This document shows positions 1-44,544 of a stretch of 44,544 bases of DNA, one piece after another. The number at the start of each line of letters is the position of its first letter. Positions within the stretch are counted from its first letter, which is position 1. Source of the DNA: a virus. The DNA is taken from positions 1-44,544 of IMG/VR virus record IMGVR_UViG_3300023222_000094; one strand, given 5' to 3'. Made by a program: the position numbers and the translations under genes. The notes under the pieces are model-generated. The model was given only the letters and a program-made list of their open reading frames with translations. It was not told where the DNA came from and made no database searches.

Positions 1-25
1 GCTGCTAGAAATTAGTTAAATTTTA

Positions 26-53
26 ATGGCGGCTTTATGTCGCCTTATTTTTT
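26..53 (+). terminator. Hairpin with T-run upstream of terB copy 1
   Basis: A six-pair stem (28-33 with 39-44, one G-T wobble) is followed by a T-rich run. It looks like an intrinsic terminator or attenuator just before the terB ribosome binding site. The same device sits before the second terB copy at 43988-44012, so the homology of the two copies extends upstream of the coding sequence. Confidence 0.5.
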
Positions 54-63
54 GGAGAATAAC

Positions 64-501
64 ATGTTTGATTCAATTAAGAAGTTCGCGTCAGGTGTAT
101 TAAATGAGGGTGAAAAAGCAATATCAAGAGCCATCGTTAAAGGGACCTTTAAACGCGTAGTGTGTGCTGGATATCTTATTGCTAGCGCAGATGGTGATTT
201 CGATGCTGACGAAAAAGACGATCTAGCCAAGATTGTTCAAAAAACTCTGCCTCAGTTTGATCTCGCTGATATTCTTGGTGTCATCGATGAGTGTGAAGAT
301 AAGATATCATTTAGTAAAACAATAGGGACTATGGAAATTCTAGATAATATCGGCGGTGCCACTGGTGATGATGCCAAGTTGATAATGCGTGTATGTTGTT
401 TTATTGGTGAGTCTAACGGTAAATTTGAGCAGTGTGAAAAGCGCGTTGCTCGCGATATAGCTATGAAGCTTAAAGTTTCACCTTCGGAATACAACCTATG
501 A
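64..501 (+). CDS. terB: TerB-family tellurite resistance protein, copy 1
   Basis: Cytosolic all-helical TerB protein of 145 aa, the usual length. An acidic run near residues 42-52 (ADGDFDADEKDDL) is where the family binds metal. TerB is known as the adaptor linking membrane TerC to calcium-binding TerD proteins. The start at 64 follows a TTGGAG Shine-Dalgarno; an upstream in-frame ATG at 37 has none. The stop overlaps the terC start (ATGA), so the two are translationally coupled. A diverged copy lies at 44024-44461, differing at about eleven residues. Family assignment is firm; its role in a phage is inference. Confidence 0.88.
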   Translation: MFDSIKKFASGVLNEGEKAISRAIVKGTFKRVVCAGYLIASADGDFDADEKDDLAKIVQKTLPQFDLADILGVIDECEDKISFSKTIGTMEILDNIGGATGDDAKLIMRVCCFIGESNGKFEQCEKRVARDIAMKLKVSPSEYNL

Positions 502-1391
502 TTGACTCAATAGGTTATCCACCAACAACTGTCTCTATTTTTGTGGCATTGGTTATCGGGTTATTATGTTTGGATTTTTGGACTCATAAAAAAGATTCAG
601 TAGTAACCCTAAAATCAGCAGTTGTTTGGTCTCTGTTCTATGTGGCCTGCTCCATGGCATTTGCTGGTTATATCTACCTAAGCCATGGACAGGAAAGCGC
701 TAGCCTATTCTTAACTGGTTATTCACTTGAAAAAGTTTTAGCATTTGACAATTTATTTGTCTTTTCGTTGATTTTTGCCTATTTTAAGATACCGGAAAAC
801 AAACAGCATTCAGCGCTTCACTGGGGCATAGCCGGGGCTATTGTGTTCAGACTGGTTTTTGTTGCCATAGGTGTTGGTTCGTTAAACGCTATCGGTCCAA
901 TTGTCGAGGTTGTATTTGCTGTGCTGATATTGGCTTCTGTGTGGATGATTATCAAAGCCGGTGACGATGAAGATGTTGATTATGACAATACTTGGTACAC
1001 GAAGGCGATAAGGAAGGTCTATCCAGGCGCTTCAGTATTATTTGTGGCCATATGCGTTATTGAAATTAGTGACATCATGTTTTCATTCGACAGTGTACCG
1101 GCAATTATAGCAATCACTAAAGATCCCTTATTAATTTACAGCTCTATGATTTTTGCAATAATCGGATTGCGGTCAATGTATTTTATTATCTCGGCGTTGT
1201 CACGGTTCTTTGTTTATATGGACCAAGCTGTGTGTGTTGTTCTTACGTTTATTGCCGCTAAGTTAATTGCTAGCGCCACTATGGGCTTACATGTCGACCC
1301 TAATGTTAGTTTGCTTATCATATTGGTCATCTTATTCATAGGAGCTTTATCCTCCATAATAATTGGACAAAAAAATGAAAATCTTAACTGA
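498..1391 (+). CDS. terC: TerC-family integral membrane protein
   Basis: Polytopic membrane protein of 297 aa with about seven to nine hydrophobic segments. Two family signatures are visible: EKVLAFDNLFVFSLIF near residues 78-93 and EISDIMFSFDSVPAIIA near 188-204. Their acidic residues lie inside membrane segments and are thought to bind or move a metal ion. TerC is needed for tellurite resistance and for the linked phage-inhibition and colicin-resistance traits of Ter systems. It starts inside the terB stop and its end overlaps the next gene. The first 29 codons occur again at the end of the window. Confidence 0.92.
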   Translation: MIDSIGYPPTTVSIFVALVIGLLCLDFWTHKKDSVVTLKSAVVWSLFYVACSMAFAGYIYLSHGQESASLFLTGYSLEKVLAFDNLFVFSLIFAYFKIPENKQHSALHWGIAGAIVFRLVFVAIGVGSLNAIGPIVEVVFAVLILASVWMIIKAGDDEDVDYDNTWYTKAIRKVYPGASVLFVAICVIEISDIMFSFDSVPAIIAITKDPLLIYSSMIFAIIGLRSMYFIISALSRFFVYMDQAVCVVLTFIAAKLIASATMGLHVDPNVSLLIILVILFIGALSSIIIGQKNENLN

Positions 1392-1644
1392 TATAAAAAA
1401 GATGGTGTCAGGTGGTGCTATGTCAATGGTTAAAGGAGCAGCGATAAAATTTTTGTTACTGACAATAGCAGTCATAATTGGTATAACTGCCGTATTCAAA
1501 ATAGCTAGCTACACGTCTGCACGATATGCTTGTCACATTCAATGGCAGGAAAGCGGGATAGAATACAAATACACCCTTAGAGGTGGGTGTTTGCTAAAGC
1601 GTGGTGATGGTTGGATACCATCTAAAAATTTCAGAGTGCAATAA
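1375..1644 (+). CDS. Small single-pass membrane protein of the ter module
   Basis: Unrecognised 89-aa protein. One hydrophobic segment near residues 24-45 (FLLLTIAVIIGITAVF) follows a short basic N-terminus; the rest is a small domain with two cysteines. It overlaps the last codons of terC by 17 bases and is the last gene before the terminator at 1648, so it belongs to the ter transcript. ATG at 1375 is preferred over TTG at 1363; neither has a strong ribosome binding site, which fits coupling to terC. Confidence 0.65.
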   Translation: MKILTDIKKMVSGGAMSMVKGAAIKFLLLTIAVIIGITAVFKIASYTSARYACHIQWQESGIEYKYTLRGGCLLKRGDGWIPSKNFRVQ

Positions 1645-1647
1645 AAG

Positions 1648-1672
1648 AAACCCCCGTTAACCTGGGGGTTTT
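1648..1672 (+). terminator. Intrinsic terminator ending the ter module
   Basis: Perfect eight-pair stem (AAACCCCC at 1648-1655 with GGGGGTTT at 1664-1671), an eight-base loop and a short T-run. It begins three bases after the stop of the last ter-module gene. Confidence 0.85.
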
Positions 1673-1676
1673 GCGT

Positions 1677-1682
1677 TATAAT
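1677..1682 (+). promoter_or_regulatory. Candidate -10 element after the ter terminator
   Basis: A perfect TATAAT follows the terminator and precedes the gene at 1706. No good -35 hexamer lies 16-18 bases upstream, because that space is taken by the terminator hairpin, so the promoter call is weak. Similar GTTATA(A/C)T strings occur at 39547, where no -35 is convincing, and at 42771, inside a better-supported promoter. Confidence 0.35.
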
Positions 1683-1705
1683 GTACGGTACTAAATCACA
1701 ATAAA

Positions 1706-1933
1706 GTGAGAATAAAGGTGCCAGTAAAAGTAATCAAACGTAATAAGAAATTCAGAATAGTAGAATCAAAATCAGGAAAGATAGCCAAAAATGCCGCAGG
1801 CAGCGCGCTAGATGGTGGAGGCAGAGAATCTAGAGCGGAGGTACAAAAACAGGCAACAGCCGTTAATATCTCTCAGGCTAAAAAACGTGGCACCAAAATT
1901 CCTAATATCAAGAAACAACAGCGAAGAAGGTGA
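1706..1933 (+). CDS. Small basic protein, unknown function
   Basis: Unrecognised 75-aa protein rich in Lys and Arg throughout, with basic ends (KVIKRNKK and KKQQRRR). Charge suggests nucleic-acid binding, but no fold is recognisable. It is the first gene of the rightward structural block, right after the ter terminator. The start is uncertain: GTG at 1706 gives the longest product, and GTG at 1718 is an alternative. A second Lys-rich small protein is at 42807, also just after a candidate promoter. Confidence 0.55.
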   Translation: MRIKVPVKVIKRNKKFRIVESKSGKIAKNAAGSALDGGGRESRAEVQKQATAVNISQAKKRGTKIPNIKKQQRRR

Positions 1934-2241
1934 ATTGCGTTAAAATTCCCTTCAAAACTAAGCAGGAAGCGAAGATATATTTTCGAAGGCAACAAGCCTC
2001 AAAGGGTAACACAATCAAAAGCAAGCTTCGCTTTTATGAATGCCCACATTGCGGATGTTGGCACATGACCTCAATGTCAAAAGCCACTTCTAAAATGCTA
2101 AAGAAAAGATTAAAAGAGTTAGGGATAAAAGCAGGTCAAATATGGGAGAACCAAAACGGTGATACAATAGAAATTATTGAGCCACCATCAACCATAGAGG
2201 ACTTAGGAAGATGGTTAACATATTTTAGATTAGTTAAATAG
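1930..2241 (+). CDS. Small protein with a zinc-knuckle-like motif
   Basis: 103 aa, not recognised. A basic N-terminal half carries CPHCGCWH near residues 38-45, a possible zinc site. The C-terminal part (GQIWENQNGDTIEI) resembles a short beta-barrel segment seen in small phage proteins. The GTG start overlaps the previous stop and is preceded by GAAGAAGG. It belongs to the run of small genes leading to terminase. Confidence 0.65.
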   Translation: MNCVKIPFKTKQEAKIYFRRQQASKGNTIKSKLRFYECPHCGCWHMTSMSKATSKMLKKRLKELGIKAGQIWENQNGDTIEIIEPPSTIEDLGRWLTYFRLVK

Positions 2242-2253
2242 CGAGGAAACACC

Positions 2254-2610
2254 ATGCATCAAATACAAGAAGGTTCCAAAGTTACAATTAAAACCGATCC
2301 AAACAATAAATACCCACAGGCTGAACCCGCTCAAATCTTAGAATCTCTGGGTATTGTTGCTCATTGGTTAAGTTCGGAAACCGGAGCCACTTTCAAGGAA
2401 CGGATCGAGTTAAATTATGAATTCCTTGGTGAGTGGAATAATAAGGCGAAGATTACCGAGGACGGGACTCGTAAATACCCTGGTGATCCACAAAGCCATC
2501 CATGCGCAAAATTTACCAATATGGACACTGGCGAAATTTGCTTTATGTACCCTGGTGCTTGGTTAGCTGTAAAAACTGACAATGATTGGTTCACAACGAG
2601 GATAGATTAA
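2254..2610 (+). CDS. Hypothetical phage protein
   Basis: 118 aa, no family recognised and no membrane segment. The start follows a good GAGGAAA Shine-Dalgarno. Its stop overlaps the next start by one base (TAATG). Co-transcribed with neighbouring small genes upstream of the terminase genes. Confidence 0.65.
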   Translation: MHQIQEGSKVTIKTDPNNKYPQAEPAQILESLGIVAHWLSSETGATFKERIELNYEFLGEWNNKAKITEDGTRKYPGDPQSHPCAKFTNMDTGEICFMYPGAWLAVKTDNDWFTTRID

Positions 2611-2819
2611 TGAATATATTTGAGAATGAAGAAGCGTGTAAAGAATGGATTGACAAGGCTACTTATGAGCAGCTATTAAGACACAACAGATTCGCTCCTC
2701 TAGGTGATAGATTATTTGTAGGTGACATTGGTAAATATTTTATAGAATCGATGGCAGCTAAAAGAGGTAGTGATGCTGAACATACAGCGGCAAGTAAACG
2801 TATAGGATGGGATGGTTAA
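2610..2819 (+). CDS. Conserved small phage protein
   Basis: 69 aa. The central stretch (YEQLLRHNRFAPLGDRLFVG) followed by YF..MA.KR matches, from memory, a small protein common in many tailed phages and often located near terminase or early genes. Its function is unknown. ATG at 2610 is preferred because it overlaps the previous stop and follows ACGAGGA; a longer TTG form has no ribosome binding site. Confidence 0.7.
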   Translation: MNIFENEEACKEWIDKATYEQLLRHNRFAPLGDRLFVGDIGKYFIESMAAKRGSDAEHTAASKRIGWDG

Positions 2820-2821
2820 TT

Positions 2822-3181
2822 ATGAAATTTAACGAAATGAGCGATAAAGAATTTTTTACAAATCTTATCCAAGCCTCTCAAGATACCTATAAAGAATACT
2901 GTCAATTTAAGGCTGCCGATGAGGATTTAACTGGTTATTCAGAAACTGATTACCAAGCAGCTCTCGAACATGCGAAAACTCGCATTGAAAAAATGAAATA
3001 TGTCATAGATTTAGGTAAACCTCAAAGATACCCAGTCAATGGAGAACTATGTGAACGCCTATCAAAAATAATAGAGGAATACGAAGGCAGAGTATCAACA
3101 GCAGAGGTCATAGGCCTTTTAGAGATGCTTAAGATATCGATATACAACGAAGCAGTGAAAGAGGATTTAAACAGTGAATAA
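2822..3181 (+). CDS. Hypothetical phage protein (DUF7681-like layout)
   Basis: 119 aa, helical, acidic at both ends, no recognised motif beyond a general resemblance to small phage proteins of this type. The chosen ATG at 2822 lies just after the previous stop. The end overlaps the GTG start of the next gene by eight bases. Confidence 0.6.
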   Translation: MKFNEMSDKEFFTNLIQASQDTYKEYCQFKAADEDLTGYSETDYQAALEHAKTRIEKMKYVIDLGKPQRYPVNGELCERLSKIIEEYEGRVSTAEVIGLLEMLKISIYNEAVKEDLNSE

Positions 3182-3383
3182 ATTAATAACTGCGGCTGCA
3201 AAGCTTTATCATAATCTGCAGAGACAAGAAATCCTATACTTTTTCGCCCGTATGAATGACGGTTACGACCATTCTCACTATCCCGAACCTAAATCTAAGA
3301 AAGTGTGGCATTGGGGTATTAAAAGATGGGGTCGAGGTTTCTCTATTGAAGAATACCGAATTAGAGAGTCAAAGGATAAATGA
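3174..3383 (+). CDS. Small hypothetical protein
   Basis: 69 aa, rich in aromatic and basic residues (KVWHWGIKRWGRGF). The GTG start follows a GAGG Shine-Dalgarno inside the end of the previous gene. One base separates it from the terminase small subunit gene, implying coupled translation. No function assigned. Confidence 0.55.
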   Translation: MNKLITAAAKLYHNLQRQEILYFFARMNDGYDHSHYPEPKSKKVWHWGIKRWGRGFSIEEYRIRESKDK

Positions 3384-3384
3384 T

Positions 3385-3828
3385 ATGGCTAAAAGAGGAA
3401 GACCAACAGACTATACTAAAAAACTAGCCGCTGAACTATGTAGTCAAATAGCAACAGGTATGAGCTTAAGGAAAGTTTGCAAAAAAACTTCAATGCCTTC
3501 AACTGTTACTGTTTATGTTTGGTTTTCTAAGCATCCCGAGTTTGTTAGCCAATACGCGCGCGCCAAAGAGGACTCAGCAGACGCAGACCAAGATAGACTC
3601 GATGAAATCGCTGAAGGTGTACTTGCTGGTACATACGAACCAAAAGCAGCGAGGGTAGCAGCAGATATCATTAAATGGTCAGCTAGCAAGAAGAAACCAA
3701 GGAAGTATGGAGACAGGCAAACAGTCGAGCATGAAGGGAGTATAGGCATCACTGATTTAACCGAAGAAGAACTTGATCGAAAGATTCAGCAGTTAGAACA
3801 AAAGCATGAACAAAGCACAAAAAATTGA
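3385..3828 (+). CDS. terS: Terminase small subunit
   Basis: 147-aa DNA-recognition subunit of the packaging motor. The N-terminal part (GRPTDYTKKLAAELCSQIA, then GMSLRKVCK) is the helix-turn-helix region typical of small terminases. The middle carries the usual acidic ARAKEDSADADQD segment and the C-terminus is a charged coiled coil. It sits directly before the large subunit. Its last codons fall in a repeated sequence that also forms the start of terL. Confidence 0.85.
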   Translation: MAKRGRPTDYTKKLAAELCSQIATGMSLRKVCKKTSMPSTVTVYVWFSKHPEFVSQYARAKEDSADADQDRLDEIAEGVLAGTYEPKAARVAADIIKWSASKKKPRKYGDRQTVEHEGSIGITDLTEEELDRKIQQLEQKHEQSTKN

Positions 3829-3933
3829 ATAAAAAGTGATAAAACATGCATAAATAAACAAAAGGTATCGTTATTTACGGTGTTTTACTTTTAGAACTGA
3901 ATAAAACATGAATAAAGCACAAAAAATTGAATA
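3805..3933 (+). repeat. Direct repeat joining the end of terS and start of terL
   Basis: Bases 3805-3831 recur at 3907-3933 with one mismatch in 27. Copy 1 encodes the last residues and stop of TerS, copy 2 the first codons of TerL, in different reading frames. The 79-base gap between the two genes is AT-rich and non-coding and includes a further ATAAAACATG repeat. Confidence 0.75.
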
Positions 3934-5380
3934 CGCGCAGCTTCTAGAGGAAAAGATAAGGCGCAATAAATTAACTCAGGGCATCCGTGCATACCTTGGG
4001 TTATATGATTGGCAAAATAAATTCAATGCGGCCACTAAAGAACATACTGCTTGTATGCTCATGGCAGCGAGTCAAGTGGGAAAATCGCGTACTGGGTGCG
4101 TTATTGATTCCCATCATTTAACAGGTAATTATCCTGATGGATGGGAAGGCCATAGATTCTCAAGTCCTCCAATGTGTTGGCTTCTTGGTTACTCAGGTGA
4201 AAAGACCAGAGACTTACTGCAACTTAAACTATTCGGAAGATTTCAAGGTGGTAAATTTGAAGGTGGTTTTGTTCCAGCCGATAAGATAGTTGATTGGCGA
4301 GCCATGACAGGCACATCTGGCGCTATGCGTGAAGTCAGGGTAAAACATACCAATGGTACGGCCATCTGCCAATTCTGGTCATACAGCCAAGGCCAACATG
4401 CGTTGATGGGTGATGTAATTGATTGGTATCATTTCGATGAAGAACCTAGAGACCCTGAAATATATCCGCAAGTCATCACCAGAACACTAAACGGTGATAA
4501 TAACAAAGGCGGTAGAGGAATATTAACCTTCACCCCTGAGAATGGCAAAACAGAGCTTGTATGTAAATTCATGGACGAGCCAATACCTAGTCAGTATCTA
4601 CAAACCGCAACATGGGATGAAGCACCTCACCTAAAAGAAGAAGTAAAAGTAGCTATCCTTGCTCAATACCCATCTTACCAACGCGATATGCGTTCTCGTG
4701 GTGTCCCGTTGATGGGTGCTGGTTTAATATTTGAACATCCAGCAGACCAGATAAGATGCGACCCATTCGAGATACCTGCTCATTGGTATCTAATCAACGG
4801 TATGGATTTTGGTTGGGAACACCCACAAGCACACATCCAATTAGCCTGGGATATGGGCGCTGATATGTTTTATGTTATTCACGCATTCAAGAAATCAAAG
4901 ATACAACCATTCGAAGCCTGGAATGTGGTCAAGTCATGGTCTGAGGATGTGCCTGCGGCGTGGCCGCACGATGGGAACAAACACCAACAAACAAATAAAC
5001 AAGATGCGATTCAGGTCAAATCCCTATATGAAGATGCTGGTTGGGAGATGATTGAAGAGCATACTACATGGGAAGAAGGCGGTAACGGTGTTGAGGCCGG
5101 GCTAATGGAACTCAACAATTTGATGAAAGCAGGTAGATTTAAGGTGTTTTCTCACCTGACAGAGGTATTTGAAGAGATTAGGGAGTATCATAGGCATAAC
5201 AAAAAAGGCGAAGACGGTACAGTTAGGAGTGTAATCGTAAAAACTAAAGACGATTTAATCGACGCCGTACGCTACGCATATATGATGCGCCGCCACGCTA
5301 TCCAGAAGAATGATATAGGTCGTGATTTTTACGAAGAAGATGATTATCACGGTAATGACACTAATGCCCTAGGCTATTAA
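3908..5380 (+). CDS. terL: Terminase large subunit
   Basis: 490-aa packaging ATPase and nuclease. Walker A is AASQVGKS at residues 53-60 and Walker B is IDWYHFDEEP near 171-180. The C-terminal RNase-H-like nuclease begins with GMDFGWEHPQ near 298-307. Length and layout match the headful-type large terminases of podoviruses, which agrees with a circularly permuted genome. A starting Met at 3908 is the only sensible start but lacks a strong Shine-Dalgarno. Confidence 0.93.
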   Translation: MNKAQKIEYAQLLEEKIRRNKLTQGIRAYLGLYDWQNKFNAATKEHTACMLMAASQVGKSRTGCVIDSHHLTGNYPDGWEGHRFSSPPMCWLLGYSGEKTRDLLQLKLFGRFQGGKFEGGFVPADKIVDWRAMTGTSGAMREVRVKHTNGTAICQFWSYSQGQHALMGDVIDWYHFDEEPRDPEIYPQVITRTLNGDNNKGGRGILTFTPENGKTELVCKFMDEPIPSQYLQTATWDEAPHLKEEVKVAILAQYPSYQRDMRSRGVPLMGAGLIFEHPADQIRCDPFEIPAHWYLINGMDFGWEHPQAHIQLAWDMGADMFYVIHAFKKSKIQPFEAWNVVKSWSEDVPAAWPHDGNKHQQTNKQDAIQVKSLYEDAGWEMIEEHTTWEEGGNGVEAGLMELNNLMKAGRFKVFSHLTEVFEEIREYHRHNKKGEDGTVRSVIVKTKDDLIDAVRYAYMMRRHAIQKNDIGRDFYEEDDYHGNDTNALGY

Positions 5381-5382
5381 TT

Positions 5383-5664
5383 ATGAATAGAGAGCTTCCA
5401 TTTGATTTTACCAAGATAGATACTTCATCCGTAGATAAAGAAATTATATCTGATGAAGTTTTATTAGAAAGAATAAAATATTTAGAACTTGTTGGTGTCG
5501 GTGGTTATGGACTTATTGCGGAGCTAGCAAAAAGATTCGCCTCTATGTCATGTGAGTGTCAGGAATGCGGATTCGTCAAGTCCGTACCTTGCGGGATAAA
5601 AAAGTTCGAACAAGGCAATATTATATACACTGAAATTATAGCTGACCCAAGAGGAGAATTTTAA
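5383..5664 (+). CDS. Hypothetical protein with zinc-ribbon cysteines
   Basis: 93 aa, unrecognised. A C.C..C.......C cluster near residues 57-69 suggests a metal-binding ribbon. It starts two bases after terL and lies between terminase and portal, a common place for inserted accessory genes. Confidence 0.6.
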   Translation: MNRELPFDFTKIDTSSVDKEIISDEVLLERIKYLELVGVGGYGLIAELAKRFASMSCECQECGFVKSVPCGIKKFEQGNIIYTEIIADPRGEF

Positions 5665-5666
5665 TC

Positions 5667-6332
5667 ATGATTAACAAAACAGACAAATTATTCATCAACA
5701 GCACCAAAGCAGTTAATCCAACTCCTAAGAAAGATAAATTATTAGGTAAAGTACCAATCAAAGAATACATAGACTTCGACAGTACTGAATGGTCTGTGTT
5801 TTCTTATGTTGAATCAAACAAAGCATTTGAATTATATGGACCTGAATCAGCAGTAATTGGAGTTCATGCTGCTAGAGTAGGAATTAAAAATGTCACTTAT
5901 GTGCGCATAGCACCTACAGTAGGTGCGGCGATTAAAATGTTCCTCGATTTGTTAAATAATCTAAAAAGAGCAGCATTCACTACAAGATTAGCAGGATATA
6001 AACTGGGGGAAGGACGATTAATTTTTCAATGCAGAAATGATATAACACTGCATGAAAGAGCGGATGGAAGAATACAATTAAGCTGGCCTGGTAGATTAAC
6101 TAGAATTCCTCCTGAAGAAAATAGTTGGGTTTTGCCTACAAACAAAGAAGTTATTGCTCACATCAATCGAATACAAGAAAACCCTTTTGTAATATCAGCC
6201 AAAAATTCAGGACTAGGTGATGGGGTTTTACATATCTACAATTGTTCTAGTGAATCAGTGAAAACCAATGGCGATTTATCTGAAGCGTCTCTCGAAGAAA
6301 TGCTTATCCAGATTAATAAAAACAGTCGGTAA
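5667..6332 (+). CDS. Hypothetical protein inserted before the portal gene
   Basis: 221 aa, not recognised; soluble, no clear motif. A strong GAGGAGA Shine-Dalgarno precedes the start. The last segment (DLSEASLEEMLIQI) closely resembles a stretch of the major capsid protein (DLSEAALEDLLIQI), and the DNA is similar too. This may be chance or shared origin. Terminase and portal genes are normally adjacent, so this and the preceding gene look like later insertions. Confidence 0.65.
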   Translation: MINKTDKLFINSTKAVNPTPKKDKLLGKVPIKEYIDFDSTEWSVFSYVESNKAFELYGPESAVIGVHAARVGIKNVTYVRIAPTVGAAIKMFLDLLNNLKRAAFTTRLAGYKLGEGRLIFQCRNDITLHERADGRIQLSWPGRLTRIPPEENSWVLPTNKEVIAHINRIQENPFVISAKNSGLGDGVLHIYNCSSESVKTNGDLSEASLEEMLIQINKNSR

Positions 6333-6337
6333 AAATT

Positions 6338-8485
6338 ATGTCAATTAAATCCCTCTTAGAATTCGTCGGCAAGCAAAACATAGCCGATGATATCGATAAA
6401 GAAAAACTCGCTGAAATCGGTGAACGTGTCAAGCGTCAATTCGATGAAGACTGGGACTCAATGGATGATTGGTCTAATGCCGTTGAAAATAGCATTAAAC
6501 TAATGAAGCAGGAATTTCACCCTAAATCCACACCATGGGACGGTGCTAGCAATTTTAAATCACCCATCCTATCAGAGTCGAGTATAGCTTTCGGTGATAA
6601 AGCATCACTCGAATTACTAAGAGCGCGTAATTTAGTCAAAGCAGATATCATTGGCGTAGACAGACAAGGACAGAAAAAAGAATTAGCTAAACGCATTACT
6701 GAAGCCATGAATTTTCAAGTCAACCATCAGATGAAAGAATGGCGCAAAGACCAAAAGCGAATGTTTTATATATTACCCAACAATGGAACAATATTTAAAA
6801 AAACAGTATTCGATCCACTCCAGGGTAAGACCGCATCACATATCATCCAGTATCCAGATTTTGCAGTTAACCAAGCAACAACAAGTATGGAAGATAACCG
6901 TTCATTCACACAGATTTTAGATGTTGATCAAAATGGTGTAATTGAGCGTCAAAACGCTGGTTTATGGTTAGATGATGTTGAACTATATCCTGAAGACTCA
7001 GACGGTGATGAAGGTTCTAACGAAGCAGCAGAAACTATTAATGCTGAAGCTAATCCTGATAGATTTCTAGAGCAACAATGCTTTGCTGATTTAGACGATG
7101 ACGACTATGAGGAACCATATATTATTACTGTTCATGAACAAACAAGGAAAATTGTTCGTGTTGTCGCTAGATATGATGAACGCTCATTCATTATCAAAAC
7201 ACCGGAAGGTCGAATAATGAATTTAACCGAGGCCATCAAGCAAGAAACAGCTGCTATGCTTCAGAGGCAGGAAGCAACAGGAATACAAGAACAATTACCA
7301 GAAACTTTTGATATCAACAAATTTGAATTCGTTCGCATTGAACCGATTCAACAAATCACTAAATACGGATTCATACCATCACCAGACGGTACATTCCTGG
7401 ATTTAGGTTATGCCCATTTACTAAGCGCTATCACCCAAGGTGTGAATACAACGACTAACCAGTTAACAGATGCTGGTACATTAAGGAACATGGGTGGTGG
7501 ATTCTTAGCTAAAGGTTTTCGTAAAAAAATGGGGCCATTACGAACTAAACCAGGACAATACACATCTACAGAAATATCAGCTAAAGATTTACAAACAGGT
7601 ATCCTGCCTAATCCCAATCCAGAGCCGAGCGCTGTTCTATTTCAACTCAACGAGAAGCTAGAACAACAGGCAAGAACATTTGCCGCTATCGTCGATACGA
7701 GCGGGCAGATACAAGCCAACACAGCCCCAACAACAGCGTTAGCCATCATTCAGGAAGCATTGATATCAACATCAGCATTAATGGGTCGCATAATTGACGG
7801 AATGTCCGATGAGTTCCAAATATTATTTGAACTCAATAAAAGAACATTCGACCCTGAATCGTATAAAACAATACTGGATGAACCACAAGCAAATGCACTA
7901 ATCGATTTTAATAACGAATCTCTTGATATTGTTCCAACTGCTAGTCCTGAAATGTCTTCTAAATTACAGCGTATTCAACTATCCACCATAGAAGTTGAAC
8001 AAATACCCAACGTTATTCAAGCCGGTGGCAATCCACTACCGATAATAAAAAACTTCTTTGAGCGTATCGGTTCAGATAACATAGATGAAATATTCCCAGA
8101 ACAACCAACTGACAAGCAAGCAGAAGAAATAGCAGGGTTCAGACAAGCACAAGAACAAGCTAACCAGTTGCAGCAACAACAGCTAGAATTTTTAGAATTA
8201 CAGACAGAAATACTATCTAGAGAGCAAGATAGACTAGATGCAGACACTAAGCGCAAGATTGATGAAACTATAGGTAAACTCGAAGAAATGAGAGCTAGCA
8301 GCATCCTCAAATTAGAACAAGCAGAATCAGAAGAAGTTAAGAACCAGATTAATAAATATACAGCACAGGTTAATTCAACAATAGACATGTTAACTGCCAT
8401 AGGAGCAGATAATGCTAGAACAGCTGATATCAGAAATCAAAGACAGGCACAACAAGCGGCCAATCTCCCAGGAACTGTACAATAA
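6338..8485 (+). CDS. Portal protein
   Basis: 715-aa ring-forming portal, through which DNA is packaged and ejected. The N-terminal segment (WSNAVENSIKLMKQE, then STPWDGASNFKSPIL) is typical of the large portals of short-tailed phages, and the length is close to P22 portal (725 aa). The C-terminal third is a long Gln/Glu-rich coiled coil (about residues 585-690) like the barrel of P22-type portals. The next gene starts inside its last 73 bases. Confidence 0.88.
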   Translation: MSIKSLLEFVGKQNIADDIDKEKLAEIGERVKRQFDEDWDSMDDWSNAVENSIKLMKQEFHPKSTPWDGASNFKSPILSESSIAFGDKASLELLRARNLVKADIIGVDRQGQKKELAKRITEAMNFQVNHQMKEWRKDQKRMFYILPNNGTIFKKTVFDPLQGKTASHIIQYPDFAVNQATTSMEDNRSFTQILDVDQNGVIERQNAGLWLDDVELYPEDSDGDEGSNEAAETINAEANPDRFLEQQCFADLDDDDYEEPYIITVHEQTRKIVRVVARYDERSFIIKTPEGRIMNLTEAIKQETAAMLQRQEATGIQEQLPETFDINKFEFVRIEPIQQITKYGFIPSPDGTFLDLGYAHLLSAITQGVNTTTNQLTDAGTLRNMGGGFLAKGFRKKMGPLRTKPGQYTSTEISAKDLQTGILPNPNPEPSAVLFQLNEKLEQQARTFAAIVDTSGQIQANTAPTTALAIIQEALISTSALMGRIIDGMSDEFQILFELNKRTFDPESYKTILDEPQANALIDFNNESLDIVPTASPEMSSKLQRIQLSTIEVEQIPNVIQAGGNPLPIIKNFFERIGSDNIDEIFPEQPTDKQAEEIAGFRQAQEQANQLQQQQLEFLELQTEILSREQDRLDADTKRKIDETIGKLEEMRASSILKLEQAESEEVKNQINKYTAQVNSTIDMLTAIGADNARTADIRNQRQAQQAANLPGTVQ

Positions 8486-8690
8486 GTGGCTTCATTCTAC
8501 AGTCACTAGACGTTTATTCGAAGACCTTGAATTGTCCGTAATCGACACATTTCAAGATTATGTCACTGAAAATAATACACCTGAAGAAATCCTTATCGAA
8601 GTTGCTAAAAGAGATGGTGCCTCTCAAATGGTAGAGCAGGTACTCGACTGGTCGCCTAAAGGTGTAGAGGGTCCAAATGATGAAGACTGA
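8412..8690 (+). CDS. Small protein overlapping the portal end
   Basis: 92 aa, unrecognised. It begins inside the portal gene in another frame; the start is supported by AGGAG six bases upstream. Acidic C-terminus ending NDED. Small proteins in this place are common in podoviruses with this portal type. Confidence 0.6.
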   Translation: MLEQLISEIKDRHNKRPISQELYNKWLHSTVTRRLFEDLELSVIDTFQDYVTENNTPEEILIEVAKRDGASQMVEQVLDWSPKGVEGPNDED

Positions 8691-8886
8691 TAAAATAACT
8701 CATAAACAAATAGAAATGTTTTATGACGCAATGGCAGAAGTCCATATATCATTAACTAAAGTACATTTTCTTGGAATTGAACTATATGGTGATGAATTCG
8801 AAAGATTTATGCAGGCAAAGATTTTATTATTTCGTCAAGCTATAAAAGCGTATAAAAATAGTATGGAGTCAAACGATGAAGACTGA
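8677..8886 (+). CDS. Small hypothetical protein
   Basis: 69 aa, helical, unrecognised. The start is ATGATG (8677 or 8680) overlapping the previous gene's end. The junctions at both ends carry the same 12 bases, GATGAAGACTGA, so both this protein and the previous one end in NDED while this and the next begin with MKT. Confidence 0.6.
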   Translation: MMKTDKITHKQIEMFYDAMAEVHISLTKVHFLGIELYGDEFERFMQAKILLFRQAIKAYKNSMESNDED

Positions 8887-9139
8887 ATATAAAAGGTTAG
8901 GCCAACTGCAAATAACCAAAGAGTTAATTGTATTAGATAATTCTTTTTTACCAGAAGCTTTAGCTTCGATCGATTTTAGAATATTGAAAGTCGATTATGA
9001 TTTTGCGAATGATATTTTTACGTATACTGGTATCTCTGCATTGTTTAATGTGGTTCATGAAGGAGCTAAAGCACCAATATATGAACTTATCATAAATACT
9101 AAAGATGGAAAATTTATTGATGCAGAGGTGGCTATCTAA
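8876..9139 (+). CDS. Hypothetical protein
   Basis: 87 aa, unrecognised, with predicted beta-strand character in the C-terminal half. GGAG lies seven bases before the ATG, which overlaps the preceding stop. It ends one base into the co-chaperonin start (TAATG). Confidence 0.65.
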   Translation: MKTEYKRLGQLQITKELIVLDNSFLPEALASIDFRILKVDYDFANDIFTYTGISALFNVVHEGAKAPIYELIINTKDGKFIDAEVAI

Positions 9140-9507
9140 TGAAGATTAAACCATTAGGCTTTTATGTCCTCATAGAAATGGAAGAATACAAAAAAGAAGG
9201 TACAATTCTTTTACCACAAGATTTAATAGACAAAGAACAGGATGCCACAAGTGTTGGCTATGTTCGTGCTATCGGCCCTACTGCTTACGTCGGTTATCCT
9301 GGTTGCGATATTTTTGATGCAGATGAATATATAACTGCGTTAGCAAAAGAAGCAGGTATAACAAGTGCAACACCGCACGGATGTTGGGGTTTAGAAGTAG
9401 GCCAAAAAATAGAATATCGAAAATTTGAAGGTAAAAAATCCACAATAAAGGGATATGAAAATTACCGTTACATTCCAGACTCGCACATTATAGGAGGCAT
9501 AGAATGA
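9139..9507 (+). CDS. GroES-like (Cpn10) co-chaperonin
   Basis: 122 aa. The N-terminal beta-strand (KPLGFYVLIEMEEYKKEGTI), the loop and the VGYVRAIGP strand match the Cpn10 fold. Phage Cpn10 proteins such as T4 gp31 replace host GroES so that GroEL can fold the capsid protein. Its place just before scaffold and capsid genes supports that role here. It is somewhat longer than host GroES (about 97 aa), with an insert near residues 55-85. Confidence 0.75.
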   Translation: MKIKPLGFYVLIEMEEYKKEGTILLPQDLIDKEQDATSVGYVRAIGPTAYVGYPGCDIFDADEYITALAKEAGITSATPHGCWGLEVGQKIEYRKFEGKKSTIKGYENYRYIPDSHIIGGIE

Positions 9508-10304
9508 GTGAAGGATCAGCAGTAGATGCTAACATCAGCGACGATAATCAAGATAAAGACCAATCAGACGAAAATCAAATAGAGATGGGTGCCGCAGAAG
9601 AAAAAGCGCGCGCCGGTGGTTGGAAGCCCGAAGAAGAATGGGACGGAGAAGATAACCAAAAGCCAGAACAGTTTATATCAGCTGAATTATTCAATGAACG
9701 CGGTGTGTGGATTGAACGCCATAAATCACAACAGAAACAAATTAGTGAACTGGAAACTTCATTTAATACCAGAATGAACAACGCCAACAAAATCCACCAA
9801 CAACAAATGGAAGTGCAAAAATCTGATTTGGTACGCAAGCGGGACGAAGCTATTGATTCAGCAGACCGTGAAACTGCGAATGGATATCAAGATGATATTG
9901 ATAAGCTAAACAGTCAACCAGTTGACTCTAGTCCTGCCAATAATGAACAAGCAACACTTGATGCATTTAATTCTAACAACCCTTGGATATTAGGAAACGA
10001 TCCAAAAGCTGCTTATGGAAAACAACAATACGAGGCATATGCAAGGCAAGGAATGGTTGCTAGTGCTGCTATCGCACAAATGGAAAGTGATGTAAACAAA
10101 GCTTTTCCAGCATTGAATCCAGAACGTAATAATCAACCAACTCCAGAAGGTGGCTCTAAACCAGGTGGTAAACGGGCAAGTAAGAAATTATCGATGGCCG
10201 ACCTGACAAGTGATGAATTAAAATGGTATCGGGCTATGCCTGGTGCGTGGGAATCAGAAAAGGTTTATTTACAAGCTGTACAAGACACAAGGGGTGACTC
10301 ATGA
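9504..10304 (+). CDS. Capsid scaffolding protein
   Basis: 266 aa. Acidic N-terminus (about residues 1-55), a central charged coiled coil (about 75-135) and a basic C-terminal part (GGKRASKKLSMADL), the general layout of phage scaffolds that bind coat protein through a basic tail. Location before decoration and capsid genes agrees. Identification rests on composition and position rather than a motif. Confidence 0.65.
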   Translation: MSEGSAVDANISDDNQDKDQSDENQIEMGAAEEKARAGGWKPEEEWDGEDNQKPEQFISAELFNERGVWIERHKSQQKQISELETSFNTRMNNANKIHQQQMEVQKSDLVRKRDEAIDSADRETANGYQDDIDKLNSQPVDSSPANNEQATLDAFNSNNPWILGNDPKAAYGKQQYEAYARQGMVASAAIAQMESDVNKAFPALNPERNNQPTPEGGSKPGGKRASKKLSMADLTSDELKWYRAMPGAWESEKVYLQAVQDTRGDS

Positions 10305-10819
10305 ATGAGCGCAAAAAACCAGGGCCAAAGCCAAAAATAGAGCGTGGAAAAACAGGAGTTGATTTACCTCCTGCTATGCAAGGAACTGAAAAAGGATTAG
10401 TAGCAGGCTCAAGAGAAGAAGTGGCGCATTCATCTGGTAGACCTAAAAGAGTTTCTATGAATAATATGAAAAAATTAGAAATTCCAAAACATCTAATGGA
10501 AGAAGGGTATTACCATCGTTGGTTTCAAGATCGTGATGGACGTATTACTCAAGCTTATGCAGCATATTATGAACATGTTATCGATGAGCAAGGTAATAAT
10601 CTTAGTTGTCAGAGTGGTCCTTATACGATGTATGCCATGCGATTACCTCAAAAATACCGTGACATAGACAATAAGTTGAAAAAAGAACGTGTTGCCGCTA
10701 CACTAGACTCTGAAGCGCAAATAGGCCATGATCCAGCTGGTAATCAAGAATACGCTCCCGATCCAGAGACAGGGAAAGCGGAAGGTGGTAAAAGCGCTAT
10801 AAGACATCATGAAAGTTGA
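10301..10819 (+). CDS. Hypothetical head-region protein
   Basis: 172 aa. Starts in the stop of the scaffold gene (ATGA). The N-terminus has an AT-hook-like basic Pro-rich run (RKKPGPKPK). The middle (GYYHRWFQDRDGRITQAYAA) looks like a conserved phage head-region protein of unknown role that often accompanies this kind of scaffold. Followed by a 104-base gap. Confidence 0.65.
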   Translation: MNERKKPGPKPKIERGKTGVDLPPAMQGTEKGLVAGSREEVAHSSGRPKRVSMNNMKKLEIPKHLMEEGYYHRWFQDRDGRITQAYAAYYEHVIDEQGNNLSCQSGPYTMYAMRLPQKYRDIDNKLKKERVAATLDSEAQIGHDPAGNQEYAPDPETGKAEGGKSAIRHHES

Positions 10820-10853
10820 TAGTCCAATCTAGCTAAACTCATCAAGCGGTAGA

Positions 10854-10917
10854 CCTCCGAAGTTGACTGAGAAACGAACGGGATAATTATCCCTATCATT
10901 CTTTGATTAATCGGAGG
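10854..10917 (+). promoter_or_regulatory. Possible RNA hairpin hiding the decoration-gene ribosome site
   Basis: CCTCCGA at 10854-10860 is an exact complement of TCGGAGG at 10911-10917, which is the Shine-Dalgarno of the gene at 10924. Between them lies a perfect 14-base palindrome, GGGATAATTATCCC (10880-10893). The leader could therefore fold and hide the ribosome site. A TTGACT at 10863 is a possible -35, with no well-spaced -10. Confidence 0.4.
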
Positions 10918-10923
10918 CTTATC

Positions 10924-11481
10924 ATGCCAGCCGGATACAAACTTGTAAATACGGACTCCCAGGGAGACGTAACAGGTAAACAAAAAACATTTTCTGTTCT
11001 CGTAGCAACCACTGAAGTGATTGTCCCCGGCGATCTTGTCCGTATTGCAGGTACTGCAAACGCTCAAGGTGTTGCCGATGTATCGATCGCACCAACTTCC
11101 ACCGCATGTACTGGCGTCGTAATGTCAATCGATCCAACATTCGCAGGTGAAGCACTTTCGCAAACACATCACGCATCAGGCACTTTAGGCACTATCAAAG
11201 TCAATGTTGATCCTAATGCAACATATGAAGTTGATGTGGCTAACGGACCATTACTTATTACTGAAGTTGGCTTGAACGCTCCCGCAGTTGTTACTGAAGC
11301 AACCGCATCCGGTAGCCTTTTTCCTTCTGTGATGGAAGTAAACGCAACAGGTGTCGCAACTACCTCAACTTTACCCTTACACATCGTAGCACTGAAAGAA
11401 GACGCTGCCGGTGTATTAGGTAATGTGGCGATTGTACGCATCAACGAATCAACTGTCGCTCTCGGCGCAACAGGAATTTAG
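10924..11481 (+). CDS. Head decoration / capsid-stabilising protein
   Basis: 185 aa, rich in Ala, Val, Thr and Gly and strongly beta in pattern, with no Cys-rich or catalytic motif. It lies between scaffold and major capsid genes, the usual place of cement proteins in epsilon15- and BPP-1-type heads. ATG at 10924 is chosen because GGAGG lies just upstream. The function is inferred from position and composition. Confidence 0.6.
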   Translation: MPAGYKLVNTDSQGDVTGKQKTFSVLVATTEVIVPGDLVRIAGTANAQGVADVSIAPTSTACTGVVMSIDPTFAGEALSQTHHASGTLGTIKVNVDPNATYEVDVANGPLLITEVGLNAPAVVTEATASGSLFPSVMEVNATGVATTSTLPLHIVALKEDAAGVLGNVAIVRINESTVALGATGI

Positions 11482-11490
11482 GGGAAAATT

Positions 11491-12414
11491 ATGGCTTCCG
11501 GAACAATTAGCACAGGTTCGCTACCCCGATTACTACAAGAAGGTGTCGCGAACGTATTTGGTAACGAACTTAAACAGCACGATAGAAAATGGGACAAAAT
11601 GTTCATGACGAATCAATCGTCAAAAGCATTCGAAGTCGATGTTCAGTTAGAAGGTTTTAATCGAGCATCCAGTAAACCCGAAGGTGATGATATTACATTT
11701 GATTCACGTCAACAGGGTTTCACTCCTAAATATATTCATACCACTTTTGCCAAGGGTTACATCGTGACTGAAGAAGCTCTTGAAGATGAGCTTTATGGTC
11801 AATTAAACGATGGAGCCAGAGCATTAGCTCGTGTGATGAATATCACTAAAGAGTTGGAAGGTGCAGCTGTTTATAATAATGGTTTTGACGCTACTGTTCT
11901 CATGACAGATGGCGATGGACAACCGTTATTCTCTACCGCACATTCTAATGGTCCTTCCGGTGGTACTTATTCAAATCGGTTGACTGTCGATGCGGATTTA
12001 TCTGAAGCGGCGCTTGAAGATTTGCTTATTCAGATTCAAACAATCCAAGATGCTCGTGGCTTGCCTGCTGCTTTACAGGCAATGCGTTTACTCGTTGCTC
12101 CTGCTAACAGCTTTGAAGCTCAACGTATCTTAGGTTCTGTTTTGCAAAATGACACAGGTAACAATGCAACCAATGCAGTACGCGATATGAATGCAGTGCG
12201 CGATGGGTTTATGTCTAACCCATTCTTAACTGATACGGATGCATGGTTTTTGACCACCGATGCACCTCACGGGATGAAGTATTACACTCGCCGTGGGGTA
12301 CGTTTCGGCCAGGATAATGCGTTCACTTCAGGTAACGCGCGGTTCAAGGCTGATGAGAGATATGACTTCGGTTGGTCAGACGGGAGAGGATCATTTGGCT
12401 CAAGTGGGTCTTGA
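11491..12414 (+). CDS. Major capsid protein
   Basis: 307 aa, preceded by AGGGGAAA. The sequence resembles Mu gpT-like and related HK97-fold coat proteins: a helical N-terminal arm, GFTPKYIHTTFAKGYIVTEE near residues 74-93, the central DLSEAALEDLLIQIQ helix and a C-terminal FKADERYDFGW strand. It would be the most abundant virion protein. Confidence 0.85.
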   Translation: MASGTISTGSLPRLLQEGVANVFGNELKQHDRKWDKMFMTNQSSKAFEVDVQLEGFNRASSKPEGDDITFDSRQQGFTPKYIHTTFAKGYIVTEEALEDELYGQLNDGARALARVMNITKELEGAAVYNNGFDATVLMTDGDGQPLFSTAHSNGPSGGTYSNRLTVDADLSEAALEDLLIQIQTIQDARGLPAALQAMRLLVAPANSFEAQRILGSVLQNDTGNNATNAVRDMNAVRDGFMSNPFLTDTDAWFLTTDAPHGMKYYTRRGVRFGQDNAFTSGNARFKADERYDFGWSDGRGSFGSSGS

Positions 12415-12442
12415 AGATAACCCACCAAAGGAGTATCATTAA

Positions 12443-12461
12443 CCTGTAAATTAACTACAGG
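12443..12461 (+). promoter_or_regulatory. Hairpin overlapping the HNH-gene ribosome site
   Basis: CCTGTA (12443-12448) pairs with TACAGG (12456-12461); the 3' arm contains the start of the CAGGAG Shine-Dalgarno used by the gene at 12470. Such hairpins often damp translation of free-standing homing endonuclease genes from late transcripts. Confidence 0.4.
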
Positions 12462-12469
12462 AGAGTGAT

Positions 12470-13393
12470 ATGCCTTGTTGTAACGTTGAAAGCTGTGAAA
12501 GAAACGCTGATAGAGTTTGGTCAGAAGATAGAAGCAAAAGGATTTGCGAAACTCATTTTAAAAGATGGGAAAAAACAGGTAAGTTTTCAATTGATAGGCC
12601 GGATGATTGGGGTTTAGAAACAAAACGTAAATACAAAGAAAAAGAATGTGTTCACTGCAATAAAGTAAAAAAGATAGCTGCGAAAGGATTATGTAGGGCT
12701 TGTTATCAAAGGCAAAATAAAACAGGAAGTCTTGAGTACCAAAGGAAAGGTATCATAAATATTTGCACCGAAGAATATTGTTCTGGCAATGTTGTTTCCA
12801 ACGGTCTATGTGATAAACATAGAATGAGGCTGGAAAGATATGGTCAACTTGATACATTAAGATCTGATGACTGGGGTACAAGAACAAAGCATCCATTATA
12901 TATTTATTGGACGGATACAAAAAGGCGCGAAACTTTAAATATATCTAAGGAATGGAAAGAGAATTTTTGGTCATTTGTAAATATTGTAAAAGAAAGACCA
13001 AGCAAAAATCATTTTTTAAGAGCGGTAGATTTAAATAAAGAGTTAGGCCAAAACAATTGGCAGTGGATAGAGGGTATAACCAAAGCCGAAAGGCATATGG
13101 TAAATAAAGCCAAACAACGCGACAGCGAAAGAAATAGAGCTAAAGTTTCAGCAAAAGAAAGAGAAAGTCTATTGATTGCTGCCGATAATAAATGTGAAAT
13201 ATGCGGTGAAAAACCTAATATTGATGATTCGGTAACAGGTAAGAAGAAAAATAAATTATGTGTTGATCACTGTCATGTTACAGGAAAATTAAGAGGCATA
13301 CTTTGCTCAAACTGTAATATAGGTATTGGCAACCTCAAAGACTCAACCGAATTACTAAGGAAAGCGATTCTCTATTTAGAAAGGAAATCCTAA
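12470..13393 (+). CDS. Endonuclease VII-type HNH nuclease, likely free-standing homing endonuclease
   Basis: 307 aa. The N-terminal half has three Cys/His knuckles near residues 3-30, 60-82 and 97-116, each with the pattern C..C, GLC or IC, then C/H. The C-terminal part (about 235-305) matches endonuclease VII: CEICG, LCVDHCHVTGKLRGILC, then CNIGIGNLKDS. The family cuts branched or double-stranded DNA. Insertion between capsid and fibre genes, with its own gap on each side, is typical of selfish HNH genes. Confidence 0.85.
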   Translation: MPCCNVESCERNADRVWSEDRSKRICETHFKRWEKTGKFSIDRPDDWGLETKRKYKEKECVHCNKVKKIAAKGLCRACYQRQNKTGSLEYQRKGIINICTEEYCSGNVVSNGLCDKHRMRLERYGQLDTLRSDDWGTRTKHPLYIYWTDTKRRETLNISKEWKENFWSFVNIVKERPSKNHFLRAVDLNKELGQNNWQWIEGITKAERHMVNKAKQRDSERNRAKVSAKERESLLIAADNKCEICGEKPNIDDSVTGKKKNKLCVDHCHVTGKLRGILCSNCNIGIGNLKDSTELLRKAILYLERKS

Positions 13394-13430
13394 TGGCCTT
13401 CGGGCTGGTTAATAACTGTTAGGTGATAAT

Positions 13431-14402
13431 ATGAGTACCACAAACTTTCCAAACGGGCTATCAAGCTTTGGTATCCCTCAACTTGGAGATGGCATCCCAA
13501 GTACATATGGTGAATACATCTTTGTCGACCCTGATTCTGTAGGTGCAGATAATGGAAGGACCATGAAGAATGCTTTCCGTACAGTCGGGCAAGCGGTTAC
13601 CAAGGCAATTACAAACACTAACGCTGTAATATTGATGAATGCCAACTCAGCGCATTCAACGGCCACAACTAACGATGAGTTAACACTAACCAAAAGTCGG
13701 ATTCATTTTGTTGGTTTGGGCGCCGGTTCTCGTTATATCGGTCAACGTACACGATGGACAATGGGTGTAACTACTGGAACGGCAATCGCAATAGTTCAGA
13801 ACACTGGTGTAGGTAATACGTTTACCAACATCAAGTTTGATTCATCTGATACGTTGTCAACCAGCAAGTATGCCTTTGCTGATGGCGGCGAATTTACACA
13901 GATGACTAATTGCGAGATTGTTCACTCTGGTCAACTAGGCGTGGCGACTGCTGCTCCTTTGTTATGTAACGGTGACTCAGCCTATTATTTAGGTTGTTCA
14001 ATTGGTTCACTTGTTCACATCTGGTCCGTTGCAGCTCAAAACGTGTTGTTTGACCGTGAAACAATCACTGGTAAAGTGGCGCGTGACGTTATTTTTGAAG
14101 ATTGCTTCTCCCTGGCTAAAACCTCAAGCGCGACATTTGTCCACCACAGAGGCACCGGTGCGACAGATATTGAGCGGATGTTGATCTATAAAGGCGAGTG
14201 TGGATTTATCAACGCCAAACTTGGCGCAGCTAACCCGGCTCAATGTGTTGGATTTACATCTGAACAGACTGAGGGTGATATTGTTATTGGCCCTAATTGT
14301 TATGATCGTGGTAATACTTCGGTTTCAACAACCACAGGCGTGTTTATTTATAACTCTGGTGCTCCAAGTGATACCGGCAACTCTGGTATTCAATCAGCAT
14401 GA
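13431..14402 (+). CDS. Beta-helix head-fibre-like structural protein
   Basis: 323 aa. After an N-terminal region comes YIFVDPDSVGADNGRTMKNAF, typical of pectate-lyase-like right-handed beta-helices in phage proteins, followed by repeating short strands to the C-terminus. No catalytic residues are evident. Position after the capsid gene suggests a virion surface component. AGGTGA precedes the start. Confidence 0.65.
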   Translation: MSTTNFPNGLSSFGIPQLGDGIPSTYGEYIFVDPDSVGADNGRTMKNAFRTVGQAVTKAITNTNAVILMNANSAHSTATTNDELTLTKSRIHFVGLGAGSRYIGQRTRWTMGVTTGTAIAIVQNTGVGNTFTNIKFDSSDTLSTSKYAFADGGEFTQMTNCEIVHSGQLGVATAAPLLCNGDSAYYLGCSIGSLVHIWSVAAQNVLFDRETITGKVARDVIFEDCFSLAKTSSATFVHHRGTGATDIERMLIYKGECGFINAKLGAANPAQCVGFTSEQTEGDIVIGPNCYDRGNTSVSTTTGVFIYNSGAPSDTGNSGIQSA

Positions 14403-14614
14403 TTTATGAATATAAATGTGGGTGCGGCAATAAATGGAAAGTTACAAGAAAGCTTTGTGATTATTCCTTGCCCGCAATTTGTGATTGTGGGGAGGTCGGT
14501 ATACGTGTTTTATCTGCGTTGCCGTCTTCTTGCCGTAGGACGCATCCTGATATTAAACAGGATATTCACGAGCTTGTTGCCGGCATACCAGCTGGTAATT
14601 ACACAGAGTTTTAA
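14399..14614 (+). CDS. FmdB-like zinc-ribbon protein
   Basis: 71 aa. MIYEYKCGCGNKW followed by CDCG gives the four-cysteine ribbon of the FmdB/regulatory family, which begins (P)IYEY.C..CG. The start overlaps the previous stop (ATGA). An overlapping open frame at 14406-14639 lacks these features and is taken as a shadow. Role in the phage unknown. Confidence 0.7.
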   Translation: MIYEYKCGCGNKWKVTRKLCDYSLPAICDCGEVGIRVLSALPSSCRRTHPDIKQDIHELVAGIPAGNYTEF

Positions 14615-14635
14615 ACTCCAGCATAGGAGAATATT

Positions 14636-14929
14636 ATGAGTAGGCATACCGTCACATTTGCAGCGGAAACAACACGCAATTTTGTTGCCAATTCCAGGCG
14701 TGGCGATCAATATCATGCCACCATTCAAAACTTAACAGATCAAACCATTACCATCACGGTAACAAATCAGGACATTCAAGGCTCAAGTCCGACCTTCGAT
14801 ACTCCTGCCGCTGGTGCGTTGGTTATCACAGTTGGTGCTATTGGCACATTAGATGAAGCGTATGACGGCTGGTTAATTACTGCCGGTGGATCTGCCACAG
14901 GTACAGTAGAAATCACGGAGGCAGGATAA
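14636..14929 (+). CDS. Small beta-rich virion-type protein
   Basis: 97 aa, preceded by AGGAGAA. Thr/Val-rich alternating strands (QTITITVTNQD) without motif suggest a small structural protein. It overlaps the next gene at TAATG. Function unassigned. Confidence 0.65.
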   Translation: MSRHTVTFAAETTRNFVANSRRGDQYHATIQNLTDQTITITVTNQDIQGSSPTFDTPAAGALVITVGAIGTLDEAYDGWLITAGGSATGTVEITEAG

Positions 14930-15057
14930 TGTCAAGAGTTAGAGAGACTGAACAGCAAAAAGCTGGGCATCAGTTAGAACAACAAGACAGTGCATCAAAG
15001 CCATTATCTCAAAAGGGTAAGTCGCGTAAATCCGCTAGTAAGAAGCGTAAGTATTAA
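14929..15057 (+). CDS. Short basic protein between head and neck genes
   Basis: 42 aa, with an N-terminal hydrophilic helix and a very basic end (GKSRKSASKKRKY). It starts in the stop of the previous gene and ends directly before the ATG at 15058, so the spacing fits an operon gene perfectly. Short basic proteins at this place are common in related phages; function unknown. Confidence 0.6.
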   Translation: MSRVRETEQQKAGHQLEQQDSASKPLSQKGKSRKSASKKRKY

Positions 15058-15309
15058 ATGCGTAATAAATTTGTTATAGGCGATCATAATGTAATATCTG
15101 ACATTTCAGGGCAAAAATTCAAACGCTCTGAGATGCGTTTCAACTGGAAAGGTCAATTAGTTCACGCTGAAACAGAATGGGAAGAGAAGCATCCTCAGAT
15201 AGAAATTAGAGGTCGCAATGAAAAGATTGCGGTTACTGATGGCACCAGAACCCAAAGCGATGATCCACCGCTGTTAGATCCGCCTATTACTGGGGATGAT
15301 TTGATATGA
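15058..15309 (+). CDS. Conserved small neck-region protein
   Basis: 83 aa. MRNKFVIGDHNVISD, followed by FKRSEMRFNWKG and a WEEKHPQ segment, matches a small protein widespread in phages next to head-tail genes. Relatives usually have a C..C pair in the first third (for example DRCGFKF); here these positions read SDISGQKFK, so the metal site is lost. It overlaps the gp4-like gene. Confidence 0.65.
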   Translation: MRNKFVIGDHNVISDISGQKFKRSEMRFNWKGQLVHAETEWEEKHPQIEIRGRNEKIAVTDGTRTQSDDPPLLDPPITGDDLI

Positions 15310-16244
15310 CAGCCGTATTAACCGCCACAGCAGAAGAAATTGTAAATGGTGCATTAAGATTAATCGGTGAGATTGACGCTAATCGACCAGCTGACGCATC
15401 ACAAATGCAAGACGGTCTTGAGTCATTCAATTACCTAATGAAAAGTTGGCAAAATCAAGGCTTACACCTTTGGACGAAAACCGAAGGGGTATTATTCCTT
15501 GATGTCGGAAAAACCGATTACAAATTAGGACCGACTGGAGATGAGGCCGGGAATGCGGATGACTTTGTTAACACTGACATGGCCGTCGCCGGTATTGCTA
15601 CAGATAAAACATTAACTCTTGATTCGACTGCTGGCATGGAATTCGGGGATCTAATTGGAGTACGTCTTGATGACAACACTAGGCACTGGTCTGACGTTGT
15701 TACTGTAATAAGCACGACTCAAGTGTTAATTACAGACGGATTACCTAGTTCATCCGCTGTCGGAAATAGTGTTTTCTCGATACCAGAATTACTACCCCGT
15801 CCCGTTAGAATATTGCAACTAAGGCGCGACAGAATAGACTCAACAGATGAGATCGAGGCTAATCAATGGTCAAGGGAAGAATACTTTGCTCAACCTAACA
15901 AATCATCTCAGGGAACAATAAACAATTGGTATTATTCGCCACAATTAACTGATGGTCGTATTTATATTTGGCAAACCGCTAATGATGTAGATCAAATAGC
16001 ACGGTTCACTTATGAGCGGCCAATTGAAATCACAGCTTTAACTTCTGATAACCCTGACTTTCCATCTGAATGGTTTAGGACATTGAAATACAACTTAGCT
16101 GTTGATATCGCTCCAGAATACCGAATACCACAAGATAGACTTGACAGATTAGAGCTTAAAGCGTCAGAAATGCTAGAAAATTCATTAGGGTTTGATTTTG
16201 AACCTGACTCAATGGATATGCAGCCTGATTTTGGAGGTAACTAA
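15306..16244 (+). CDS. Head-completion / tail accessory factor, P22 gp4-like
   Basis: 312 aa. The N-terminal segment (EEIVNGALRLIGEIDANRPA, then LESFNYLMKSWQNQG) is typical of the gp4-type adaptor that binds under the portal. It is followed by a gp10-like gene, as in P22. It is longer than P22 gp4 (166 aa), with a beta-rich insertion near residues 65-165. P22 gp4 has muramidase activity; no clear active site can be named here. Confidence 0.75.
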   Translation: MTAVLTATAEEIVNGALRLIGEIDANRPADASQMQDGLESFNYLMKSWQNQGLHLWTKTEGVLFLDVGKTDYKLGPTGDEAGNADDFVNTDMAVAGIATDKTLTLDSTAGMEFGDLIGVRLDDNTRHWSDVVTVISTTQVLITDGLPSSSAVGNSVFSIPELLPRPVRILQLRRDRIDSTDEIEANQWSREEYFAQPNKSSQGTINNWYYSPQLTDGRIYIWQTANDVDQIARFTYERPIEITALTSDNPDFPSEWFRTLKYNLAVDIAPEYRIPQDRLDRLELKASEMLENSLGFDFEPDSMDMQPDFGGN

Positions 16245-17707
16245 TGCCTCGCATAGAGATACCATTTGCGGATGGTTTTTATGTAAGCCAATCGACACCG
16301 CTTTTAGACAAGCGGGTTGTTAATGCCTATCCTGTGATTCCACAGGCTGACGCGTTAAGCAAAAGGGCTTTATTGAGAACACCAGGTATCAAAGAGTTTT
16401 CAGATTTTGGCACCGGTTCTAGCCGTGGAGCTATAAAGTTTAATGATGGTACGCCATACAGAGTGGTTGGTAACTCATTGCTTTCGATGGATTCAAATGG
16501 GGTAATCACCAGTCATGGTAATATTAATGGGATAAGTGACGTATCAATTGATTCAAACGGAATAAATATAGCTATCCAAGATCCGAACGGTAGTAGTTAT
16601 TTTTTTACACCTTCAACTAATACTCTTGAATTAAATAACGACTCAGTGTTTTTAAGTTTTGGTCAAGCCAGGACAGTGGCGTTTAAGGATGGATTTTACG
16701 TTTACAATACAGATGCTATATTTTTCAGTTCATCACTTAAAACCGATAATGACGGCAAGAATTTTAACGCTTTAGATTTTACTGATGCAGAGATTAGTCC
16801 AGACATAATAATTGCCATGCATAACAACCATAATCAATTGTATGCTCTTGGCGAAACGACTATTGAGGTTTACCAGACCATTATCACGGCTGGTTTCCCG
16901 TTTCAACGTATCCCAGGCGCTTTAATTCAAAAAGGATGTGCTGCTAGATTTTCTATTGTTGATTTTGATAATAGCTTTTTATTTATCGGCGGTGACGTTG
17001 GTGAGCAACCGGCAATCTGGAAAGCCGTTGGCTCAAATGCTCAAAAGATTTCAACAAGTTCAATTGATCAACTAATACAAAAAAGCACACCTGACGAAAT
17101 AGCCAATGCAAGAGCGTTTACCTATGCTCAAAACGGAAATTATTTTGCGGTGTTTACCATCGGAATACATACCTTTTCATATGACGCAACAACAACGGCG
17201 CTATCCGGTAAAAACGAATGGCACGAAAGACAAACAGGAATAACAAATGGTGATGGGTTCCAGGTGTGGCGCGCAATTCATGGCATAAAGGCATTCGGTA
17301 AAATATTAGTTGGTGATGACCGGTCAGGCAAAACGGGTGAATTGGATTTTGAAACAAAAACTGAATACGGGGATAAGGTTGAAAGATTCTTTACTACCAA
17401 ACCATTTACAGCGGACGGTGAAACTATTTTTTCTCACGAAATAGAGTTGTCAATGCAAACTGGGGTGGGTGATAAAACAACCCCAGACCCGCAAATCAGG
17501 ATGGATTATTCCGACGATGAAGGTCGAACATTTGAATTTGAAATATCCAAACCTATGGGCAAAGTTGGAGAATTTAAAACTAGAGTTAGATGGACCAGGC
17601 TAGGAAGTATACCGGATAACAGGATTTTAAGATTCAAAATGACAGATCCTGTTGAATATAATGTATATGCATTATTCGCCAACGCCGAGGTAACAAACAG
17701 TGGCTGA
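16244..17707 (+). CDS. Packaged-DNA stabilisation protein, P22 gp10-like
   Basis: 487 aa, close to P22 gp10 (472 aa). Opening IEIPFADGFYVSQSTPLLDK, RVVNAYP, then LRTPGIKEF and a propeller-like series of strands are characteristic of the Phage_stabilise family. It forms the hub below gp4 that plugs the portal channel. ATG overlaps the preceding stop. Confidence 0.85.
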   Translation: MPRIEIPFADGFYVSQSTPLLDKRVVNAYPVIPQADALSKRALLRTPGIKEFSDFGTGSSRGAIKFNDGTPYRVVGNSLLSMDSNGVITSHGNINGISDVSIDSNGINIAIQDPNGSSYFFTPSTNTLELNNDSVFLSFGQARTVAFKDGFYVYNTDAIFFSSSLKTDNDGKNFNALDFTDAEISPDIIIAMHNNHNQLYALGETTIEVYQTIITAGFPFQRIPGALIQKGCAARFSIVDFDNSFLFIGGDVGEQPAIWKAVGSNAQKISTSSIDQLIQKSTPDEIANARAFTYAQNGNYFAVFTIGIHTFSYDATTTALSGKNEWHERQTGITNGDGFQVWRAIHGIKAFGKILVGDDRSGKTGELDFETKTEYGDKVERFFTTKPFTADGETIFSHEIELSMQTGVGDKTTPDPQIRMDYSDDEGRTFEFEISKPMGKVGEFKTRVRWTRLGSIPDNRILRFKMTDPVEYNVYALFANAEVTNSG

Positions 17708-18191
17708 TTTAATACCGCCAAGACGTGACGAATCGCTAAGTAGAGATGGTGTTCCAACTTTAAGATTTTCTGAATACCTTGAAAGACTGGCTAGTGATGT
17801 AAATGATGTTGTGGCAGAAGCAAGTGAATCGTTATTTTCTGAAATCAGCACTCAAAATGCCAAGATAGCAAAGCTTTCATTACAGATAAACGATTTGGAT
17901 TTTGGTGATATTGATTTGCTTAATAGCAAAATATCCAGGCTAGATTCTAGGGTTAACGATCTAGAAGCATCAGATGATAATGATGTATTGAACAGCAGGA
18001 TAGCTCAAGTTAATGCAAAGGTGACTAGGTTGATTGAAGAACTGATAGCTGAAATCCGAGCCATCGCGCCGGATACGGAACTAGAAAACAAAGCTTTCTG
18101 CATACAAAATGAAACGCTGAAGCAGCTTAAATTATTAAACCTAAGAACAGAAGAAGGTTTAGAAACTGAGCTTGATGAGGATGACTTATGA
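17700..18191 (+). CDS. Coiled-coil tail protein (possible tail needle or plug)
   Basis: 163 aa from a GTG start inside the gp10-like gene. A Pro/Arg-rich head (IPPRRDES) is followed by a nearly continuous heptad region (about residues 28-120: SKISRLDSRVNDLEAS and similar). This recalls the trimeric P22 needle gp26 in place and build, although it is shorter (gp26 is 233 aa). Role inferred from position. Confidence 0.6.
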   Translation: MADLIPPRRDESLSRDGVPTLRFSEYLERLASDVNDVVAEASESLFSEISTQNAKIAKLSLQINDLDFGDIDLLNSKISRLDSRVNDLEASDDNDVLNSRIAQVNAKVTRLIEELIAEIRAIAPDTELENKAFCIQNETLKQLKLLNLRTEEGLETELDEDDL

Positions 18192-18772
18192 GTCTTGTTA
18201 TAAAGGACGGTAAAAGCGGAACAACTGCAACAGTTGATTCTAGAAATCGACTTTTAACCTTTGCTACGTCAGAAAGCGCGCAAACAATTGCAACCCTTAA
18301 CGGCGATACTTATACGGTTAACACCGATGTTATTAATCTTACATCCGCCAACGCTTCAGCTATTTTGCATCTAGCAAACACTGACACAGTGGATTGGGTA
18401 CTAACTAGGATATTTGTTAATATCGCAGCAAGTACGGGTGGCACCGGGGAGTTAGCGATTGAGGTTATTTCTAACGCGACTGCGGGCACATTAATTAGCG
18501 GAGGTTCTACTGTAACGCCTAGAAATTTAAATTTTGGAAGTCCTAAACTTCTATCGTCAACCGTTTTATCAGGCGTCGAGGGCAGCACAGTAACAGACGG
18601 CATATCAGTAATCGATACCATAGTACCCACAGATAACACACGATTTTTAATAACTGGTGATTCAGTAGTTTTGGAGCCAGCTTCACAGGCATCAATTAGA
18701 GTTACGCCCCCTTCTGGTAATACATCATTGAATGTACAAGCTGGATTTGTCTTACATAGAGTAGTGGAGTAA
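18188..18772 (+). CDS. Virion-like beta protein, paralogue 1
   Basis: 194 aa. It begins with the motif shared by three consecutive genes: VIKDGKSGTTATV..RNRLLTF. The remainder is Thr/Ser/Val-rich beta sequence ending in FVLHRVVE. The ATGA overlap with the previous gene couples translation. Likely a structural tail or surface protein; precise role unknown. Confidence 0.65.
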   Translation: MSLVIKDGKSGTTATVDSRNRLLTFATSESAQTIATLNGDTYTVNTDVINLTSANASAILHLANTDTVDWVLTRIFVNIAASTGGTGELAIEVISNATAGTLISGGSTVTPRNLNFGSPKLLSSTVLSGVEGSTVTDGISVIDTIVPTDNTRFLITGDSVVLEPASQASIRVTPPSGNTSLNVQAGFVLHRVVE

Positions 18773-18774
18773 TT

Positions 18775-19308
18775 ATGGCGGTTATTAAAGGCCCAAATGG
18801 TCAAGTTGCAAATGTTAGTGATGAAAACAGGCTAGAAACATTTTCTATCATCCAGAGCGATGAAAAACACCTAAATGTTGAAGAAAAGTCATGGACGTTA
18901 AGATTCACTAATACACCAACTGGCGCTGGTGATAATTTCTTCTATTTGAAGAATGACGGGTTAAAGGATTTATCTTTAACAGATATACGCATAAGTTCGT
19001 CTGTTGTAACTGAAATTCTTTATAATCACGTATCTGGTACAGCTGTGGGCGGTACAACTATCACCCCGCTAAATAGAACTCTTGGATCGTCAAAAAGCCC
19101 TGACGCTACCATTGAGCAGGGAGTTGATATTACAGGGCTTACAGACATCGGTGTTATCTTTTTTGAAGAATGCTCAATCGTAGATACTTTGTTCCACTTA
19201 AAGACAAGCAGCAATATAATTATACCTCAGGGTCAGGCTATAGCTTTTCAAAGAGTTGAGGCTACAGGACTTATTGAATGCGTTGTTTCAATCACAGAGG
19301 CTGAATAA
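18775..19308 (+). CDS. Virion-like beta protein, paralogue 2
   Basis: 177 aa. The N-terminus (VIKGPNGQVANVSDENRLETF) aligns with that of the previous gene, and both share a G.T.TP.N...GS segment in the middle (VTPRNLNFGS and ITPLNRTLGSS). This indicates tandem duplication followed by divergence. Ends one base into the next ATG. Confidence 0.65.
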   Translation: MAVIKGPNGQVANVSDENRLETFSIIQSDEKHLNVEEKSWTLRFTNTPTGAGDNFFYLKNDGLKDLSLTDIRISSSVVTEILYNHVSGTAVGGTTITPLNRTLGSSKSPDATIEQGVDITGLTDIGVIFFEECSIVDTLFHLKTSSNIIIPQGQAIAFQRVEATGLIECVVSITEAE

Positions 19309-19739
19309 TGCCTACTCCAACAGTGATCAAGGATAATAACAGCGGTATATCTGCCAAGGTAACAAAGTTCGGCCAACTTGTTGTCGCACCTTTGCAATAC
19401 AGCACCCCAGTAGCCGATGAAATTGATTTAGCAAATACAGGGTTCAACTTTGTCGGTCCAGAGCAGGATAAGAGCATTGTAATAACCGATATTGTTTTAT
19501 CTGCTGATAGAAATGTTGGGGTAAATGGTGCTGATGTTGTTGTCTATGAAGCAAGTGACACAGTAACACTCACAGAAGATCAAATAATTCTTGATGTGGA
19601 TATGGTTAAACAGACAACTTTAGCAGTTAACGGACTTAATTTAATTGTTCCAGAGGGTAAATTTGTCAATGCTAAATCCGATGACGTGAATGTCAAAATC
19701 ACTATCATGTTTTATCGAGTACCAGCGGAGGATGTTTAA
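19308..19739 (+). CDS. Virion-like beta protein, paralogue 3
   Basis: 143 aa. Starts with TVIKDNNSGISAKVTKFGQL, the same opening motif as the two preceding genes, then diverges; the body is a series of Val-rich strands. Directly abuts the next gene. Confidence 0.6.
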   Translation: MPTPTVIKDNNSGISAKVTKFGQLVVAPLQYSTPVADEIDLANTGFNFVGPEQDKSIVITDIVLSADRNVGVNGADVVVYEASDTVTLTEDQIILDVDMVKQTTLAVNGLNLIVPEGKFVNAKSDDVNVKITIMFYRVPAEDV

Positions 19740-20081
19740 ATGACAACAGTAAATAAACAGCTTGTAGCAAGCCAAAAAGCGTCAGGCGCTGATACGCCAC
19801 AGGTGTTTTATACATCACCGTCCAATCAGTCTGGAACCATTATTACCAATTTCACTGCCGTCAATGACACAGGGGTGACCAGAACATACAAGGCTTATAT
19901 TGTCGTTTCTGGAGGTTCGGCTACCGTCCCAGTTGTGCCGACAAGGGCGATTGTGACAAACAGAACAGATGTACCGGCTGAAATGGCTGGGCAATTTATT
20001 CCCGCTGGTGGAACGTTGCAAATGGAATCAGAGGCAGCAACAAGCATTTCATGGACCGTCTCAGGTCGAGAATTATCATGA
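19740..20081 (+). CDS. Small beta-rich structural protein
   Basis: 113 aa; Thr/Val-rich, no opening motif shared with the three genes before it. It ends inside the start of the gp14-like gene. Probably part of the same virion sub-assembly; not recognised. Confidence 0.6.
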   Translation: MTTVNKQLVASQKASGADTPQVFYTSPSNQSGTIITNFTAVNDTGVTRTYKAYIVVSGGSATVPVVPTRAIVTNRTDVPAEMAGQFIPAGGTLQMESEAATSISWTVSGRELS

Positions 20082-20572
20082 TTTATCTAAAAAAAGCAGA
20101 GACAGCCGAGGAGGTTGGCAGGATATTAAAAGATCCCGAGTTATTTGATAGAATAGCTGAAGATAGTGTTGATCCTGAAGAATACGAAATACCGTTCGAC
20201 GGCCATCAATGTTACATGATGATTATGCTTGGTGACATCGCGATAGGGGTATGGAATCTTTACCCACTAAATACAGTCACACTTAATATTCACTGTAACA
20301 TTCTCAAAGAACACCGGAAGCATGGCAAAGATGCCGGCCGGCTTATTTTGGAATGGTTTACGACTGAATGCCCGGAGCAGTATCAAAAGCTTAACGCGGA
20401 AATACCGGCTGTTTATGAGTCTGTATATCACTTTACTAAAGGTTTTGGCTTTAAAGATGAGGGCATTAATCGACTATCAATTATGAAAAATGGCGAATTA
20501 ACAGATCAGAATAGGCTTGGGATAACCAAGTGTGAAGCTTTGGAATGGTTAGGTAAACAACTGGTGAAATAG
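20078..20572 (+). CDS. P22 gp14-like protein with GNAT-type fold (DUF2824)
   Basis: 164 aa. A central CNILKEHRKHGKDAGRLILE segment resembles the acetyl-CoA loop of GNAT acetyltransferases and matches the DUF2824 family, which includes P22 gp14, a protein needed for assembly or ejection. Its position before the gp7-like gene matches P22 order 14-7-20-16. ATG at 20078 overlaps the previous stop. Confidence 0.7.
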   Translation: MIYLKKAETAEEVGRILKDPELFDRIAEDSVDPEEYEIPFDGHQCYMMIMLGDIAIGVWNLYPLNTVTLNIHCNILKEHRKHGKDAGRLILEWFTTECPEQYQKLNAEIPAVYESVYHFTKGFGFKDEGINRLSIMKNGELTDQNRLGITKCEALEWLGKQLVK

Positions 20573-20591
20573 CCAAAAGGAGGGTCCTACG

Positions 20592-21424
20592 ATGTCAAAA
20601 ATCAAGGACACATTTTTTTCGGTGGAGCTGAGAAGAAAGCAGGTCGAGCAATTGGCCGAGCAGAAAGAGAAGCAGGCGAACTTAGAGCTAGTTCATTAAC
20701 TGAAGCGGCGGGAATTAGTGCAGTCTCAAGACGGCAGGCAGGCACGGCTTTAGAGCGTGCAGGCCAAGGTTCTGCACGGACGTTTCGTCGAGAATTTGGC
20801 GAGACAGCAGCGGGATTACAACCTTTTATTGACCCCGGACAACAGGCCGCGCAGCAACAAGCTGCATTATCTGGTGCATTAGGACCAGAGGCCCAAGAGC
20901 AAGCGTTTGCTTCGTTCCAAGAAGATCCAGGCACTCAGTTTTTGCGGGAGCAAGGCTTAAGACAAGTTGGCGCTGGTGCGGCGGCCACCGGTGGTGTTGG
21001 TGGCGGCGAACGACTGCGCGAATTAACCAAGTTCAGTCAAGGTTTGGCTTTGCAGGACTTATCAAACAGGTTTGGTAGGCTTGGCGATGTTACCGGGACA
21101 GGGCTTCAGGCTGCTGGACAACTTGGACAACTAAGAGGTCAATCGGCAGCAGGGCAGGCTCAAGGCATTCAATTTGCTGGACAAGGTAGAGCGGCTGGAA
21201 TTGCAGGCGCTGGGGCGGCTGAAGCTGCTGGATTGGCAGGTGCAGGCGAAGCTAGAGCGCTTGGTTTGACAGGTGGTGTTACAGCTGAACAGGAAGGCAG
21301 GATTGCACAAGCGGCAGGTCTTCGCGGCGGCTTAACTCAATTAGCATCAGGCGGTTTAGGAGCATCTCGCGAGGGTAGTAGCGGCGGTTTAACCGGTTTC
21401 ACTGAAGGATTCTTTGGAGTTTAA
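20592..21424 (+). CDS. DNA ejection protein, P22 gp7-like, interrupted by a frameshift at a T7 run
   Basis: The start (AAAGGAGGG before ATG at 20592) encodes MSKIKDTFF, then hits a run of seven T at 20613-20619. In frame, translation stops near 20699. One frame back (-1), an open frame continues FGGAEKKAGRAIGRAEREAG and runs to 21424, giving 277 aa, Ala/Gly/Gln-rich like P22 gp7 (229 aa). The fused N-terminus looks natural, so the real gene spans the run. Cause: sequencing or assembly error in the homopolymer, programmed slippage, or a real mutation. The 160-aa piece from 20942 (TTG) is only its C-terminus. Confidence 0.7.
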
Positions 21425-21426
21425 TC

Positions 21427-22584
21427 ATGGCAGATGGTTTATTTTTACCACAATTTCGCGGACCAGGTAGCCCCGGAGCACCAGGCGTTGGCTCAACTCG
21501 CAGAGGTTTAGAAACTGCAAGACAGGCTGAGCAGTTGACGCAAACTCAACAAATAGGATTGCAAGCAACAAGTGATGAGGCTCGTCTTCAGTCGCTTATT
21601 CGCGGTGCTGTCCTATTAAAACAAATACGTGGTCCCCAGCAAAAAATAGAGTTTTTGCAGGGTCGCATTCAGCAACTTGAAGCTAACGGTATAGATTCGA
21701 GCGATACACGTCAAGCCCTTGCACTAGCCCAGGCTGGAGATTTTGCGGCTCTTGAAGAACTTACTGATCAAGCTATATCCCTTGGTCAAGCCGAAGAAAA
21801 ACAAGCACCGTTCCAATTTAAAGAGGGCGGAATAATATTCAACCCTAACACCGGGAAAACAACAGTAGATCCGGTTGCAAAACAAAGAATAGACAATATA
21901 GCGGCAAGAGCAAATGTAACAGGCAAACTTGATTTCAAAGGCAGGCAAAGCATGAACAAAGACGTAACGGGATTGCTTAAAAATACAGTTGGGATCGTTA
22001 ACACAGCTAAAGATATCGGTAAGCTCGGACGGCTGGGAGGCGGTCCGGCGTCTATCGCTTTGGTGTTTAAATTTATGAAAGCACTTGATCCTACTTCAGT
22101 AGTTAGGGAGGGCGAATTTGCAACCGCTCAAAACAGCGCAGGAATACCCGAAGGTATCAGGAATATCTTTAATAAATTATTAACAGGCGAGAGACTTGGA
22201 GAAGCGCAAATTAAGCAATTTGTCGATACTGTACAAGCGTTAGCCAACACTGCTATAGGTGGATCTACAGAAGAAATAAACAAACTCCTTAATACTTTTG
22301 GCGATACATTACCAGACGATTTCAAAAAAAGCTTATTAAACAGGATTCCAGGCGGGTTTGAAGTAGATCAAAAACCACCAGCATCAATAGCAAAACCAGA
22401 AGATCAATCAATCTTCGCTAGAACACCAATAGCGGAAACAACACCACCGGCAGTTTCTGGTGAACTACCACCAACGACACCACCGGCACTAACAACACCA
22501 CCGGCAGCTACTAGTGAAGCGCCGCAGATACCTGTATCCCCAGAGATACAAGCATTGCTAGATAAACATCTAGGAAATCAATAA
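21427..22584 (+). CDS. DNA ejection protein, P22 gp20-like
   Basis: 385 aa. N-terminal Gly/Pro-rich part, then a helical region (about residues 35-125: SLIRGAVLLKQI, IEFLQGRIQQLEANGID) found in podoviral internal proteins, a low-complexity middle, and a Pro/Thr-rich C-terminus (about 315-370). Second gene in the gp7-gp20-gp16 set; these proteins leave the virion first and help DNA cross the envelope. Confidence 0.7.
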   Translation: MADGLFLPQFRGPGSPGAPGVGSTRRGLETARQAEQLTQTQQIGLQATSDEARLQSLIRGAVLLKQIRGPQQKIEFLQGRIQQLEANGIDSSDTRQALALAQAGDFAALEELTDQAISLGQAEEKQAPFQFKEGGIIFNPNTGKTTVDPVAKQRIDNIAARANVTGKLDFKGRQSMNKDVTGLLKNTVGIVNTAKDIGKLGRLGGGPASIALVFKFMKALDPTSVVREGEFATAQNSAGIPEGIRNIFNKLLTGERLGEAQIKQFVDTVQALANTAIGGSTEEINKLLNTFGDTLPDDFKKSLLNRIPGGFEVDQKPPASIAKPEDQSIFARTPIAETTPPAVSGELPPTTPPALTTPPAATSEAPQIPVSPEIQALLDKHLGNQ

Positions 22585-24650
22585 TGGCAACTCGACAAGA
22601 ATTGGAGCAAGCACTTGCAGCAGCAGACGCAGCAGGAGACACGCAAGGATCTCAGCAGATAGCGGGTGCCTTGCAGCAATTTTTAAATACACAACAGCAA
22701 CAGGTTAGCATTCAACAGGAGCAACTGAAGCAGCAACAAGTCATTGCTGGAGATTTTGATCGTGAGGCTGCAACTCCTTTTGACGTTCGCGTCGCTGTTG
22801 GTGCCGCCAAAACAGGTGAAGATAAACTTTTAACGTTGCAACAATTCTTTCCTGATGCGCGACCATTTCAGGATAATTTTATATTTACAAATCCGAGAAC
22901 GAATAGACAACAATTGTTAAACCCTGAAGGGTTTGATATTGGTGATATCGGCGAAAATTTTAGAATTGGTTTTGAAACTCTCGGAGGTGTTATAGGTGGC
23001 GCGGCTGGTATACCTGGCGGCCCTGCTGGTCCTGTTGTAATGGGCGCAGTTGGGGCAGGGGTTGGAGGTAAAGTTTTTGACTTTCTCGCTGGTAGCATTT
23101 TACCTGTGCAAGATCACAGGACGGCTTTGGAGACAGTCGGAGCTGACGCGGCTGAATTTGGGATTAATTTACTAGGCGGCGTAGCGGGTGACGCGGTTGG
23201 TGAAATTGTTGGCAAGCTAGGTACAAAGATAAGTCAAGCAACAAGGCGACCTATTGCAGAAACCTTTGAAGCTGGAGAGCGCATCGGTGTAGACCTACCA
23301 GCTAGCGCAGTTACAGGGGCTAAGGGTGCTGCACAGATTGAGTCTGCCCTAGCCCAGATACCGATTGCTAGTGATATTATTGGCACAAAATTTTCTAAGA
23401 CGCTTGACGCAATGTCAGATTTTGCTAAGCAACAGTCAGAAAGATTATCTAGTGCAACAGGTGAGACAACAGTGGGGCAATCCGTCATTAATGGTGTTGA
23501 CAATTTCGTTAAACGATTCTCAAAGCAAGGTGGTGAGTTATACGATCGGATGTGGGCGAAGATGCCCAAAGGAGAGCGCGTTAGTGTTGATAATTTCAAA
23601 AGCCAGCTTGACAACATAGTCACTGAATTTTCTGGGGATCCTAAATTTTCCGAGATACTTACACCAAAAACATTAAAAACACTACAGGACGCTATAAAAA
23701 AGGGGCCATTAACTACCCAAGAAGCGCTCACCGGCGTTATAAAGCCGGTTAAAATAACTGTAGGAACTTTAAAAGCACTCAGAAGCAAAATCGGCGGTGA
23801 ATTAGATACTAAATCGCTATTGCCTGACGCTAGTCAAGCTGAACTAAAAAGGCTTTACGGCGCATTAAGTGAAGATATGAAATTAGCGGCGGATAGCTTT
23901 GGGGCAACAAAAGAATTTAACAGAGCCAACGGTTTCTGGAATGCAGGTAGAACTCGAATAGATGAAGTTTTACAGCCAATAGTTAAGAGTGGCATGGCTG
24001 AACAGGTTTATCGCCGGATGTTTGGCGCAGAAGGCCAAGCCCTGAGGAAAGTACCAACAACAGAAGTTAGAGCGCTGATGCGTTCACTCCCAGAAGGCGC
24101 AAGGCGTGACGTTCAAGCCGAAGTTGTTAGGCGAATGGGACTTGCCACTCCGGGAGCTCAAGATATTGCAGGCGCAGCATTTAGCCCAAATACATTTATG
24201 ACTAACTGGAACAGACTTGGAGAAAAATCGAGATCTGCATTATTTCATGGCGACAGAGAGCTTATATCAGCAATGGATGATCTTGCTTTGGTATCTCAAT
24301 CTATCAAAGCGGGCGCAAAAACCGCCAACACATCAAACACAGCAGGTTCAAATTTGATGATTGGATTTCTTACTGGTGGGCTTGGTGTTAGTGGGGGCGC
24401 GCCGGGACTGGCAGCCGCAGCCGGAGTTGTCTTGGCACCTGCGGCAGCAGCAAAGCTTATGACTAATAAATCATTTGTCAAGTGGCTTGCCAAATCATCA
24501 GGTGACGTTGCAACAGAAAAGGCGATAGGCCAAAACTTAGGAAGGCTAATAACAATAGCTGAAGTTAACCCGGAAATAAGAAATCAAATTCATCAGTATT
24601 TAAAAACATTCGAAGGGCTGCAAAGTAATCAGCAGCAGGAGCAACAATAA
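22584..24650 (+). CDS. DNA ejection protein, P22 gp16-like
   Basis: 688 aa (P22 gp16 is 609). Opens with a helical module (ATRQELEQALAAADAAGDTQ) common at the N-termini of ejection proteins. Gly/Ala-rich hydrophobic stretches near residues 135-175 and 590-630 could insert into membrane. The remainder is helical. No lysozyme motif seen. Order and size support the call. Confidence 0.7.
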   Translation: MATRQELEQALAAADAAGDTQGSQQIAGALQQFLNTQQQQVSIQQEQLKQQQVIAGDFDREAATPFDVRVAVGAAKTGEDKLLTLQQFFPDARPFQDNFIFTNPRTNRQQLLNPEGFDIGDIGENFRIGFETLGGVIGGAAGIPGGPAGPVVMGAVGAGVGGKVFDFLAGSILPVQDHRTALETVGADAAEFGINLLGGVAGDAVGEIVGKLGTKISQATRRPIAETFEAGERIGVDLPASAVTGAKGAAQIESALAQIPIASDIIGTKFSKTLDAMSDFAKQQSERLSSATGETTVGQSVINGVDNFVKRFSKQGGELYDRMWAKMPKGERVSVDNFKSQLDNIVTEFSGDPKFSEILTPKTLKTLQDAIKKGPLTTQEALTGVIKPVKITVGTLKALRSKIGGELDTKSLLPDASQAELKRLYGALSEDMKLAADSFGATKEFNRANGFWNAGRTRIDEVLQPIVKSGMAEQVYRRMFGAEGQALRKVPTTEVRALMRSLPEGARRDVQAEVVRRMGLATPGAQDIAGAAFSPNTFMTNWNRLGEKSRSALFHGDRELISAMDDLALVSQSIKAGAKTANTSNTAGSNLMIGFLTGGLGVSGGAPGLAAAAGVVLAPAAAAKLMTNKSFVKWLAKSSGDVATEKAIGQNLGRLITIAEVNPEIRNQIHQYLKTFEGLQSNQQQEQQ

Positions 24651-26575
24651 TGTTAAGCAGATTTGTAACCCCATTCTTTGATGCAGGCGACGGAATATCA
24701 CCGTCAGTAGGTGCTAAACTCTTTTTTTTCGCTACCGGCACTAGCACACTTAAAGATACATTCAACTGTCCTGACGGAACCACAGCGAACGCCAATCCAG
24801 TAATCGCTGACTCAACAGGGTTATTTCCTGATATATTCCTTAGCGGCATGTTCAAGGTCGTTCTAAAAGACAGAAATGACGTGCAGATATGGGAAGCCGA
24901 TCCTGTTAGCTCTATTATTGATGTCGACACATTAACCAAGCTCAACCCGTTGACGCTAGCAGCCGCGGTAGCCGATGACACATTAGAAGACGGTGATGTT
25001 CTAAATATAAAAGACATAACCACCACAGGCGATCTAATTCAGTCTTTCGCTGATGTTGTACTGGAATCAACGGTAACGACTAACGGAAGGAATATAATCG
25101 TATCCACTGGTGATGCAACACTTGCAATAAAACTAAGACCATTAGATGAAACATATATTGAATTCACCTGGAATGTCGATCCAGTTTTGGGAGTTGACGC
25201 GTTTGGTCAGGGTGTAACAACAGGCACCGGCGCATTTAAGACGGTTCAATTCGCCTGGGATAGTTTGCCGTCAGTTCTTAAGCATCAGCAAACCATTCAA
25301 TTGGCAGATGGCACTTATAACACAAGCTCAGTACCAGGAGCGTCTCAACCAAGGCCTGCTATATTGTGGGGCAGAAACAAAATTACAACATTCAGAAGTA
25401 CATTAAGCGGTGCTGATTTAACGGGCGCAGTTGTTATCAAAGGCAATTCTGCGGATAACACCCTTGTAAAAATCACCACAGGTTCGGAGTGGACATCTGG
25501 CGTTTATATCAACAAAGGTAATATTGCCATTCAAGATTTAACAGTCCAATCTGATAATGTGACCAATGCAGAGGCTTTGATGGTTTCTCATCGAACCGAC
25601 ACTTTTATACATGTAAAAAACTGCATTTTAGATGGCATAGCTGTTGGCAAGGCTAAAATTGGTGCTAGTTGTGAGTCAGGCGGTCAGATTGAATATATCG
25701 ATGGAAAGATTAAAAATTCTGCAACTGGCGTTTTAGTTAATACAGCCGGTGACAACTTCACGTTATCAACTAGGTTAGCCCCTATAATCGAAGGCTGCAC
25801 CACTGGGGCTATAGTTAAAAATAACTCATTAATGAGTATTAACAGCCTTCAAAATGGTGTTGGCAAAATAAAGATAATACAAACATGCACAACAGCATTA
25901 ACCGTGATAGAGGGTGCTCAGGTTACAATAACAGGCCAGGACAACGGCACGGATATGCCACAAATAGAAAACCCAGTTACAGTAGAGGGTGGGCATATCA
26001 GATGTACATTCGCTGAATTCCTAGATACGGTTACTGTTGAAAACGGCTCGCTTCAGTTACGTCAATCTAACTACCAGGAACAGATAACACTATCCAACTC
26101 TGATTTGTGGCTAAAAACCTCAGATAGCTTCGTTGATGCAAACACTGAAAATGATGCAGCAGTGCCAATTTTCTTCACCACGTCGAGTGTTGGTAGAATA
26201 TTTGATGATGGCACAAATAACATTAAGGGCCTGGGTGGTCAAGTCTTTAGCCTATTCGAGGATACATTAACCTACGCAGGCGCAGGTACAACCGAAGTAA
26301 TTCATACCATAGCTAATACTTATGAAATCGTAAGTACTGGCGGCGTTAAAACCGGCAGCCAAATAGATAGCACAAACGTTGTAGATGGTACGCCGATTTA
26401 TATTTTTGGTGGCGAAGGCACTGCGACATTAGGTGTAACATTCACTAACGGCACCCACATGGAAATACCAACAGATTTCACAATCGGTGGAGCTACCGGT
26501 CATTTCGTGGGAGCGTCATTAACCATGGCAAGTGGCAAATGGCGGATTACGGCGCTAGGGCAGATTAGACCTTAA
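24650..26575 (+). CDS. Tailspike / receptor-binding protein
   Basis: 641 aa. Residues 1-95 form a head-binding domain with the typical ANANPVIADSTGLFPDIFLS segment that docks on the neck. From about 165 (GVDAFGQGVTTGTGAFKTVQ) the sequence becomes a right-handed beta-helix with repeating short strands, then a C-terminal beta domain. By analogy it binds, and may cut, surface polysaccharide; active-site residues cannot be named. Last gene of the rightward block. Confidence 0.83.
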   Translation: MLSRFVTPFFDAGDGISPSVGAKLFFFATGTSTLKDTFNCPDGTTANANPVIADSTGLFPDIFLSGMFKVVLKDRNDVQIWEADPVSSIIDVDTLTKLNPLTLAAAVADDTLEDGDVLNIKDITTTGDLIQSFADVVLESTVTTNGRNIIVSTGDATLAIKLRPLDETYIEFTWNVDPVLGVDAFGQGVTTGTGAFKTVQFAWDSLPSVLKHQQTIQLADGTYNTSSVPGASQPRPAILWGRNKITTFRSTLSGADLTGAVVIKGNSADNTLVKITTGSEWTSGVYINKGNIAIQDLTVQSDNVTNAEALMVSHRTDTFIHVKNCILDGIAVGKAKIGASCESGGQIEYIDGKIKNSATGVLVNTAGDNFTLSTRLAPIIEGCTTGAIVKNNSLMSINSLQNGVGKIKIIQTCTTALTVIEGAQVTITGQDNGTDMPQIENPVTVEGGHIRCTFAEFLDTVTVENGSLQLRQSNYQEQITLSNSDLWLKTSDSFVDANTENDAAVPIFFTTSSVGRIFDDGTNNIKGLGGQVFSLFEDTLTYAGAGTTEVIHTIANTYEIVSTGGVKTGSQIDSTNVVDGTPIYIFGGEGTATLGVTFTNGTHMEIPTDFTIGGATGHFVGASLTMASGKWRITALGQIRP

Positions 26576-26597
26576 AAGAAAACTCGAAAGGGGTTAA

Positions 26598-26885
26598 TCA
26601 CTTTAGTGATGTTAATTTAACGATGTCATCAATGCAGGTTACTAAAGAATACTCACCCTGCCATTCATCTTTAAACTTTAGCTCCCCTGCTGATAGCTTT
26701 TGTTGGCTCGGGGGCTTTTGCCCATCCTTAATTTCCACGGCAATAGTGCGACCATTTTTACTAACCATAATGTCACAGCAGTTCTTTAGCTGGCTGATAA
26801 TAAGAACATACCAACCAAGCTTACGAAACTCTTTGACTATTTCCGGTTGGTTATCGTCGATTCTGGCCGCTCGTCTAAAACTCAT
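26598..26885 (-). CDS. VRR-NUC / PD-(D/E)XK-type nuclease
   Basis: 95 aa. CDIMVSKNGRTIAVEIK supplies the D and E.K residues of the PD-(D/E)XK core, and the following GQKPPSQQKLSAGELKF fits the Q-containing helix of small VRR-NUC resolvases of phages. Probably processes branched DNA. Last gene of the leftward operon, converging on the tailspike; overlaps the upstream gene by four bases. A hairpin (ATCACTTTAGTGAT) lies at the converging junction. Confidence 0.75.
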   Translation of the reverse strand: MSFRRAARIDDNQPEIVKEFRKLGWYVLIISQLKNCCDIMVSKNGRTIAVEIKDGQKPPSQQKLSAGELKFKDEWQGEYSLVTCIDDIVKLTSLK

Positions 26886-27256
26886 TTTCTTGTGTCAATT
26901 ATCGCGTTAATAACATCGTCATCGAATGGCAGTTCAATACCAAGCTCAACCATCGAATCGATCATCCCTTTAAATAACTCAGACTGTAGCCCAAATCTAT
27001 CAGTAAAAGCATGTTTATGATAGGTCACATTATCAGGGTTATTACTATTAACATCGTGATAAATAAACGGCAAAGGCAGGACAAACCATTCTCCAATTGG
27101 TACTTTGTTATGTTTCGCTTTTCTGCCTAGGGCGTGATGTCGCTGTATAGAACCGAAGCCAACTAAATCATAAGACGGTGATCCTGATCTCCACCCCCAA
27201 TCAAAATACCATTCGGTTATAGTTTGTAACCATTTTTTTTGAGCTGCGTTAGCCAT
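26882..27256 (-). CDS. HNH-like / Ref-like nuclease, putative
   Basis: 124 aa. The IQRHHALGRK segment followed by FVLPLPFIYHD and YHKHAFTDRFG spaces His residues as in Ref-like HNH nucleases, but the zinc cysteines of Ref are absent. It lies next to a PD-(D/E)XK nuclease in a replication/recombination operon. Function likely DNA cutting; moderate support. Confidence 0.6.
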   Translation of the reverse strand: MANAAQKKWLQTITEWYFDWGWRSGSPSYDLVGFGSIQRHHALGRKAKHNKVPIGEWFVLPLPFIYHDVNSNNPDNVTYHKHAFTDRFGLQSELFKGMIDSMVELGIELPFDDDVINAIIDTRK

Positions 27257-27726
27257 TATTTGTTTTGCTCCTGTTCTAATTGTGAGTATTCGGAATCCCT
27301 AGGTTTAAATAGCATTATCCCGCGCTCAGTGGCCCAAATTTGATGTTTAAGCATCGCGTTAAACCTTTCGCCCTTGGTTGCTGCCCTCATCCCGTCATGG
27401 TCTTTTTTGGCCCAACTAAGGCGAACGCCATCACGGTCGACGCCTAGATGTTGGCTAGTGAAAAGTTCATGTGCATCATTTTTGTTAAAAGGGCGACTAC
27501 CGTAATGCTCACCATTAGCCGAAATCATCAACGGCTGTGTTACGCCATTAGCCGCCATGAATTTAGCTGTTGTTGCCATCCATGAGCGCCAAAGTTTAGC
27601 CATCCCCCACTTGCCAATGGACGCATTTTGAGTAGTCACAACCAGGATAGGATTTTCCTTAAGCTCGATCTGAACTTCTTTGAAAAAATCTTCAAGACTA
27701 TGACTGGTTAATTGATAATCTTTCAT
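27256..27726 (-). CDS. Hypothetical protein of the recombination cluster
   Basis: 156 aa. KENPILVVTTQNASIGKWGM and the RPFNKNDAHELFTSQ stretch look conserved, but I do not recognise the family with confidence. Position beside two nucleases is like that of NinB-type proteins in other phages; sequence does not clearly support NinB. It overlaps both neighbours by one base. Confidence 0.65.
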   Translation of the reverse strand: MKDYQLTSHSLEDFFKEVQIELKENPILVVTTQNASIGKWGMAKLWRSWMATTAKFMAANGVTQPLMISANGEHYGSRPFNKNDAHELFTSQHLGVDRDGVRLSWAKKDHDGMRAATKGERFNAMLKHQIWATERGIMLFKPRDSEYSQLEQEQNK

Positions 27727-28085
27727 TATTCTGTGTGTTGTTCTATTTCAAGAATCAAAAATTGTCCATCATGAAATTTGAGTTCCTCTAGTAAATCGTG
27801 TCCACCAACGTTTAAATCTTCATCCGTCCATAGATAACCAGTCCAATCACCATAATGAACACTAAAATCTGCAACAGCAAAACCCATAATTTTGTTAAGA
27901 AATTTCTCTTGAGCCTCATCTTTTGAAACTTCTTCGTCAGTAATCCAATATTTTACAGTTACATTTTGGTCACACATCCATTCAAGTTCTTCAGCTAGTG
28001 GTTCATCAATAGATGATAGAAATAAAACATCATCAGATTCACCATAATCGTGTACATCTAAAAATCCTGTGTATGTTTTCATCAT
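27726..28085 (-). CDS. Hypothetical acidic protein
   Basis: 119 aa, rich in Asp and Glu, no motif recognised. Starts at either of two adjacent ATG codons (28085, 28082) with AGGATA upstream. An acidic DNA-mimic role is conceivable but unsupported. Confidence 0.6.
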   Translation of the reverse strand: MMKTYTGFLDVHDYGESDDVLFLSSIDEPLAEELEWMCDQNVTVKYWITDEEVSKDEAQEKFLNKIMGFAVADFSVHYGDWTGYLWTDEDLNVGGHDLLEELKFHDGQFLILEIEQHTE

Positions 28086-28087
28086 TA

Positions 28088-28282
28088 TTATCCTATATCT
28101 GATTTTTTATCCAATTGGCGTTCTAATTGACGCTGTAACTGTCTTTCTTCGAAAGCATCTAGGGCGCGTTTTAACAAGTAAGAGTTCTCAGGCTCTTTAA
28201 GATATTCAGTTGGTTGTTTTGCAATGTTTTCTTTTATAAGCTCTGCACCACTTCTATTAAAATCCATGATAGTTGCCTCATT
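28088..28282 (-). CDS. Small helical protein
   Basis: 64 aa, beginning MRQLSWIFNRSG, with a charged helix toward the end (RQLQRQLERQLDKKSD). It fills the gap between two operon genes. AAGG lies just before the ATG, and the stop is followed within a few bases by the next start. Function unknown. Confidence 0.5.
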   Translation of the reverse strand, partial: NEATIMDFNRSGAELIKENIAKQPTEYLKEPENSYLLKRALDAFEERQLQRQLERQLDKKSDIG

Positions 28283-28288
28283 TTTACC

Positions 28289-28705
28289 TTAAAAAGAAAT
28301 GCCACATCTTTTTATGAAAAGGTCTGTCGATATTCTTCTAAATTGTTGGGTTGTAGGGTTCCTTATATTTTGTTGATAGATAGCGCCGTCGATAAAACCT
28401 AGAGCCTTAATTGAGTAAAAGACTATGCGATTGTGATAAGAGTCATCAAACTTTTTTAATTGGTTTGTGTATCTTATGGCTTGATTTGGCACATTGCCAT
28501 TTACAGCTAAAATTTCACAGTATGTAGTCTCAGCTATGAATAACTCGTTTTTTTTGGTAATATTCGCGTTTGATTTAAATACAATGACAATACAAAATAT
28601 TAACAACATAATAGTTTTAAGTATGTTATTTAATAATTTAACTCGTATTTTAAGCCTGTTAATTTCTGATACCAGTTCATCAATTAATTTCTGTTCAACA
28701 CTCAT
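28289..28705 (-). CDS. Membrane-anchored coiled-coil protein
   Basis: 138 aa. A short N-terminal coiled coil is followed by one membrane segment near residues 30-45 (TIMLLIFCIVIVF) and a soluble C-terminal domain. The start at 28705 is chosen because GGAG lies seven bases upstream and the ATG overlaps the previous stop. Not recognised. Confidence 0.6.
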   Translation of the reverse strand: MSVEQKLIDELVSEINRLKIRVKLLNNILKTIMLLIFCIVIVFKSNANITKKNELFIAETTYCEILAVNGNVPNQAIRYTNQLKKFDDSYHNRIVFYSIKALGFIDGAIYQQNIRNPTTQQFRRISTDLFIKRCGISF

Positions 28706-29100
28706 GACCAATCTCCAGAAGCTTCATTGAGTATTTTATTTCTGATAGCTTTACCGAACTTGATTAAATAATTGGTTGGCTGTTGCCGGTCAAGTTCAGT
28801 CATAGGACATAAAGGGCATTGAGATAATAAATGATATTGTTCAGACCAGTCTTTTATGGTCCATCGTGTCATTTCGCAATGACGTTTGATTAAATCGATG
28901 TTGTTGTTGATTGATGCGGTAATATCTGCCCAGTACCGGCGCTCTTGCTGTGAATGATAAGTACAAGTATTTTGACCGCCAAAATCTATAGTTGCAATCA
29001 AAGGACAATTACAACTACATTTTTTAACCTGCTGTATTTCTTTATCATCACCGATGGCTTTTAAATTTCTGACTAATCGTGAGGCTCTATGGTCTACCAT
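28702..29100 (-). CDS. Cysteine-rich phage protein
   Basis: 132 aa. KKCSCNCPLIATIDFGGQNTC, then H, and a CPLCP pair near residues 95-99 suggest zinc binding. It resembles a family of uncharacterised phage proteins found near replication genes. The start overlaps the end of the replication-protein gene by 14 bases. Confidence 0.65.
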   Translation of the reverse strand: MVDHRASRLVRNLKAIGDDKEIQQVKKCSCNCPLIATIDFGGQNTCTYHSQQERRYWADITASINNNIDLIKRHCEMTRWTIKDWSEQYHLLSQCPLCPMTELDRQQPTNYLIKFGKAIRNKILNEASGDWS

Positions 29101-29560
29101 GGTAGTTACCCTCTAGTATCTTAGCTAAATTCTCTGGTTTGCAAACCCACTGCAAAGATATCTTAAATGGTCCCCTATCCCTGGAATGAGCTTTACCCAT
29201 GAGAAAATCATTTTGCTTAATCAATTCGAAATATTCAGTCCACGCCTCAATATCGTTAAACTGATTTTTGATTCTTGATTGAATAGTTTTCCTCCTGGTA
29301 TCGGTTATTAGTTCCATTTGTGTGGCATAGGTATCAGCAAACATCTGATTCCATAACTCAACAACATCTTTAACTGGTAAACCTGATTTTCTATTGATTT
29401 TTACCTTTTCATGCTCGGAGTTTTCAGTTTGGGCCATAATTTTTTTACAGGCTCTGTTGATAACGTAGCTTGGTGAACGGTCATCTAGTGTTGATGCTAC
29501 CTCTATAGCCCAGTTATACACATCAGCGTCTAAACTTATCGATTTTTTAACTTTTGCCAT
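29087..29560 (-). CDS. Ribbon-helix-helix protein fused to a phage replication-initiator C-terminal domain
   Basis: 157 aa. Residues 1-45 (KKSISLDADVYNWAIEVA, then RSPSYVINRACKKI) form a CopG/Arc-type ribbon-helix-helix. Residues about 65-155 match the C-terminal domain of phage replication initiators: VELWNQMFAD, R..I..R, WTEYFELIKQNDFLMG, then KPENLAKILEGNY. That domain usually follows a winged-helix origin-binding domain. The N-terminal ribbon-helix-helix may bind the origin or its own promoter instead. Start 29560 follows GGAG. It is the only replication initiator seen. Confidence 0.72.
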   Translation of the reverse strand: MAKVKKSISLDADVYNWAIEVASTLDDRSPSYVINRACKKIMAQTENSEHEKVKINRKSGLPVKDVVELWNQMFADTYATQMELITDTRRKTIQSRIKNQFNDIEAWTEYFELIKQNDFLMGKAHSRDRGPFKISLQWVCKPENLAKILEGNYHGRP

Positions 29561-29587
29561 ATAATTAATCTCCATGTATGGTATTAC

Positions 29588-29600
29588 TTAGTGTTACTAA
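29588..29600 (-). promoter_or_regulatory. Inverted repeat upstream of the replication-fusion gene
   Basis: TTAGT-GTT-ACTAA, a five-base inverted repeat with a three-base spacer, lies 28-40 bases before the start of the ribbon-helix-helix/replication gene. The size fits a binding site for a dimer of that protein. Inference only. Confidence 0.35.
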
Positions 29601-29627
29601 ATAACTGTAGTAGATTAATCCTGGTAT

Positions 29628-29999
29628 TCAAGTTTTTTGTTTAATACCTATCAAAATTCCTGGTGGTCTTTCACAATAGCTATTAGAATCACATTTTCGC
29701 CACAGATGGAGACAATAGTTATGGTTATTAATCCAGTCAGATTCAGGTGGATGCATTTGGATGACTAAATCATCATCGTCCCAGAATAGAGATTTGACAA
29801 TACACATCTCTTCCCAGGTAGGGCAGCGGTCATGGAGTGAAACGCTGACGTGTTCCCATAATTCACCGTCTGATGCGATAACATTTAAACTTCGTTTTAA
29901 CTTTATTGATTTAACCTCAAAACAGCCGTTGTTACCATCAGTTGACTGACTAGAAAAAAGGCCACTAAGAACACGATATTTTTCTGGAACTTTAAACAT
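29628..29999 (-). CDS. DUF7694-like conserved phage protein
   Basis: 123 aa. WEHVSVSLHDRCPTWEEMC, VKSLFWDDDD, then HPPESDWINNH and CLHLWR are conserved landmarks of a common phage protein of unknown function, classed, as I recall, under DUF7694. The gene is followed by the small intergenic space with the inverted repeat. Confidence 0.75.
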   Translation of the reverse strand: MFKVPEKYRVLSGLFSSQSTDGNNGCFEVKSIKLKRSLNVIASDGELWEHVSVSLHDRCPTWEEMCIVKSLFWDDDDLVIQMHPPESDWINNHNYCLHLWRKCDSNSYCERPPGILIGIKQKT

Positions 30000-30002
30000 T
30001 AT

Positions 30003-30185
30003 TTATTCCTTACCAATTTTATTAAACATGGAACACTTAACTATCTTGAATACATCTTCGCTACCAGCTGGGCTGTATTGCGATATAACCGGCATGAATT
30101 TAAAGTTCAATACTTTGCTACAATCTAAGTCTTTGTTAACGCACACAGCGCACATTGAGCCTTTTGGATGGTATATGTTTGGCAT
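30003..30185 (-). CDS. Small Cys-containing protein
   Basis: 60 aa; CAVCVNKDLDC and a later C suggest a small metal-binding fold. It sits two to three bases from both neighbours, which supports a real operon gene. Function unknown. Confidence 0.6.
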   Translation of the reverse strand: MPNIYHPKGSMCAVCVNKDLDCSKVLNFKFMPVISQYSPAGSEDVFKIVKCSMFNKIGKE

Positions 30186-30187
30186 CT

Positions 30188-30370
30188 TTATTCCTTAGTT
30201 TTTATTGAGTCAAAGAGCTTCTGCTGCATATCAAGAATGTCTGAAAATGTTCTTTTGTAAGTTTCTTCATCAACTCCCCACTCATCACCCTCTAGAACGT
30301 CTTTCATTACAGATGCTATAATTCTCATTTTAGCCAGATTGCCTGTCTTGATGTATTCTTGTTCAGTCAT
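30188..30370 (-). CDS. Small helical protein
   Basis: 60 aa, fully helical in pattern, charged. Overlaps the upstream gene by eight bases. No family recognised. Confidence 0.6.
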   Translation of the reverse strand: MTEQEYIKTGNLAKMRIIASVMKDVLEGDEWGVDEETYKRTFSDILDMQQKLFDSIKTKE

Positions 30371-30713
30371 TATTTATTCCTCGATTCTTTAAGAACCTAG
30401 TTATATTGCCTACCTCTACAATATGTGGCGGCATATTATCCCACACCTTGTCAAACACACCGGCTGAATCAATGCACTTATCTATATTGTTTATATATTC
30501 CATGCATTGTTTTAGATAAAAAATGGCCACATCTTCTTTCTTTGTTAATTTGTAATCACTTGATTCGGTTATAACGCCGGTAAAGTCACAGCAGCCGCAC
30601 CCACTAGTGGTATAACCAGCACATCCACATTCAATTTTAACCGGATTCAACTCCTCAACATCAAAACCCGATGCTTCGATGAATGCTAGTAGTAGTTTAT
30701 GTGTATCGTTCAT
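30363..30713 (-). CDS. Hypothetical protein with CGC...CGCC zinc cluster
   Basis: 116 aa. IECGCAGYTTSGCGCCDFTG near residues 27-46 resembles a DnaJ-type zinc-finger half (C.C......C.CC...G). The rest is helical. Start and stop overlap neighbours by four to eight bases. Confidence 0.6.
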   Translation of the reverse strand: MNDTHKLLLAFIEASGFDVEELNPVKIECGCAGYTTSGCGCCDFTGVITESSDYKLTKKEDVAIFYLKQCMEYINNIDKCIDSAGVFDKVWDNMPPHIVEVGNITRFLKNRGINND

Positions 30714-30961
30714 GATTCATCACCTTTATCGCAATACTTATTACGCCATTCTGTTATTCGTTCATGCCAGCAATCCCAATCTTCTTGGCCGTATTCTTCG
30801 GTCATGCTTGAATCGCAATACCATTTAATCTCGTCGTCAGTGACATAGCCCGTCAAATCCGCGAAGTCACACATTAAGACATCATCGTAATATCCATAAT
30901 CCATCGAGCACACAACGTGGCTTAATATGTTTTTCAGGTCTGTTTTGATTTCTCTGTTCAT
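30710..30961 (-). CDS. Hypothetical acidic protein
   Basis: 83 aa with many Asp, Tyr and Cys residues. No known motif. Overlaps the gene downstream in the operon (ATGA). A 73-base space separates it from the upstream frame. Confidence 0.55.
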   Translation of the reverse strand: MNREIKTDLKNILSHVVCSMDYGYYDDVLMCDFADLTGYVTDDEIKWYCDSSMTEEYGQEDWDCWHERITEWRNKYCDKGDES

Positions 30962-31034
30962 TGTTATTATTCCTTTGTTGTTTTAGTGATGACCCCGTGA
31001 CCTTCTAGCACTATCAAGAATTCCAGCAACTATT

Positions 31035-31259
31035 TCAATAACCTGCTCCTTGGTTGTTGGTTGTTGTTTCGAATAACTGATTAGCATTATCAAATCCTTC
31101 AGAACTACCAGCAAACGCCGCATTAATTGAGCAAATGCCAAATTCGTTGAAACCTTCAAATTTAATCTCAACTGATGGATTGCCTTCTTCATTGACGTTA
31201 TTAATAACTAAAATTTGTCCATACTTTTCTGATTTGAAAATCTTAAAAAATTCACTCAT
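31035..31259 (-). CDS. Conserved phage protein, C-terminus frameshifted by a 7-base duplication
   Basis: 74 aa as read, start at 31259 after GGAG. The body (YGQILVIN, IKFEGFNEFGICSI, EGFDNANQLFE) looks like a widespread small phage protein. Near the end, GGTTGTT occurs twice in tandem (31052-31065). With one copy removed, the frame continues as TKEQVIEIVAGILDSARRSR to 30983, about 17 residues longer and helical. So the frame at 30983-31192 is probably the true C-terminus, displaced by the duplication. Confidence 0.6.
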   Translation of the reverse strand: MSEFFKIFKSEKYGQILVINNVNEEGNPSVEIKFEGFNEFGICSINAAFAGSSEGFDNANQLFETTTNNQGAGY

Positions 31260-31326
31260 TTTATTCTCCAATTAATTAAAATAATAGGGTTTATTAGCTA
31301 ATAGCTATTATCACAATATGACCTTG

Positions 31327-31830
31327 CTATAGCTTGTCTATTTCTCTTGGGTCAACGCCAAACTCAATAAGCATATTTTTCATTATTTTTACTTTTGCTT
31401 TCATTTTTGACGCCTTCGCTTCCATCTGCTTTACCATCTTTGATTTTTTTTCTAATTTTCTATTGGCGGCTCTTTCCTTTGGTGTGTTAACTCTATTGGC
31501 CAGCCCTTCGCCTACCTGTTTTACTGGTGAGCCTCCTGTATCATCCACCATATTTAATATAGCCTTTAATGCAGCTCCTTTTTTGGGAGAGAACCACTCA
31601 TTAAGTATATTTTTATCTGTCATCTCTCGGTGAAATGTCTTTTCGACTAATGATGCATGTTCTCTAGACTTGCACTCTATTATTGCTATTATTCTTAAAA
31701 GCTCGGGGTTCCCTGTTTGGAGTTGCTTTATTCTTTTGTCTGGATTATCTGACATGCCTATTTTTATTGGCATATTTGTTGCGCCGCCAGATTGGATTAT
31801 GTACACAAAGCATGGTTTTATTTCTGACAT
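31327..31830 (-). CDS. GIY-YIG-like (T5orf172 / MUG113 type) nuclease
   Basis: 167 aa. VYIIQSGGATNMPIKIGMS, RIKQLQTGNPELLRI and E..FH at residues about 8-68 match the T5orf172/MUG113 branch of GIY-YIG nucleases. The rest is a Lys-rich coiled coil (about 115-155), perhaps for DNA binding. Start 31830 is preferred (GAAGGTG upstream). First gene after the large noncoding block. Such genes are often mobile or defence-related. Confidence 0.75.
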   Translation of the reverse strand: MSEIKPCFVYIIQSGGATNMPIKIGMSDNPDKRIKQLQTGNPELLRIIAIIECKSREHASLVEKTFHREMTDKNILNEWFSPKKGAALKAILNMVDDTGGSPVKQVGEGLANRVNTPKERAANRKLEKKSKMVKQMEAKASKMKAKVKIMKNMLIEFGVDPREIDKL

Positions 31831-31863
31831 TTTACGCACCTTCTACCTGATAAACTGTTATTT

Positions 31864-31965
31864 TCACTCTTCAATTAATTTTAAAATAAAGTCAGTAAGC
31901 CCTTTTTCCTCCAAGATTGAAACAAACCTAACTGGCTCTATCTTGTTTTGTTCTTTAGATTACAT
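31864..31965 (-). pseudogene. Possible remnant of a small gene
   Basis: ATG at 31965 is followed at once by TAA, but the same frame then reads SKEQNKIEPVRFVSILEEKG and on to LIEE and a stop at 31864, a protein-like sequence. It may be a dead small gene with a nonsense second codon, or chance. Otherwise I see nothing in 31831-31994. Confidence 0.3.
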
Positions 31966-32436
31966 TTCTACAATCTTAAGATCACAAAAAACCTTTCGGT
32001 CGGGAAAAATAAAGTCCTCCAACCAGTAAAAACTGGCACCTCGCTAAAGGTCGATTCCACAAAGTGGCATCTCGTCCTAGGTTGTGAAGTGGCACACACA
32101 GAGCCTAGACTGTTTTAAGCTAAATCACTTAGCGGGGATCTTTTCTGCTTTTCTGGGCTACCAGCAGGGGAAATGATTACAAAGCGCCTGGAGGCATGAG
32201 GGAACTTGAAAGGGTGTGTCTGCAAGCGTATATAGCGCGTTTAATCTTGCTTGGTTTACTTACAGGCACAAAAAAAGATATTTACAGCTGCAACCTCTGT
32301 TGGTAGAGGGGCGAAAAAGGATAGACCAAAAAGCCCACCAGATGTCGCATGTGTAAATACCCTCTATCCTTCTTCTTTCAAGTGGCTACCACACCACGAG
32401 TCAAACTATAGCATAAATTTAGAATTAACCAAGAAA

Positions 32437-32562
32437 CCTGCATATAAGAATGAGCTAGAGGTGCGTTAAACCTAGTTTCACACTTGAGTAGCGAACTCAC
32501 CCTCTTTTCAGAAACTCATTAGGGGAACTTGCACTTGCTACTAACTCACTCATATATACAGG
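32437..32562 (-). ncRNA. tRNA-like extended hairpin, unit A
   Basis: Closed by CCTG/CAGG and ATAT/ATAT pairs, a one-sided bulge, then ATGAG (32450-32454) with CTCAT (32549-32553). Inner hairpins include TGAGT/ACTCA and a GGT/ACC arm. End sequences match unit B: 16 identical bases at 32538-32553 and 33038-33053, 12 at 32446-32457 and 32968-32979. The interior differs. No anticodon can be named. Confidence 0.45.
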
Positions 32563-32955
32563 CTGACAGTTTTTATAGGAAACCGTCAGCGGCCAGTGTT
32601 GTTACCGACACCGCTGGCTGGTCGGGTTCTGCGTAAATTAACGGCTAAACCTTTTCAGGGAACCGAATTCTCGTCGCCACGGTAGTGCGTATTACTGGAT
32701 TTAGAGTATTCCAGTAAATCCGACTTCCTCTCGACCGGATATGGACAGGTTTGAATAGATAAAGCACTGACTACATGACCCCTCGCAGTCTGTTTAGCCG
32801 TACCCCGCAGAGCGGTGGATTGAGGCGGCGTCCACCGGTGCCTATTTCTGTCCTATCGTTTACCGGCAATTTTTAACTCCTGCCGGTGGTCTGGTCAACC
32901 GAGGCTCCTACAAGCCTCCCGCTTTAGCAGGGGGTGATTGACATATACAGGCTTT

Positions 32956-33065
32956 AAGCGTACATAAAAGAATGAGCTATCGGGAATCGAACCCTGAGTC
33001 TGATCGCAGGGCTTTTTAACCCCTACGATAGACGAACCTACTAACTCACTCATCTATGTACGCTT
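32956..33065 (-). ncRNA. tRNA-like extended hairpin, unit B
   Basis: An eleven-pair perfect stem (32956-32966 with 33055-33065) leads through a bulge into ATGAG/CTCAT (32972-32976 with 33049-33053) and encloses the tRNA-like body. The outer stem has a different sequence from unit A but the same pairing design, which is evidence that the structure is selected. Confidence 0.55.
32973..33052 (-). tRNA. tRNA-like body, possibly a degenerate tRNA (anticodon unclear, AAA if canonical)
   Basis: On the minus strand the T-loop consensus GGGTTCGATTCCC is present, preceded by a hairpin in the anticodon position and a GG-containing D-loop-like part. The acceptor has six of seven pairs. Deviations: the T-stem keeps only three pairs; the anticodon stem extends to eight or nine pairs over a nine-base loop (GTTAAAAAG); no CCA end. 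Read canonically the anticodon would be AAA with a G-G mismatch closing the loop. It may be a decayed tRNA or a non-coding tRNA mimic. Confidence 0.35.
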
Positions 33066-33076
33066 TACCGCCCACA

Positions 33077-33418
33077 TTAATCTATTTTGGATTCTTTGTC
33101 ATCTTTAGATAAGAAATCTGGTTCTTGATGGAAAACTTCAATGTCTGATTTGGTTTTTTGCTCAGGCTCTACCTGTAAATCGTCATCAAGATAATCACCA
33201 AATTCCCAAATCATGTTTTTTAAAGCTAGTGGTTGAACCATTATTCTTGGTGTTAATCCTTTAATTAAAATATTCCATACTGCACCTTTGGTCATACATT
33301 TATTCACTGTGCTAACTTCTTTCCAGTTAACGATGTTGGACTTTGCGTTATCGAACATTGTTAATAATTGTTCAAAGGTTATTGATTCAGCTATTTTCTT
33401 TGCGTTTGTTTTATTCAT
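33077..33418 (-). CDS. Hypothetical protein
   Basis: 113 aa, helical N-terminal two-thirds and an acidic tail. The start at 33418 is chosen because GGAGG lies nine bases upstream; an ATG at 33427 directly touches the GGAGG. Overlaps the upstream gene's end. Last gene before the noncoding block. Confidence 0.6.
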   Translation of the reverse strand: MNKTNAKKIAESITFEQLLTMFDNAKSNIVNWKEVSTVNKCMTKGAVWNILIKGLTPRIMVQPLALKNMIWEFGDYLDDDLQVEPEQKTKSDIEVFHQEPDFLSKDDKESKID

Positions 33419-33644
33419 GTTCTTCATCCTCCAAGATTACCAGTACGGTAACATCACATGAGTTTTTTATGCTTATACGGTGAATATCCTTAACTCGGCG
33501 TTTAATTTCGACAATGCTATCGCCAGTTGTTATGGTGTGACGTACCAAGTCACCTTTACGTGGGATAAATCTTTCATCCGGTACGTTTACTACCATCCAA
33601 TCGCTCTCACCTTTTAAGTTGAAGCTGTATTTCATTGTGATCAT
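33411..33644 (-). CDS. Small hypothetical protein, beta-rich
   Basis: 77 aa; FIPRKGDLVRH and repeated Val/Ile strands resemble a small barrel fold of phage early genes, but no family is certain. Start follows AGGAGAAACTG. Acidic end EDEEHE. Confidence 0.6.
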   Translation of the reverse strand: MITMKYSFNLKGESDWMVVNVPDERFIPRKGDLVRHTITTGDSIVEIKRRVKDIHRISIKNSCDVTVLVILEDEEHE

Positions 33645-33653
33645 CAGTTTCTC

Positions 33654-33887
33654 CTACATCTCAGACTTCTCATCGTCTTTACAAAATTCAACAACATGAT
33701 TATCTCTAAATGTCTGGCTATTTATCTTTGCTTGCCCTCTTACTTTCTCAACATTAGATTTACGATACTCAGCCATGTGAGATTTAATACAATTTTTACA
33801 CTGGCTACGATAGCCATCTGTGTAACCTCGACATTGATAAAAATCATCGTATGGTTTTTCTTCTTTACAGCTCGTGCATTTTTTCAT
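33654..33887 (-). CDS. Small zinc-ribbon protein, HNH-associated type
   Basis: 77 aa. MKKCTSCKEEKPYDDFY, then C..C separated by GYRSQ, gives the four-Cys ribbon seen alone or at the N-terminus of phage HNH and endonuclease VII-like proteins. No HNH core is present, so nuclease activity is not expected from this gene alone. Start 33887 after GAGG. Confidence 0.7.
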   Translation of the reverse strand: MKKCTSCKEEKPYDDFYQCRGYTDGYRSQCKNCIKSHMAEYRKSNVEKVRGQAKINSQTFRDNHVVEFCKDDEKSEM

Positions 33888-33891
33888 AGCC

Positions 33892-34113
33892 TCACCATAT
33901 TGTTGGTTTATACGGTCCAACTTTGCCTAGTCTTATGGCTCCAGCTGAAGTGTAGCCAAACTCACCAGTTTCTAAAAATCTGATTTTTACAATTCTACTA
34001 TCTGTAATGTGAATCACCTCAAAATCACCGTGATTATTTGATGGATATATTTTCCCAACCTCTACGACAATCACATTAATTTTTTTGCTTAACCATAACT
34101 TTAATAAATTCAT
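33892..34113 (-). CDS. Small barrel-like protein
   Basis: 73 aa from ATG at 34113, or 60 aa from GTG at 34074. VEVGKIYPSNNHGDFEVI, IRFLETG and AIRLGKV resemble small phage proteins with a KOW/SH3-like barrel. No strong ribosome site precedes either start; the GTG directly follows the upstream stop, which would suit coupling. Confidence 0.6.
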   Translation of the reverse strand: MNLLKLWLSKKINVIVVEVGKIYPSNNHGDFEVIHITDSRIVKIRFLETGEFGYTSAGAIRLGKVGPYKPTIW

Positions 34114-34345
34114 TGATTATTAAAATGTTATCTAAGAGAGTTGGGGTGGATAAATCACATTTAACCAAATGGTTATTATATTGTTGTCGACCTATTTCGG
34201 CTTTTTTTACTAAGGTTAGTTCAGAACGCTTAAATGGAAAACCATCAACATTTATCAAATAACGTGCTTCAATAACTACACCAGCTTCTATTGTTAAACG
34301 ATAATTTTGAGCATAAACAATATCACCTACTCTAAAATCACTCAT
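34076..34345 (-). CDS. Small hypothetical protein, barrel-like
   Basis: 89 aa; FRVGDIVYAQNYRLTIEAGV and KRSELTLV suggest another small beta-barrel in the N-terminal half and a helical end. Third such protein in this cluster. Start 34345 preceded by GGGTG. Confidence 0.6.
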   Translation of the reverse strand: MSDFRVGDIVYAQNYRLTIEAGVVIEARYLINVDGFPFKRSELTLVKKAEIGRQQYNNHLVKCDLSTPTLLDNILIINEFIKVMVKQKN

Positions 34346-34363
34346 AGTGCACCCGTTTCCCTG

Positions 34364-34471
34364 TTATAAGTAAGGGTTAACTAATTCAGCCAAGGTGGAT
34401 AAAACAAGCACGGCGGCTATTGCCAAGGCCATGCCGAAAGGGCCGTTTAGTATTTGTTGGAATCGTTTCAT
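34364..34471 (-). CDS. Short single-pass membrane protein
   Basis: 35 aa; one hydrophobic segment (GMALAIAAVLVLSTLAEL) after a short basic head, ending at 34364. AGGAG lies seven bases before the ATG. The gene fits exactly between its operon neighbours. Possible early host-membrane effector; function unknown. Confidence 0.55.
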   Translation of the reverse strand: MKRFQQILNGPFGMALAIAAVLVLSTLAELVNPYL

Positions 34472-34489
34472 TACTTTCTCCTCAAGATA

Positions 34490-34509
34490 CCCTGTGTTTT
34501 AGCACAGGG
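34490..34509. promoter_or_regulatory. Perfect hairpin between two early genes
   Basis: CCCTGTG (34490-34496) pairs with CACAGGG (34503-34509) around a six-base loop. The 3' flank (GGGG..TGATTGA on the plus strand) is shared with 32924-32942 and partly with 32163-32178. It could be a partial terminator or an RNA-processing site in the leftward transcript. Confidence 0.4.
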
Positions 34510-34519
34510 GGGTGATTGA

Positions 34520-34663
34520 TTATCTACATTCCCTTAAAAAGGCGTCAATAATTAATTGATTAACAACAGACTGTTTATTTACCGCCAGTTCTTCCTCTTT
34601 TCTTTTTTTAACGAGAGCTATAAGCATCTCATCGACCCTGTCTAATAATTTTACTTGCTTCAT
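34520..34663 (-). CDS. Small ribbon-helix-helix regulator
   Basis: 47 aa. An N-terminal strand (KQVKLLDR), a helix, then NKQSVVNQLIIDAFLREC fits an Arc/MetJ-type ribbon-helix-helix. It is the first gene of the leftward operon and lies next to the inverted repeat at 34717-34733, its probable operator. It could set the balance between the two early arms. Confidence 0.6.
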   Translation of the reverse strand: MKQVKLLDRVDEMLIALVKKRKEEELAVNKQSVVNQLIIDAFLRECR

Positions 34664-34693
34664 TTTTTTATCCTTTTGGTTGTTGATAATTTA

Positions 34694-34756
34694 AGTTTAT
34701 ATCAAATGAAATAATTGTCAAACAGAAGTTGACTGACAGTTCAAGTGTGCTAATCT
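34694..34756. promoter_or_regulatory. Divergent promoters with a shared operator
   Basis: GTCAA-ACAGAAG-TTGAC (34717-34733) is a perfect inverted repeat whose half-sites are the start of two outward -35 hexamers. Rightward: TTGACT (34729-34734), 16 bases, TAATCT (34751-34756). Leftward: TTGACA (34721-34716), 16 bases, TAAACT (34699-34694). One bound dimer would block both promoters. Confidence 0.6.
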
Positions 34757-34794
34757 TTAAGTTGCCAAAAGACCAACAAACAAACGGAGTAAAA

Positions 34795-35076
34795 ATGGAA
34801 AACAAAAAAGAAACATTCGAAGTTGAACTATTCATTCACATGGCGACATATGGTGAAGAATATTATGTAGCAGCCAATAACATGGCAGAACTTGGCTATC
34901 CTTATTTGGGAAGCCAAACTGTAACCTTAAATATTCCAACCAAGAACCCCATTGAAGCTGAAATTGAAATGCTAGACAAAAAAGAAGCTGTTCTTGTAGA
35001 AGAACATTCAAAGAAAATCCATGCCATTCAGCAGCGCAAGAAAGACTTACAGTGTTTGGAGTTTAAAGATGAATAA
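34795..35076 (+). CDS. Hypothetical early protein
   Basis: 93 aa, unrecognised, ending in a charged coiled coil. CGGAG lies six bases before the ATG at 34795. First gene of the rightward early operon, under the divergent promoter region. Its end overlaps the next gene by eight bases. Confidence 0.65.
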   Translation: MENKKETFEVELFIHMATYGEEYYVAANNMAELGYPYLGSQTVTLNIPTKNPIEAEIEMLDKKEAVLVEEHSKKIHAIQQRKKDLQCLEFKDE

Positions 35077-35449
35077 ATTAACGCCTATTTGCCCATATTG
35101 CAAAAAATTCTCAAACAAGGTGACGGGAAAAGAAATTTACCCACACCGTAAAGATTTATATAAATTAACATTTTATAGTTGCTCGCCATGCAAAGCATAT
35201 GTTGGCTGTCACGCAACTTCTGAAAAGCCACTTGGACGACTTGCGAATTCTGAGCTAAGAAAAGCAAAAAGCGCCGCTCATAGAGCTTTTGATCCGCTAT
35301 GGAAGTCTGGTGATATGAAAAGAAAACAAGCCTATAAATGGCTATCTCAAATTATTGAGATTGACGGGAAAGATTGTCATATAGGCATGTTTGATATTGA
35401 AACGTGTGAAAATGTTGTGATGCATTCATTGAATAAACGTAAGGAATAA
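35069..35449 (+). CDS. Zinc-finger protein, DUF3268-like
   Basis: 126 aa. CPYCKKFSNKV, SCSPCKAYVGCH and the AHRAFDPLWKSGDMKRKQAY segment are typical of DUF3268, a phage zinc-ribbon family of unknown role. Start 35069 inside the previous gene. Confidence 0.75.
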   Translation: MNKLTPICPYCKKFSNKVTGKEIYPHRKDLYKLTFYSCSPCKAYVGCHATSEKPLGRLANSELRKAKSAAHRAFDPLWKSGDMKRKQAYKWLSQIIEIDGKDCHIGMFDIETCENVVMHSLNKRKE

Positions 35450-35451
35450 AG

Positions 35452-36408
35452 ATGGATAAAGAAGCCACTACTGATGCCATAGCCCTATCTCTCCAAAAAC
35501 CTTTTAATGAAGATGATATTCAATGGAGAGTCCAACAAGCTGGTATATCCGCAAACCAAAACCCCTATGTAATGGCTATTCCATATGTCAGCAACAGGGC
35601 TATTCAAAAAAGGCTAGATGAAGTATTTGGTCCTTTTGGGTGGGAAAATGCCTATAAGCCAACACCAGACGGTAAAGGTTACTTATGCGGCATAACTATT
35701 CATAGCGAAAAACGAAGCGTCACTAAATGGGATGGTGCCGAATATACCAATATCGAACCGTTAAAAGGTGCCTTGTCGGATTCAATGAAACGTTCAGCCG
35801 TACAGCTAGGTATAGGACGCTATCTCTATCAGTTAGAGATGCAATTCGCTGTATGCCAAATTGTAAATAGTCAACGTGAAGCAGACAACTGTCACATACA
35901 TTACCCGGACAAAAAGAACAAGTCAGTTAGAACGTTTATTAGCTGGCAAAACCCACCTTTACCAAAATGGGCCATTCCTTTTGTTGATTACAGTCATTTC
36001 ATAAAAGCAATCGAAGAAGCAAAAGATATGGCTGAGCTTAGGAATTCATTCACCCAAGCATATAAAGCAGCCGAATCTTCACACAATGCTGATTTAACCA
36101 AAGACGCAACCAAAGCCAAAAATAAACGTAAAGCTTATATCCAGTCTAATCTGGATAAGATTAATGGAGAAAAACACAAAGTTATCGAAGATTGGCTTGA
36201 TGGTCAAATCAAAGTATTTGCTGATTTACCAAATAAAAGTACTATTGATAATTTCGCAAAAATCACTAATGAGGGTCTACTATCCAGGATAACAGCAAGT
36301 AATGTTGATATAACCCCTAAAGAACAACAAGTGAATTGTGATGATTTAGCAGAAAAACTTGCTAACTCTTACAAACAACGAATTAACCAATTAAAAAAGG
36401 CGAAATAA
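35452..36408 (+). CDS. Rad52-family single-strand annealing protein
   Basis: 318 aa. The N-terminal domain (about residues 10-140) has the Rad52/Rad22 pattern: IQWRVQQAG, AIPYVSNRAIQKRLDEVFG, PFGWENAY, then GALSDSMKRSAVQLGIGRYLY. These proteins anneal complementary DNA strands in phage recombination. The C-terminal half is helical and Lys/Asn-rich. TAATG overlap with the next gene supports a functional pair. Confidence 0.8.
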   Translation: MDKEATTDAIALSLQKPFNEDDIQWRVQQAGISANQNPYVMAIPYVSNRAIQKRLDEVFGPFGWENAYKPTPDGKGYLCGITIHSEKRSVTKWDGAEYTNIEPLKGALSDSMKRSAVQLGIGRYLYQLEMQFAVCQIVNSQREADNCHIHYPDKKNKSVRTFISWQNPPLPKWAIPFVDYSHFIKAIEEAKDMAELRNSFTQAYKAAESSHNADLTKDATKAKNKRKAYIQSNLDKINGEKHKVIEDWLDGQIKVFADLPNKSTIDNFAKITNEGLLSRITASNVDITPKEQQVNCDDLAEKLANSYKQRINQLKKAK

Positions 36409-37538
36409 TGGATACAAAAACTGAAATGGTAACTTTCGACCAAGCAATTGAATTGAAAGGACGAAAGGCAATTGAATTTTTTTCTAAGAAGGATAATTTA
36501 ACACCACTAGTTGAATTCGTAAAAGAGGGAGCATTATCAATTGTCCCTGATGTTAATACAAAAAAAGGTCGTGACGCTATTGGTTCAACAGCTAGAAAGG
36601 TTTCACAAGCTCGCAAGGCCTTAACTGATGCTATTGATTCTTCTGTCTCCGATATGGAAGCAAAAGTGAAGGTAGCAAAACAATCATCCAAATACGTCAA
36701 AGAGGAATTAAATCAAACTCGTGCTCAAATCTTAGCCCCCCGGGACACATGGCAAGCAGAGCAGGACTTGATTGAAGAAACACGGATAGCAGATATTAAA
36801 GCTGAAATTGATAAAATATTAGCTATCGGTACGCTCCAGGGTAACGAGTCTAAAGATGAAATAGCTTCACTGGTTGAGGCTGTAGAAACCATCGATGTTA
36901 GTGAAGGATTTGAAGAATTCACTGTTGATGCTGCCAAAGCTATCCAAGATGTATTAAAAACACTCAATGATAAGGTTTTATCAATCATAGAAACCGAACA
37001 GAAAGCAGAGATAAACCGCCAGCTTGAAACAGAACGCAAAGCAAATAAAATCTCTGAACGGCTAAACAAATTGGCTACGATACCAATGGCCTTAATCGGT
37101 AAATCATCAAGTAAAATCAAAGCTAAGATTGATAGTTTGAATAAATACGTCATTCCTGAGGATGAATTTGGGGACTCATATCCCCAAGCAGTAGCATCAG
37201 TAAAAAAGGTTATCCGTCAATTAACCTCAATGCACGATGAACGAATTATTGTCGAAGACCAAACCAAGGAGGATACACCAGCACCGCAAACAGGATATAA
37301 TATAGGCGCATCATCCCCAGATTACCATTCACCATCAATTAGCAAACCATCTACACCGGACAAGCCGGTCACACAGACTCCAACAGACCCAGTCATCGAA
37401 GAAACAGTTACCATCAGTAAAGCTGAGTATCAACAATTATTGAGTGATAGCGAGTTCTTAGGCTGTCTATGTAATGCTGGTGTTGATGGGTGGGACGGTT
37501 ACGACCAGGCACAATCAATGATGCACGATAAAATTTAA
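36408..37538 (+). CDS. Coiled-coil partner of the annealing protein (DUF1351-like)
   Basis: 376 aa. Long helical, charged region (about residues 45-270) with PDVNTKKGRDAIGSTARKV near the start, a Pro/Thr/Ser-rich linker (about 285-330) and a short C-terminal helix. Similar proteins accompany recombinases in many phages and are often mislabelled TolA. Function unknown; coupling to the Rad52-like gene suggests recombination. Confidence 0.65.
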   Translation: MDTKTEMVTFDQAIELKGRKAIEFFSKKDNLTPLVEFVKEGALSIVPDVNTKKGRDAIGSTARKVSQARKALTDAIDSSVSDMEAKVKVAKQSSKYVKEELNQTRAQILAPRDTWQAEQDLIEETRIADIKAEIDKILAIGTLQGNESKDEIASLVEAVETIDVSEGFEEFTVDAAKAIQDVLKTLNDKVLSIIETEQKAEINRQLETERKANKISERLNKLATIPMALIGKSSSKIKAKIDSLNKYVIPEDEFGDSYPQAVASVKKVIRQLTSMHDERIIVEDQTKEDTPAPQTGYNIGASSPDYHSPSISKPSTPDKPVTQTPTDPVIEETVTISKAEYQQLLSDSEFLGCLCNAGVDGWDGYDQAQSMMHDKI

Positions 37539-37563
37539 TTTAACCAACAGAAGAGAGAGTAAT

Positions 37564-37956
37564 ATGTCTAGAATAAAATTAGGTGACAACGGGCTAGATG
37601 TGATAGTCAAAATGTCAGACGGCAACATTGGAGCGATCCAAGCACTAAAGGCTATCATATTAGAATTCGCAGAGACAGACCTACAAGGTGCGTCAATGGG
37701 ACTTGGTCCAATCCTCACCTTAGACACATACCAAATATATGGAACAGACATTCATGTCCTATATAATGATAAGTGCCAGAAAGATGTTCGAAAACTTTTC
37801 GTGCTACTGGCAGCTTGCCATTTTGGTATCATGCCTGAGTCTAAATTACAAAGTCTAGCAGGTGATCGAATGAACGAAATTAAGCTTGCAGACGTCGAAT
37901 TCAGCGTTTTAAAAGTTAAAATCCGTGAGCATATCGCAGAATTAAAGCGCGCGTAA
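37564..37956 (+). CDS. Conserved phage protein of unknown function
   Basis: 130 aa. MSRIKLGDNGLDVIVKMSDG, GLGPILTLDTYQIYG and IHVLYNDKCQKD belong to a widespread phage protein I know only as hypothetical. AGAGAG ribosome site upstream. Followed by a 131-base leader with paired segments. Confidence 0.7.
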   Translation: MSRIKLGDNGLDVIVKMSDGNIGAIQALKAIILEFAETDLQGASMGLGPILTLDTYQIYGTDIHVLYNDKCQKDVRKLFVLLAACHFGIMPESKLQSLAGDRMNEIKLADVEFSVLKVKIREHIAELKRA

Positions 37957-37964
37957 CAAATAAT

Positions 37965-38059
37965 GGTGCTGTTAATAACGCAATAAATATTTTTTAACTA
38001 AAATACAGATCCCAGCCCCTTACTCAATGGGGGTTTGCGGAATAGATTGGGCCAGCACC
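37965..38059 (+). promoter_or_regulatory. Nested stem structure between operon genes
   Basis: GGTGCTG (37965-37971) is complementary to CAGCACC (38053-38059); inside, CCCA (38011-38014) can pair with TGGG (38048-38051) and CCCC (38016-38019) with GGGG (38029-38032). The innermost hairpin followed by TTT may be a weak terminator; the whole could be a regulatory RNA leader for the gene at 38088. I see no gene in this gap. Confidence 0.4.
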
Positions 38060-38087
38060 GCCATTTAACCAAATTAAGGAAATAATC

Positions 38088-38384
38088 ATGAAATTATCAG
38101 ATTTAAATTTTGAAACACATGCAGCTGGAAGCGAAGCATTTCAGGCTATCGTGTTTTTTGATAATGGATTCGGCGCAAGTATTATTACTGGAGAACTTTT
38201 TTACACAAGAAGTGATGCGCCTTATGAATTAGCTATTTTGCAAGGCACCGAAGATGGTTGGAAATTAACTTATGATACAGAGATAACAGACGATGTTATG
38301 GGTTATCTAACTGAATCGGGTGTTAATGAGGTACTTAAGAAGATTGAATTACTAACCAAAATGGAGAAAAACAATAATGAATAA
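38088..38384 (+). CDS. Small hypothetical protein
   Basis: 98 aa. AFQAIVFFDNGFGASIITGE and GTEDGWKLTYDTEITDDV look like a conserved small phage protein without known role. AAGGAAA precedes the ATG. Overlaps the exonuclease gene by eight bases. Confidence 0.65.
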   Translation: MKLSDLNFETHAAGSEAFQAIVFFDNGFGASIITGELFYTRSDAPYELAILQGTEDGWKLTYDTEITDDVMGYLTESGVNEVLKKIELLTKMEKNNNE

Positions 38385-39114
38385 GTTTATAATTTTCTAC
38401 GATTGTGAAACATGTGGACTGCCCATATGGAAAGAACCATCATACAGCTATAAACAACCGCATCTGGTACAACTGGCCGCTATCCTATGTAATGCAGATA
38501 CCCGTAAAGTCATCAACACTATGGACGTTATTATTGAGCCAAATGGATGGGAAATTCCACAAGAGACAATAGATGTCCACGGCATTACTAATGAAATGGC
38601 ATTAAAGGTTGGCATACCTGAACAAAAGGCACTAGAACAATTTTTGGAATTATGTGGTGACGCTGATCGAGTTGCTTATAATAAGACATTCGATCAACGG
38701 ATAATCCGTATTGCTACAAAACGTTATAGCACTAATGAAGTTATCGAAAAATGGGCCATCAAAGATAATTTTCATTGCGCTATGATGTTGGCAAAACCAA
38801 TTGTTAAATGTCCTGCAAAAACCAAAGGTAAGTTTAAAACCCCAAAACTACAAGAAGCCTATAAGCATTTCTTTGGTGAAGAATTTGAAGGTGCTCATTC
38901 AGCTATGGCTGATGCTGAGGCTTGCATGAAAGTGTATTGGGCTTGTATTGGTGACGAGGATAGCCGCATTGTTTTACTTCGGTCCAACATCGAGAAAGAA
39001 AAGCGAGGTTTGGCGTATGCAGACTCATCACAAGCTCGTGAAAACCAGCAACGTGGTATTGATGCTATGGAAGCTCAATTGAAAGAACTAGAGGAAAATA
39101 ATCATGAAAATTAA
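38377..39114 (+). CDS. DnaQ-like DEDDh 3'-5' exonuclease
   Basis: 245 aa. The metal-binding residues are visible: D9 and E11 in FYDCETCG, D106 in AYNKTFDQRI, H174 and D179 in GAHSAMADAEA. These identify the DEDDh exonuclease family. It may trim ends for the Rad52-like annealing protein or degrade host DNA. The C-terminal 45 residues form a coiled coil. Confidence 0.85.
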   Translation: MNKFIIFYDCETCGLPIWKEPSYSYKQPHLVQLAAILCNADTRKVINTMDVIIEPNGWEIPQETIDVHGITNEMALKVGIPEQKALEQFLELCGDADRVAYNKTFDQRIIRIATKRYSTNEVIEKWAIKDNFHCAMMLAKPIVKCPAKTKGKFKTPKLQEAYKHFFGEEFEGAHSAMADAEACMKVYWACIGDEDSRIVLLRSNIEKEKRGLAYADSSQARENQQRGIDAMEAQLKELEENNHEN

Positions 39115-39490
39115 AGTGAAAGAAGGTTCCAGTATCTGGTTATTAGCAACATGGTGGAATAATGATTCATTACCTACTGATTTTTGCAGCTTAACTCGAA
39201 CTGTCTTAATCGTATTTCTCTTAATTTCTATGGTTATTTCTATTTTATCGACTTGGTTAGGTTTAATTGTAGCGACAATAGCGGCATCGATAGCCACAGG
39301 TACTATGATTTGGTCTGAACCTTTACTTATTTTGTTAGTTATTATTGGTGGTGTCTCCATCGCCATTGGTTTTGCCTGGGTTATGCACCATTTCCATGAA
39401 AGCCCGAGTGAGAATCTATCAAATGCAAAAATCGCTTATCAAGCATGGAAAGAAAAATATTGTCCATTAGTCGAAAGAATTGATAAATAA
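39104..39490 (+). CDS. Integral membrane protein, unknown
   Basis: 128 aa with two or three hydrophobic segments at about residues 33-65 and 72-95. Short soluble ends. Overlaps the exonuclease gene by 11 bases; followed by a terminator. A role in excluding other phages or in altering the membrane is possible but unsupported. Confidence 0.65.
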   Translation: MKIKVKEGSSIWLLATWWNNDSLPTDFCSLTRTVLIVFLLISMVISILSTWLGLIVATIAASIATGTMIWSEPLLILLVIIGGVSIAIGFAWVMHHFHESPSENLSNAKIAYQAWKEKYCPLVERIDK

Positions 39491-39513
39491 TATCTAACCT
39501 TTCACATAATATC

Positions 39514-39537
39514 ATAAGCCCCTTAGTTGGGGCTTAT
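39514..39537 (+). terminator. Terminator-like hairpin
   Basis: Nine perfect pairs (ATAAGCCCC with GGGGCTTAT) and a six-base loop directly after the membrane-protein gene. The downstream T-run is poor (TATTGT), so termination may be partial. Confidence 0.7.
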
Positions 39538-39598
39538 TATTGTACTGTTATACTTAAAGGTATATAGTTAATATAACTTAAATATATATGAAGCAGTC

Positions 39599-39721
39599 AT
39601 GAAGAAGTTAATAAATTTTGGAAGTTTAATAAGCCAGATACAAGATTACGCAGATAAGAATTGTATGGGTAACTTTTCGATGGCAGTCAGGCAATTAATT
39701 CAAAAGGGGTTAAAGTCATGA
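39599..39721 (+). CDS. Short ribbon-helix-helix-like protein
   Basis: 40 aa: a short strand (KKLINFGS), a helix, then GNFSMAVRQLIQKGL, which fits the second helix of a small ribbon-helix-helix. The stop overlaps the next start (TCATGA), which strongly suggests a real gene coupled to the nuclease-like gene. A TATACT at 39549 may be its -10. No strong Shine-Dalgarno. Confidence 0.5.
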   Translation: MKKLINFGSLISQIQDYADKNCMGNFSMAVRQLIQKGLKS

Positions 39722-40416
39722 GTGGATGCGTTTATGTTGCAGATATAGGTGATGGCACCGTGAAGATTGGGTGTTCATCTAATCCAAGACAAAGACTCAA
39801 GCAAATAGAAAATAAATTAAACTTTAAAGCTGTTAATTTTTATTACACAAATGAGATTGATTGTCAGTTTAAGTTAGAGACCCAGGTTCATGGTGTATTA
39901 AATAAAAGGTGTTATGGAAGTGAAATTTTTAATATCTCATTCAGTGACGCTGTTAACATGGTTGAATTGCAATTTGATGTTATTAGCGGTAAGCAGTCAG
40001 CCATCGATTTAGACAGGGGAATAGAATCTTTTATTCTTGTCAGTGGGTTTTATTTGGACAAAAAACCAAAGATGATAATTGAAACATGTTTATCAAAATT
40101 TAGCGTTAACGATTGCAGGCTTGTTGATTTTTGCAATCGTGCAAGACCATTCTTACTGAATTGCAATGTCGATAAATTTAGCTCAATGGATGATATAATC
40201 AACTTTATCTATCCAGGCCGAATATCTCATGTTGATTGTGCCGAATGCGAGTGCCAAGAATGCTCGGATTACTGGGAAGCCATATGGTTGGTTGATGAAG
40301 ATAACATGACTAAGCAAGAAGCTATTGACGCAATAAAGAAGGGAACCGGATTTGATGATAAACAAATTATAGATTGGGTTGAAGGTCTTTTTGAGCTAGG
40401 AGTTATGAACGAATAG
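39718..40416 (+). CDS. GIY-YIG-like (T5orf172 type) protein
   Basis: 232 aa. CVYVADIGDGTVKIGCSSNP, RLKQIENKLNF and a Glu-His pair near 55-60 match the T5orf172 branch of GIY-YIG. The middle is unrecognised; CAECECQEC near residues 175-183 is a likely metal site, and the last 40 residues are helical. Coupled to a small ribbon-helix-helix gene, an arrangement like a regulated nuclease. Confidence 0.65.
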   Translation: MSGCVYVADIGDGTVKIGCSSNPRQRLKQIENKLNFKAVNFYYTNEIDCQFKLETQVHGVLNKRCYGSEIFNISFSDAVNMVELQFDVISGKQSAIDLDRGIESFILVSGFYLDKKPKMIIETCLSKFSVNDCRLVDFCNRARPFLLNCNVDKFSSMDDIINFIYPGRISHVDCAECECQECSDYWEAIWLVDEDNMTKQEAIDAIKKGTGFDDKQIIDWVEGLFELGVMNE

Positions 40417-40427
40417 GAGGTCTAATT

Positions 40428-40820
40428 ATGAATCAGTTTAATTTCAGTAAAAAATCGCATGAACGAATGATTACAGCTGATCCCCGTCTTGTACAAATAG
40501 CGTTCGAAGCAATAAAAATATCTAAAGTTGATTTTGGCATACCTCAATTTGGCGGTAAAAGAACGAAACAAGAACAAACGGCCTTACACAACAAAGGTGT
40601 GAGTAATTGCGATGGTATAATTAATAAATCAAAACATCAGTCAGGCTTAGCATTGGATGTTTATGCTTATGTTGATGGTAAGGCAAGTTGGAAAACTGAA
40701 CACTTAACATCTGTTGCCGTGGCAATGCTTCAAGCTGCAAGTATATTGGGCTATAAATTATCATGGGGTGGCCTCTGGGTTAACTACCGTGATTTTCCTC
40801 ATTTTCAATTGGAAGATTAA
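40428..40820 (+). CDS. M15-family endolysin (L-alanyl-D-glutamate peptidase type)
   Basis: 130 aa. H70 and D77 in SKHQSGLALDV and H125 in DFPHFQL form the zinc site of VanY/M15 peptidases, with W113 and W117 in LSWGGLW. It cuts peptidoglycan cross-links or stem peptides at lysis. AGGAGG before the start predicts strong translation. No signal peptide, so a holin should release it. Confidence 0.88.
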   Translation: MNQFNFSKKSHERMITADPRLVQIAFEAIKISKVDFGIPQFGGKRTKQEQTALHNKGVSNCDGIINKSKHQSGLALDVYAYVDGKASWKTEHLTSVAVAMLQAASILGYKLSWGGLWVNYRDFPHFQLED

Positions 40821-40821
40821 G

Positions 40822-40849
40822 TTGAGGGTTGGTTATGTTATATTATTAT
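40822..40849 (+). promoter_or_regulatory. Candidate promoter for holin and downstream genes
   Basis: TTGAGG (40822-40827), 16 bases, TATTAT (40844-40849), in the gap before the holin gene. Reasonable sigma-70 likeness. Confidence 0.45.
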
Positions 40850-40879
40850 TTACAATTTCTAACAAAATGATCCCTTTGA

Positions 40880-41119
40880 ATGACTAGTCAGCCAATAGAA
40901 AAAATAGGATTCGGATCAATCGTAACCTCAGTGGGAGCTAAATCAGCAGAAGCAGCTGAGATGATAGAATTAAGTAATAGTTGGGTTATAAGTGACTGGG
41001 GCATGGCCGATTGGGGTATAGCAATATCAATGGTTGGTGGCTTAACATTTATAGCAAGTAATCTATTTAATATGTATCTGGCATACAAAAAACATAAGAA
41101 GGATAAAAAGGATGGATAG
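40880..41119 (+). CDS. Putative holin
   Basis: 79 aa with one membrane segment near residues 45-65 (GIAISMVGGLTFIASNLFNM) and a highly charged Lys-rich tail (KKHKKDKKDG), the usual form of a small class III-like holin. Position directly after the endolysin supports the call. The start lacks a strong Shine-Dalgarno. Confidence 0.65.
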   Translation: MTSQPIEKIGFGSIVTSVGAKSAEAAEMIELSNSWVISDWGMADWGIAISMVGGLTFIASNLFNMYLAYKKHKKDKKDG

Positions 41120-41321
41120 ACATACAATACTTACAATAACCATTAACTCCCTCAAAGATTCATTTATAAAATCAATGTTATTTGTTGCTTGTATATTATT
41201 AGCTTTATGGTTTGAAACTCAATTCACTGACGATGACTTACAAAAAAATTCATGTGATACCAGACAGCAACAAAGTGAAATCAGACACGATAAAACTTCA
41301 AAAGAAAATTGTTTTCTCTAA
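41112..41321 (+). CDS. Putative inner-membrane spanin-like protein
   Basis: 69 aa with an N-terminal membrane anchor near residues 18-35 (FIKSMLFVACILLALWF) and a hydrophilic C-terminal part. Following holin in the lysis cassette, it may act as an i-spanin, though it is short and no Rz1-like lipoprotein frame was found within it. Confidence 0.5.
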   Translation: MDRHTILTITINSLKDSFIKSMLFVACILLALWFETQFTDDDLQKNSCDTRQQQSEIRHDKTSKENCFL

Positions 41322-41340
41322 AACATAGTAGAGGTTAATC

Positions 41341-41784
41341 ATGACGACAATAGCCTTTCACCATAAAGATAAACAAGTAGCGGTTGATAGTCGGATAACT
41401 GCGGGTAATTTAATAAGATCAGACTCATATAATAAAACCATAAAAAACGAGATTGGTTTGTGGATTTTTGCTGGCACAACTTGTGACTACGAATTACTTT
41501 CAACATTAAATCACCACGATAAATCAGATATTGTCCCAGATTGTAGTGCCTTGTTAATTAGAGATGGTAAGGTTTTTGGTGTATTTGTTGAAGACGATGG
41601 TATCTGCTTACATTTAGAATATAAATATAATACTGCATTTGGCAGCGGCTCAGATTTCGCTATAACTGCAATGGATTTTGGCAAAAGCGTTCAGGAAGCT
41701 GTTAAATATGCCATGACAAAAGATGCTTTCACAGGTGGTGAAATCCAAGTTTTTGATGTTGAAACCGGAAATATTATCTTATGA
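41341..41784 (+). CDS. HslV-like (proteasome-family) N-terminal nucleophile hydrolase
   Basis: 147 aa. After Met removal the protein begins TTIAF; Asp 15 (VAVDSR) and Lys 31 (SYNKTIK) of the mature chain lie near the places of HslV D17 and K33. FAGT, FGSGSDFAITAMDFG and SVQEAVKYAMTKD match the core of the proteasome fold. No HslU-like ATPase is present, so a partner is either host HslU or absent. AGAGGT upstream; overlaps the next gene by four bases. Confidence 0.72.
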   Translation: MTTIAFHHKDKQVAVDSRITAGNLIRSDSYNKTIKNEIGLWIFAGTTCDYELLSTLNHHDKSDIVPDCSALLIRDGKVFGVFVEDDGICLHLEYKYNTAFGSGSDFAITAMDFGKSVQEAVKYAMTKDAFTGGEIQVFDVETGNIIL

Positions 41785-42752
41785 ATAAACATAATTACAA
41801 AACAAGACCTCATATTGATGATGTATGGGATGATTTTGATTTTCGCGTCTTCATGCTTGGCGCGGGTGATGACTCGACTATGGTGATCGCTGAACTATAC
41901 GAAAGAGGTATGGAACCTAATGAATTAATTTTCTGTGACACCGGTTCGGAGTTCCCCCACACGTATGAATTTATCGAATATCTAAAAAAATGGTGTAAGG
42001 AAAAAAACTGGTCAAAAGTCGTCACATTAAGAAAGTTTGACAAATTCAAACAGCCACTATCGGTGATTAGTTTATGTCAAAAACAAGACACACTACCAGC
42101 GGTGGCATTTGGCAGTAAGTCATGCTCGTTAAGATTTAAAACCGAAACAGCAGATAAGTATTTCAATAACAATCCTGACTGCTGGAAGGCATGGGGTACA
42201 GATAAACCGCAACCAGTAACCAAGATGTATGAAAATTCAATTGGTATAATGGGCTATTCTCCTTACGGAAAGGGGACGCCTATGAAATGGCACACCGGGA
42301 AAATACTAAGGATGATTGGTATAAATTTCGATGAGCCATCAAGAATGCAATCGTGGAAGCCACAAGATAAGTGGGTTCAGGGTTATCCGTTATTTGACTG
42401 GGGGATAGGTGAGAGAGAATCAGACGCGGTTGAAAGGGTTGAGCTGTATTATCCTGGCAAGTCTAGCTGTACTGTATGCCCTAATATGACTCATGGTGAA
42501 ATCGCAATGCTTCGTGATCATTACCCTTATATTCTTAAGCAGTCGTTAACGATTCAGGCAAACTATAGAGCTAAACATTTAATAGAGTCAGATCAAGCTG
42601 ATTTGTTTGGTGACGATAGTTTTGATAATACGGTTTTAGGTTTAGGTGGTCGCAATGGTAAAACGTGGGAACAAATGCTACAGGAGTATGACGCAAACCC
42701 GCAACATTATAAATATTCAACAAACAAAAAACCTTGTGATTGCGGTCATTAA
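41781..42752 (+). CDS. PAPS-reductase / ATP pyrophosphatase-like protein
   Basis: 323 aa. The N-terminal fold resembles phage phosphoadenosine-phosphosulfate-reductase-like proteins: MLGAGDDSTMVIAELYERG, LIFCDTGSEFPHTYEF. The usual SGGKDS loop reads GAGDDST at residues 27-33. KSCSLRFKTE and SSCTVCPNM hold paired cysteines that could carry an Fe-S cluster. Related proteins act in DNA phosphorothioation (DndC) or tRNA thiolation; the true substrate here is unknown. Confidence 0.72.
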   Translation: MNKHNYKTRPHIDDVWDDFDFRVFMLGAGDDSTMVIAELYERGMEPNELIFCDTGSEFPHTYEFIEYLKKWCKEKNWSKVVTLRKFDKFKQPLSVISLCQKQDTLPAVAFGSKSCSLRFKTETADKYFNNNPDCWKAWGTDKPQPVTKMYENSIGIMGYSPYGKGTPMKWHTGKILRMIGINFDEPSRMQSWKPQDKWVQGYPLFDWGIGERESDAVERVELYYPGKSSCTVCPNMTHGEIAMLRDHYPYILKQSLTIQANYRAKHLIESDQADLFGDDSFDNTVLGLGGRNGKTWEQMLQEYDANPQHYKYSTNKKPCDCGH

Positions 42753-42778
42753 CATTCCGAACGGCGAAGTGTTATACT
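42749..42778 (+). promoter_or_regulatory. Candidate promoter before the Lys-rich gene
   Basis: TTAACA (42749-42754), 18 bases, TATACT (42773-42778), followed by a short TGTCATGACC-like inverted sequence. Drives the single gene at 42807. Confidence 0.5.
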
Positions 42779-42806
42779 GGTCATGACAACCAATTAGGGG
42801 AATCTC

Positions 42807-43091
42807 ATGGCTAAGTCAGGAAAAAAAGGTAGCAGCACAAAAGGCGAAGGTGCCAAAGCAAGCAAAAACATTAAAAAACAAAAAAAGAAAGGATCAACCA
42901 CTAAGGATATATCTAAAGCAATTAACAGAGACGTAAGCACTGTCCCGTTAATTGAAAATAGAACAATTAAAAACCCGCCAAAAGGTTTGGCTGCTAAAGT
43001 GTTAAAAGCAAAGACATCAAAAAACAAGCCTGTAAAACAAACGAAGGCAAGCAAAAAGAAAGCCGTGAAGTCACGACAAAAGCATAAGTAA
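42807..43091 (+). CDS. Lysine-rich DNA-binding-like protein
   Basis: 94 aa, about one third Lys, histone H1-like ends (AKSGKKGSSTKG and SKKKAVKSRQKHK). The centre (TKDISKAINRDVSTVPLIEN) may form a small helical unit. AGGGGAA before the start. It stands alone between a promoter and a strong terminator. A nucleoid or host-chromatin role is inference. Confidence 0.65.
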   Translation: MAKSGKKGSSTKGEGAKASKNIKKQKKKGSTTKDISKAINRDVSTVPLIENRTIKNPPKGLAAKVLKAKTSKNKPVKQTKASKKKAVKSRQKHK

Positions 43092-43127
43092 TTCTGTTAA
43101 AACTAAGCGAAATTCAATTTAACAACT

Positions 43128-43151
43128 AAGCATTCTTCGGGATGCTTTTTT
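43128..43151 (+). terminator. Strong intrinsic terminator
   Basis: Eight-pair stem AAGCATTC/GGATGCTT with a TTCG tetraloop, followed by six T. Ends the Lys-rich gene and separates it from the ter module. Confidence 0.9.
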
Positions 43152-43196
43152 ATTGCCTTATTTTCTGAATTAATTTTTAAAATATGATAAAATTAT

Positions 43197-43225
43197 TTGA
43201 CACAATCAAACCGTACGTATAGTAT
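43197..43225 (+). promoter_or_regulatory. Consensus sigma-70 promoter of the ter module
   Basis: TTGACA (43197-43202), exactly 17 bases, TAGTAT (43220-43225): the best promoter in the window. The spacer holds the palindromes CGTACG and TACGTA, possible operator sites for the regulator encoded next. Confidence 0.8.
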
Positions 43226-43246
43226 TTATTTTGTCAGGAGGATTTA

Positions 43247-43396
43247 ATGAAAACTCTGACTATTTCACAAGTAACAAGATCACCAAACCTTTTAAAGACA
43301 GAAGTTGAAAAAGGCCCGGTTAGACTAATCTGGAAAGAACCAAAACCTAACGGTTTGATAGTTTTTTCTGCAATCGTAAAAAAAGAGGATACATAA
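43247..43396 (+). CDS. Phd/YefM antitoxin-like small regulator
   Basis: 49 aa: TISQVTRSPNLLKTEVEKGP, then VRLIWKEPKPNGLIVFSAI, which follows the Phd/YefM DNA-binding fold (strand, helix, G-V-x-L-I strand). AGGAGGA gives a strong start. No toxin gene follows; the next gene, after a one-base gap, is terD. It may repress the module's own promoter. Confidence 0.55.
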   Translation: MKTLTISQVTRSPNLLKTEVEKGPVRLIWKEPKPNGLIVFSAIVKKEDT

Positions 43397-43397
43397 A

Positions 43398-43964
43398 ATG
43401 TTAGACATTATTGAGAAAGGCACAACGTTCGAACTTTCAGTAAAATCCAAGCAGGAAGGCCCAAAAGTCTTTTATTTCGGTGCTGGCTGGGATAATCCAA
43501 ATGGCCCAGTTGATTTAGACATCGTTTGTGCTTTGCTAACCGATGGTAAATTAACCACCAACAGTAATTTAGTTTATTTCGGCAATCGTACTGCTCCTGG
43601 TGTTTCTTTATCTGAAGACAATACAACAGGTGAAGGTGATGGTGACGACGAAGATATCGTCATTGATACGTCAAAAATTAATGACAATATTGACAAAATT
43701 GTCCTTGGTCTCGCTGCTTATGCCGGTCCTGATCTTCACAGTGCGCCAAACACACATTTCCGTGTTTGTGACGGTGATAATGAAAACAGTGAGCAAATTG
43801 GCGATGTTGTTTTCGGTAGTGATACAACGTCTGGTGATACCGTGTTAGTGGCCTTTACGTTGATGAAAACATCTTCAGGTTGGGCATTAGAAAATAATGC
43901 TGAATTCCATCAAAAAGGGCAGGGTACCGCTGCTATTCACGGTTTTGGTTCTTTATTCCAATAA
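43398..43964 (+). CDS. terD: TerD-family calcium-binding stress protein
   Basis: 188 aa, usual length for TerD. FYFGAGWDNPNGPVDLDIVC near residues 26-45 and LSEDNTTGEGDGDDEDIVID near 71-90 contain the acidic calcium sites, and VLGLAAYAG and the C-terminal FHQKG.GTAAIHGFGSL match the family. Cytosolic; part of the TerB-TerC-TerD membrane-associated system. GAGGATA precedes the start. Confidence 0.9.
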   Translation: MLDIIEKGTTFELSVKSKQEGPKVFYFGAGWDNPNGPVDLDIVCALLTDGKLTTNSNLVYFGNRTAPGVSLSEDNTTGEGDGDDEDIVIDTSKINDNIDKIVLGLAAYAGPDLHSAPNTHFRVCDGDNENSEQIGDVVFGSDTTSGDTVLVAFTLMKTSSGWALENNAEFHQKGQGTAAIHGFGSLFQ

Positions 43965-43987
43965 TCCGATCTTATTAATTAACTTGT

Positions 43988-44012
43988 AATGGCGGCTCAT
44001 GCCGCCATTTTT
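43988..44012 (+). terminator. Attenuator-like hairpin between terD and terB copy 2
   Basis: Nine perfect pairs (AATGGCGGC with GCCGCCATT), a TCAT loop and a T-run, ending just before the TTGGAG ribosome site of terB. It would lower expression of terB and terC relative to terD. Confidence 0.7.
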
Positions 44013-44023
44013 GGAGATATATT

Positions 44024-44461
44024 ATGTTCGATTCAATAAAAAAATTCGCTTCCGGTGTATTAAATGAGGGCGAAAAGGCATTATCAAGAGCTGTCAATAA
44101 AGAGACTTTTAAGCGTGTAGTGTGTGCTGGATATCTTATTGCCAGCGCAGATGATGATTTTGATTCTGATGAAAAAGACGATCTAGCCAAGATTGTTCAA
44201 AAGACTCTGCCTCAGTTTGATCTCGCTGATATTCTTGGTGTCATCAATGAGTGTGAAGATAAGATATCATTTAGTAAAACAATGGGGACTATGGAAATTC
44301 TAGATAGCATCAGCGGCGCTACTGGTGATGATGCCAAACTGATAATGCGTGTATGTTGTTTTATCGGTGAGTCTAACGGTAAATTCGAACAATGTGAAAA
44401 ACGTGTTGCTCACGATATAGCTATGAAGCTTAAAGTTTCACCTTCGGAATACAACCTATGA
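44024..44461 (+). CDS. terB: TerB-family tellurite resistance protein, copy 2
   Basis: 145 aa, about 92 percent identical to copy 1. The last 12 codons and stop are identical in DNA, whereas upstream both synonymous and amino-acid differences are spread along the gene (for example I24V, V25N, G27E, G44D, R129H). The DNA-level pattern is that of an allele or an old duplicate, not of an assembly echo. Coupled to terC as in copy 1. Confidence 0.88.
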   Translation: MFDSIKKFASGVLNEGEKALSRAVNKETFKRVVCAGYLIASADDDFDSDEKDDLAKIVQKTLPQFDLADILGVINECEDKISFSKTMGTMEILDSISGATGDDAKLIMRVCCFIGESNGKFEQCEKRVAHDIAMKLKVSPSEYNL

Positions 44462-44544
44462 TTGACTCAATAGGTTATCCACCAACAACTGTCTCTATTT
44501 TTGTGGCATTGGTTATCGGGTTATTATGTTTGGATTTTTGGACT
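44413..44544 (+). repeat. 132-base exact repeat of window positions 453-584
   Basis: The last 132 bases equal 453-584, spanning the end of terB and start of terC. Left of this, 44024-44412 and 64-452 are alike but not identical. Consistent with overlapping ends of a circular genome or with a tandem duplication. Confidence 0.95.
44458..44544 (+). CDS. terC: TerC, 5' part cut by the window end
   Basis: The first 29 codons of terC, identical to 498-584. If the genome is circular this is the same gene as the one at 498. Confidence 0.85.
   Translation, partial: MIDSIGYPPTTVSIFVALVIGLLCLDFWT

Follow-up and report, generated by a model that had tools for sequence, protein, structure and literature searches.

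A probable family of large structured phage RNAs, with hairpin cassettes and a predicted orphan omegaRNA at a marine phage locus

Composition of the gene-free block

The window analysed here is the whole of a virus record of 44,544 nt (44.5 kb) from a marine phage; the large terminase subunit of this phage has 60% identity to the corresponding proteins of Pseudomonas phages, MPK9 among them. Between 31.9 and 33.07 kb the ORF listing contains no credible gene; an earlier note made from the sequence alone had called this block gene-free and placed it in a leftward operon, and it indeed lies within the leftward gene cluster. The minus (operon) strand has no ORF of at least 50 aa from 31840 to 32894, and the only overlapping candidates are short and unsupported (plus 31948–32118, plus 32251–32469 and minus 32895–33053). 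The gene immediately downstream of the block, at 31327–31839, encodes a GIY-YIG-type protein (T5orf172/MUG113). The same place in relatives is occupied by a T5 Orf172 gene (locus L033) or a DNA methylase gene (L031, L032 and L038), so that nuclease or methylase genes recur beside the large RNA described below.

The block is a composite, with all parts on the minus strand: a large structured RNA, two hairpin cassettes (u1 and u2) and a HEARO/omegaRNA element (Table 1). A single RNA of 1.1 kb, as proposed in the earlier note for 31995–33066, was not borne out. The block delimited by those coordinates is real, but the 3' domain of the large RNA passes the start given there and extends to about 31893, and about one fifth of the block is the HEARO/omegaRNA, a known kind of RNA that the first reading had missed.

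The same reading had leaned on at least a dozen hairpins. Hairpins exist in the block, but thermodynamics alone gives a modest signal and their number is weak evidence. In a scan of 150-nt minus-strand windows over the 44.5 kb, the mean z score was -1.04 inside the block vs -0.19 outside. Just one 150-nt window inside the block reached z of -3 or below, overlapping cassette u2, and this 150-nt stretch is the most stable by z in the whole scan (-6.1). Among separately folded elements, the 208-nt 5' domain of the large RNA gives z -3.5 and the full large RNA (511 nt folded) only -1.9; values for the cassettes are in Table 1. The case for the predicted large RNA rests on comparative evidence, not on the number of hairpins.

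Table 1. Features of the gene-free block, in window coordinates
Feature	Position	Strand	Remarks
Large structured RNA, about 505 nt	31893–32397	-	ends placed by conservation; homologous gaps L002–L038
Promoter-like element	32405–32432	-	TTGGTT 32427–32432, 16-nt spacer, TATAGT 32405–32410
5' domain of large RNA	32272–32397	-	covariation counts, RNAalifold consensus, cognate vs non-cognate tests
Hairpin P1	32382–32397	-	in 5' domain
P2, 5' strand CTTGAAAG	32375–32382	-	pairs with 32205–32212, closing 5' domain and linker
P2, 3' strand CTTTCAAG	32205–32212	-	partner of 32375–32382
Pseudoknot strands	32363–32375 with 32313–32325	-	cognate test
Stem P3	32352–32362 with 32276–32286	-	encloses stem P4
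Hairpin P5	32294–32309	-	loop region CTACCA
Loop-loop pairing	32386–32391 (TGGTAG, P1 loop) with 32301–32306 (CTACCA, P5)	-	cognate test
U-tract	~32276 down to 32270	-	follows P3
Linker slot, simple stem GTGCCTGTAAG/CTTGCAGACAC	32216–32269	-	between P3 and P2 3' strand
3' domain (type 3A)	31893–32108	-	36 nt at 97% identity to Pseudoalteromonas phage H105/1; invariant motifs
3' domain start motif CTAGG[CTCTGTGTGTGCCACTTCACAA]CCTAG	32077–32108	-	part of type 3A
3' domain end GGAGGAAAAAGGGCTTACTG	31893–31912	-	part of type 3A
Cassette u1	32434–32564	-	outer arm AGCCTGTATAT/ATATGCAGGTTT; inner arm as u2, interior unrelated; z -5.4
Cassette u2	32956–33065	-	outer arm AAGCGTACATA/TATGTACGCTT; exact hairpin z -8.0; arms in six further phage contigs
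Invariant inner arm of u2, GAGTGAGTTA with TAGCTCATTC	within 32956–33065	-	common to u1
T-arm-like hairpin in u2 interior (GGGTTCGATTCCC)	32980–32996	-	u1 barely has one
HEARO/omegaRNA scaffold	32714–32942	-	RF02033 in Rfam; 105.8 bits against a gathering score of 83, E 6e-21; full-length match, positions 1–211
Predicted omegaRNA guide TTAAAGCCTGTATAT, 15 nt	32943–32957	-	exact match at L023 and L024 cassette arms
Direct repeat ATATACAGGCT, 11 nt, right flank of insert	32554–32564		other copy 32943–32953; repeat family D8
Right-end hairpin of insert, CTGACGGTTTCC..AAAACTGTCAG	32563–32589	-	from the sequence

Fold, relatives and domain exchange of the large RNA

Searches of phage records with blastn matched ~32195–32410 in six Vibrio phages and one Pseudoalteromonas phage. 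In Pseudoalteromonas phage H105/1 they also matched a 36-nt motif, at ~32074–32109 of the window, with 97% identity. Where the relatives are annotated, the matches fall between genes, and in one group tRNA-Trp and tRNA-Arg genes come immediately afterwards. Further loci were gathered by pattern scans of viral contigs and by additional phage searches, one of which, with L024 as query, gave no match. The homologues occupy gaps that hold no gene, both in cultured phages of Vibrio and Pseudoalteromonas and in metagenome phages, with one 5' domain in each genome searched. Model R1 scores 111.2 bits at the window locus, which is itself among the 15 sequences that built the model. As for bacterial copies, a first genome pattern scan returned no match and a second returned two, both of which were rejected: one lies within a long ORF, and the AAAAAGGGC motif is absent from both loci.

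A distant phage contig (L016, ~9899–10400, minus strand) combines a different-looking promoter with the same 3' motifs GGCTCTGTGTGTGCC and GAAAAAGGGCT and with a 7-nt loop pairing (GGGAGAG/CTCTCCC); the RNA family may, by these features, reach far beyond Vibrio phages. L018 has, upstream of 10928 (minus strand), a shortened copy of the RNA's linker plus P2 region. After it come a long hairpin of a second type (AAAGCGTTGTGTTTAATGTG/CACATTAAATACAACGCTTT) that bears a T-arm-like element, then a cassette and then another RNA. These are tandem RNA loci, partly eroded.

The fold of the 5' domain was assessed on an alignment of 15 such domains, in which MAFFT misaligns P5. Standard pairs fill 92% of pair cells vs 87.4 ± 0.9% in shuffled and 35–53% in slid alignments, doubly changed cells number 30 vs 16 ± 4 in shuffles, and the covariation score is 0.342 vs 0.256 ± 0.017; two further count measures on these domains (pairs with a double change and further pair types) are no higher than in shuffles. 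RNAalifold recovers P1, P3 and P4 unprompted. The variable segments do not align reliably, and the long-range pairings were therefore examined by a different test, in which pairing between cognate strands is compared with pairing between strands drawn from different loci. Cognate strands pair better in the pseudoknot (-12.1 vs -7.4 kcal/mol), in the loop-loop contact (-8.7 vs -5.9 kcal/mol) and in P2 (-10.9 vs -7.3 kcal/mol; p below 5e-5), each with 0 of 20000 permutations, one mis-cut locus biasing all three tests against the result. Over 20 loci, including 5' domain types that cannot be aligned, the longest Watson–Crick run of the 5'-to-internal pairing averages 7.2 vs 5.5 (0 of 50000 permutations), even though the run picked up as longest in three of the 20 (L011, L015 and L021) is a non-homologous one. 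Permutation tests of this kind ignore the relatedness of the sequences, and the outcome is therefore strong but not exact. The comparisons indicate that every long-range pairing tested covaries. The earlier note had looked to homologues to tell a structured RNA from a coding region, and they gave covariation and no coding signal.

It is exceedingly improbable that the region encodes small proteins. Small ORFs are annotated in or beside the RNA in some relatives (e.g. L030 1252–1389 and L031 1021–1275), but the window has no ORF of useful length, many alignment indels have lengths not divisible by three, and paired positions vary together. The L030 ORF, inside the large RNA, is probably spurious; the deposited annotation of that locus also places a tRNA of undetermined type in the gap, at 1070–1172.

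Upstream of P1, a TATAAT box with at most one mismatch occurs within 26 nt in 12 of the 15 loci (shuffled mean 4.4, maximum 11). The box in the window carries a TG one base ahead of it (TGC-TATAGT), and a generic sigma-70 scan left it unflagged. We infer that the large RNA is transcribed, probably from its own promoter during infection and by read-through from the leftward operon.

The linker slot holds different cargo at different loci: tRNA-Trp and tRNA-Arg in L004, tRNA-Arg in L009 and tRNA-Gly in L025, with Rfam tRNA matches also in the equivalent stretch of L013 and L014. The link with tRNAs suggested for the block at the outset is thus found in the relatives. Past the linker, two 3' domain motifs are invariant (CTGTGTG-N-GCC-NN-TTCACAAC and GAAAAAGGGCT), and the 3' closing stem pairs at -11.5 in cognate vs -7.2 in non-cognate combinations (2 of 720 permutations), the evidence for this domain coming from about six distinct sequences and the stem being weakest in the window itself. 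Other loci carry 3' domains of other types. The 3' parts of L003 and L015 agree at 98% identity beside unlike 5' domains; the reverse holds for L015 and L031, with 5' parts at 98% identity and 3' domains that differ; and L031 shares a 3' part at 98% identity with L032. This pattern shows that 5' and 3' domains have been swapped between phages at definite joints. Comparative evidence demonstrates the proposed fold, the phage distribution, the tRNA slot and the modular exchange.

Pairing across the linker also bears on whether the RNA acts in cis. An intrinsic terminator formed by P3 and the U-tract would make the fold a leader or attenuator that controls the downstream gene, and if the invariant U-tract does terminate transcription, the stable product would be short. 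A U-run with invariant first bases follows P3 in the aligned 5' domains, in most loci a gene follows the large RNA directly, and weak terminator-like matches occur in the region. We nevertheless regard a cis-acting leader as unlikely. About 300 nt of conserved structure lie past the U-tract, P2 pairs across it, and no mutually exclusive helices were seen, while the genes downstream vary: GIY-YIG in the window, DNA methylase in L031, L032 and L038, phosphoesterase in L003, a T5 Orf172 protein in L033, and hypothetical genes.

Hairpin cassettes and the omegaRNA insert

The repeat search identified 32434–32457/32538–32564 and 32956–32979/33038–33064 as two copies of the same arms (families D1/D2), and we interpret u1 and u2 as diverged copies of one hairpin cassette, whose arms are conserved and whose interior is hypervariable. 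These are the two units that had been taken for tRNA-like; ARAGORN finds no tRNA in the window. The arms GAGTGAGTTAG...TAGCTCATTCTT recur in six further viral contigs around unrelated interiors, and the outer arms covary (-14.0 vs -7.8 kcal/mol, 0 of 20000 permutations). The position of the cassette differs between loci: it lies within the large RNA, immediately past P2, in L020, L021 and L023, and in a variant form in L024 and L026; directly before the promoter in L018, as in the window; and apart from any detected 5' domain in L019 and L022.

HEARO is the sole Rfam match in the whole window at the gathering cut-off. HEARO RNAs are omegaRNAs, the guide RNAs of IscB nucleases, which are of the Cas9-ancestor type. 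Along its length the window element shows 70% identity to an omegaRNA that precedes iscB on a Shewanella aestuarii plasmid, and the first bases, GTCAA, are shared; it also resembles one on an Oceanisphaera plasmid with the same starting bases. Its match to the full model and its layout of guide and TAM-like motif fit an IscB omegaRNA. Unlike the usual IscB omegaRNA, it sits inside a hairpin cassette at a phage RNA locus, with no iscB in the window: the RRXRR domain (PF14239) is unmatched in the record, in a search that had no positive control, and the minus strand downstream holds no iscB-sized frame (no ORF of at least 50 aa in 31840–32894). HEARO is absent from the 15 related phage records searched.

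The insert lies in the left arm of u1 between exact 11-nt repeats, and the flanking repeat restores the arm sequence. The hairpin at its right end may represent an end of the IS200/IS605-like kind. The predicted guide TTAAAGCCTGTATAT equals the sequence left of the insertion and is found as arm sequence at the uninterrupted cassettes of L023 and L024, where ATGAG, with a TAM-like ATGA, follows. IsrB, an IscB relative, cleaves at TTGA and ATGA motifs, and standalone omegaRNAs are reported functional with IscB in work cited there (PMC9581776). The guide match, the ATGAG at the uninterrupted cassettes and the IsrB precedent for ATGA together suggest that the guide specifies the insertion site of its own element. 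OMEGA elements elsewhere have guides that likewise specify their own insertion sites. From its score above gathering and its guide, the element is a predicted orphan omegaRNA, without a nuclease gene found in the record, aimed at the cassette arm.

The window locus would then have gained two cassettes, one of which was interrupted by an iscB-less omegaRNA inserted at the sequence that its guide specifies. Alternatively, the part of the block upstream of the large RNA could be mobile-element debris that does nothing for the phage, made up of MITE-like cassettes and the remains of an IscB transposon. The 11-nt flanking repeats, the cassettes with inverted-repeat arms at varied sites and an omegaRNA without iscB all suit such debris, which we consider possible but rather unlikely: the omegaRNA still matches in full length at 105.8 bits, the flanking repeat makes the u1 arm complete again, and the cassette arms covary. 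Debris would also leave the large RNA unexplained. A far more speculative scheme, which we think improbable, treats the RNA locus as a cassette platform, at whose fixed joints domains, tRNAs and hairpin cassettes would be exchanged, and where the orphan omegaRNA and an IscB supplied in trans by host or plasmid would cut co-infecting phages that carry the uninterrupted arm, the locus spreading by homing on a gene for a structured RNA.

Relation to known RNAs and proposed role

The earlier note had named GOLLD and ROOL as possible classes for the RNA. Scans of the window stretch against 4227 Rfam models at E up to 5 returned HEARO and two weak chance matches, and none for the large RNA. GOLLD and ROOL in particular gave no match in the window (E up to 5), in L016 (E up to 10), in sixteen homologues at the gathering cut-off or in eight records at E up to 1, in family searches where no positive control rang; Staphylococcus phage K, tried as a control, gave no match, and its resemblance had been claimed by location and expression only (PMC9241854). 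Membership in either class is not supported by these Rfam scans and family searches of the window and its relatives.

Likenesses are nevertheless considerable. GOLLD RNA (RF02032) is likewise a large phage or prophage RNA with tRNAs in a linker and loop-loop contacts, and has a conserved 3' part and a variable 5' part (PMC12286853), much as the large RNA has variable and conserved parts. The large RNA differs from GOLLD in having no covariance-model match, in being mostly shorter and in having several exchangeable types of both 5' and 3' domain. ROOL RNA (RF03087) is similarly a large pseudoknotted phage RNA near tRNAs with a variable linker (PMC12286853), and from it too the large RNA differs by the lack of a covariance-model match. 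Size, phage location, linker tRNAs, variable and conserved halves and loop-loop contacts could all be those of a GOLLD or ROOL RNA diverged beyond the reach of the Rfam models. With no match in the window, L016, the sixteen homologues or the eight records, although in searches without a positive control, we judge this highly improbable. The Vibrio phage ICP1 has a non-coding RNA of ~800 nt, its most abundant transcript, in a gene-free space of ~1 kb (PMC7567579); its genome has no match to model R1.

No description of the family was found in the open-access literature. The large RNA very probably belongs to an unlisted family of sizeable (about 400–700 nt) structured non-coding phage RNAs. The earlier suggestion of a new class of large phage RNA was thus largely right, in that a structured family with covariation exists, and wrong in its 1.1-kb extent and its tRNA calls. 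In the proposed architecture, the 5' domain would be compact and held by the pseudoknot and the loop-loop pairing, P2 would close around a linker slot able to hold a tRNA or a hairpin, and one of several interchangeable 3' domains would follow, in some phages after an intervening hairpin cassette. By analogy, it could behave as an RNA object like GOLLD or ROOL that accumulates, perhaps self-assembles via the loop pairing of its 5' domain, and either presents the cargo of its linker or shields it; we hold such a mode of action tentatively, at somewhat less than an even chance.

Large structured phage RNAs of the GOLLD and ROOL kind are plentiful and intricate, and their function is unexplained. 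A separate family that occurs in phages available in culture (of Vibrio and Pseudoalteromonas), swaps its domains naturally and comes with or without tRNAs would make a tractable system for testing it. The predicted orphan omegaRNA aimed at a cassette arm would be a concrete phage example of a guide RNA that lacks its nuclease.

Elsewhere in the record, a 376-aa protein with a C-terminal T7 gp5.9-like RecBCD-inhibitor domain (36408–37538; residues 332–372) adjoins a Rad52-family protein (35452–36408), and a homing-endonuclease-like protein (phrog_18411) is encoded at 39718–40416. A strong minus-strand fold (z -4.8 and -4.0) occurs at 22351–22575, within a plus-strand coding region.
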